A stretch of DNA of 37,796 nt. It comes from Opitutus sp. GAS368. GTDB taxonomy: Bacteria; Verrucomicrobiota; Verrucomicrobiia; Opitutales; Opitutaceae. The stretch covers positions 1 through 37,796 of the forward strand of contig CAMDOO010000029.1 of assembly GCA_945903545.1 (NCBI GenBank), in the 5' to 3' direction. Below, in pieces: positions 1 to 37,796 of this stretch. Numbering within the stretch: position 1 is the stretch's first letter; every line of letters begins with the position of its first letter. The position numbers were made by a program, and so were the translations under genes. Under the pieces are notes generated by a model. That model saw only the letters and a program-made list of their open reading frames with translations, did no database searches and was not told the origin of the DNA.

Positions 1-889
1 CGCGCATGCGCAGGACGTCATCCCACCCGCGGAGCAGCGCCTCGAGGGCCGCCTCCTGGGCGATAATGGACGCGCAGAGCATGGTGTACTGGTGCACCTT
101 CATCATGGCGTCGACCAGCACGGCCGGGCCGCAGGCGTAGCCGATGCGCCAGCCCGTCATCGCGAAGGCCTTTGAGAAGCCGTGCAGGAAGATCGTGCGC
201 TCCGCCATGCCCGGGAGGCTGGCGATGCTGGTGTGGACGCCGTCGAAGGTGAGCTCGGAATAGATCTCGTCGCTCAGCACGATCAGGTCCTTCTCGATGC
301 AGAATGCGGCGATCTTGTCCAACTGCTCACGGCTGCAGGTGCCCCCCGTGGGGTTGCACGGCAGGTTGAGCATGAGGACCTTCGCGCCGGGCTGCCACGC
401 GGCGCGCAGGGCCTCGGCGGTGAGGGCGAAGTTGTCCTTCGCGTAGGTGGGCACCGCGATGGCCGCGCCGTGCACCAGGGCGATGCTCGGATGGTAGGAG
501 ACGTAGCACGGCTGGTGGAACATCACCTTATCGCCCGGGTTGCAGAGGGCGCGCAGGGCGAGGTCGAGCGCCTCGGAGACGCCGACGGTCACGAGGACCT
601 GGTCGTCCGGCCGGTACTCCACGCCGAAGTGGGTGGCGACATACTTGGAGATCTCGCGGCGCAGCTCGATCATGCCGAGGTTCGAGGTATAGTAGGTCTT
701 GCCGCGCTCGAGGGCGAAAATCGCCGCCTCGCGAATGTGCCAGGGGGTGACGAAGTCCGGCTCGCCGACGCCGAGCGAGATCACGTCCTGCCCCTTCATT
801 TTCGCGACGAGTTCAAAGAAGTCGCGGATGCCGCTCTTGGGCAGCGCCGCCACATGGCGCGCCACCCAATTTTTTGGGTCGTTGTTCAT
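1..889 (-). CDS. Class I/II pyridoxal-phosphate aminotransferase, C-terminus cut by window edge
   Basis: The 296 visible residues form the N-terminal and catalytic parts of a fold-type I aminotransferase of the AspC/AlaC type, which moves amino groups between an amino acid and a 2-oxo acid in the cytoplasm. Visible landmarks are an NPTG-type substrate segment (N179), the DEIY motif (D207, Y210) that contacts the cofactor ring, and GFSKAFAMTGWRIGY with the Schiff-base lysine K240 and R248. The family is usually about 380-400 residues, so roughly 90 residues lie beyond base 1. The ATG at 889 is 13 nt after the stop of an Lrp/AsnC-family gene, so the two probably form one operon in which the regulator controls the enzyme. 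Substrate cannot be read from the sequence; aspartate or alanine are the usual ones. No clear ribosome-binding site is seen. Confidence 0.93.
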   Translation of the reverse strand, partial: MNNDPKNWVARHVAALPKSGIRDFFELVAKMKGQDVISLGVGEPDFVTPWHIREAAIFALERGKTYYTSNLGMIELRREISKYVATHFGVEYRPDDQVLVTVGVSEALDLALRALCNPGDKVMFHQPCYVSYHPSIALVHGAAIAVPTYAKDNFALTAEALRAAWQPGAKVLMLNLPCNPTGGTCSREQLDKIAAFCIEKDLIVLSDEIYSELTFDGVHTSIASLPGMAERTIFLHGFSKAFAMTGWRIGYACGPAVLVDAMMKVHQYTMLCASIIAQEAALEALLRGWDDVLRMR

Positions 890-902
890 GGCTGCGGGCG
901 CG

Positions 903-1391
903 TCAGGGCGCGACGTTGAGGCGGGAGATGTTCGCGTCGCCCTGGTCCAGGAGGAACCCCTGGTCCTTGTAGCAGCGCAGCATGAAATGCGTGGAGGTCG
1001 AGAGCACGCCCTCGATCGTCGAGAGCTTTTCCGACACGAAGGAGGCGACCTTCTGGAGGGAAGGGCCCTTGACGAAGACCAGCAGGTCGTAGCCGCCCGA
1101 CATCAGGTAGCAGGACTCGACCTCGTCGAAGCGCGCGAGGCGCGACGCCAGCCGGTTGAACCCGCCCCCGCGCTCCGGGGTGATCTTGACCTCGATGACG
1201 GCGCGCACGGCGGCACCGGCGGCGGCCTCTTGGGAGAGATCGAGCACCGGACGCCAGCCGAGGAAGATTTTCTGCTTCTTCAACTGTTCCAGGTGCTGAT
1301 TAACCTCGGATTCGGTCATCCCCGCGACCTGGGCCAATTGGCCGGTCGTGAGGCTGCCGCCTTCGATCAAGAGCTTGAGAACAGGGTTCAT
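903..1391 (-). CDS. Lrp/AsnC family transcriptional regulator
   Basis: The 162-residue protein has the normal length and two-part layout of Lrp/AsnC regulators. Residues 1 to about 50 are a winged helix-turn-helix (LTTGQLAQVAGMTESEVNQH is the HTH core). Residues about 65-150 form the RAM/ACT-like ligand-binding and oligomerisation domain, with the typical sequence FDEVESCYLMSGGYDLLVFV. Members bind amino acids and switch nearby metabolic genes. It reads directly into the aminotransferase 13 nt downstream, which is its most likely target. The gene is divergent from ffh, with a 139-bp gap that could also hold an autoregulatory operator; no clear palindromic operator was recognised there. Effector unknown. 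Confidence 0.93.
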   Translation of the reverse strand: MNPVLKLLIEGGSLTTGQLAQVAGMTESEVNQHLEQLKKQKIFLGWRPVLDLSQEAAAGAAVRAVIEVKITPERGGGFNRLASRLARFDEVESCYLMSGGYDLLVFVKGPSLQKVASFVSEKLSTIEGVLSTSTHFMLRCYKDQGFLLDQGDANISRLNVAP

Positions 1392-1508
1392 AGGGGCGGC
1401 GTTTATCCGGGAAACCGCGCCGATTGACGAGGATGAATTTGGTGCTTCCCGCGCCGGCCAGCCCGCGGTGGCCCCCGCGGACGCACTTTAGCGTGGAATC
1501 GCGGGAGG

Positions 1509-1529
1509 GAGCGGCTTCACTGGCCGCTC
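1509..1529 (+). promoter_or_regulatory. Hairpin ending one base before the ffh start codon
   Basis: GAGCGGC (1509-1515) pairs perfectly with GCCGCTC (1523-1529) around a 7-nt loop, and the ffh ATG begins at 1531. A GGGAGGGAG purine run (1503-1511) overlaps the 5' side of the stem. In the mRNA this could hide or reposition the ribosome-binding region of ffh. This is seen as a structure only; a regulatory role is inference. Confidence 0.35.
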
Positions 1530-1530
1530 C

Positions 1531-2874
1531 ATGTTTGAGTCGCTTACCGAGAAACTTACGTCCGCACTGCGCAATCTCCGCGGGGTTGGGAAACTGACCG
1601 AGGAAAACATGGCCACGGCCCTGCAGGAGGTGCGCACCGCCCTCCTCGCCGCCGATGTCCATTTCAAGGTCGCCCGCGAATTCGTCGAGCGCGTCCAGAC
1701 CCAATGTGCCGGTCAGGAAGTCATCAAGTCCGTCACGCCCGGCCAGCAGGTCGTCAAGATTATCCACGACGAGCTGGTGCGGCTGCTCGGCGAAGGCACC
1801 AACACCCTCTCCCCCGCCCGCCCGCTGCGCATCCTTATGGCCGGGCTCCATGGTTCCGGCAAGACGACCTCCACGGCCAAGCTCGGCAAACTGCTCAAGA
1901 AGCGCGGCTACCGCCCGCTCCTCGTGGCGTGCGACATCCATCGGCCCGCGGCCATCGACCAGCTCGAGATCCTCGCGAAACAGGAGGAGCTGGACTTCCA
2001 CTCCGACCGCGCGTCGCGCGATGTCGCTGCCATTGGGACCGCGGCCCTCGCCGTTGCCCAGGCTGGGGGCAACGACTGCATTATTTTTGACACTGCCGGC
2101 CGGCTCCAGATCGACCAGGACCTGATTGAAGAAGTGAAGCGCCTGCGCGCCAAGGTGCAGCCCGACGAGGTGCTGCTGGTGGTGGACGGGGCCCTGGGCC
2201 AGGAGGCGGTCAACGTCGCCAAGGCCTTCCACGACGCCCTCCAGCTTACCGGATTGATCCTGACGAAGCTCGACGGCGACGCCCGGGGCGGCGCCGCCCT
2301 CTCGATCAAGGCTATCACGGGGGTGCCGATCAAGTTTGTCGGCACGGGCGAAAAGACCGCCGACTTCGACACCTTCTATCCGGACCGCCTGGCCTCCCGC
2401 ATCCTTGGCATGGGCGACGTGGTCTCGCTGGTCGAGAAGGCGCAGGAGAACATCGACCAGAAAGACGCCGAGCGCCTGGCCGAGAAGATGCGCAAGGCGG
2501 ACTTCAACCTGGAGGACTTCCTCGCGCAGATGCAGCAGGTGAAGAAGCTCGGCTCAATGCAGAGCATCCTCGGCATGATGCCCGGGATGAGCGGCGTGCA
2601 GCTGCCCGATGGCGCCGACCGGCAGATGGCCCGCACGGAGGCGATCATCAAGTCGATGACGCTGCAGGAACGCCGCAAGCCTGACATTCTGAACGGCAAT
2701 CGCCGGCAGCGCATCGCCAACGGCGCGGGCGTGAAGATCGTCGAGGTCAACCAGCTGCTGAAGCAATTCCAGCAGATGCAGAAAATGATGAAGATGATGA
2801 AGGGCGGCGGCGCGAAGAAGATGATGCGCCAGATGGAGGCGATGAAGGGCCGCGGCGGTTTCCCGGGGATGTAG
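1531..2874 (+). CDS. ffh: Signal recognition particle protein Ffh (SRP54 GTPase)
   Basis: The 447-residue protein is full length for Ffh, the GTPase that binds 4.5S RNA and signal peptides and delivers ribosomes to FtsY at the membrane. The N domain spans residues 1 to about 90. The G domain shows the P-loop GLHGSGKT (105-112), DTAGR (187-191) and [10 protein letters not shown] (245-254). The C-terminal M domain is methionine-rich (MMPGM near 350, then repeated [10 protein letters not shown] and [10 protein letters not shown]), as expected for signal-peptide and RNA binding. The usual DAMTGQDAVN motif reads [10 protein letters not shown] here, a mild variant. The 4.5S RNA gene is not in the window. 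The start is the ATG at 1531; a hairpin ends one base before it. The gene converges on the TonB_C protein gene. Confidence 0.98.
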
Positions 2875-2878
2875 TCGC

Positions 2879-2907
2879 AAAAAAGGCGGCGCCTTGCGGG
2901 CGCCGCC
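2879..2907 (-). terminator. Intrinsic terminator of the TonB_C-domain gene
   Basis: A perfect 9-bp stem (GGCGGCGCC 2885-2893 with GGCGCCGCC 2899-2907, 5-nt loop) is flanked on its left by six A residues (2879-2884). On the minus strand this reads as a hairpin followed by six U, a classic Rho-independent terminator about 25 nt after the stop at 2932. It sits between convergent genes. On the plus strand there is no U-tract, so ffh termination by it is doubtful. Confidence 0.85.
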
Positions 2908-2931
2908 AATAAACTCAGCAACCGGCCGTCG

Positions 2932-3759
2932 TTACTTCTTCGCCGGAGCGGCGGGGGCCGCCCCAGTGACGGCCATGTCCTCGGCCAGGTTGAAGGTGAA
3001 GGGCAGGACAAGCTTCACCGCGACCGGCTTGCCGCCCTTGACCGGCTTCGAGAACTGGTACGTGAGTGCCACCGTGGCGGCCGACCAGCCGAATTCCGGC
3101 TCGGAGGCAGAGACGATGCGCGGGGCGCGGACGGCGCCGTTCTTGTCCACGATGATCTCGATCCTGGCCTCGCCCGTGGCGACCTTCTTCTTGGCCAGCT
3201 TTTCCGGGAAATTCGGACGGGACATCGGCCCCGTCGGGGTGATGCCCTTCGAATCGAGCTCGGCGACGGTGAAGAGCACGCCATCCGGCTTTGCCAGCAT
3301 CTCGAGCGCCTCGGTGTCGATGCGCTCCTTGTTGAAGGGCAGCGTGATTTTTTGCTCCGTGGACTTCTCCGGCTTCTTCGTCTTCTCGTTGATTGCCGGC
3401 GAGTATCTCGCCTGTTCCAGCACGGCGATGGCCGCCAGGCCGAATTCCGGATTGGTCGCCTTCACCACCTTGAGCGTGATCGTCTTGCCCGTGGGATCCA
3501 CGAAGTAGCTGATTTCCGCCGTGCCGGTCGTGCCGGCCTTCGCGAGGTCGAATGGAAAAATCCAGTTGGGACTGTTCAGCAGCCGCAGGCCGGGCTCGGT
3601 TTCGCCACCACCACCGCCTCTGTCGCCACCACCGCCACCACCACCGCCGCCTCCTCGCCCACCGCCTCCACCGCCGCCACGTTGGGCGAAGCAGACCGAG
3701 GCTGGGGTCAATGCAGCCAGCAGAATCAGGAACAGGACGCGGGGTGTCGGGGATTTCAT
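2932..3759 (-). CDS. Exported protein with glycine-rich linker and two TonB C-terminal-like domains
   Basis: From the ATG at 3759 the protein has 275 residues. It starts with a signal peptide (MKSPTPRVLFLILLAALTP, cleavage probably after ASVCFA), followed by about 25 residues of almost pure glycine with a few Arg/Asp. Two repeats related to the TonB C-terminal domain follow, around residues 60-145 and 170-260; the second shows EARIEIIVDKNGAVRAP. There is no proline-rich TonB stalk and no retained membrane anchor, so it is not a normal energy transducer; a periplasmic binding or scaffold role is possible. The glycine tract is encoded by a GGN triplet array (about 3604-3683), prone to slippage. 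A longer start at 3792 would add 11 residues before the signal peptide and is less likely. It is probably co-transcribed with yqeY. Confidence 0.8.
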   Translation of the reverse strand: MKSPTPRVLFLILLAALTPASVCFAQRGGGGGGGRGGGGGGGGGGDRGGGGGETEPGLRLLNSPNWIFPFDLAKAGTTGTAEISYFVDPTGKTITLKVVKATNPEFGLAAIAVLEQARYSPAINEKTKKPEKSTEQKITLPFNKERIDTEALEMLAKPDGVLFTVAELDSKGITPTGPMSRPNFPEKLAKKKVATGEARIEIIVDKNGAVRAPRIVSASEPEFGWSAATVALTYQFSKPVKGGKPVAVKLVLPFTFNLAEDMAVTGAAPAAPAKK

Positions 3760-3824
3760 CAGCACGCAGCTTCTGGCGGGCAGACTATGCATGACAAATA
3801 AATTATCGCCGACTGACGGGGCTG

Positions 3825-4274
3825 TTACGGAAGTCGCGCCTGAACGATTTTACTGACGACCCCGAAGTCGATCAGCGGGGCTTCGGGCCGCTGCTTCAAC
3901 GCGCCGATCACCTTGCCCATCTCCTTCTTCGACTGGGCACCCGTCGCCAGGATCGCCTCGGCGATCAGCGCCTCGAGCTTCGCCGCGTCGAGACCGGCCG
4001 GCAGATACTTCTCCAAGATTCTGATCTCCGCCTCGTTGGCGGCGACGAGGTCGGCCCGGCCGCCTTGCGCAAACTCGGCCTTGGCGTCGGTCAAGTTTTT
4101 GACCGCCTTGCGCATGGTCCCGATGACAAGACTGTCATCGATCGGCTTATTGGTCTCCATTTCGGCCCGCTTGATAGCGGCATCGGCGGTGCGGAGGATC
4201 GTGACCGTCGCCTTGTCGCCAGACTTCATGGCGGTGACGATATCGGCGCGAAGGGTTTCGTAGAGGGAAGCCAT
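3825..4274 (-). CDS. GatB/YqeY domain-containing protein
   Basis: The 149-residue protein matches the stand-alone YqeY family: a helical tail domain like that at the C-terminus of the amidotransferase subunit GatB, which in GatB helps recognise tRNA. Typical segments are MKSGDKATVTILR, KRAEMETNKPIDD, EIRILEKYLPAGL, and KKEMGKVIGALKQ near the end. The length is exactly that of the family. The biological role of stand-alone YqeY proteins is not established; links to translation are usually assumed. It is the first gene of a probable two-gene unit with the TonB_C-domain gene and is divergent from the alkylation-repair genes. Confidence 0.93.
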   Translation of the reverse strand: MASLYETLRADIVTAMKSGDKATVTILRTADAAIKRAEMETNKPIDDSLVIGTMRKAVKNLTDAKAEFAQGGRADLVAANEAEIRILEKYLPAGLDAAKLEALIAEAILATGAQSKKEMGKVIGALKQRPEAPLIDFGVVSKIVQARLP

Positions 4275-4352
4275 GGTCGCGAGCGTGCGCAGGCGTACGG
4301 CGATGTCCAGCGAGAGGAAAGTCGTGGCCGGTTAGCGGCCCGCGAGCCGTTT

Positions 4353-4391
4353 AAGGCCTATAGGCCCCATAAGCCCTATAGGCCCTATGCC
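4353..4391. repeat. Tandem 9-nt repeat (RGCCCYATA-like units)
   Basis: About four units follow one another: GGCCTATA, GGCCCCATA, AGCCCTATA, GGCCCTATG. They lie in the 192-bp gap between yqeY (-) and the AdaA-AlkA gene (+). The same unit recurs at 34671-34700. The AT-rich tips stand out from the GC-rich surroundings. Function unknown. Confidence 0.65.
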
Positions 4392-4466
4392 AAGCCGCTC
4401 CCAGAATTGCACCGGAGGAATCCGGACGACAGCCGCCGACCTCTGTGGTAAGTTCGTGGGATTCGA

Positions 4467-5885
4467 ATGACACCCGCCCAGATGTACGACCGCTTCCTCG
4501 CCGGCGACGCGAGTTGCAACGGCCGCTTCTTCACGGGCGTGCGCACGACCGGCATCTACTGTCTGCCCGCCTGCCCCGCCAAGAAGGCCCGGCGCGAGAA
4601 CGTCGATTTCTTTCCGACCTGCGAGGCGGCCCGCGCTGCGGGCTTCCGGGCCTGTCTGAAGTGTCATCCCGACGACTTCGCCGCCGGGGCCGATCCCGTG
4701 CTCGAATCGATTGAAACGCTGGTCGCCGAAATCCGTTCCGCGCCGGGTCGGTTCCGCGATCTCAAGGCTGTCGTCCGTCGTTCGGGCTTTGGCGCCACGC
4801 GCGTCTTCGAACTGTTCCGCCTGCATTACCATGCCACCCCGGCCGAACTGCTCACGCGGGCACGGCTCGCGTCGGCCCGCAGTCGGCTCGTGTCCAGCTC
4901 CACCGGCCTCGCCGCCATCGCGGCGGACGCCGGCTTCGAGTCGCTCTCGGTTTTTCATGAGCAGTTCCGCCGCCACCAAGGACTCACCCCGGCGGTTTAC
5001 CGCGGACTGACTTCCGCCTCCAAATTAAAACTCACGCTGCCAGCCGGCTATCCCCTGCCCTACCTTCGGCGCGCGCTCGGCCGCGATCCGCAGAGCGTCA
5101 GCGAACGCCTGGTGGGTAACACCTACACCGCGGCCGTCCAACTCCGCACGGGACCGACCCGTATCACGCTGACCCTCAGTCCGAAAACCATTTCCGCCCG
5201 CGTCTCATCCGGTTCCACGCTTGAGGCGCAGGCGATGGTCGCAGGCTTGGTTGGACTTGAACAGGACGCCGCCGGTTTTGCCCGCCTGGCCCGCCGCCTG
5301 GGACTGGCCCGGCTCACGGCCCGGCGCACAGGACTTCGACTCAGCCAGACCCCGACCGTCTTCGACGGCCTGCTCTGGGCCGTGATCGGCCAGCAGGTGA
5401 ACCTGGCCTTCGCCTTCACCCTCCGCCGCCGGCTCATCGAGCTGGCCGGCACGCCGGTCGGCGAAGGTTTGATCGCGCCACCCACTCCCGGCGCGGTCGC
5501 CGCCCTCGATCCCGAGGCGCTGAGGCCGTTGCAATTCTCCCGGCAAAAGGCAGCAGTGATCGTCAACCTCGCACGCCTCATCGTCGGCGGGGGTCTCGAG
5601 CTGGATGAGTTGAGCCGTATGTCCGCCACCCGGGCGGAGCGGACCCTGCTCGCCCTGCATGGCCTCGGACCCTGGTCAGTGAACTACATCATGATGCGCT
5701 CGCTCGGTTTCGCCGACTGCGTGCCCTACGGAGACGCCGGGGTGACCAGCGGCCTGCATGCGCTGCTCCGGCTCGAGGAACGACCAGACGTCGCTGCCAC
5801 GAAGCGCCTCATGACGGTCTTCTCCCCCTTTCGCAGCCTCGCCACCGCGCAGCTCTGGCAATACCAGAAACCGCTTCCGACATGA
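4467..5885 (+). CDS. AdaA-AlkA fusion: methyl-sensing transcription factor and 3-methyladenine DNA glycosylase
   Basis: The 472-residue protein joins two repair modules. Residues 1-75 are the Ada zinc domain with four cysteines (C32, C36, C63, C66); by analogy with E. coli Ada, C32 would accept methyl groups from DNA phosphotriesters. Residues about 80-180 are an AraC-type DNA-binding domain. The rest is an AlkA-like glycosylase with helix-hairpin-helix LHGLGPWSVNYI (397-408) and catalytic aspartate D423 in VPYGDAG, which excises alkylated bases. Its stop codon overlaps the ogt start (ATGA), so the two are translationally coupled. Known Ada proteins respond to methylation by activating their own operon, and the same may hold here. 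The same pairing of an AdaA-AlkA fusion with ogt is known in mycobacteria. Confidence 0.95.
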   Translation: MTPAQMYDRFLAGDASCNGRFFTGVRTTGIYCLPACPAKKARRENVDFFPTCEAARAAGFRACLKCHPDDFAAGADPVLESIETLVAEIRSAPGRFRDLKAVVRRSGFGATRVFELFRLHYHATPAELLTRARLASARSRLVSSSTGLAAIAADAGFESLSVFHEQFRRHQGLTPAVYRGLTSASKLKLTLPAGYPLPYLRRALGRDPQSVSERLVGNTYTAAVQLRTGPTRITLTLSPKTISARVSSGSTLEAQAMVAGLVGLEQDAAGFARLARRLGLARLTARRTGLRLSQTPTVFDGLLWAVIGQQVNLAFAFTLRRRLIELAGTPVGEGLIAPPTPGAVAALDPEALRPLQFSRQKAAVIVNLARLIVGGGLELDELSRMSATRAERTLLALHGLGPWSVNYIMMRSLGFADCVPYGDAGVTSGLHALLRLEERPDVAATKRLMTVFSPFRSLATAQLWQYQKPLPT

Positions 5886-6367
5886 CCCTACGCTATGACA
5901 CCTTCCCCACGCCTTGCGGTGCCTTCTCCGTCACCATCGACGCCAACGGAGCGCTCGTAGCCACAGCCTTCGGTTCGCTCGCGGCACTGAAGCTGCGCGT
6001 GGATGCCGACGCCTTTGTCCGCGATGCGGCCGCCGTGGCGCCGGCGCGCCGGGAACTGGAGGATTTCTTCGCCGGTCGCAGCCGCACGTTCACGGTCCGG
6101 GTCGCAGCCGCCGGCACCCCATTCCAGCAAGCGGTGTGGTCCGCCCTGCGCAAAATCCCGTTCGGCCGGACCGCCAGCTACGGCGAGATCGCCGCAGCGA
6201 TTGGCCGGCCGGGAGCCGCCCGCGCGGTGGGCCGCGCCAATGGCGCCAACCCGGTCTGCGTTATCGTTCCCTGCCACCGCGTCATCGGCACCGACGGCTC
6301 ACTCACCGGCTTCGCCTTCGGCGAGAAGATCAAGCGGCAGTTACTCGCACTGGAGCAGCCGGCCTGA
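5882..6367 (+). CDS. ogt: Methylated-DNA--[protein]-cysteine S-methyltransferase
   Basis: The 161-residue protein is a full-length Ogt/AGT suicide repair enzyme that transfers the methyl group of O6-methylguanine to its own cysteine. The active-site signature PCHRVIG places the acceptor at C131; the recognition helix ARAVGRANG (114-121) carries the arginine finger and asparagine of the family. Its ATG overlaps the stop of the AdaA-AlkA gene by four bases, so repair of O6-methylguanine and 3-methyladenine is made from one message. It ends 12 nt from the convergent trpF stop, with no terminator visible between them. Confidence 0.97.
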   Translation: MTLRYDTFPTPCGAFSVTIDANGALVATAFGSLAALKLRVDADAFVRDAAAVAPARRELEDFFAGRSRTFTVRVAAAGTPFQQAVWSALRKIPFGRTASYGEIAAAIGRPGAARAVGRANGANPVCVIVPCHRVIGTDGSLTGFAFGEKIKRQLLALEQPA

Positions 6368-6379
6368 ATCCCGGCCGGA

Positions 6380-7036
6380 TCAGCGCTTCGTCGCGGCCTC
6401 GTGGACCGCGGCGACGAAAGCCTTGAGCTTGGCGTGATCCTTCACGCCGGGTGACGCCTCCACACCGCTGCTCACGTCAACGAACGTCGCCCCGGTGGCG
6501 TGCAGCGCGTCACCGATGTTCGCGGGCTTGAGCCCGCCGGCCAGGATCCAGGTTTTTCCCGGATGCTCCTGGCGTTGACGGTCAAATTTCGTCCAGTCGC
6601 CAGTCTTGCCCGAGCCGCCGAAGCCCTCGGTGTGATAAGTATCGAGCAGGATGTGCTGCGCAAAGGGCAGCCAGGCCACCGGGACATCGGTCCCGGGAGG
6701 CAGCTTGGGTGCCAGCCACAGGTGCTCGGGCCCGACGAGCTTCGACCACGCCTGCACTTTCGACAGGGACGTGTCGTGCAGCGCGTGGACCTGGAAATCA
6801 TCGAAACCCGCCGCCTTCATCGCGCCGAGGTCGGCCAGCGTCGGCTCGACCGAGACCGCCACCTTGCGGCGGGTTGGCAGCAGCGGGGCCAGCGCCGTAT
6901 ACTTTTCCAGGGTGAGATACCGCGGCGATTGCGGGTACAAGATGAAGCCGAGGCAGTCGACGCCACATTGGTCGGCGAACACGGCGTCCCCCAGCTTGGT
7001 CAGGCCGCAGACCTTGATGCGTATGCCGTCGAACAT
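6380..7036 (-). CDS. trpF: Phosphoribosylanthranilate isomerase
   Basis: The 218-residue protein is a TIM-barrel TrpF, which converts N-(5-phosphoribosyl)anthranilate to CdRP in tryptophan synthesis. The catalytic cysteine is C10 in KVCGLT and the catalytic aspartate is D132 in ILLDTYH. The phosphate-binding loops GGSGKTGDW (140-148), LAGGLKPANI and VDVSSGVE are all present. No other trp gene is in the window, so the pathway is dispersed in this genome. The start ATG at 7036 lies 3 nt beyond the stop of the DegT-family aminotransferase gene, so the two are co-transcribed and probably coupled. It is the last gene of the long minus-strand run. Confidence 0.97.
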   Translation of the reverse strand: MFDGIRIKVCGLTKLGDAVFADQCGVDCLGFILYPQSPRYLTLEKYTALAPLLPTRRKVAVSVEPTLADLGAMKAAGFDDFQVHALHDTSLSKVQAWSKLVGPEHLWLAPKLPPGTDVPVAWLPFAQHILLDTYHTEGFGGSGKTGDWTKFDRQRQEHPGKTWILAGGLKPANIGDALHATGATFVDVSSGVEASPGVKDHAKLKAFVAAVHEAATKR

Positions 7037-7039
7037 GGG

Positions 7040-8134
7040 TCAGAACGAATTCACCGTCGCGATGACGTGCTCCACCTGGGCGTCGGCCAGCTCCGGGAAG
7101 ATCGGCAGGCTCACGCAGGTACTGGCGGCGTGTTCGGCGACGGGGAACGAGCCGACGCCGTAGTTCAGGCCGGCGTAGCATTTCTGGAGGTGCAGCGGGA
7201 CCGGATAGATCAGGTCGGAGCCAATCTCGTGCTTGGTGAGGTGCTCGCGCAGGGCATCGCGCCGCGGATGCCGCAGCGTGAACTGATGAAAAACCGACTG
7301 GCCGTAGTCGGGCTGTGCGGGCAAGCGGACATCGCCCAGCTTGATGCCAGAGAGGTAACGACCCGCAATTTCCTGCCGGCGGGCGGTCCAGGCCGCGAGA
7401 TGAGGGAGCTTCACGTTGAGCAGCGCGCCTTGGAAGCCATCCATGCGGAAGTTGCCACCGATGATGTCGTGATAATAACGGCGGTCCGAGCCGTGCACGC
7501 GGATGTGGCGGGCAGTGGTCTGATAGTCCTCGCGGCGCGAGACGAAGGCGCCGCCCTCGCCGCAGCCGCCGAGGTTCTTGGTCGGATAAAAGCTGAAGGT
7601 GCCAGTGTCGCCGAGCAGTCCGACCGGGATGCCGCGGTAGCTCGCACCGACGGCCTGCGCGCAGTCCTCGATGACGAACAGGTTGTGCCGCACGGCAAAG
7701 GCCATGATCTCGGTCATCCGCGCCGGCTGGCCGAAGAGGTGCACCACGATGATGGCCTTGGTGCGCGGGGAAACCGCGGCCTCGAGCCGGGCGGGATCGA
7801 GGTTGAGCGTGCCTTCCTCGATGTCGGCGAACACGGGCCGGGCCCCGGTATAGCTGATGCCCCACGCCGAGGAGATGAAGGTGAACGGCGTGGTGATGAC
7901 CTCGTCACCGGGTTTCAGCCCCGCGATCATGCAGGCGACATGCAGCGGTGAGGTGCCGCTGTTCATCCCGAGCACGCGCGGATAACCGAGGGTCGCACCG
8001 AAGTTGCGCTCAAATTCCTCGACGTCTTTCCCGAGGCAGAAGCGGTTGCCGTCGTAGGTGGCGGCCAGCGCCGCCAGCGCCGGTTCGCGCAGCGCGCGGT
8101 GCTGCAGCGTGAGATCGAGGAAAGGGACTTTCAT
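7040..8134 (-). CDS. DegT/DnrJ/EryC1/StrS family PLP-dependent aminotransferase
   Basis: From the ATG at 8134 the protein has 364 residues and starts MKVPFLDLTLQ, the usual N-terminus of sugar aminotransferases of this family. Cofactor residues are D157 in IEDCAQA and the Schiff-base lysine K186 in SFYPTKNLGG. The segment HLFGQPARM is also typical. Members aminate keto-sugars for lipopolysaccharide, O-antigen or glycan synthesis, and some oxidise sugars; the substrate here cannot be told. A frame-open extension upstream (to 8236) is made of the heptamer repeat at 8159-8250, so I reject that longer start. It is coupled to trpF by a 3-nt gap; no sugar-nucleotide genes are nearby to hint at a pathway. 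Confidence 0.92.
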   Translation of the reverse strand: MKVPFLDLTLQHRALREPALAALAATYDGNRFCLGKDVEEFERNFGATLGYPRVLGMNSGTSPLHVACMIAGLKPGDEVITTPFTFISSAWGISYTGARPVFADIEEGTLNLDPARLEAAVSPRTKAIIVVHLFGQPARMTEIMAFAVRHNLFVIEDCAQAVGASYRGIPVGLLGDTGTFSFYPTKNLGGCGEGGAFVSRREDYQTTARHIRVHGSDRRYYHDIIGGNFRMDGFQGALLNVKLPHLAAWTARRQEIAGRYLSGIKLGDVRLPAQPDYGQSVFHQFTLRHPRRDALREHLTKHEIGSDLIYPVPLHLQKCYAGLNYGVGSFPVAEHAASTCVSLPIFPELADAQVEHVIATVNSF

Positions 8135-8158
8135 GACGGGGACAAAACAACCATGGGA

Positions 8159-8250
8159 AGTGACGAGTGACAAGTGACGGGTGACGAGATCGGAGTAATA
8201 CGCCCGATTAAGCCGAATCTTCTCGTCACCCGTCACCCGTCACTCGTCAC
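8159..8250. repeat. Inverted repeat with arms of tandem AGTGACG heptamers, copy 1
   Basis: The left arm (8159-8188) is four degenerate heptamers of consensus AGTGACG. The right arm (8222-8250) is its reverse complement at 27 of 29 positions, around a 33-nt centre. It fills the gap between the hemD stop codon (8251-8253) and the DegT-gene start (8134). A second copy with a different centre lies at 23493-23580. It could form a long hairpin or cruciform. Mechanism and role are unknown. Confidence 0.85.
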
Positions 8251-9036
8251 CTATTTCAGCGCCTTGACCAGCGCCTCGATCAGGGCCTCCAGGCTCGGGG
8301 TCTTCGCTTCGAAATCCACCGCGATCTGGTTCTTCTGCATCGTCTCGCTCGTTTGGGGTCCGATGCTGCCAGCCAGCGGCCGCTTGGCCCCGGTCGCCAG
8401 GCGGATCGCCGTCGTCTGCTCCGCATAGGACTGCGCGGCGGACGAACTGGCAAAGAGGATGGCATCGGCGCCGCGCGCGCGGAAGTCCGTGGCGGCGGGC
8501 TCGGCAGAGAGGTCGTTCACCTCGGTCTTGTAGACCTGCAGCTGGTCCACGATGGCGCGGGCGGCCTCGAGTTTCTTCACGAGGATCTCACGGTTCAGGT
8601 TGCCGGTGATGACCAGCACCTTGGCGCTGTCGAGGCTGCCGGTCTCAATGAGTGCATCGGCCAGCATCTCGGCGGTGGCCTCGGGCGGCTGGCACTCGAT
8701 CTTGAGATGCATCGCCTTGATGGCCCGGGCGGTGGCATCACCCACGCAGGCGATGCGGAGCAGGCCGAGCGAACGGATGTCATCGAACACCCGCTTGAAC
8801 TCCGCAAAGAAATGGCGCACGCCGTTGGCGCTCGTGAAGACGATCCAGTCGTAGCTGCCGAGCTCGAGCAGAACGTCCGCCAGCAGCTCGAGCTGGATGT
8901 CCTTGGAGACCTTGATCAGCGGCAGCTCGATCACGTCCGCGCCGAGCTGGGTCAGCATGGCGCCAAGTTCGGAAGCCTGGTCGCTGGCGCGGGTCACGGC
9001 GATACGGCGGCCGGAGAGAGGTTGGGATTTCGACAT
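8251..9036 (-). CDS. hemD: Uroporphyrinogen-III synthase
   Basis: From the ATG at 9036 the protein has 261 residues, the normal HemD size. HemD closes and inverts ring D of hydroxymethylbilane to make uroporphyrinogen III for haem and related tetrapyrroles. The family is weakly conserved, but RRIAVTRASDQ at the N-terminus, IVFTSANGVRHFF (65-77) and the later ILFASSSAAQSY are characteristic two-domain landmarks. It follows hemC directly, which supports the call. A longer start at 9069 would be encoded by the palindrome at 9054-9120 and is unlikely. The stop codon touches the heptamer repeat on its other side. Confidence 0.92.
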   Translation of the reverse strand: MSKSQPLSGRRIAVTRASDQASELGAMLTQLGADVIELPLIKVSKDIQLELLADVLLELGSYDWIVFTSANGVRHFFAEFKRVFDDIRSLGLLRIACVGDATARAIKAMHLKIECQPPEATAEMLADALIETGSLDSAKVLVITGNLNREILVKKLEAARAIVDQLQVYKTEVNDLSAEPAATDFRARGADAILFASSSAAQSYAEQTTAIRLATGAKRPLAGSIGPQTSETMQKNQIAVDFEAKTPSLEALIEALVKALK

Positions 9037-9053
9037 GGATGGGAAAATTATCG

Positions 9054-9120
9054 TTCCGGGTGAGGGCACCCGGACTACATCAGGATCTCATACTGTAGCG
9101 CGGGTGCCCTCACCCGGGAA
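9054..9120. repeat. REP pair with inward-facing GTAG heads (GGTGCCCTCACC family), copy 1
   Basis: Two copies of a hairpin unit with the core GGGTGCCCTCACCC lie in inverted orientation. The right unit reads GTAG then GCGCGGGTGCCC, the left one ends in CTAC. The heads face each other across about 20 nt. It fills the hemC-hemD gap. A related copy lies at 29943-30005. The GTAG head followed by a short hairpin is the known layout of REP sequences. Confidence 0.75.
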
Positions 9121-9124
9121 TCTC

Positions 9125-9979
9125 CTATTTCAGCCCCAGCGCCGCGAGCACGCGGGCCGCCATGGCCACCGGGTCGGCGTAGTCCGCCGCGGCCAGCGGG
9201 AAGATGCGCACGCCGGTCTGTTCGTGGTAGAAATGCAGGAGATCGCCCGAGGCGAAGGCGCCGAAGGCGGTGTGGCAGCCGCCGCCGAGGGCGTTCTGGA
9301 AGGCGCGCTCGACGCCCACGGCCCGGGCCGTGGCGAGGTCGAACACCGGCGCGAGGAACGTCACATCGGCCGTGCGGCACTGGATGCCGACGGCACCCTG
9401 ACCGACGGCGGGGACCATGCGGAAGAAATCCACCGGGCGAAACTCCAGGCCGGGCCAGCCCGCGATCCCGAGCCGGGCCAAGCCGGCCGCCGCGAGGATC
9501 GTGGCATCGGCCACGCCCTGCTCGGCGATCTTCTTCAGGCGGGTGTCCACGTTGCCGCGGATCTCCGTGAAGACCACCTCCGGGAAAAGCCGGGCAATCT
9601 GCATCCGGCGGCGCGGGCTGCCGGTGGCGATGGTCTTCGGCACGGTCACGCCCTCGCGCACCACAAGCACGTCATGCGGGTCGGCGCGCGGCAGGTAACC
9701 GGCAATGGCGAGCCCCGGGGGCATTTCCCCGGGAAGGTCCTTGGTGCTGTGCACCGCGATGCCGGCCTCGCCGCGGAGCAGGGCCTGCTCCAGCTCGCTG
9801 GTGAAAAGGCCCTTGCCGCCCTTCTGCTCGAGCGACCAGGCGGACTGCTGGTCGCCGGTGGTGACGATCTTGAGCAGCTCGGTCTCGACCCCAAGGCTGG
9901 CCCGGAGGTGTGCCGCAGTCATCTCCGTCTGCGCGAGCGCAAGCGGGCTCTTCCGGGTGGCGATGATGATCTTTTTCAA
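9125..9979 (-). CDS. hemC: Hydroxymethylbilane synthase (porphobilinogen deaminase)
   Basis: The 284-residue protein joins four porphobilinogen molecules into hydroxymethylbilane, the substrate of the HemD encoded next. Catalytic aspartate D81 lies in HSTKDLPG. C235 in LGGGCHTAFGAFA is the residue that should carry the dipyrromethane cofactor; the usual loop GGCQVPIG is altered here. The protein is about 25 residues shorter than most HemC proteins, the deficit being in the C-terminal domain. The only workable start is TTG at 9979, because MKKIIIATRKSPLALAQ is already the true family N-terminus. That TTG directly abuts the palindrome at 9981-10054, so the repeat forms the whole upstream leader. 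Confidence 0.95.
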   Translation of the reverse strand: MKKIIIATRKSPLALAQTEMTAAHLRASLGVETELLKIVTTGDQQSAWSLEQKGGKGLFTSELEQALLRGEAGIAVHSTKDLPGEMPPGLAIAGYLPRADPHDVLVVREGVTVPKTIATGSPRRRMQIARLFPEVVFTEIRGNVDTRLKKIAEQGVADATILAAAGLARLGIAGWPGLEFRPVDFFRMVPAVGQGAVGIQCRTADVTFLAPVFDLATARAVGVERAFQNALGGGCHTAFGAFASGDLLHFYHEQTGVRIFPLAAADYADPVAMAARVLAALGLK

Positions 9980-9980
9980 G

Positions 9981-10054
9981 AGCAGCGAGTAGCGACGAGC
10001 GAGCAGCGAGTAGGTTCGGAATGCCCGCTACTCGCTACCCACTACCCGCTACTT
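9981..10054. repeat. Inverted repeat with arms of tandem RGTAGCG heptamers
   Basis: The left arm (9981-10013) consists of heptamers such as AGCAGCG and AGTAGCG. The right arm (10025-10054) is the reverse complement of the same unit. It fills the gap between the ilvC stop (10056-10058) and the hemC TTG start (9979) with only a base or so to spare on each side. Confidence 0.8.
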
Positions 10055-10055
10055 A

Positions 10056-11081
10056 TCAATAACTGGCCTGCACACCCTTGATGTTCTTCTTCTTCATCCA
10101 GGGCATCATGCTGCGGAGGTACTTGCCGGTCTTCTCGATCGGGTGCTTTTCCCCCTTGAGGAGGAGCGCCTTGTACTTCTTCAGGCCGCCCTTGTACTCG
10201 TTCACCCACTCGCGGGTGAACTGGCCGGTCTGGATCTCCTTCAGGATCTTCTTCATCTCAGCCTTGGTGGCCTTGTTCACGACGCGGGGGCCGCGAGTGA
10301 TGTCGCCGTACTTGGCGGTCTCGGAGATGGAGAAGCGCATGCCGGCGATGCCGCTCTCGTACATGAGGTCGCAGATGAGCTTCAGCTCGTGAAGGCACTC
10401 GAAGTAGGCCATCTCGGGCTGGTAACCGGCCTCGACGAGGGTCTCAAAGCCGGCCTGCACCAGCGCGCTGGCGCCGCCGCAGAGGACGGCCTGCTCGCCG
10501 AAGAGATCGGTCTCGGTCTCCTCCTTGAAGGTGGTCTGGAGCACGCCGGCGCGGGTCGAGCCGATGCCGCGGGCCCAGGCCAGCGCGGTCTGCTTCGCCT
10601 TCTTGGACTTATCCTGGGCGACCGCGATGAGGGCGGGCATGCCCTTCCCCTCGTTGTAGAGGCGGCGGACCATGTGGCCGGGGCCCTTCGGGGCGACCAT
10701 GATGCAGTCGATGTCCTTGTGCAGCTTGATCAGCTTGAAGTGGACGGAGAGGCCGTGGCTGAAGATCAGCGTCTTGCCCTTCACGAGGTTCGGCAGGATG
10801 TCCTTCAGGTAACAGTCCGCCTGCTTCATGTCGGGCAGGCCGACCATGATGACATCGGCGCGGCGCACGGCCTCACCGGTCTCGTAAACCTTGAAGCCGT
10901 GCTGCTCGGCGACCGGCTTGGACTTGGAACCCTCATAGAGGCCGATGATGACCTTGCACCCGCTGTCCTTGAGATTCAGCGCGTGGGCATGGCCCTGGGA
11001 ACCGTAGCCGAGCACGGCGAGCGTTTTGTTTTTGAAGGCGCCGAGGTTGGCGTCCTTGTCGGTGTAGACTTTGGCAGGCAT
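10056..11081 (-). CDS. ilvC: Ketol-acid reductoisomerase, class I
   Basis: The 341-residue protein is a short (class I) KARI, which isomerises and reduces acetolactate or acetohydroxybutyrate in valine and isoleucine synthesis. The Rossmann motif is [10 protein letters not shown] (25-34). The specificity loop after it reads [10 protein letters not shown], whose serines suggest NADPH; this is inference. Metal ligands fall in ETDLFGEQ (190-197) and [12 protein letters not shown] (222-233). The ATG at 11081 is 43 nt after ilvN, so both belong to one operon. ilvB, encoding the large acetolactate synthase subunit, is not in the window. Confidence 0.98.
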
Positions 11082-11124
11082 GATGATGATGAAGTGAGGG
11101 TGAAGGTGAGAGTGAAGATGGCGC
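11082..11124. repeat. Degenerate GTGARR hexamer run between ilvN and ilvC
   Basis: The short gap between ilvN and ilvC reads as degenerate hexamers on the plus strand (GTGAGG, GTGAAG, GTGAGA, GTGAAG). No inverted partner is present, so this is at most half of a palindrome like the others in the window. Weak evidence. Confidence 0.4.
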
Positions 11125-11595
11125 TCAGCGCTTCAAGGCGAGCCGCCCGGTGCGGGCGAGTTCGAGGACGCCGAAGGGTTCAAGCAGGCCGAGGAAGGCG
11201 TTGAGCTTTTCCTCGTCACCGGTGACCTCGATGATCACCTCGGTCGGGGCTAGGTTCACGATCTTGGCCCGGAAGATGTCGGCGATCTGCACGATCTCGG
11301 CCCGGTTGCCGGAATCGGCGCGGACCTTCACGAGCGCGAGCTCGCGAAGGACGGCCTGCCCCTCCTTGAAGTCGGCCACGTCCACGACGTTGACGAGCTT
11401 GCGGAGCTGCTTCTGGCAGAGCTCGAGGGCGGCATCGTCGCCCTTTAGGACGATGGTGATGCGGGAGAGCGTGGCATCATGCGTCGGGGCGACGTTGAGG
11501 GAGTCGATGTTGAAGCCGCGGCCGGAAATCATCCCGGCGACGCGCGCAAGGACACCGAACTTGTTCTCAACAAGGACTGAGATCGTATGACGCAT
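11125..11595 (-). CDS. ilvN: Acetolactate synthase small (regulatory) subunit
   Basis: From the ATG at 11595 the protein has 156 residues, the normal length for IlvN/IlvH. It begins [21 protein letters not shown], the ACT-domain start conserved in the family, then [14 protein letters not shown] and a C-terminal domain to residue 156 ([20 protein letters not shown]). The subunit activates the catalytic subunit and gives feedback inhibition by valine. The start cannot lie further upstream because that would read through the tRNA-Val gene. The tRNA ends only 40 nt before the ATG, so one promoter could serve both. Confidence 0.97.
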
Positions 11596-11621
11596 GGATA
11601 AGTTATGGAGTGTATCTGCGG

Positions 11622-11724
11622 CTGGGCCCCTCGGCTGGACGCCGAGGGACTCGAACCCCCGACCCTCTCGGTGTAAGCGAGATGCTCTAACCAACTGAGC
11701 TAGGCGTCCGAGCCGAGGGGCCAG
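11622..11724. other. Inverted repeat flanking tRNA-Val, extending its acceptor stem
   Basis: CTGGGCCCCTCGGC (11622-11635) and GCCGAGGGGCCAG (11712-11724) are complementary over 13 bp with one bulged base. They lie immediately on both sides of the tRNA gene, separated from the acceptor stem only by the discriminator base on one side and two bases on the other. The precursor could therefore fold as one long stem continuing the acceptor arm, a possible RNase III or RNase P processing feature. Confidence 0.6.
11636..11709 (-). tRNA. tRNA-Val (anticodon UAC)
   Basis: On the minus strand a complete 74-nt cloverleaf can be drawn: acceptor GGACGCC with GGCGTCC, D arm GCTC-GAGC, anticodon stem TCTCG-CGAGA around loop CTTACAC (anticodon TAC) and T arm GGGGG-TTCGAGT-CCCTC, with A as discriminator. 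CCA is not encoded and must be added. It lies between asd and ilvN on the same strand, and the valine and isoleucine synthesis genes follow it, perhaps by chance. Confidence 0.96.
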
Positions 11725-11755
11725 CTAAGCGGGCGCCCCCCGGGGGAGACAAGGA

Positions 11756-11784
11756 GAAATCCCGGCCGCCGCGGCCGGGATTTC
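11756..11784 (-). terminator. Perfect 14-bp palindrome downstream of asd
   Basis: GAAATCCCGGCCGC (11756-11769) pairs with GCGGCCGGGATTTC (11771-11784) with one central base, so the real loop is slightly larger. On the minus strand it lies between asd and tRNA-Val. Only a short TTT follows the GC-rich core, so it is a possible but imperfect intrinsic terminator for asd, and would separate asd from the tRNA-ilv unit. Confidence 0.45.
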
Positions 11785-11902
11785 GGTTCTGGGTTCTGAG
11801 TTCTGGGTTTTGGGTTAATCGGCGCGCAAGCCCGCCAGCGATGGAGGATTCAGGTTTTTGATGGGTCCCTGACTCAGAACCCAAAACTCAGAACCCAAAA
11901 CC
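11785..11902. repeat. Inverted repeat with arms of tandem RGTTYTG heptamers
   Basis: The left arm (11785-11816) reads GGTTCTG, GGTTCTG, AGTTCTG, GGTTTTG. The right arm (11872-11902) is the reverse complement of the same heptamer. The centre is about 55 nt. It occupies the space directly downstream of the asd stop at 11915. It has the same architecture as the repeats at 8159 and 9981 but an unrelated unit. Confidence 0.8.
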
Positions 11903-11914
11903 GCGGTTGTCGTC

Positions 11915-12967
11915 TTAGACGGAAACCGGCGTCCGCGCCTTCGCGCGAAGCCAGCCCTCGCGGGCCATGAGCTCGGCATTCTGCACGGCGTTGAGCGCGG
12001 CGCCCTTCCAGAGGTTGTCGCCGCTGACCCAGAGGGCCAGGCCGTTGTCGAGCGCGGTATCGATGCGGATGCGGCCGACCCCACACTTCACCTTGCGGCT
12101 GAAATCAAGGGGCGTCGGGTACTTCAGGGTCGCGGGATCGTCGACCAGCTCGGCCCCCGGGAAGGCCGCGATGGCGGCGCGGGCGGCCTCGACGCTGACC
12201 GGGCGCTCGAACTCGGCGTTGATCGACACCGAATGGGCGCGGACGACGGGGACGCGGACCGTGGTCGTCGAAACCTTGAGATTTGGCAGGCCCATGATCT
12301 TGCGGCTCTCGAGCATCATCTTGGTCTCCTCGCCGGTGTAGCCGTTGGCGCCGAAGGAGTCGACCTGGGGGATCACATTGAACGCGATCTGGTAGGGATA
12401 GACCTTCTTCGCGATCGGAGCACCCTTGGCGTACGACTGGATCTGGTCCTCGAGTTCGCGCACCGCCTCGGCCCCCGTGCCGGACACCGACTGATAGGTG
12501 GAGGCAAAGTAGCGCTTAAGGCCGAACGCCTGGTGCAGCGGCCAGAGCGCCATGAGCGTGACGGCCGTCGAGCAGTTCGGGTTGGCGATGATGCCACGGT
12601 GGTTGCGCAGGCCCTCGGGATTGATCTCCGGGATGACGAGCGGCACGTCCGGGTCCATCCGGTAGTGGGAGCTCTTGTCGATCACGATACAGCCGGCCTT
12701 GACGGCATCCGGCGCCAGCGCCCGGGTGGTTGGGCCGCCGGCGGCAAAGAAGGCGAGGTCCACGTCGGCAAACACGCCCGGCTTGGCCTCCTCGACCGTG
12801 TACTTGTGCCCGTCGCAGGTCAGGACCTTGCCCGCGGAACGGGACGAGGCGAAGAGCCGCAGCGACGCGAACGGGAATTTCCGCTCGTGCAGGAGGCGAA
12901 GCAGCTCTTGACCGACTGCGCCGGTGGCACCGACGATACCGACTGTGAAGGAGGATGACTTTTGCAT
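11915..12967 (-). CDS. asd: Aspartate-semialdehyde dehydrogenase
   Basis: From the ATG at 12967 the protein has 350 residues. It reduces aspartyl phosphate to aspartate semialdehyde, the branch point to lysine, diaminopimelate, threonine and methionine. The nucleotide motif GIVGATGAVGQ (10-20) is at the N-terminus, the catalytic cysteine is C132 in ANPNCSTAV, and the catalytic histidine lies in VVRAHSVSINAEFERPV. The start is fixed by the family N-terminus, as only nine residues precede GIVGATG. Unusually, its ATG overlaps the divergent ATG of the L,D-transpeptidase gene in the tetramer CATG, so the 5' leader of asd must lie inside that gene. Confidence 0.96.
   Translation of the reverse strand: MQKSSSFTVGIVGATGAVGQELLRLLHERKFPFASLRLFASSRSAGKVLTCDGHKYTVEEAKPGVFADVDLAFFAAGGPTTRALAPDAVKAGCIVIDKSSHYRMDPDVPLVIPEINPEGLRNHRGIIANPNCSTAVTLMALWPLHQAFGLKRYFASTYQSVSGTGAEAVRELEDQIQSYAKGAPIAKKVYPYQIAFNVIPQVDSFGANGYTGEETKMMLESRKIMGLPNLKVSTTTVRVPVVRAHSVSINAEFERPVSVEAARAAIAAFPGAELVDDPATLKYPTPLDFSRKVKCGVGRIRIDTALDNGLALWVSGDNLWKGAALNAVQNAELMAREGWLRAKARTPVSV
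12948..12954 (+). promoter_or_regulatory. Strong ribosome-binding site of the L,D-transpeptidase gene, inside asd
   Basis: AAGGAGG is a full match to the anti-Shine-Dalgarno sequence and ends 11 nt before the ATG at 12966. Few other genes in the window have such a site, so it supports this start. On the opposite strand the same bases encode the serine run near the Asd N-terminus (KSSSF), so the site is constrained by both genes. Confidence 0.7.
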
Positions 12968-13502
12968 GGACGCTTGCTTGGAACTGGCCACGAAAACGCT
13001 TTCGCGGCTGGGCATCAAGCCCGCAGACCGCTTGCTCGTGGTGCGCATTGGCACGCAAACGATGCAGTTATTCCTCCGTGGCAAACCGGTCCGGAGCCAT
13101 GTCATCTCCACCTCAAAGCGTCCGCCCTCCTGCGCGAAGGACTCGCTTGGAACCCCGCTGGGGCTCCATGAGATCGCCGAGCGGATCGGCGCCGGCCAGC
13201 CGCCCGGCATGGTGTTCAAGTCCCGCATCCCCACCGGGAAGCATTTCCATGAGCTGGCCGCGGAGGAGCAGGAGAAAAACCTGATCACCACGCGCATCCT
13301 CTGGCTCCGCGGCCTCGAGCCCGGGGTGAACCAAGGCGGCGATGTCGACTCCTACGCCCGCTATATCTACCTCCACGGCACGAATCACGAGGATCGGCTC
13401 GGCACCCCCGCCAGCGGCGGATGCATCCAGCTGAACAATGTCGAAATCGCGACACTGTACGACGAGGTACGGGTCGGCGACCAGGTCTGGATCGGGGAAT
13501 AA
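12966..13502 (+). CDS. L,D-transpeptidase (YkuD) family protein, no visible signal peptide
   Basis: The 178-residue protein ends in a YkuD domain. Members cross-link peptidoglycan stems or attach proteins to them using a catalytic cysteine. The signature is H137 in YIYLHGTNHEDRLGT and C153 in PASGGCIQLNN; the usual SHGCIRM is altered, with Gly before the GC and Gln in place of Arg. The N-terminus (MDACLELATKTLSRLGI) has no hydrophobic stretch, so how it would reach the periplasm is unclear; a cytoplasmic or non-classical role is possible. The ATG overlaps that of asd in the tetramer CATG, and its Shine-Dalgarno site lies in asd. A later start would lose the Shine-Dalgarno spacing. Confidence 0.88.
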   Translation: MDACLELATKTLSRLGIKPADRLLVVRIGTQTMQLFLRGKPVRSHVISTSKRPPSCAKDSLGTPLGLHEIAERIGAGQPPGMVFKSRIPTGKHFHELAAEEQEKNLITTRILWLRGLEPGVNQGGDVDSYARYIYLHGTNHEDRLGTPASGGCIQLNNVEIATLYDEVRVGDQVWIGE

Positions 13503-13549
13503 AAGCCCCCATCGACTCCAACCGCGGGCGAAACGAATCAGCAGGGATG

Positions 13550-13657
13550 TTTTGCCACAGGCACAGAGCTCACGGAGTACGGCTGATTGGGTATTCCGAC
13601 CTCCAAACCAAAGCCACGAGGCTTGGGCTCTGTGCGCTTTGTGCCTCTGCGGCAAAA
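13550..13657. repeat. Inverted repeat, TTTTGCCACNGAGGCACAGAG family, copy 1
   Basis: The left arm starts TTTTGCCACAGGCACAGAG (13550) and the right arm ends TGTGCCTCTGCGGCAAAA (13657). The centre is about 45 nt. A second copy at 37001-37102 shares the arms and also much of the centre (GAGTACGG, CCAAAC, ACGAGGCT), so this is a dispersed family rather than a chance palindrome. It lies downstream of the L,D-transpeptidase gene. Confidence 0.85.
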
Positions 13658-13677
13658 AATTCGGGGCCCGACACGGC

Positions 13678-13699
13678 CGTCTCGTCGAGCCAGCCCTAC
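13678..13699 (-). repeat. Solo GTAG-headed REP unit (GTAGGGCTG family)
   Basis: On the minus strand this reads GTAGGGCTGGCTCGACGAG, matching one half of the paired elements at 22043 and 22721. It lies ten bases downstream of the lipoprotein gene stop. No inverted partner is beside it. Confidence 0.65.
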
Positions 13700-13708
13700 C
13701 CCACCAAC

Positions 13709-14209
13709 CTAGCGCGACGTCCGCGGATCGAGCGGCATCACCGTGACCTTGGTGCCGCTGCCAACGAGCTTGATGCGCTCGCCGCCGACGTAGGCCGGGT
13801 TGTTTTTCTGGACGATCACCACGGTGGTGCCGTCATCCAGCGCAATGGTGATCTCCTGGCCCTCGGTGCTCGCAACATTCTTCTCCACCGCTCCACCCGC
13901 GATCTGGCCGACCACAGATCCGGCGGCGCCCGCCACGGCGGTCACCGGATTTCCGCCCATGGCCACGGTGCGCCCAATTGAGCCGCCCACGCTCTGGCCG
14001 ATCGAAGTCCTGGTGCCGGTGTCACCTTGGATGATCACGGCCCGGACCGATTCGACCGTGCCCATTTGCGACGTTCGCAGCTGGTTCGCCTCGGAGGCGC
14101 TGTAGACCGGGAGATTCGAGGGATGAGACTGGCAGCCGGCCACGGCGGCCAGCAGCACGAGCAGTCCCGGGACAGTGCAATTTCTCCACAGAAGCTTTGC
14201 CGAATTCAT
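13709..14209 (-). CDS. Glycine-zipper outer-membrane lipoprotein (SlyB/17 kDa antigen-like)
   Basis: From the ATG at 14209 the protein has 166 residues. A lipoprotein signal peptide ends in LAAVAGC with C26 as the lipidation site. The mature part resembles SlyB/PcpY proteins: an N-terminal segment with MGTVESVRAVIIQGD, then a glycine-zipper region (about 85-130) with GQSVGGSIGRTVAMGG and VAGAAGSVVGQIAGGAVEKN, and a beta-rich tail. Such proteins sit in the outer membrane and are thought to help envelope stability. A longer start at 14275 would place 22 polar residues before the signal peptide and is rejected. Gene is monocistronic as far as can be seen. Confidence 0.88.
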   Translation of the reverse strand: MNSAKLLWRNCTVPGLLVLLAAVAGCQSHPSNLPVYSASEANQLRTSQMGTVESVRAVIIQGDTGTRTSIGQSVGGSIGRTVAMGGNPVTAVAGAAGSVVGQIAGGAVEKNVASTEGQEITIALDDGTTVVIVQKNNPAYVGGERIKLVGSGTKVTVMPLDPRTSR

Positions 14210-14330
14210 GGGGATGTTTGGGGCCAAGGCGGACAATGCTCGGGACTGTCCATCTCCTGACGTGCAGCAGGGCAAAAAGGCTCCGTCTCGTCAAAATGAT
14301 ATCCGGTAACAGAAACGATGCGAACGGCGG

Positions 14331-14458
14331 CGCTTTTCAGTAGTGGTACATTTTGAATGTAGGAGCGGGTTTATCCCGCGAATGATCGTCGGAATCGCGG
14401 CGTGAAGCCGCTCCTACAGTCGGACGTAATTCTCAAACTGTACCATCACCGCTTTTCA
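14331..14458. mobile_element. Candidate MITE (110 bp, 14340-14449) with 9-bp flanking direct repeats
   Basis: CGCTTTTCA occurs at 14331-14339 and again at 14450-14458. Between them lies a 110-bp element whose ends are imperfect inverted repeats of about 18 bp (GTAGTGGTACATTTTGAA against GTGATGGTACAGTTTGAG, 14 of 18 identical). This is the layout of a small non-autonomous transposon with a target duplication. The right copy of the direct repeat contains the stop codon of the metal ATPase gene. Inside it (14359-14417) is a GTAG-headed REP pair, so the element is composite. No transposase is encoded. Confidence 0.55.
14359..14417. repeat. REP pair (BIME-like), GTAGGAGCGG family, copy 1
   Basis: Outward GTAG...CTAC ends enclose two small hairpins: GCGGG-TTTAT-CCCGC on the left and GCGGC-GTGAA-GCCGC on the right. 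The ends GTAGGAGCGG and CCGCTCCTAC are perfect inverted repeats. The same family is at 19675-19733. Sequences of this type are widespread as REP elements in other bacteria. Confidence 0.85.
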
Positions 14459-16735
14459 CACATTCCGTCCAAACAGCAGGCGCAGGGAATTGAGGCAAAC
14501 CACCACCGTGCTGCCCTCGTGCGCAGCAACGCCGAGCGAAAGCGGGACCGACCCGATGGCAGTCGCGATCACCATGACCACCACCACGCCCAGCGAGATC
14601 GCGAGGTTCTGGCGAATGATCGCCCGGGCCCGGCGGCTCAGCCGCAGCGCCGCAAGGAAGTTCTCAATCCGGTCGTGCATCAGGATCACCTCGGCCTGCT
14701 CCAAGGCGGCGTCGCTGCCCCGCGCGCCCATGGCCACGCTCACGTCGGCGGCGGCCAGGCTCGGCGCGTCATTCACGCCGTCGCCCACCATCGCGAGCTT
14801 GGCCCCCCCGGCCTTGAGGGCCTGGATCGCGGCCACTTTGTCCTCGGGCGAGAGACCGGCCCGGACTTCATCCAAGCCCAGGCCGTTCGCCACGTTTTCC
14901 GCGGCGTGGCGCCGGTCACCGGTGAGCATGACGGTGCGGATGCCGTAGGCCTTCAGGCCAGCCAGCACCGCCTTGGATTCCGCCCGGATCTCGTCGCGCA
15001 ACAGCACGCGTCCCACCAGGTCGCGGCCAATGACCCACACCTCGCTGAGCTCGGGAGAGGCCGGCGGGAGCTTCCGCGCCCATTCCGCGAGCGGGCCCTT
15101 CTCCAGCAACTCCCTCCGGCCAAGCAGCAGGGTCGCACCCCCCACCCGGCCGCGCAGGCCCTGGCCGGTGAGTGACTCGAATTCCTCGATCTCCAAGGCC
15201 CGCACGCCCTTGGCGCGGGCATGACGCACGATTGCCCGGGCGATCGGATGCTGGGACTTCGCCTCCAGCGCGTAGGCCAGCTCCATGACCTCGGTCTCGC
15301 GACCCGGCGGGTGGCTCTCGCAACCGACGACCGCCAGCTCACCCGTGGTAAGCGTGCCGGTCTTGTCGAGGGCGACCACAGTGATGTCCGCGAGCTTCTC
15401 GATCGCCGCCCCGCCGCGGAACAGCACGCCGTGGCGGGCGCCCCAGGCGATGGCGGCGAGGATGGCCGACGGGATCGACAGCACCAGCGCGCACGGGCTG
15501 GCCACCACCATCAGGGTCATGGCGCGATAAAATGCGGACCGAGTTCCCGGTTGGTTGGTGAACGCCGGGAGCTCAAAGCCGAGCCACCAGACAAAGAACA
15601 TCAGCGCGGAGCCGCCAATCACGGCGTAGGTGTAGCCCGTCCCGAACTTGTCCGTGAAACGCTCGCTCGGCGCCTTCAGTTTCTGGGCCGTCTGGATCAG
15701 ACGAATGATCTTCTGCAGGGTGCTTTCGGCGGGCAGACGGGTGACCTTGAAATCCACCGCTCCCCAGAGGTTGATCGTGCCGCTGAACACCGGATCTCCC
15801 GGATTCTTCTCCACCGGGACCGCCTCGCCGGTCAGCGCCGATTCGTCGCTCGCACTGCGCCCCTCGATGACATTGCCGTCGGTGGCAAAAGCCTCGCCGG
15901 GCTTCACCCGGATGAGCTGGTCGACCTGGAGTTCCGCGACATCGACCTCCTTTTCTCCGCCATCCGGAAGGACGAGCGTGGCCCGCTTCGGCGCACTCTT
16001 CAGCAAGGCGCTCACCTCGCGCTGGGTGCGGGCCAGGGCGAATTCCTCCATCGCCCCGGAGGCGGAAAAAAGGAAAAGCAGCAGGACCGCCTCGCTCCAC
16101 GCGCCGATCAGCACGGCGCCGAGCGCGACCGTGAGCATGAGGAAGTGGATCTCCACCTCGCCTTTGCGCAGGTTTGCCCATGTGTCGATCGCCGCGTCCC
16201 AGGCACCGGCGACCAGCGCCACGAGCAGGAGCCCCCGCGAGAGCAGGAGCTGTCCCGGGAAGTAGGATTCCGCCACCGCGCCCGCGAGGCCGCACAGGCC
16301 GCACACCGTCGCCAGCAGGGCGAGGGTCCGCCACTCTTGGTCCGGCGCTTCCGGCGCGATCTCCGGCCATTCCATCTCGCGCCAGAGCCACATTTTCTCC
16401 GCGGTCGCGCAGCTGTCGCGGCCGACCACGGTCGCCTTTCCCTCTTGCCGCGTCCGAAAACCCGCCGGCGCCCCCGCGATCGGCCGCAGCGCCAGCTCGA
16501 CCTCGATCGAGGCGATCGTCGCCTTTAGGACCTCCTGGAGTCCGGACAAGTCCGCCGGACCCACCGTGGCCACCGCCACCCGGTGCGCGCCTGGATCAAT
16601 CCGCACCGCGCTGATCTCCGGCCGCGTCCGCAGGAATTCAACGAGTTCAGGGACCCATCCCGGGGCGCTTGGAGAAGATTGGCTCACAGCCGCAAGGTGC
16701 GCAGGTTGGCCCAAGATATCAACCCGTCCCCGCAT
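14456..16735 (-). CDS. Heavy-metal P-type ATPase, P1B-4-like (Co/Zn/Fe exporter type)
   Basis: The 759-residue protein is a complete P1B ATPase that pumps transition metal ions out of the cytoplasm. It carries TGEAVPVEK (302-310), the phosphorylation motif DKTGTLT with D457, the SQHPIARAI motif and GDGVNDAPSLAAADV. The metal-site motif in the membrane is SPC (413-415) rather than CPC, and the last helix has HEGST (739-743). SPC plus HEGxT is the hallmark of subgroup P1B-4, typically exporting Co, Zn or Fe, so ZntA- or CopA-type specificity is unlikely. The N-terminal about 120 residues contain no CxxC metal-binding motif. No metal regulator is adjacent; dinG is divergent. The stop lies within the direct repeat of a candidate MITE. 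Confidence 0.93.
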   Translation of the reverse strand: MRGRVDILGQPAHLAAVSQSSPSAPGWVPELVEFLRTRPEISAVRIDPGAHRVAVATVGPADLSGLQEVLKATIASIEVELALRPIAGAPAGFRTRQEGKATVVGRDSCATAEKMWLWREMEWPEIAPEAPDQEWRTLALLATVCGLCGLAGAVAESYFPGQLLLSRGLLLVALVAGAWDAAIDTWANLRKGEVEIHFLMLTVALGAVLIGAWSEAVLLLFLFSASGAMEEFALARTQREVSALLKSAPKRATLVLPDGGEKEVDVAELQVDQLIRVKPGEAFATDGNVIEGRSASDESALTGEAVPVEKNPGDPVFSGTINLWGAVDFKVTRLPAESTLQKIIRLIQTAQKLKAPSERFTDKFGTGYTYAVIGGSALMFFVWWLGFELPAFTNQPGTRSAFYRAMTLMVVASPCALVLSIPSAILAAIAWGARHGVLFRGGAAIEKLADITVVALDKTGTLTTGELAVVGCESHPPGRETEVMELAYALEAKSQHPIARAIVRHARAKGVRALEIEEFESLTGQGLRGRVGGATLLLGRRELLEKGPLAEWARKLPPASPELSEVWVIGRDLVGRVLLRDEIRAESKAVLAGLKAYGIRTVMLTGDRRHAAENVANGLGLDEVRAGLSPEDKVAAIQALKAGGAKLAMVGDGVNDAPSLAAADVSVAMGARGSDAALEQAEVILMHDRIENFLAALRLSRRARAIIRQNLAISLGVVVVMVIATAIGSVPLSLGVAAHEGSTVVVCLNSLRLLFGRNV

Positions 16736-16837
16736 CCTCCGCCTGAATTAAGGCATTTGCTGGCGGCGGGTTAGCCGCCGGACTGGTCGGGTGCTTTTCA
16801 TGGTGACTTCCGTCGGGCCTGACTTGTTCTCATCGTC

Positions 16838-18913
16838 ATGATCGGCCTGCACGACGACTCGCCCTCCGCCACCCCGGCCCGGCCACCCAGCCGAGCCCCG
16901 GAGCTCGCGGCGAAGGTGTTCGCCCCCGGCGGCTGGATCGAGGAAGGGCTCCAGCTTGAGCACCGACCGCAACAGGACCGGATGGCGCGGACGGTCGCGG
17001 CCGCCCTGCGGGACGACGCCCCGCTGCTTTTCGAGGCCGGCACCGGCGTGGGCAAGTCGCTCGCCTACCTCGTCCCGGGTATCATCCACGCGGTGGACCA
17101 GGCCCGGCAGCTGATCGTCTCGACCCACACGATCTCGCTCCAGGAACAGATCGAGCTCAACGACCTCAAAGTCTGCCGCCGCCTGTTCCAGTCGCATCCC
17201 GAGCTCAAGCCTTACGCGGACTTCAAGGCCGCGGTCCTCGTCGGCAAGTCGAACTACCTCTGCCCCACCCGCCTCGGCCACGCGCTCGCCGACCGGGCGA
17301 GCCTCTTCGCCGACGCGGACTACACCGAGCTCCAACGCATCGCCGACTGGGCCGAGCAGACCGAGACCGGCCTGCGCCACGAGCTGCGCCCGGCCCCGCG
17401 CGCCGAGGTCTGGGAAGCCGTGAGCGCCGACAGCTCCGGCTGCTCACGCAAGCACTGCGAGGGCACCCGCTGCTTCTACCAGCAGGCCCGCACCCGGATC
17501 CGGACCGCCCAGGTGGTGATCGTGAACCACGCGCTGTTGTTCGCGCTGATGAACGCCGGCGGGGAAACCACCGGCGGCGCCGAGGCGCGCGGCGTGCTGT
17601 TTCCCGACGACTGCCTCGTGCTCGACGAGGCGCACACCGTCCCCGAGGTCGCCACCCAGAACTTCGGGCTCTCGCTCAGCAGTTACGGCGTCGATCGCAC
17701 CCTCAAGCACCTGTTCAATCCCAAGACCCAGCGCGGCCTGCTCCGGCGGCTGGGCGGACCCGAGGCCCGGCAGCTCGTGGCCAACGCCCTCGAGGCCGCG
17801 GAGCAGTTCTTCAATTTCCTCGGGGCCACCCTGCTCGCGCAGCAGCCGATCGTCCGGGTACGCGAGCCCGGCGCGGCCGAGCCGCTGCTGGATCCGCCGC
17901 TGGAAGCGCTGCACCGCCTGCTTGGGCGCATCGCCGACAAACTCGAGGATGGCCGCGACCGTGACGAACTCCTCGACCAGCGCCAGCGGATCAAGGGGGT
18001 GCAGGCCTCGCTGACCGAATGGCTGTCGCTCGGCGAGAAGGGCCAAGTCTACTGGGTCGAGCGCGGCGGCCGGCGCCAGACGATTGTCACGCTCCGCAGC
18101 GCCCCGGTCGACGTGGCCCCCGAGCTGCGGCGCCGGCTCTTCGGCGCGGGCACCGCCGTGATCTGCACCAGCGCCACCCTCGCGATGGGCGGCACGATCG
18201 AGCCCTTCGCCGCGCGCATCGGCGCCGAGGCCGCACGGCACGAGATCGTGCACTCGCCGTTCGACTTTACCCGCCACATGCGGGTCTTCGTGGCCTCGGA
18301 TGTCCCCTTGCCGGGCGCGCAGGATGCCCGCCTCGCGCTTGAGACGCTCGCCGACTACATCGCCTTCGCCACCAGCCAGGTCGCCGGCGGCTCGCTCGTG
18401 CTCTTCACCAGCTACACCGACATGCGCGCGGTGGCCGCGGCGCTCGAGCCCGGCTTCGTGGCGGCCGGCCGGCCCTTCCTCCTCCAGGGTGGCGACCTCT
18501 CGCGCACTGAGCTGGCCCGCCAGATGCGCGCCAGGAAAAACGCCATCCTCTTTGGGACCGACAGTTTCTGGACCGGGGTCGACGTGCCGGGCGACGCGCT
18601 TTCCCAGGTCATCATCACCCGGCTGCCCTTCGACCCGCCGACGCACCCCATCACGGAGGCCCGCTCCGACTGGATCCGCGACCGCGGCGGCAGCCCGTTC
18701 AACGAGCTCACCCTCCCCGAGGCCTTGATAAAATTTCGGCAGGGAGTCGGCCGGCTCATTCGTACCGGGTCCGATCGGGGGGTGATCACGATCCTCGACT
18801 CCCGGGTGCTGGCCAAGAGCTACGGCCGCCTCTTCATCGATTCCTTGCCCAACCCGGAGTTCGTGCCGATGACGAAAATAACACGTACGGAAATATTTCG
18901 TCCTTTCACCTGA
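16838..18913 (+). CDS. DinG/XPD-like ATP-dependent DNA helicase
   Basis: The 691-residue protein is a superfamily 2 helicase of the DinG/XPD (Rad3) group, which unwinds DNA 5' to 3' and can remove R-loops or G-quadruplexes. Walker A is AGTGVGKS (67-74) and the DEAH box is at 263-266. Four cysteines, C142, C202, C207 and C212, have the spacing of the family 4Fe-4S cluster, so it should be an iron-sulfur helicase. Late motifs include DSFWTGVDVPGDALSQV and RQGVGRLIRTGSDRG. The ATG at 16838 is 102 bp from the divergent metal ATPase start. A PP2C phosphatase gene follows 30 nt after the stop and may be co-transcribed. Confidence 0.95.
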   Translation: MIGLHDDSPSATPARPPSRAPELAAKVFAPGGWIEEGLQLEHRPQQDRMARTVAAALRDDAPLLFEAGTGVGKSLAYLVPGIIHAVDQARQLIVSTHTISLQEQIELNDLKVCRRLFQSHPELKPYADFKAAVLVGKSNYLCPTRLGHALADRASLFADADYTELQRIADWAEQTETGLRHELRPAPRAEVWEAVSADSSGCSRKHCEGTRCFYQQARTRIRTAQVVIVNHALLFALMNAGGETTGGAEARGVLFPDDCLVLDEAHTVPEVATQNFGLSLSSYGVDRTLKHLFNPKTQRGLLRRLGGPEARQLVANALEAAEQFFNFLGATLLAQQPIVRVREPGAAEPLLDPPLEALHRLLGRIADKLEDGRDRDELLDQRQRIKGVQASLTEWLSLGEKGQVYWVERGGRRQTIVTLRSAPVDVAPELRRRLFGAGTAVICTSATLAMGGTIEPFAARIGAEAARHEIVHSPFDFTRHMRVFVASDVPLPGAQDARLALETLADYIAFATSQVAGGSLVLFTSYTDMRAVAAALEPGFVAAGRPFLLQGGDLSRTELARQMRARKNAILFGTDSFWTGVDVPGDALSQVIITRLPFDPPTHPITEARSDWIRDRGGSPFNELTLPEALIKFRQGVGRLIRTGSDRGVITILDSRVLAKSYGRLFIDSLPNPEFVPMTKITRTEIFRPFT

Positions 18914-18943
18914 ATCTCCGCCGCGTCACCCTTGGGCTCTCGC

Positions 18944-19666
18944 ATGACCAAATTGCGCACCGCAGCCCTCAGTGACATCGGAAATCTTCGGACCCACAAC
19001 GAGGACCGGTACCTGCGGAACGAGGTGCTGGGACTCTACGGCGTGGCCGACGGTATCGGCGGCCTCCCCGGAGGCGAGGAAGCCGCCCAATGCGCCGTGG
19101 AAGAGGTGACGCGCGGCGTCGCCGGCACCCCGAACGGGACTGAGCCCAACCTGACCGCCATCGTACAGGCCGCCAACGAGCGCGTCATCCAGCTCGGGAT
19201 GTCGATCAGTCCCGCCATGGGCATCGGCTCCACCCTCACCTTCGCCCGCATCCAGCAGGGCCAGTTCCAGCTCGCCCATGTCGGCGACTCCCGGTGCTAC
19301 GTCTGGAGCAAGGGCATTATCGAGATCCTGACGCGCGATCACTCCGTCGAGAGCGACGCGCGCGTCCGCCGGGCCCGCGGCGAGACCGTCTCCTACCACG
19401 AGGCCAACCGCAACGCGCTGACCCGCTGCATGGGCCAGCCCACGCCGCCCGACGTCGACCTCCTTACCCGCCCCCTCGTGGTCGGCGAACGCTACCTTCT
19501 ATGCACCGACGGCGTCACCCGCCTGATCCGGGATTCCGAGATCGGCGAGATGCTCGGCCAAGACAAACCCCCCGAGCAGATCTGCAAGGAACTCGTCGCG
19601 CTCGCCAACCGCCGCGGGGGCCCGGACAACTCGACGACCGTGCTGGTGGTGGTCGACGAGGCGTGA
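18944..19666 (+). CDS. PP2C-family serine/threonine protein phosphatase
   Basis: From the ATG at 18944 the protein has 240 residues, a minimal PppL/Stp-type PP2C. It removes phosphate from Ser/Thr using two metal ions. All key motifs are present: HNEDRY (18-23), VADGIGG with D36, MGIGSTLTFA, HVGDSRCYVW, LLCTDGVTRL and GGPDNSTTVLV, so it should be active. It lacks a membrane segment and is cytoplasmic. Such phosphatases normally oppose Hanks-type kinases or serve as partner-switch regulators; no kinase gene is in the window. A TTG start 12 nt upstream is possible but less likely. Confidence 0.95.
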   Translation: MTKLRTAALSDIGNLRTHNEDRYLRNEVLGLYGVADGIGGLPGGEEAAQCAVEEVTRGVAGTPNGTEPNLTAIVQAANERVIQLGMSISPAMGIGSTLTFARIQQGQFQLAHVGDSRCYVWSKGIIEILTRDHSVESDARVRRARGETVSYHEANRNALTRCMGQPTPPDVDLLTRPLVVGERYLLCTDGVTRLIRDSEIGEMLGQDKPPEQICKELVALANRRGGPDNSTTVLVVVDEA

Positions 19667-19674
19667 GGCTCGTT

Positions 19675-19733
19675 TGTAGGAGCGACTTTACGTCGCGATG
19701 ATCGAAAGGTCGCGGCGTAAAGCCGCTCCTACA
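19675..19733. repeat. REP pair (BIME-like), GTAGGAGCGG family, copy 2
   Basis: TGTAGGAGCGAC and GCCGCTCCTACA bound two hairpins: GCGAC-TTTAC-GTCGC (left) and GCGGC-GTAAA-GCCGC (right). The two hairpins are near inverted copies of each other. It starts eight bases after the PP2C stop and ends 20 bases before the next ATG, filling the gap. Copy 1 is at 14359-14417; stems differ by several base pairs but still pair. Confidence 0.88.
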
Positions 19734-19753
19734 GTTTCCAACATACGTCAGAC

Positions 19754-20089
19754 ATGCCCTCCCGCTCCGAGCAATTTCAGACCCTTGTCCGGCAACAACC
19801 CGACAACGAGCTGTTCCGCTTCAGCCTCGCGCAGGCCCTGGTGGCGGAGGGCCAGGCCGCCGAGGCCGTGCCGCACTACGAATTCTGCGTCGCCAAGAAG
19901 GCCGACTGGATGATGCCGCGCATCCTGCTGGGAAAACTGCAGCTGCAGCTCGGAAATCGGTCCTTGGCCAGGGAACTCTTGGAAGCCGCTCTCCGCCTCG
20001 CCATCGACCAGCACCACGAGGATCCCGAGCGTGAACTGCGGGCCCTGCTGGCGGATCTGGGATCGGACAGCTCGGTGCAGAAAAATTGA
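19754..20089 (+). CDS. Small TPR-like protein
   Basis: The 111-residue protein has about two and a half tetratricopeptide-like helix pairs, for example NELFRFSLAQALVAEGQAAE and PRILLGKLQLQLGNRSLARE, followed by a charged tail. There is no signal peptide or membrane segment, so it is cytoplasmic. TPRs mediate protein-protein contacts; the partner is unknown. It follows the PP2C gene in the same direction across a REP pair, so an accessory role for that phosphatase is possible but unsupported otherwise. The tRNA begins 43 nt after its stop. Confidence 0.8.
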   Translation: MPSRSEQFQTLVRQQPDNELFRFSLAQALVAEGQAAEAVPHYEFCVAKKADWMMPRILLGKLQLQLGNRSLARELLEAALRLAIDQHHEDPERELRALLADLGSDSSVQKN

Positions 20090-20132
20090 TTGGATTTCCC
20101 GGCTGGAACCTGCACGTTTCCCGCCTCTTCGC

Positions 20133-20207
20133 GCCAGAGTAGCTCAGTGGTAGAGCAGAGGAATCATAAGCCTTTGGTCGCCGGTTCAATCCCGGCCTCT
20201 GGCACCA
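20133..20207 (+). tRNA. tRNA with CAU anticodon, probably elongator tRNA-Met
   Basis: A 75-nt cloverleaf with encoded CCA: acceptor GCCAGAG with CTCTGGC, D stem GCTC-GAGC, anticodon loop ATCATAA (anticodon CAT), T arm GCCGG-TTCAATC-CCGGC, discriminator A. The anticodon stem lacks the three G-C pairs of initiator tRNA, so it is not the initiator. A CAU anticodon could also be tRNA-Ile2, modified by TilS; the sequence alone does not decide. The top pair of the anticodon stem next to the loop is an A-G mismatch. Its last 22 bases overlap an opposite-strand coding sequence. Confidence 0.93.
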
Positions 20208-20914
20208 ATTTCATCAAGCAGCACGCGGGTCTGAACTTCGATCGATCCCGCAGAAAACGGCGGAAACAGGATGAGGAGACCCCGCCCCGTCGGGCCCAGA
20301 TTGATCGTGTCGTGCCACGAAAGATAAATGCGGCCCCGAAAACGGGTGCGCAGGACCAATCGCGCCGAGCGGCCGGCGGAAACCGCGGGATTAAATCCCG
20401 ACGCGATGGCGATCGTTCGACCGTTAAGTTCGCCGGCCAGTTCCAAGCCGCTCATGTTCAGGATCTGGATCTGCCCGGCCGTCCTCTGCCCCGGCCCGTC
20501 ATCCAACACGGTCACCCGATAGCGCTGCCCGCTGGAACCGGTCGCGGTGGGCGAGACCAGCAAAAGCACCTCGCGCATCCCGGCGGGAATCGGAACTGCG
20601 GCGACCTCGGCTCCGGTTCGCCCGTCCACCAGGCGCAACGGTTCCCGGCCGCGATGCTCATGGAGGGCGGAGCGCGCCGTCGGATAAAACCGCAGCGGCA
20701 CCACTGCCCCACCCGGTTGCGCCGCGTAACCCAGCCCTTCGATCGGCTCCGCGGCAAACACCGTGAACCGCACGACCGGCACGGCCGCGGGATTGGGCTG
20801 CGCGAGCATCGGTCCGGGCCATGCGCTCCAGGCGATCGCGGCGACACAAACCTTCCGCAGCCACCGTGGAATTTGAACGCAGATTGCGCGGACGAGTGCC
20901 CGATCCTGGGTCAT
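20186..20914 (-). CDS. Hypothetical secreted protein
   Basis: From the ATG at 20914 the protein has 242 residues. I do not recognise it. The N-terminus has a positively charged region (IPRWLRKVC), a hydrophobic core (VAAIAWSAWPGPML) and a probable cleavage after AQ, so it is likely exported. The rest is beta-rich and Val/Arg/Gly-rich, with no cysteines and no catalytic motif that I can see. Codon use resembles the neighbours, which supports a real gene. The last seven codons and the stop run over the 3' end of the CAU tRNA gene on the opposite strand, so the C-terminus is dictated by tRNA sequence. A longer start (20998) would run into repeat sequence. Confidence 0.65.
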   Translation of the reverse strand: MTQDRALVRAICVQIPRWLRKVCVAAIAWSAWPGPMLAQPNPAAVPVVRFTVFAAEPIEGLGYAAQPGGAVVPLRFYPTARSALHEHRGREPLRLVDGRTGAEVAAVPIPAGMREVLLLVSPTATGSSGQRYRVTVLDDGPGQRTAGQIQILNMSGLELAGELNGRTIAIASGFNPAVSAGRSARLVLRTRFRGRIYLSWHDTINLGPTGRGLLILFPPFSAGSIEVQTRVLLDEIGARGRD

Positions 20915-20983
20915 AACAGAACGAGACAAAGGAGATGAGGATCGAACCCTGATTTCTTCGTTCCCTTCGCTTCTTTCTGTAAA
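20915..20983. repeat. Degenerate inverted repeat upstream of the hypothetical secreted protein
   Basis: ACAGAACGAGACAAAGGAG (from 20916) faces CCTTCGCTTCTTTCTGT (ending about 20980), an imperfect palindrome with 6-8-nt internal periodicity. It directly precedes the ATG at 20914. Weaker than the other families. Confidence 0.5.
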
Positions 20984-21020
20984 CTGCCGTGGTTCCAATC
21001 CACGGATTGCGCTGATGAAA

Positions 21021-21094
21021 GTAGGGCGGAGATGTCGTCTCCGCCGCCATGATGACCCATTCCGAACCCGGCGGACATGACATGTCCGCCCTAC
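21021..21094. repeat. REP pair (BIME-like), GTAGGGCGGA family
   Basis: GTAG at 21021 and CTAC at 21094 enclose two hairpins: GGCGGAGA with TCTCCGCC (left), and GGCGGACAT with ATGTCCGCC around GAC (right). Arms are inverted copies of each other. It ends ten bases before the stop of the membrane TPR gene (21104). Confidence 0.85.
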
Positions 21095-21103
21095 CTTCGA
21101 TTC

Positions 21104-23485
21104 TCAGCGCTGGCCGCTGCGCAGCTGCGCCGCGCGGGCCTGTGCCGCGCGCGCTTCCGTCTGCCGGCCGGTCTCGGCGTAGGCCTGGGCCAGCGCCTGG
21201 AACGCGTCGGCATAGTCGGGCTTCAGCGCCACGGCCTGCTCGAATTCCTTCACGGCCGCGGCGACGCGGCCGCTCTGCGCCAGAACCAGCCCAAGGTTGA
21301 AACGGGTGCCGGGGCGGCGCGGATCAAGCGCGAGCGCCTGTTCGAATCGCTGCTGCGCCGCGGGCAATTGTCCCGAGGCGGCCAGCAGCGCCCCCAGCCC
21401 GTCATAGAGCTCGGGCGTCGGGGCCAGCTGCAGGGCCTGTTCCAAACGCGCCATTGCGTCGGTGGTGCGTCCCGTGGCCGCCAGCAGCCGGCCGAGACTC
21501 TCGGCCGCCGCGGGATAATCAGGTCGGACCCGCAACGCCTGCTCGAGGCGCGCGATGGCCGCCGGGTTGCGTCCCGCCTCGGCGTCAATTGAGCCCAGCT
21601 CGAAGAACGCCTCGGCCGCCTGCGGCTGCAGCCGGATGCATTCCTCAAGCGCCGTCACGGCGTCGGCGAGCCGGCCCAGGTCGCGCCGGGCGATGCCGAC
21701 ATTGAGCCACGCCTCGGCATACTTGGGCTTGAGCTCCACCGCGCGCTCAAAGCGGGCCAGCGCCTCGGGGTGACGTCCCAGCTTACCCAGGGCCACGCCA
21801 TAATTGTTCTCCGCCTCCGCCTCGCGGGGACGGATCTCGAGCTCGCGCTGGAAATGCGGGATCGCCTCCTCCATCCGGCCGGTCTGGACGAGCAGGACGC
21901 CGAGGTTCTGGTGCATCATCCACGAGTCCGGATTCCGCCGCAGGCCCTCGCGGTAGAATCCCTCGATCTCGCGGTAGGGGGCGGTCTGCCGCCAAGTGTG
22001 GACCGCGAGGAGGAGCAGTACGGCCGCGACGATGACGATCAGGTAGGGCTGACCCGCTGGGTCGGCCGCGATATCCGATCCCGGCCGGGTCAGCGGCCCA
22101 GCCCTACCCCTGAGCCATTCTCCCAGCGCCACCCCACCCCACGCGGCCATGGCAGCCAGACTCAGGCTCGGCAGGTAGTTCCAATGGTCGGCCACATAGG
22201 AGAACTTGAACGCATAGACGTTGAAGAAGCCGATGGTCGGCACCAGCGAGCCCACAAACAAGAGGTAGCCCGCCAGCGGGCCACGCGCGCGACCCCGGAT
22301 TCGCCAGAGCGCGAACAGCAAGGCCACCGCTCCGACCGGGAAGAGCCATTGCCACCACTGGCCGGCATCAACGTTCCAGCGCGGATAGATAAAGCTCAGC
22401 TCCACCGGCCAGGCGTACTTTGCGAGGTAGAACCAGATCACCCGCCCGGCGAGCACGCCACGTTCGACGAGGCTGAGGTCGTAGTCCTCGCCCTTCGCCC
22501 CGATATAGGAGTGCTCGACCCAGCCGGTGAAGGCGCCAGCGGCAGCACCGCAGAGGATCCATGGCACCAAGGGGACCCAAGTGCTGCGCTCCAACCGGCC
22601 GGTCCGCCACCACGCCAGGACCAACAGGGCGCAAGGCAGGCTTGCAGTCAGAGATTTGGAAAGCAGGGCGAGAACGAAGAATCCTGTCGCGAGCCAGTAC
22701 CCAGGGCTGCGCCACCACAGGTAGGGCTGACTCGGTGAGTCAGCCGCGATGATCGATTGCGATCCCGGCTGAGGCACCCCCTCGACAGGCTCGGGGCCCT
22801 GAGCCCGTCGAACGGGCGCCTCTGCCCCACCTCGATCCATCGATCCCGGCCGGCTCGTCGAGCCAGCCCTACCCTCAGCGTCCTGCCACCGCAGCCAAAC
22901 CAGCCCCGCCAACAGATACCACAGCAGCGAAAACGTGTTCTTCTGCTCCGAGATCCACGCGACAGATTCCACATAGACCGGGTGCACGGCAAAGATCAGG
23001 CCGGAGAGCAGCGCAATTGCGCTGCTTGCGGCTCGATGATCCGAGGGTCGGAGGGTCCGAGGGTCGGCTTTCTGAGTCTCCGACCCTCCGATCTTCTGCC
23101 CCTCAGGCGCGAACAGCCTCGCCACCACCACCGCCAGCAGCATCGCGCACCCGGCGTGGAGCAGCACGTTCACCAGATGATACCCAAACGGCGCGTCGCC
23201 CCAGAGCCGGTGTTGCAGCCAAAAAAAACTGTGGAGCAGCGGATAATACTGCTCCGTCGCCCCCACCTCGAACCAGATGCGTCCCAGCCCCGCAAAAGAC
23301 TGCAGCTCCCCGCGCGTCACGTAGTCCGCATCGTTCCAGATAAAGCCCCCGCGCAGCGCGGGCAGGTAAACCAGGATCGCCACCAAGCCCACCAATGCCA
23401 GCTGCCAGGCCGGGAGCGCGCCGAATCGACGCGAGTCCTCGGCCCGGACAACCGGGCGGGATTTGGAGCGCGAGGATTCGGACAT
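21104..23485 (-). CDS. TMTC-like polytopic membrane protein with C-terminal TPR array, containing three repeat-derived insertions
   Basis: The 793-residue protein has about ten hydrophobic segments in its first 500 residues and then some eight TPR units (about 505-790). The N-terminal half resembles TMTC-type GT-C glycosyltransferases: an acidic motif in GFIWNDADYV (47-56) and HPVYVESVAWISEQKNTFS (168-186), a well-conserved signature there. It may transfer sugar from a lipid carrier on the outer face of the membrane, the TPRs being extracytoplasmic; substrate unknown. Three stretches do not fit the family: residues 131-150, 205-255 and 460-482. Each is encoded by a palindromic repeat and lies in a loop between hydrophobic segments. 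The reading frame stays open through all three. The start ATG is 8 nt from another heptamer repeat. Confidence 0.85.
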   Translation of the reverse strand: MSESSRSKSRPVVRAEDSRRFGALPAWQLALVGLVAILVYLPALRGGFIWNDADYVTRGELQSFAGLGRIWFEVGATEQYYPLLHSFFWLQHRLWGDAPFGYHLVNVLLHAGCAMLLAVVVARLFAPEGQKIGGSETQKADPRTLRPSDHRAASSAIALLSGLIFAVHPVYVESVAWISEQKNTFSLLWYLLAGLVWLRWQDAEGRAGSTSRPGSMDRGGAEAPVRRAQGPEPVEGVPQPGSQSIIAADSPSQPYLWWRSPGYWLATGFFVLALLSKSLTASLPCALLVLAWWRTGRLERSTWVPLVPWILCGAAAGAFTGWVEHSYIGAKGEDYDLSLVERGVLAGRVIWFYLAKYAWPVELSFIYPRWNVDAGQWWQWLFPVGAVALLFALWRIRGRARGPLAGYLLFVGSLVPTIGFFNVYAFKFSYVADHWNYLPSLSLAAMAAWGGVALGEWLRGRAGPLTRPGSDIAADPAGQPYLIVIVAAVLLLLAVHTWRQTAPYREIEGFYREGLRRNPDSWMMHQNLGVLLVQTGRMEEAIPHFQRELEIRPREAEAENNYGVALGKLGRHPEALARFERAVELKPKYAEAWLNVGIARRDLGRLADAVTALEECIRLQPQAAEAFFELGSIDAEAGRNPAAIARLEQALRVRPDYPAAAESLGRLLAATGRTTDAMARLEQALQLAPTPELYDGLGALLAASGQLPAAQQRFEQALALDPRRPGTRFNLGLVLAQSGRVAAAVKEFEQAVALKPDYADAFQALAQAYAETGRQTEARAAQARAAQLRSGQR
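22043..22107. repeat. In-frame REP pair, GTAGGGCTG family, coding copy A
   Basis: GTAGGGCTG (22043) and CAGCCCTAC (ending 22107) bound two hairpins, the left with stem GGCTGACCC around GCT, the right with GGCCGGGTC around AGC. It lies wholly inside the membrane TPR gene and encodes residues about 460-482 (GPLTRPGSDIAADPAGQPYL). Comparison with the copy at 22721 shows compensatory stem changes. Confidence 0.88.
22721..22872. repeat. In-frame composite REP pair, GTAGGGCTG family, coding copy B
   Basis: GTAGGGCTG (22721) and CAGCCCTAC (ending 22872) bound hairpins with a perfect 9-bp stem GGCTGACTC around GGT (left) and GGCCGGCTC around GTC (right). Nested in the middle (about 22780-22816) is another palindrome with core GCTCGGGGCCCTGAG, also found near 28905 and 30491. 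The whole adds about 51 codons (residues 205-255) to the membrane TPR protein without a stop. Confidence 0.88.
23038..23093. repeat. In-frame inverted repeat with GGAGGGTC-type octamers
   Basis: The left arm contains tandem octamers (CGAGGGTC, GGAGGGTC, CGAGGGTC), the right arm the reverse complement CCGACCCTCCGATC (23080-23093). It encodes residues about 131-150 of the membrane TPR protein. Its unit is unlike the GTAG-headed pairs, so this gene carries coding insertions of two different repeat classes. Confidence 0.75.
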
Positions 23486-23492
23486 TGCAGGA

Positions 23493-23580
23493 AGTGACGA
23501 GTGACAGGTGACGAGTGATGAGGGGATTCCCGGCTGTGACTGGTGACAAGCTCGTCACCCGTCACTCGTCACCCGTCTCT
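23493..23580. repeat. Inverted repeat with arms of tandem AGTGACG heptamers, copy 2
   Basis: The left arm (from 23493) reads AGTGACG, AGTGACA, GGTGACG, AGTGATG. The right arm (23551-23580) is reverse-complementary heptamers. The centre differs from copy 1 (8159-8250). It fills the space between the acsA stop (23587) and the membrane TPR gene start (23485). Confidence 0.85.
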
Positions 23581-23586
23581 CAAATT

Positions 23587-25536
23587 TCACTCCTCACTCT
23601 GCAGCGCAGCCACCACGGAGAAATCCTCCAGCGTCGTGATGTCGCCCTTCACGTCGCCGCCACCGGCGATTTCCTTGAGGATGCGGCGCATGATTTTTCC
23701 GCTGCGGGTCTTCGGCAGGCCGGCGGCGAAACGCACGTCGTCCGGACGCGCCAGCGCGCCGATCTCCTTGGCCACGTGGGCGCGGAGCGCTTCCTTCAGC
23801 TCGGGCGAGGCAAGGGAGCCGTTCTTGAGCGTCACGAAGCACACCAGCGCGTGGCCCTTCAGCGCGTCGGGGCGGCCGACCGTGGCGGCCTCGGCGACGG
23901 CGGGGTGCGACACCAGCGCACTCTCCACCTCGGCGGTGCCGATGCGGTGACCGGAGACGTTGAGCACGTCGTCGATGCGGCCGACCACCCAGAGGTAGCC
24001 GTCCTCGTCGAAGCGCGCGCCATCGCCGGCAAAGTAATAACCCTCGAGCTCGGTCCAGTACTGTTTCTTGAAGCGGTCGTCGTCGCCCCAGAGCGTGCGG
24101 AGCATCGAGGGCCACGGCTTCGCGAGGAAGAGCCGGCCACCGGAACCCTTTGGCACCGCGACGCCCTTCTCGTCGAGGATCACCGGGACGACGCCGAAGT
24201 ACGGCCGTGTGCACGAGCCGGGCTTCGTCGGCGTGATGCCGGGGAGCGGCGAGACCATGATCGCGCCGGTCTCGGTCTGCCACCACGTGTCCACGATCGG
24301 GCAGCGTTTCTTGCCGATGAGGTTGTGGTACCACATCCAGGCCTCGGGATTGATCGGCTCGCCGACGGAGCCGAGCAGCCGGAGCGACTTGAGGCTGTGG
24401 CGCTTCACGTAGTCGTCGCCCCAGCGCATGAAAGCCCGGATGGCGGTCGGCGCCGTGTAGAAGATGGTGACCCCGTGGCGGTCGATCATTTCCCAGAAGC
24501 GGTCGGGCTCCGGATGGTTCGGCGCGCCCTCGTACATGAAGACCGTGGCGCCATTCGCGAGCGGGCCGTAGACGACATAGCTGTGCCCGGTGACCCAGCC
24601 GATGTCGGCCGTGCAGAAATAGACGTCGGTCTCCTTGAGGTCGAAGACGTGCTTCGTCGTCATCGTCACCCCGAGCAGGTAGCCCGCGGTCGTGTGCAGC
24701 ACGCCCTTGGGTTTTCCCGTCGAGCCGCTAGTGTAGAGGATGAAGAGCGGGTGCTCGCTGTCGAAGGCCTTGGCCGCGTGCTCGGCCGGCACGCCGGCGA
24801 CGAACTCGTGCCACCAGCGGTCGCGCCCCTCGGTCATTTCCACCAGCTGGCCGGTGCGGCGCAGGACGATGACATGCTCCACGCTGGGGGTGTTGACGAC
24901 GGCGCGGTCGACGTTGGCCTTGAGCTCGACGATCTTGCCGCGGCGCCAGCCGCCATCGGCCGTGATGATCAGCTTCGCTTTGCAGTCGTTGACCCGGTCC
25001 TTGATCGATTCGGAACTGAAGCCGCCAAAGATCACCGTGTGGACCGCCCCGAGACGCGCGCAAGCGAGCATCGCCACGACGGCCTCCGGCACCATCGGCA
25101 TGTAGATGGCAACGCGGTCGCCCTTCACGAGCCCGAGCCGCGCGAGCGCGGCGGCGAAACGGCAGACCTCGCGATGCAACTGCTTGTAGGTCAGCGTGCG
25201 GACATCCCCCGGCTCACCTTCGAAGATCAGCGCCGCCTTGTTCTCGCGGGCCGTGCCGAGGTGCCGGTCGAGGCAGTTTTCGGCCACGTTCAGCTGCCCG
25301 CCGCCGAACCACTTTGCGTGGGGCAGCTTCCAGTCGAGCACGCGCTTGAAGGGCTTGCGCCAAGAGAGGAATTCCTTCGCCTGCCGCCCCCAGAATTTTT
25401 CTGGGCTATTGACAGATTCCGCGTAGAGCCTTTTGTAAGCCGCATCGCTCCCAAGATTTGCTTGGGCTTTGAACTCGGCCGAGGGCCTGAACTTCCGGTG
25501 TTCCCGGGAAACTGAGGTAATCGTCTGGTCTGTCAC
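23587..25536 (-). CDS. acsA: Acetyl-coenzyme A synthetase
   Basis: The 649-residue protein activates acetate to acetyl-CoA through acetyl-AMP. The ATP loop is [12 protein letters not shown] (268-279), followed by [25 protein letters not shown] and [15 protein letters not shown]. The C-terminal domain holds [13 protein letters not shown] with K614, the lysine that in this family is reversibly acetylated to switch the enzyme off. Length is normal. The start is GTG at 25536; no in-frame ATG lies nearby. It is divergent from rho, with 104 bp between the starts. No acetyltransferase or deacetylase gene is in the window. Confidence 0.98.
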
Positions 25537-25640
25537 GTGAGTGGCTGATTTTTGGGGTTAAGGTCGTGCCAACGCACCCTTTATCCCGTCACGAGTTTCG
25601 AGCGTCAAGCGCGCGGGGAGCATTCCCGTCTCTAGTCCAA

Positions 25641-26849
25641 ATGGAAAATTCGTCTTCGCCCGCTCCCGCGGGCCACCCCCCCGTCGCGGCCCCCGCCGCC
25701 GGCGCTCCCTCCGCCCCGCCCGCCCCCGTGGAACAGCCGGTGATCCGGGTTTCCGGCATCCTCGACATCGACATCACCCGCGGCGGCAACGGCCAGTTGC
25801 TCGATATCGCCAAGGGCGGCAAGCGCCGCCCGTCCGACCCCTTTGTCCCGAAGGAACTCATCCGGCGCTTCAAGCTCCGCACCGGCAGCCTGATCGGCGG
25901 CACCACCTTTCCGCCCGACGGCCGCTTCCCGAACCCGAAGATGAAGTTCATTGAGAATGTCGACGGGCTTGAGATCGACACCCGCCGCCACACGCCCGAC
26001 TTCAACTCCCTCACCACCGTCTCGCCCAACCAGTTCCTCAAGATGGAGCTGAAGGACGGGCGCCTGACCACCCGGGCCGTCGACCTCTTCTGCCCGATCG
26101 GCAAGGGCACCCGCGGACTGATCGTCGCCCCGCCCCGCACCGGCAAGACCACCCTGCTGCGCGACATGGCCCTCGGCGTCCTCGAGAACAATCCCGAGTG
26201 CATCGTGATGATCCTCCTCGTCGACGAGCGCCCGGAGGAGGTCACGGACTTCCGCCGCAACGTGCCCGCCGAGGTCTGGGCCTCGTCCAACGACGAGCAG
26301 ATCGAGAACCATCTCCGCATCGCCGACCTCTGCATCGAGCGCGCCAAGCGCCTCGTCGAGACCGGCAAGGACGTCGTGCTCTTCCTCGACTCCATCACCC
26401 GCCTCGCCCGCGCCCACAACACGGCCAAGAACAGCGGCCGCACCGGCTCCGGCGGCCTTGACGTCCGCGCGCTGGAGAAGCCCCGTCAGCTCTTCGCCGC
26501 CGCCCGCAAGACCGAGGAGGCCGGCTCCCTCACCATCATCGCCTCCGTGCTCGTCGAGACCGGTAGCCGGATGGACGACGTGATCTTCCAAGAATTCAAG
26601 GGCACCGGCAACATGGAGCTCGTCCTCGACCGCAAGGCCGCCGAGATGCGCCTTTGGCCCGCCATCAACATCGCCTCCTCCGGCACCCGTAAGGAGGAGC
26701 TCCTGATCGATGCCAAGACGCTGGAGGGCATCCACTTCTTCCGCCGCGCCCTCGTGCAGCAGAAGATCGAGGAGGCCACCGAGACCATGATCGCGCGGCT
26801 GTCCAAGACCAAGACCAACGCCGAGTTCCTCAAGTTGATCGCCCGCTAG
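25641..26849 (+). CDS. rho: Transcription termination factor Rho with unusual primary RNA-binding site
   Basis: From the ATG at 25641 the protein has 402 residues. Rho is a hexameric RNA translocase that ends transcription of untranslated RNA. Residues 1-30 are an Ala/Pro-rich tail replacing the usual N-terminal helical domain. The cold-shock RNA-binding domain follows, but the aromatic RNP1 motif (GFGFLR in E. coli) reads GNGQLLD here (50-55). The ATPase core is intact: APPRTGKT (163-170), VDERPEEVTDFRRN, FLDSITRLARAHN, and EEAGSLTIIASVLVETGSRM including the Q/R-loop region. The loss of the aromatic pair should change how RNA is first bound. A GTG start at 25566 would add 25 residues and is less likely. 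No Shine-Dalgarno is visible. Confidence 0.96.
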   Translation: MENSSSPAPAGHPPVAAPAAGAPSAPPAPVEQPVIRVSGILDIDITRGGNGQLLDIAKGGKRRPSDPFVPKELIRRFKLRTGSLIGGTTFPPDGRFPNPKMKFIENVDGLEIDTRRHTPDFNSLTTVSPNQFLKMELKDGRLTTRAVDLFCPIGKGTRGLIVAPPRTGKTTLLRDMALGVLENNPECIVMILLVDERPEEVTDFRRNVPAEVWASSNDEQIENHLRIADLCIERAKRLVETGKDVVLFLDSITRLARAHNTAKNSGRTGSGGLDVRALEKPRQLFAAARKTEEAGSLTIIASVLVETGSRMDDVIFQEFKGTGNMELVLDRKAAEMRLWPAINIASSGTRKEELLIDAKTLEGIHFFRRALVQQKIEEATETMIARLSKTKTNAEFLKLIAR

Positions 26850-26920
26850 CCCGCGAACCCCTTCGCCGCCACCTTTCCCGTTTTCCCTCGTCTTTAGCTA
26901 ACACCACCACCGACCACCGC

Positions 26921-28681
26921 ATGCACAGTTTTTCCGAGCAATGTCTCGACATGGCCCGCTCGATCCTGGGCCACAACCTGGATTCCATTCAGCCTGACGG
27001 CACCACCCTCCCGACCAACGGCGAGCTGCCCCGTCCCGACGAGCCCGGCCACGTGGCCTTCGCGCTCGGCGAGTATTACCGCACCACCGGCGAGTCCACC
27101 TTGGGCGGCTACGACCTCTTCGACCTCGCGGCCCGCTCCATCACGGCCCAGATGTTCACCGAGCCCGCGGCCGAGAACGGCCTGGCCTATGCCTCCCTCG
27201 GCCTCCTCTGCTTCGGCCCCTCCAAGGAGCGCAATCCCGTCTGGGAACGCCTCGTCGAGGAAACCCAGGTCCGCATCGACAAGCAGCTGCTCCACCGCAG
27301 CGACTACGACAACCACTGGCAGGCGTTCAACGTCGCCAAGGCCGTCGCCCGCTTCAGCCTTGGCCTCTCCAAGAAGGACGAGACCTCGCGCCTGATCGAG
27401 CGCATGGTCGACCGCATCGGCCAAACCAGCTCCTCCGGCTTCTTCGACGACGCCACCGAGGGCTTCGGCGGCAACTTCAACCTCTACGGCGTGATGAGCT
27501 TCGTGTTCATCCGCTCGGCCCTGCAGCTCCACGCCAACAGCGGTGTGCGCGACCGCAAGCTGCCCACCCTCCGCACCTACGCGGAGAGATACATCAAGAT
27601 GATGCCCGACCTCGTCCGCGCGGACGGGCTCGGCTGGGCGTTCGGCCGCGCCGCCGGCGCCTACGGCCAGATGCACTGCATCAGCCTCATCCTCCAGGGT
27701 CTCCGTGACGGCTGGATTCCCGACGACCAGAAGGTGAAGTACTACGACATCCTCCGTCGCCTGTTCATCTTCTTTTACCAGACCTACCTCGACCAGGAGC
27801 ACGGCTTTCTTGACCTGCGCGACGACGAGCGCACCGCCTACTCCAACCACACCACGCGGATGGCGAACTTCGACGCCGCGCGCTACCTCTGCCAGTGGGC
27901 CCGCCTCGCCAAGACCATCCAGATGCCCGGCGGCAACCCGAAGCCCGAGCCGGCCCGCTCCAGCGGCCGCTTCGTCATCTTCGACAAGTCCAACCGCAAG
28001 GAGCAGGGCCTTTTCCTCTACCGCGACGCCGAGAGCGGCCTGCACCTGCAGGTCCCGCTCATCAGCTCCGGCAAGAAGCTCACCTCCGACTCGCTCACGT
28101 TCCCGCACAGCCCGGGCGTGTTCGACTGGCCGAACAACGTCTACCTGCCGATCATGCTCCCCGAGCTCACTTTCGGCGAGCACGTCACCCTCCCCGCCTT
28201 CTACGGCAAGAACTGCGTCACTGGCCTCGGCCTGCGCAACAGCTTCTACTTCCGCTACGACCAGCCCGAGTTGATCAACCTCAAGGAGGAGTTCGTGAAG
28301 GGCCTCGGCAGCGTGAAGGTCCAGTGGAACTTCACCGGCAGCAAGATCAGCTGCGAGTTCGCCTACAACGTGAAGCAGCAGGTCACGCTCGACAAGTTCC
28401 GCTACGCCCTCGCCGTCGCCGCGCCGCACTCGAAGTACCGCGTGGGTGGCTCGCCCACCCTCGGCGCCCTCGGCCACCGGTGCAGCGTCTCGAAGAACGA
28501 CTTCCAGGCCGCCTGGATGGAAACCGAGGTCGTCACCGCCGACCCCACCTACCGCACCAACTACGGCAAGATCCATTACCTGCAGTACCTCGTGCGCGAC
28601 CACCCGCTCGTCATGCGCCCCGGCCACACCTACCGCCTCGCGGTGGAGTTCGAGCCGGATGTCACTGCGATCGAGGGCTGA
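26921..28681 (+). CDS. Large uncharacterised protein, possible alpha-toroid plus beta-sandwich fold
   Basis: The 586-residue protein is not one I can name. Residues 1 to about 330 look all-helical with repeated aromatic and glycine-rich turns (DYDNHWQAFNVAKAVARFSL, ADGLGWAFGRAAGAYGQMHC). Residues about 345-586 look beta-rich and end in RLAVEFEPDVTAIEG. Helical toroid followed by beta-sandwich is the plan of heparinase II/III-like and other polysaccharide lyases and of DUF2264-type proteins, and the phrase resembling DG..FGR is shared with those, but the similarity is only by eye. There is no signal peptide, so it would act on material inside the cell. It lies 71 nt after rho in the same direction, with no terminator seen between them, so co-transcription is possible. 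Confidence 0.72.
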   Translation: MHSFSEQCLDMARSILGHNLDSIQPDGTTLPTNGELPRPDEPGHVAFALGEYYRTTGESTLGGYDLFDLAARSITAQMFTEPAAENGLAYASLGLLCFGPSKERNPVWERLVEETQVRIDKQLLHRSDYDNHWQAFNVAKAVARFSLGLSKKDETSRLIERMVDRIGQTSSSGFFDDATEGFGGNFNLYGVMSFVFIRSALQLHANSGVRDRKLPTLRTYAERYIKMMPDLVRADGLGWAFGRAAGAYGQMHCISLILQGLRDGWIPDDQKVKYYDILRRLFIFFYQTYLDQEHGFLDLRDDERTAYSNHTTRMANFDAARYLCQWARLAKTIQMPGGNPKPEPARSSGRFVIFDKSNRKEQGLFLYRDAESGLHLQVPLISSGKKLTSDSLTFPHSPGVFDWPNNVYLPIMLPELTFGEHVTLPAFYGKNCVTGLGLRNSFYFRYDQPELINLKEEFVKGLGSVKVQWNFTGSKISCEFAYNVKQQVTLDKFRYALAVAAPHSKYRVGGSPTLGALGHRCSVSKNDFQAAWMETEVVTADPTYRTNYGKIHYLQYLVRDHPLVMRPGHTYRLAVEFEPDVTAIEG

Positions 28682-29082
28682 TCGCCCTCGAAGTTCGAAG
28701 TAACAAGTTTCAAGTAGCAAGAAGACGGATCCAGGGTAGCGAGCACCCGCGCCGTGGCGCGGCCTCTCCTGAGAGAAACCGATCCACCGGCAGAGGTCCG
28801 CCGGTGCTACAGCATCGAGATTGGGTGTAGCTCGGGCAGACCCCTGCCCGGGGATCGGGTATGTTTCATGAGAGGGCTGGCTCGACGAGTCCCCCGACCC
28901 GCTCGGGGCCTTGAGCTCGTCGAAACCGCCGGCCGCGATGATTGAGGTAAGGCTGACTCGGTGAGTCAGCCGGATCTTGATCCATGCATTAATCGCGGCC
29001 GAGGCACAGCCTCAGCTCTACCGCGATCTCCTCTGCCAATTCCCACTTGGCACTTGTTACTTGGTCCTTGTTACTTCGCCCA
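28682..29082. repeat. 400-bp gene-free island of nested palindromic repeats
   Basis: No credible gene is present. Outer arms are tandem CAAGTRN-type heptamers (28690-28724, and reverse-complementary at about 29036-29080, touching the hisF ATG). Inside lie, in order: a GTAG...CTAC pair (28736-28810), a solo GTAG unit with hairpin GGGCAG-ACCC-CTGCCC (from 28827), a GGCTGGCTCGACGAG unit (about 28874), a GCTCGGGGCCTTGAG palindrome (about 28888-28924), and a GTAA...CTAC pair (28947-29021) carrying the same 9-bp stem, GGCTGACTC, as the coding element at 22721. It fills the gap upstream of hisF completely. Confidence 0.8.
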
Positions 29083-29844
<762 letters not shown>

Positions 29845-29847
29845 CAA

Positions 29848-29888
29848 CTCGTTCTCGTTTTCGTTCTCTTACTCGTTCTCATTCTCGG
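29848..29888. repeat. Tandem CTCGTT hexamers after hisF
   Basis: Seven degenerate hexamers (CTCGTT, CTCGTT, TTCGTT, CTCTTA, CTCGTT, CTCATT, CTCGG) start three bases after the hisF stop. No inverted partner is seen. It is pyrimidine-rich on the coding strand. Confidence 0.6.
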
Positions 29889-29942
29889 ATATCCGATCCG
29901 TCTGAACCGCGGATTCCGTAGATTGACGCTGATTTATATTTC

Positions 29943-30005
29943 CGGATGAAGGCACGCGGGCAGCACCAGATCTCATTCGAGATGTAGTCCAGGTGCCCTC
30001 AACCG
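29943..30005. repeat. REP pair of the GGTGCCCTCACC family, copy 2
   Basis: The right unit (29984-30005) reads GTAGTCCAGGTGCCCTCA and matches the family at 9054-9120. The left arm is a degenerate reverse complement (CGGATGAAGGCACGCGGG). Both copies also share GATCTCAT in the centre. A GTG inside the right arm (29993) is in frame with the DCC-family gene. Confidence 0.7.
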
Positions 30006-30025
30006 TAGATTCCATCGCATCTCAA

Positions 30026-30457
30026 GTGAGCCCCTCCGATCCCAACCACCCCGGCCCGATCCTGTTCTACGACGGGGAATGCGGTCTGTGCCAGCGGCTC
30101 ATCCGGCGTCTGCTGGCACTCGACCAGCGCGGCGGGCTCCGCCTCGCCCCGCTGCAAGGCCCGACTGCCCAAGCGTGGCTGCGCGAGCGCGGCCTGCCGA
30201 CCAAGGACTTCCAGTCGCTGATCTTCCTCCCGGAGGGCCTGCGGGGCCGATGCGGTCACCTCCGCAAGACCGACGGGGTCATCGCGGCCCTCCATGCCAG
30301 CGGCCATCCCCGCATGGCCCGCTACCTCAGGCTGGTCCCCCGCAAGGTGCGCGATACGGGCTACCAATTTGTGGCCCGGTTGCGGCACAGCGTCTTCGGT
30401 GCCTGGAAAACCGGCCAGCCCATGCGGCCGGAGTGGAAGTCACGTTTTCTGGCGTGA
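30026..30457 (+). CDS. DCC-family (DUF393) thiol-disulfide oxidoreductase-like protein
   Basis: The protein of about 143 residues carries the family signature LFYDGECGLCQR, with a thioredoxin-like CxxC pair (C19 and C22 from this start), and later RGRCGHLRKTDGVIAAL. The DUF393 family is named for its DxxCxxC motif and is assumed to be a redox protein, though few members have been studied. No signal peptide is visible. There is no in-frame ATG; the start must be a GTG, either 30026 or 29993, the latter inside the REP unit at 29984-30005. I prefer 30026, with low certainty. Its neighbours give no hint of a partner. Confidence 0.83.
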   Translation: MSPSDPNHPGPILFYDGECGLCQRLIRRLLALDQRGGLRLAPLQGPTAQAWLRERGLPTKDFQSLIFLPEGLRGRCGHLRKTDGVIAALHASGHPRMARYLRLVPRKVRDTGYQFVARLRHSVFGAWKTGQPMRPEWKSRFLA

Positions 30458-30483
30458 CGCTCCGACAGGGCGCGCGACTCCCT

Positions 30484-30537
30484 CGTCCAAGCTCGGGGCC
30501 CTGAGTCTGTCGAAGGGCTCCGTCGAGGCGACCCTAC
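30484..30537. repeat. Palindromic element with GCTCGGGGCCCTGAG core ending in CTAC
   Basis: The core GCTCGGGGCCCTGAG (from 30491) is shared with the nested part of the coding element at 22780-22816 and, with one change, with the island near 28905. The element ends in CTAC (30534-30537). Read on the minus strand this is GTAG, whose TAG is the stop codon of the phosphodiester glycosidase gene. Confidence 0.6.
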
Positions 30538-31517
30538 CGCATCATTGCGTCTGCCGCCGAAGAATCCACCGGTCTCGCGAAAATCGCCAGGCTGTCGGCC
30601 ACGGATCGACCGGCCGGGTTGTCAGAGGACACATTCACCCACTCGGCCACCTTCGTCTTCGGATTTTCCATCGCGAGAGAACTGGAGCCGCCGCCGTCGA
30701 GATTCAGCGCATCAACCACGGCGTAGTCCTTGATCAGCAGATCGGCCACCTCGCCAACCGTCATGCCCTGACTACCCCCGGCGCGGTCCACCACGAGAAT
30801 CACCAGCGTCTTCCCGTCGCGGGTCAGCCCGATCGCCGTCCGGGCGTTCACCGCGTCATACCACGATCGCTCGTTGCGGTAGTTGCCCGGCCCGCCGGGG
30901 GTCAACAGCCCGCCGGGATGAGTCGCATCGAGGTAAACCGGAATCGTCTTCTCTCCCTTGGTCACGATCTGCGCGGAGCCGCTCAGCGCATTCCAGATCG
31001 TCACCGGCTCCAGCACCTTCCGGCGCTCCGGGTCAGAGGGGTCGAGATGCACGAACGAGGCCAGGTTCTTCGGGTCGAGGTTCAGCGCCGGCACGTGCTT
31101 CACCAAGGCGTAGGACTGCACCGGCTCCTCGAAAGGCGCGAAGACCTTGCCGCCCGACGCCGCGAAACCCACCACCGAGGCGTCCATCTGCGGCGAAGGA
31201 AACGGCAGGAAGTAATGCCCATTCACCGCCAGTTGTGCCTTCTCCTGCCTCAGGTACTCGAGCGTCGTCTGGCGCACCGTGTCGAGCGATCCGGACGGCG
31301 GCGTCAGCTTGAAGGAGAGGCCCGGCGACGTGAGATCGACCTGCACAATGTGGATCGTCACGGCGCGCGGTGCCGTCTCGGTGCGCTTGGTCAGGGTGAT
31401 CCCGGCAAACGGCTTGGTGACCTCGGTCGCGCCAAAGAGCGATGTTACAGCAAACAGTCCGACCAAAACTAACGTCACCAATAAACGGGGCGGCTGGCAC
31501 GCGACACCAAGGGGCAT
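30534..31517 (-). CDS. Phosphodiester glycosidase (NAGPA/DUF2233) domain protein, exported
   Basis: The 327-residue protein has an N-terminal signal peptide or anchor (LLVTLVLVGLFAVTSLFG, about 12-29) and one phosphodiester glycosidase domain. The conserved core includes LAVNGHYFLP (96-105), ARTAIGLTRDGKTLVILVVD, and NLDGGGSSSLAME near the C-terminus, the family hallmark around the active site. Human NAGPA with this domain uncovers mannose-6-phosphate, and bacterial relatives cleave GlcNAc phosphodiesters, often on cell-wall or exopolysaccharide material. The exact substrate is unknown. Protein is probably periplasmic. Its TAG stop is part of a GTAG repeat head. Confidence 0.9.
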   Translation of the reverse strand: MPLGVACQPPRLLVTLVLVGLFAVTSLFGATEVTKPFAGITLTKRTETAPRAVTIHIVQVDLTSPGLSFKLTPPSGSLDTVRQTTLEYLRQEKAQLAVNGHYFLPFPSPQMDASVVGFAASGGKVFAPFEEPVQSYALVKHVPALNLDPKNLASFVHLDPSDPERRKVLEPVTIWNALSGSAQIVTKGEKTIPVYLDATHPGGLLTPGGPGNYRNERSWYDAVNARTAIGLTRDGKTLVILVVDRAGGSQGMTVGEVADLLIKDYAVVDALNLDGGGSSSLAMENPKTKVAEWVNVSSDNPAGRSVADSLAIFARPVDSSAADAMMR

Positions 31518-31562
31518 GGCGGGATTATGTTTTGGAGCCGGTTTTCGGGCAAACGGAAACTG

Positions 31563-31702
31563 GGTTCACACCGATAAACAGAGTTCACAGAGAATAGACG
31601 GTAGGGGCGCGTGTCCCACGCGCCCTCGATCCAGGGCATGTGTGGACACATGCCCCTACCCTTCTCAGCTCTCCGTGCTCTCTGCGTCTCCGTGTGCCAA
31701 AA
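31563..31702. repeat. Nested palindromes: REP pair inside a quasi-tandem inverted repeat
   Basis: The inner element (31601-31659) is a REP pair: GTAG, a perfect 9-bp hairpin GGGCGCGTG around TCC, a short spacer, a second hairpin GGGCATGTG, then CTAC. It sits in the centre of an outer, more degenerate inverted repeat (GGTTCACACCGATAAACAGA on the left, TCTGCGTCTCCGTGTGCC on the right). It fills the 200-bp gap between the glycosidase and the DDAH-like genes. Confidence 0.82.
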
Positions 31703-31717
31703 TCCGAGAGAGTAACC

Positions 31718-32503
31718 CTACCACACCAGCGCCAGACACGTGATCCCGCCGTCCGCCGCGCCGAACTCCGACATCGGCGTACTGAGCACCTTGAAGCCGC
31801 GCGCCTGCAGGGCCGCCGTCGTCCGCGGGTGCCCCTCGGGCAGGATCACACAGTCGCCCGTGCCGAGGGCATCGGCGGCATGGGCCTCCTCGGGCGGTAC
31901 GACAATCACGTCGTAGCCGGCAAACTCGGGGTGTCCGGCATAGTCCGCCAAGGCCAGCAGGGTGTTATGCCCAACGTAGGTCACGGCGCTCAGCAGATGC
32001 AGATATTCTGTCACGGGTGTGCCCGAGACCTTCACTCCCGCGGGCGCCAGCTGCTGCGCCAGTTGCCGGATGCCCTCGGCATTGGTGCGCGCGGATTCAC
32101 CCACCAGGAGGCGGTCCGGCAGCAGCAGGATGTCGCCGCCTTCCAGCGAGCCCGGCGTCGTAATCACCGTCGTGGGAAAACGCGCGCGCAGCCAGTCCGT
32201 CACCAGCGCCGGCTCGCCGGCGCGGGCCGCGGCCCCCATCCGGCAGACCACCGCGCGGCCGGCCACGATCAACGCCGGATCCTGCCTGAAGCAACTGTCG
32301 GGCAGTTCCTCGGACACCGGCAAAGCCTCGACGCTGAAACCCGCCGCCCGGAGTACATCGCAATACGACGCGTGCTGCCGGCGCGCACGCACCGGGTCGA
32401 TCCGGGCGCCGGTGCTGCTGATGGCCTGGGCGAAACTGTCACCCGGCGGCCGGACCAGCGCATGCGTGTAGGTGTTCGGTCCGCGCTTCATCTCCGGTGT
32501 CAC
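31718..32503 (-). CDS. Dimethylarginine dimethylaminohydrolase-like amidinohydrolase
   Basis: The 261-residue protein belongs to the guanidino-group-modifying superfamily. N-terminal YTHALVRPPG, the EGGDILLLP segment, an active-site histidine in TEYLHLLSAVTYVG and the C-terminal nucleophile C256 in DGGITCLAL match DDAH, which hydrolyses methylated arginines to citrulline and amines; related enzymes act on arginine or other guanidines. The substrate is not certain. The start is GTG at 32503, overlapping the stop of the upstream small membrane protein gene, so translation is probably coupled; an ATG at 32491 would be an alternative four codons later. Confidence 0.88.
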   Translation of the reverse strand: MTPEMKRGPNTYTHALVRPPGDSFAQAISSTGARIDPVRARRQHASYCDVLRAAGFSVEALPVSEELPDSCFRQDPALIVAGRAVVCRMGAAARAGEPALVTDWLRARFPTTVITTPGSLEGGDILLLPDRLLVGESARTNAEGIRQLAQQLAPAGVKVSGTPVTEYLHLLSAVTYVGHNTLLALADYAGHPEFAGYDVIVVPPEEAHAADALGTGDCVILPEGHPRTTAALQARGFKVLSTPMSEFGAADGGITCLALVW

Positions 32504-32724
32504 CGAGGGTCTTTCGGGGAATTCTGCCGGAGGAACACCACGAGCACGGCCGCCCCGATGATATCCACGATTCCCAGCCCCAGTCGCGCCGGGAGCGGCA
32601 GCCGCTTCAGCAAGAGCATGATCGCTATGCCGCCGAAAAAGAGCACGGCGGACATGACGATCAGGATCGTCCTTTGGCGGCCGGTCAGCGGCACAACGGT
32701 GAGCTCGGGAGAATTTTCAGGCAT
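32500..32724 (-). CDS. Small two-helix membrane protein
   Basis: From the ATG at 32724 this is a 74-residue protein with two hydrophobic segments (about 20-38, TILIVMSAVLFFGGIAIML, and 46-65, LGLGIVDIIGAAVLVVFL) separated by a basic-proline turn. The N-terminus is acidic and the C-terminus (RQNSPKDPR) polar. I do not recognise it. Its stop overlaps the GTG start of the DDAH-like gene, so it is translationally coupled to it. An extension upstream to 32769 would add 15 residues and is close to the repeat; rejected. Confidence 0.75.
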   Translation of the reverse strand: MPENSPELTVVPLTGRQRTILIVMSAVLFFGGIAIMLLLKRLPLPARLGLGIVDIIGAAVLVVFLRQNSPKDPR

Positions 32725-32737
32725 GGAAAGAAGACAA

Positions 32738-32902
32738 GAGATGGCCGCAAAAAGGCGCAAAAGGCACAAAAAATACAGATTCGGAAGTTAACTGCCGATT
32801 CCTCGGATATACGGCAGGCGCTCTCTGCATCCGGCATCCATCGGTGTCGCATCTGCACTAACTCCGTTTTTGTGCCGTTTGCGTCTTTTTGCGGCCATTC
32901 TC
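32738..32902. repeat. Inverted repeat, ATGGCCGCAAAAAGGCGCAA family
   Basis: The left arm (32738-32773) starts GAGATGGCCGCAAAAAGGCG and the right arm (about 32866-32902) ends TTTTTGCGGCCATTCTC. Arms contain GCAAAA/GGCACAAA periodic units and enclose about 90 nt. It lies between the histidine kinase stop (32919) and the small membrane protein start (32724), filling the gap. Confidence 0.82.
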
Positions 32903-32918
32903 ATGGTCTCGGACCTTG

Positions 32919-34628
32919 TCAGCTCCGCGCGATCGGCAGCACGATCCGCATGGTGGTGCCCTGCGGACCGGTCGCCACCAGCTGGATGTCGCCATAGTGG
33001 CTGAGCAGGATGCGCTTCGCGATCGCGAGTCCCAGACCCGTGCCGTCGGGCCGGCCGGACAGGAACGAATCGAAGACGCGCGCCTGCAGGTGCTCCGGGA
33101 TGCCGGTGCCGGAGTCCGTGATGTCGATCGTCGCGAACGGCGCGCCGTTCCGTTCCTCGGTGCCAAGCGCCACCGTGATCGCCCCGCCGTCCGGCATGGC
33201 CTGGGTCGCGTTGATGATCAGGTTCAGCAGCACCTGCTGGATCTGGCCCTTGTGCCCGTCGATCAGCAGCGGCCGCTCCGGTGGCGAGGCGTGCACCTGG
33301 ATCTTGCCTTGCGCCAGCTTGAGCCGGACGAGCAGGAGCGTGTCGTCGACGATCTCCGCCAGGTTCCAGCGCGAATGCAGGCTCGACGAGCCCTTGGCGA
33401 AACCAAGAACGCGCGTGACGATCGCCTCGAGCTGGTCGAGTTTTTCCCCGATCAGCCTGACATCGGTGCGGCGCGGGTCGCCCTCGGGGAAGTCGAGGTT
33501 CAGGTAACCATAGAGCAGCTTGATGACCGTGAGTGGATTCCGGATCTCATGGGCGATCTCGGCCGCGAGCAGGCCAAGGGTGGTCAGCTGCTCGTTCTTG
33601 CGCAGCGATTCCTCGCTGCGAAACACCCGGGTGTAGAGGCGCGAGTTCTGCAGCGCCACCGCCGCCAGGCTCGCGAGGGCGGCAGTCAGCCGCTTCTCGT
33701 CGTTGTTGAACCGGTGCACCCGGTCCGTGAAGACCGCGAGCACGCCGATCACGTCCTTCGACTCCAGCATCGGCACGGCGAGGACCGACTGCAGCACGAC
33801 GTCGCGCGGGAGGTCGATCAGGTCCGCGAACTCGGGTGCCTGGATATGGGAGTGCTCGACCGGCCGGCGGGTGCGGATCACGACCGCCGCCAGGCAGGAA
33901 TCGAGCGGCATCTCGTCGGCCGGCCAGGCTGCCGGGTTGTCACCGGCCAGGGCGGCGACCCGTACCGTGCGCCGCTCCGGGTCGAGCAGGTAGAGGGCAC
34001 AGGCCCGCGCCTGCATGATTTGCCGGGCGTCGCGGGTCACGCTCTCGAAGAGGTCCCGCGGCTCGAGCTTGGTGACGAGCGCCTGGCCGATGGAAACGAG
34101 GGATTCGAGCTGGCGGGCCTTTCCGTGCAGATGACGCAGCTGCCAGATGCGCTGGATCCCGGCGGTGGCCTCATCGGTCAGCAGGATCAACAAGGCCAGG
34201 TCGACCTCGTTGAAGCTCCCGACCTTATCCGAATCGACATTGATCACGCCGATGATCTGGCCGCCGGCCCCCACCATCGGGACGGCCATCTCGGCCTGCA
34301 CACTCGGGCGGACCCGCACGTAACGAGTGTCGGTGGCGACGTCCTTCACCAGCAGCGGCTTGCCATGGAACGCCACCCAGCCGGTGATTCCCTGCCCGGG
34401 CCGCAGGTTCACCTCGGCATAATCCGCGGGCAGGCCGACCTGCACCTCGATCACCAGCCGGCCCGAGTCCGGGTCGACCAACGCAATCGAACCGGACCCC
34501 GCTTCGAAGGTCTCCGCGATGACCGCCAGAATGGCCTTCAACGCCTCGTGCGGATCCTCGGTCCGGCCCACGAGTGCGCTGATGCGATAGAGCGCCGGGT
34601 AGGCCCGGGCATCCGTCAAGGCGTCCAT
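32919..34628 (-). CDS. GAF-domain sensor histidine kinase
   Basis: The 569-residue protein has two GAF domains (about 20-160 and 185-330), then a histidine kinase core. The phospho-acceptor is H360 in AEIAHEIRNPLTVI, the N box is LNLIINATQAM, and the G boxes are DSGTGIPEH and GTGLGLAIAKRIL. There is no transmembrane segment, so it senses an internal signal; GAF domains can bind small molecules, haem or nucleotides, which cannot be chosen here. No response regulator gene is in the window, so it is an orphan kinase. The ATG at 34628 is well placed at the first GAF helix. Confidence 0.95.
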   Translation of the reverse strand: MDALTDARAYPALYRISALVGRTEDPHEALKAILAVIAETFEAGSGSIALVDPDSGRLVIEVQVGLPADYAEVNLRPGQGITGWVAFHGKPLLVKDVATDTRYVRVRPSVQAEMAVPMVGAGGQIIGVINVDSDKVGSFNEVDLALLILLTDEATAGIQRIWQLRHLHGKARQLESLVSIGQALVTKLEPRDLFESVTRDARQIMQARACALYLLDPERRTVRVAALAGDNPAAWPADEMPLDSCLAAVVIRTRRPVEHSHIQAPEFADLIDLPRDVVLQSVLAVPMLESKDVIGVLAVFTDRVHRFNNDEKRLTAALASLAAVALQNSRLYTRVFRSEESLRKNEQLTTLGLLAAEIAHEIRNPLTVIKLLYGYLNLDFPEGDPRRTDVRLIGEKLDQLEAIVTRVLGFAKGSSSLHSRWNLAEIVDDTLLLVRLKLAQGKIQVHASPPERPLLIDGHKGQIQQVLLNLIINATQAMPDGGAITVALGTEERNGAPFATIDITDSGTGIPEHLQARVFDSFLSGRPDGTGLGLAIAKRILLSHYGDIQLVATGPQGTTMRIVLPIARS

Positions 34629-34670
34629 GCCGCGGAGTCACCCAAGTCGGGCTGCGCTGCGCAAGGCAAT

Positions 34671-34700
34671 CCCAACCATAGGCCCCATAGGACCAATGGA
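34671..34700. repeat. Tandem 9-nt repeat, second site
   Basis: Units CCAACCATA, GGCCCCATA and GGACCAATG repeat the nonamer of 4353-4391. It lies between the EEP hydrolase stop and the histidine kinase start. Confidence 0.55.
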
Positions 34701-34723
34701 ATGCCCCGGACTGCGCCCCAAAG

Positions 34724-35632
34724 CTACTTTAGCTCCAGCGTCATCACCACCGGCCGATGATCGCTGCCTTCCGCCACGCCCGCGCCGTCGAAGATCCGGG
34801 CCTTACCGCCCACGATCGCTCCTTTGAGCGCGGCGGAGACCAGCAGGTGGTCGAAGCGCGAATAGCTTTCCTCCCGCGCATAATGATAGGTCCAGGTTTC
34901 GCTCCGGCTGTCGGCCGCCGGCACCAGCGCGCCCACCGTGGTCGCGCCGCGGGCCAGCATCCGCTCCATCGTCCTGCTCGAGGGGCCGTCGTTGAAATCG
35001 CCGGCAATCACGAAGCGCGCCCGCGCCGGGTCCGGGAAACGCTGCAGGATCCGGTCGCGGACCGCCCCGGCTTCCGCGGCCCGGCGGCCCTCGGACTGCG
35101 GATCCTCGGTCCGCTCTGTCAGCCGGCTTTTCAGGTGCACCGCGAAGAGCGTCACTTCCCCGCCGCCGGCCTCGACGACGACCTCCAGCAGGCCGCGCTT
35201 CACACTCTCCGTCGCGCCGAGATAACCGAAGGTGAGATTGGCATGGGGCACGATGCGCTTCAACGGGCGGCGAGAGAGCACGGCGACGTGACGCTCCCCA
35301 TCCGGGCCGTCGAGCAGGGCGCGGTGCGGGTAATCGAGCCCCTCCGCCCGCAGGTCCAGCGCGAGCTCCTCCAGATAAGACGCATCGCCCATTTCCTGCA
35401 TCACGAGCAGATCGGCCCCGAGCGCGCGGATCACGCCGCGCAGGGCGACTTTTTCCTTCTCCGGCTTGGGGTAATCCGTCCGGTAGCCGACGGCAGTGAC
35501 CCGTCCCACCGAGCCATAGTTTTCGACGTTGTACGTGGCGATCGTGAGCGTCTCGGCGCGGAGAGCCACCGAGGCGAAAACTGCCAGCCCCAAACCCAAG
35601 ACAGTTTTAACCACGGATTTCACAGATGGCAC
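34724..35632 (-). CDS. Secreted endonuclease/exonuclease/phosphatase-fold hydrolase
   Basis: The protein of about 302 residues has a signal peptide (KTVLGLGLAVFASVALRA) and an EEP (DNase I-like) domain. Landmarks are TIATYNVENYG (the metal-binding Asn region), LVMQEMGD with the catalytic Glu, VHLKSR, AGDFNDGPSS and the C-terminal GSDHRPVVMTLEL with Asp-His. Members cleave nucleic acid or other phosphodiesters or phosphomonoesters; the export signal suggests extracellular nuclease or lipid-phosphate activity. There is no in-frame ATG: the start is one of three GTG codons at 35632, 35623 or 35614, all within the palindrome arm at 35607-35640. The repeat thus supplies the start and the charged beginning of the signal peptide. 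Confidence 0.9.
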   Translation of the reverse strand: MPSVKSVVKTVLGLGLAVFASVALRAETLTIATYNVENYGSVGRVTAVGYRTDYPKPEKEKVALRGVIRALGADLLVMQEMGDASYLEELALDLRAEGLDYPHRALLDGPDGERHVAVLSRRPLKRIVPHANLTFGYLGATESVKRGLLEVVVEAGGGEVTLFAVHLKSRLTERTEDPQSEGRRAAEAGAVRDRILQRFPDPARARFVIAGDFNDGPSSRTMERMLARGATTVGALVPAADSRSETWTYHYAREESYSRFDHLLVSAALKGAIVGGKARIFDGAGVAEGSDHRPVVMTLELK

Positions 35633-35691
35633 GGATGCGGCGAAAGCGGATCGGAGTTCTTATCGGTGTAATCCGTGGGATCCGTGGTTAA
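35607..35691. repeat. Inverted repeat, TTAACCACGGATTTCAC family
   Basis: The left arm (35607-35640) starts TTAACCACGGATTTCACAG and the right arm (35661-35691) ends GGGATCCGTGGTTAA. Internal units of 8-9 nt with core ATCCGTG repeat. Repeats of this look occur in many environmental bacterial genomes. The left arm overlaps the 5' end of the EEP hydrolase gene, and the right arm stops 11 bases before the M48 protease stop. Confidence 0.85.
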
Positions 35692-35702
35692 GAAATCCGA
35701 GG

Positions 35703-36938
35703 CTATTTCCCCAAGGCCCGCTCCCGCTCGGCAATCGTCGGGTGCGAATAGTGAAACGCGCTGTACCATGGGTGTGGCGTGAGATTGCTGAGGTTCTTCT
35801 GGGCCAGCTTGCGCAGCGCACCGATCATCGGGACCGCGCCACCGACCGCGTCGCGCGCGAAGGCATCGGCCTGGTACTCGTGCCGCCGCGAGAGCAGGTT
35901 GGTCAGCGGCGAGAGCCAGAAGGTGACGGTCCCGCTAAGCAGGCCGAAGAGCAGGAAGGAGGGCGCCTGCTCGAAGCCCGGAAACCCGAACGCCTCGTTG
36001 AACTCCGGGTTGTCGGTCAGCCAGGCAATGCTGAAGAAACCGGCCGCAGTGAGCAGCGCCGAGAGGCCGATCATCCGCGGGATGTGCCCGAGCCGGTAAT
36101 GCCCGATCTCGTGCGCCAGCACCGCCTCGAGTTCCTCGGGCGTGAGTTGGGCAATCAGGGTGTCGTAGAGCACGATGCGGCGGAAACGGCCAAAGCCGGT
36201 GAAATAGGCGTTGGAGTGACCCGAGCGCTTCGACCCATCGATCACGTCGATCGTCCGGGCGCGGAAACCGGCCTTTTCCGACAAGGCCATCAACCGGGTA
36301 CGCAGCGGTCCCTCGGGCAGCGGGGTGAGCTTGTTGAAGAGCGGCAGGATGAGCTTCGGGTAGAGCACCATCATGAGAAGCTGGAAACCGAGCAGCACCC
36401 CGGCGCCCCAGATCCACCACACCGCGCCGGTCCATTCGACCAGCAGGAGCAGCAGCCAGAGCAGTGGAAAGCCGATCGCGAGGGCCAGCAGCAGGCCCTT
36501 GACCTTGTCCGCAGCCCACAGCCCCGCGCTGCTGCGGTTGAAGCCGTACCGCTGCTCGATCCGGAACTGGCTCCACCAGTCGAACGGGAGCCCCGGGATG
36601 CTCAGCAAAACGCCGGCAAGGATAAGGAACAGCGCGTCGTCCCACATGGCGGAAGGCTCGGCCCAGGCCGAGGTCTCGGCAAACAGCGCCGGCAGCACGC
36701 CGCCGAAAACGACCATGGCCAGCACCAGCGTGTCGAACAGGCCGGACACCGCTCCGAACCGGGATTTTTCCAAGGTGTAAGCAACCGACTTGGCGTAGGT
36801 GGCGCCGTCCATGATCGCGGCCGCCGCGGGCGGCGGGGTCCGGGCATGCCGCCTCACCTCCGCCCGGTTGAGCCCATCGAGCCAGAGCTCCGTGAGAAGC
36901 CGGATCACCATCAATGCCGCCGCGATTGCCAGGATCAT
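35703..36938 (-). CDS. M48 family (Ste24/CAAX-type) zinc metalloprotease
   Basis: From the ATG at 36938 the protein has 411 residues. It is a membrane-embedded Ste24-like protease with zinc motif HEIGH (276-280) and third ligand E354 in RRHEYQADAFA, and about six hydrophobic segments. The GSKRSGHSNAYFTGFG segment (235-250) is typical for the family. In eukaryotes Ste24 trims prenylated proteins; in bacteria members take part in membrane protein quality control. A longer open frame to 37193 would include low-quality sequence from the repeat at 37001-37102 and is rejected. It is divergent from rlmN. Confidence 0.93.
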   Translation of the reverse strand: MILAIAAALMVIRLLTELWLDGLNRAEVRRHARTPPPAAAAIMDGATYAKSVAYTLEKSRFGAVSGLFDTLVLAMVVFGGVLPALFAETSAWAEPSAMWDDALFLILAGVLLSIPGLPFDWWSQFRIEQRYGFNRSSAGLWAADKVKGLLLALAIGFPLLWLLLLLVEWTGAVWWIWGAGVLLGFQLLMMVLYPKLILPLFNKLTPLPEGPLRTRLMALSEKAGFRARTIDVIDGSKRSGHSNAYFTGFGRFRRIVLYDTLIAQLTPEELEAVLAHEIGHYRLGHIPRMIGLSALLTAAGFFSIAWLTDNPEFNEAFGFPGFEQAPSFLLFGLLSGTVTFWLSPLTNLLSRRHEYQADAFARDAVGGAVPMIGALRKLAQKNLSNLTPHPWYSAFHYSHPTIAERERALGK

Positions 36939-37000
36939 GCCCCGAATCCAACGACTTTGCCCCGCACGCCAACGGAAAACTGCAGCCAGCTCCGAGCCTT

Positions 37001-37102
37001 TTTTGCCACCGAGGCACAGAGCCCGCAGAGTACGGATGATTTGCTTCCGAAACCAAACAACGAGGCTCGGGCTCCGTGAGCTCTGTGCCTCGGTGGCAAA
37101 AA
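37001..37102. repeat. Inverted repeat, TTTTGCCACNGAGGCACAGAG family, copy 2
   Basis: The left arm starts TTTTGCCACCGAGGCACAGA (37001) and the right arm ends TGTGCCTCGGTGGCAAAAA (37102). It shares both arms and much of the centre with copy 1 (13550-13657), and is the better-preserved of the two. It lies in the gap between the M48 protease and rlmN. Confidence 0.88.
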
Positions 37103-37180
37103 CCGGTTTGGAATGATCGCACATATTCGCCCTTCCCCCCACCCGCCATCCGCCGTTTCCTCTGGCGGACACATCCCCTC

Positions 37181-37796
37181 TTGGAGCCGCCACTACCCAC
37201 GCTTTCCCTGTCTGAAGTCGAGCCGACCGCGCTCGCCGAGCTGTTCACGCGCTGGGGTTTCAAGCCCAGCCACGCCGCCCGGCTGCTTCGGCGTTATTAC
37301 GCGGCCGGCGCCCTCGATGACACCGTCACCCAGGGTTTGCCCCTTGGCCTCGGCGCGCGGCTGCGGGCCGAGTTTGGAGTCGAGACCTCCACCCTTGCCC
37401 AGCGCCAGGTCGCGGGTGATGGCACGACCAAGCTCCTGCTTCGCCTCGCCGACGGGCGCACGGTGGAATCGGTGCTGATGCCCGACTTCCGCGCCGATCG
37501 CGCCGCAGGGTGCATTTCCTCCCAGGTCGGCTGCGCCATGGCGTGCGATTTCTGCGCCACCACGAAGTCCGGCTTCGAGCGCAACCTCACCTCCGGCGAG
37601 ATCGTCGCGCAGTTCCTCACCCTCCGCCGCGAGGCCCACGCGGTGGGCCGCCGGCTCCAGACGGTTGTCTTCATGGGCATGGGGGAACCGATGCTCAACC
37701 TCGACGCGGTGCTCGCGGCCGTCCGCCGGCTGGGGGAAAACGGCCTCGGCGGGCTCGGCTGGCGTCAGATCACCGTCTCCACCGTCGGCATCGTCC
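37181..37796 (+). CDS. rlmN: 23S rRNA/tRNA adenine C2-methyltransferase RlmN, 3' end beyond window
   Basis: About 205 residues are visible of a protein normally 340-380 long. RlmN is a radical-SAM enzyme that methylates C2 of A2503 in 23S rRNA and A37 in some tRNAs. The iron-sulfur motif CAMACDFC gives C118, C122 and C125; GCISSQVGC before it and FMGMGEPMLN after it are diagnostic. The N-terminal part (LSLSEVEPTALAELFTRWGF) matches the helical family start. There is no in-frame ATG; TTG at 37181 is the best start I can see, without a clear Shine-Dalgarno site. RlmN is preferred over Cfr because of overall similarity to housekeeping copies; the distinction is not proved here. Confidence 0.93.
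   Translation, partial: MEPPLPTLSLSEVEPTALAELFTRWGFKPSHAARLLRRYYAAGALDDTVTQGLPLGLGARLRAEFGVETSTLAQRQVAGDGTTKLLLRLADGRTVESVLMPDFRADRAAGCISSQVGCAMACDFCATTKSGFERNLTSGEIVAQFLTLRREAHAVGRRLQTVVFMGMGEPMLNLDAVLAAVRRLGENGLGGLGWRQITVSTVGIV

Follow-up and report, generated by a model that had tools for sequence, protein, structure and literature searches.

A dispersed palindromic repeat as the probable source of the start codon and signal-peptide beginning of a hydrolase gene in Opitutus sp. GAS368

A copy of a dispersed palindromic repeat is found at the junction of two genes in Opitutus sp. GAS368. It probably (at a probability of about 0.74) was inserted there and supplies both the GTG start codon and the beginning of the signal peptide of the downstream gene, which encodes a hydrolase of the endonuclease/exonuclease/phosphatase (EEP) family. 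This reading is drawn from the layout of the sequence and from comparison with relatives. The window, i.e. the whole stretch of DNA analysed, is 37,796 nt long. Its genome is labelled G000; other genomes carry G numbers and loci carry L numbers. The features at the junction are as follows.

34724..35632, minus strand: EEP hydrolase gene, product putatively secreted (PF03372, E 8.3e-19)
35549..35611, minus strand: V-K-T-V-L-G-L-G-L-A-V-F-A-S-V-A-L-R-A-E-T, the remaining signal peptide and first mature residues, with the cleavage site predicted from orthologues
35607..35691, no strand assigned: copy of the dispersed palindromic repeat of the ATCCGTG family (inverted repeat; z 6.0, 0/40 shuffles as high)
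35607..35636, minus strand: arm reading into the EEP gene, which codes S-V-P-S-V-K-S-V-V-K and holds three GTGs (sequence)
35612..35614, minus strand: candidate start GTG 3 of the EEP gene (GTG GTT AAA; sequence)
35621..35623, minus strand: candidate start GTG 2 of the EEP gene (GTG AAA TCC; sequence)
35630..35632, minus strand: candidate start GTG 1 of the EEP gene (sequence)
35660..35662, minus strand: in-frame TAA closing the EEP frame 5′ of the GTGs, inside the palindrome (sequence)
35662..35691, minus strand: partner arm, just past the M48 protease gene (inverted-repeat detection)
35703..36938, minus strand: M48 (Ste24-type) protease gene, directly upstream of the EEP gene (PF16491, 1.9e-52; PF01435, 1.7e-32; start from codon model)

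The hydrolase scores 68.6 bits against PF03372 (Exo_endo_phos), where the curated Pfam cut-off is 24.5, and thus belongs to that family. The initial annotation had proposed that the gene has no ATG, that three GTGs in the palindrome arm are its only possible starts, and that the arm also codes the lysines ahead of the hydrophobic core. The first point is borne out between the in-frame stop (35660–35662) and the mature domain, where there is no ATG. The second is correct up to the hydrophobic segment, as the sole ATG, GTG or TTG codons between the TAA and this stretch are the GTGs at 35632, 35623 and 35614; further in, however, the frame also holds two TTGs (35599 and 35593) and another GTG (35569), which lie in or past the core. 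The third stands as well: the arm reads V-K-S-V-V-K, including the lysines that precede the hydrophobic stretch, and the core of the window species lies outside the repeat-encoded part. The same-genus genome G001 has the arm in the same frame at its EEP gene, with a stop and a GTG-only choice before the core there too. The order of the M48 and EEP genes is identical in the aligned relatives, with or without a repeat. A hairpin over the EEP start has a calculated stability of -44.2 kcal/mol, yet its z is -2.0 and 12 of 200 shuffles are equally stable, and it was not retained as a feature.

The two arms of the palindrome are 30 nt each and 80% complementary, and the arm ATCCGTGNNATCCGTGGTTAA is made of 9-nt units. 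With up to three mismatches allowed, the 3.08 Mb genome has 146 copies of the arm pattern (65+81) and none of the reversed control. These 146 arms, which form inverted pairs at several of the loci inspected, place the element in a dispersed palindromic family. A shorter form of the arm, with at most one mismatch, occurs in 36 of the 57 genomes searched, own genome counted. Relatives of the window genome include Opitutae and Opitutaceae, and the three genus members G000, G001 and G002 are drafts of 122, ~380 and ~200 contigs. The arms in the window (TTAACCACGG... and ...CCGTGGTTAA) have no GTAG or CGTC at their ends, which sets them apart from the GTAG/CGTC REP superfamily; this tag check is one of the window arms, further copies being known as matched strings only. 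As to MITEs, which have terminal inverted repeats, a target-site duplication and a related transposase, inverted arms are present at the EEP gene, and the M48-EEP junction alignments do not establish a target-site duplication. In G055, which belongs to another family, there are 10 arm matches (at most one mismatch), and one pair (C1:478440-478516) is exactly at the EEP start. The window itself contains further repeats: a second type with GTCACTCGTCACT units on both strands adjoins gene starts at 8161–8249 and 23495–23571, and two GAGGCACAGAG units in opposite orientation are found at 37011–37091, upstream of the M48 gene.

The sequence of events might be looked at in the following way. A palindromic repeat would have entered the tight M48-EEP junction, one of the GTGs of its arm would then serve as the start codon of the hydrolase, and the arm would also code the basic stretch (V-K-S-V-V-K) with which the signal peptide begins. 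Two properties would make such an insertion tolerable: the 9-nt units, each three codons long, keep one frame open with GTGs, and genes here seem to do without a Shine-Dalgarno sequence, so that a new start codon would need no ribosome-binding site. If initiation needs no such motif, a repeat-borne start codon should suffice. In a raw motif count over 16 window genes, GGAG, GAGG, AGGA and AAGG are all absent from positions -20 to -4 before the start; the starts were chosen from the open reading frame list, and two of the 18 genes listed were dropped for wrongly placed starts. In Opitutaceae and relatives the front of the EEP gene may have taken up repeats more than once and from several sequence families, and in a few species the arm would code most of the hydrophobic core.

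The EEP gene has a match in 50 of the 57 genomes, own genome counted. The 5′ regions compared came from 30 loci plus the best 80 of 376 relatives found in a scan of named genomes, and this gave 94 distinct stretches, each made up of the 160 nt that precede the mature domain. Among these 94, a strong palindrome (z at least 4.9, 0/40 shuffles as high) is found in 11: L029, L002, L206, L212, L197, L260, L186, L005, L219, L001 and L193. The next below is L019 with a z of 4.48. The same test applied to control genes gives 0/30 for the M23 peptidase, 1/24 for RsmB and 1/20 for hemC. The difference between 11/94 and 2/74 has a Fisher p of 0.027, which is only indicative because the rows are related. 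ATCCGTG arms in particular (up to three mismatches, either strand) are found in 14/94 EEP regions and in 3/30, 1/24 and 1/20 of those of M23, RsmB and hemC. A special preference for the EEP gene is weak, since the control genes carry such arms too (5/74 in total, with the M23 and RsmB cases of the window genus among them). The initial annotation held that orthologues with the same N-terminal residues and no repeat would count against it. The motif S-[VA]-x-S-[VA]-[VA] is present in 6/94 orthologue rows, all with an arm, in line with the proposal, although the check is partly tautological because the arm DNA itself makes the motif.

Eleven rows of the EEP tree have an ATCCGTG arm before the gene (L001, L002, L183, L005, L008, L208, L209, L212, L226, L240 and L029; L008 is the same locus as L200). 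In 10 of the 11 the arm is in one frame, coding S-V-x-S-V-V-K or altered forms, and L208 is the one whose arm is one base out of frame. No stop codon is found between arm and mature domain in any of the 11. When the close pairs L001/L002 and L200/L209 are each merged to one, 8 of 9 events are in frame, which has a chance probability of 0.001. Across G000 there is no general frame preference among the arms: the 50 within 200 nt of a gene start are distributed 18/17/15 over the three frames. The comparison of 8/9 with 18/50 gives a Fisher p of 0.004, with the EEP arm itself included among the 50. In G002 the EEP gene has a weak arm-like stretch with three mismatches and a frame offset. The one-base offsets of L003/L182 (G002) and L208 lie between the likely EEP start and the mature domain, and may be real or draft errors.

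Other repeat families are found at the same site. A CTTTGCG-type repeat is at the EEP gene of L206, L186 and L222, with 63, 40 and 24 copies in the respective genomes versus 1, 1 and 4 for the control. A CTCCGTT type is at L219 (50 copies versus 0) and, weakly, at L227 (5 versus 0), and a TTTCGTG type is at L193 (110 versus 1) and, again weakly, at L260 (7 versus 0). The EEP arms of L206, L219, L222 and L193 are themselves among the matches listed. For L197, a search of its genome with the arm gave five matches, two of them its own, and one for the control; this does not show dispersal, nor did the copy search with the L213 arm. The M48-EEP junction of L184 resembles that of L219 (GGAGGAAACGGAGG... 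front), and therefore the CTCCGTT type may be common to both, with L208 of the ATCCGTG type between them on the tree. L205 was considered as a repeat-made ATG and was dropped, as an identical ATGAAGACC is found, with no repeat, in its sister L199.

What the arm encodes differs among the rows. In the ATCCGTG cases checked, the signal peptide takes its basic beginning from the arm, and nearly all of its hydrophobic core is non-arm sequence. Among 14 rows checked, the hydrophobic 9-mer is mostly arm in L193 (22/27 nt), L222 (21/27), L227 (19/27) and L251 (27/27), it overlaps the arm by 7 or 8 nt in L005, L219 and L197, and it has no overlap in L001, L002, L212, L029, L206, L186 and L260. L193 is the sole strong palindrome of the core-in-arm rows (z 4.9). 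Those of L222 (z 1.1, 5/40 shuffles as high), L227 (2.8, 1/40) and L251 (3.4, 1/40) are weaker, and therefore the assignment of the arm rests on the repeat copies in L222 and stays uncertain in the other two. In L005, L200, L208, L209 and L212, the M48 gene seems, by eye, to end at a stop codon that comes from the left arm (TTAACC, TTGACC or similar).

Mapped onto a tree built from 96 EEP proteins, the ATCCGTG label requires 9 changes; 13 are required for repeat-coding starts of any kind, a group of 18 rows from which L205, L213, L251 and L260 were left out. Close sisters have different families: L212 has the ATCCGTG type and L222 the CTTTGCG type, at branch lengths of 0.048 and 0.039, and the same holds for L208 (ATCCGTG) and L219 (CTCCGTT). 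The loops of L005 and L208 are similar, and the two may share one insertion. It should be pointed out that the tree does not separate gains from losses, and that the 9 changes might represent few gains and many losses.

The initial annotation extended its proposal to other genes, suggesting that repeats may create or replace translation starts. This idea is supported by the EEP gene and by two genes the annotation had not named. Of the two that it had named, the hemC of the window genome does not bear it out, and the DCC-family gene neither clearly supports nor contradicts it. Genes around arm copies were called with a simple codon model trained on the window genes. Of 110 distinct arms (among the 146 counted), 57 face the 5′ end of a gene, 52 a 3′ end and one neither. 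Among the 57, three genes have an arm GTG as their sole plausible start: the EEP gene, an M23 peptidase (PF01551, L065:1784), which would begin V-K-P-V-V-K-I-L-R-W-F-V-L-L, and an RsmB-like gene (PF01189, L031:1508), which would begin V-V-K-N-S-D. The GTG GTT AAA form of the third EEP GTG recurs at the starts of the latter two. Each of the three genus members (G000, G001 and G002) has an arm-based M23 start; beyond the genus, 22/27 rows have an in-frame ATG and 5/27 a GTG or TTG alone. For the RsmB-like gene, G000 and G001 have an arm-based start, and G002 has an ATG within a short arm-like stretch; in the rows other than G000 and G001, 22/24 have an in-frame ATG. L036 and L069 have in-frame arm GTGs, but an ATG downstream too, and were left out of the count. 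In L159 (G004) a strong palindrome of another type, ATTAGTAATCAGTCATTAGTAAT, is directly 5′ of the ATG of the RsmB-like gene.

For hemC, it had been noted that its TTG abuts a repeat. The TTG at 9979 does follow a local inverted repeat (z 4.4, 0/40 shuffles as high), but it need not be repeat-made because relatives likewise use TTG or GTG: G001 and G008 have GTG, G004 and G005 have TTG, and no in-frame ATG is in view in 10 of 20 rows. With non-ATG starts this common, the gene was dropped as a repeat-start case. The hemC of G003, which represents another genus (L263), has an ATCCGTG-arm GTG at the expected start (GTG GTT AAA AAA ATC); it was not taken as proven because there is an in-frame ATG ~30 codons upstream. 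The DCC-family gene was said to have its GTG in a REP unit. The GTG is present at 29993 but is outside any recognizable arm copy, with a degenerate arm-like stretch starting near 29905. The homologue in G001 is likewise without an ATG at its start. Relatives were uninformative, and the gene was rejected as a second repeat-start case.

The layout at the EEP gene can also be looked at in other ways. The repeat might be intergenic only, with one of the TTGs (35599 or 35593) as the translation start and the arm open in this frame by accident. Both TTGs are in frame, no frame is favoured among the arms close to gene starts in G000, and the part of the work on REPs that bears on this point warns that many elements at predicted N-termini may be extragenic, with translation starting downstream (PMC3733652). 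Such starts would, however, leave no basic residues ahead of the core, and one frame recurs in 10 of 11 EEP rows. Neither the M23 nor the RsmB-like gene has a start codon between the arm and the signal-peptide core or conserved part, and in L193 the core is itself mostly arm. An intergenic repeat thus appears rather improbable. More weight, though still on the unlikely side, is given to a single ancient ATCCGTG insertion that was inherited vertically and lost many times, whereby repeated capture would be illusory and the element would be decaying. The distance from arm to core is alike (70 nt) in L005, L200, L212 and L240, and the similar loops of L005 and L208 fit as well; the remaining loops, however, differ by eye, and the label needs the 9 changes given above. 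The arms of L002, L183, L212 and L029 match the pattern exactly, with four mismatches in L240. Close sisters have other families at the same site, which is not obtainable from descent of one element.

An assembly artefact, with repeats at contig joins set beside the EEP gene, is very hard to credit. Numerous genomes in the set are MAGs in many contigs, and the one-base offset is found here in G002 and L208. Against this, the M48-EEP order is constant with and without a repeat in the aligned rows, G000 and G001 independently have the arm in the same frame, and the G055 case is within a 3.75 Mb contig. Insertion of a dispersed repeat that supplies the GTG start and the signal-peptide beginning remains the preferred reading.

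Similarities to other repeat elements may be considered. Palindromic elements of Rickettsia (RPE) were reportedly described by Ogata et al. in 2000 and 2002. In a review of MITEs, RPEs are palindromic dispersed repeats of ~150 bp with a conserved peptide, inserted into open reading frames (PMC10969869). Going by this description, the ATCCGTG repeat is similar in that dispersed palindromes are kept in frame in protein-coding genes. It differs in that its arm appears to provide a start codon and a signal-peptide beginning, whereas the RPE is described as sitting inside reading frames.

According to the relevant section of Delihas (2007; PMC2759123), the enterobacterial repeat unit RU-2 forms residues 1–30 of YPO1552, a putative exported protein of Y. 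pestis for which a signal peptide is predicted, and the signal sequences of homologues found elsewhere are unrelated to it. As in the EEP case, a small mobile repeat forms the front of a protein with a signal peptide. The account there is of one repeat at YPO1552, whereas several repeat families are found at the EEP gene across relatives; also unlike the RU-2 case as set out there, apparent start-codon replacement is seen in a cytosolic-type gene, the RsmB-like one. REPs tagged with GTAG or CGTC overlap the N-termini of open reading frames or give stop codons, and O. terrae is highly enriched in GTAG repeats, as stated in the passages drawn on here (Di Nocera et al., 2013; PMC3733652). Overlap with gene N-termini is common to these REPs and the ATCCGTG arm, but the arm has 9-nt units and neither tag, in contrast to the tagged elements described there. 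In the open-licence literature, no paper was found on the ATCCGTG repeat family or repeated signal-peptide capture, on apparent start-codon replacement in several genes of one genome, or on a single gene that draws on different repeat families.

A broader proposal, which is tentative and falls somewhat short of an even chance, is that in Opitutaceae and relatives unrelated palindrome families with a 9-nt period act as portable start cassettes at gene junctions. They would provide a stop for the upstream gene (TTAACC/TTGACC of the left arm), a start for the downstream gene (CGGATG from one arm, GTG from the other), together with a peptide of periodic sequence, basic or hydrophobic, that becomes either the front or the core of a signal peptide. 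One conserved enzyme would in this way have had its export signal rebuilt repeatedly from whichever repeat is active in the lineage.

The findings also carry a warning for gene calling: in genomes rich in repeats, called starts may be in the wrong place. One conserved gene pair here represents a natural series of export signals apparently rewritten by dispersed repeats, with differences between close sisters, and therefore the idea that mobile sequence gives rise to signal peptides and start codons becomes testable.
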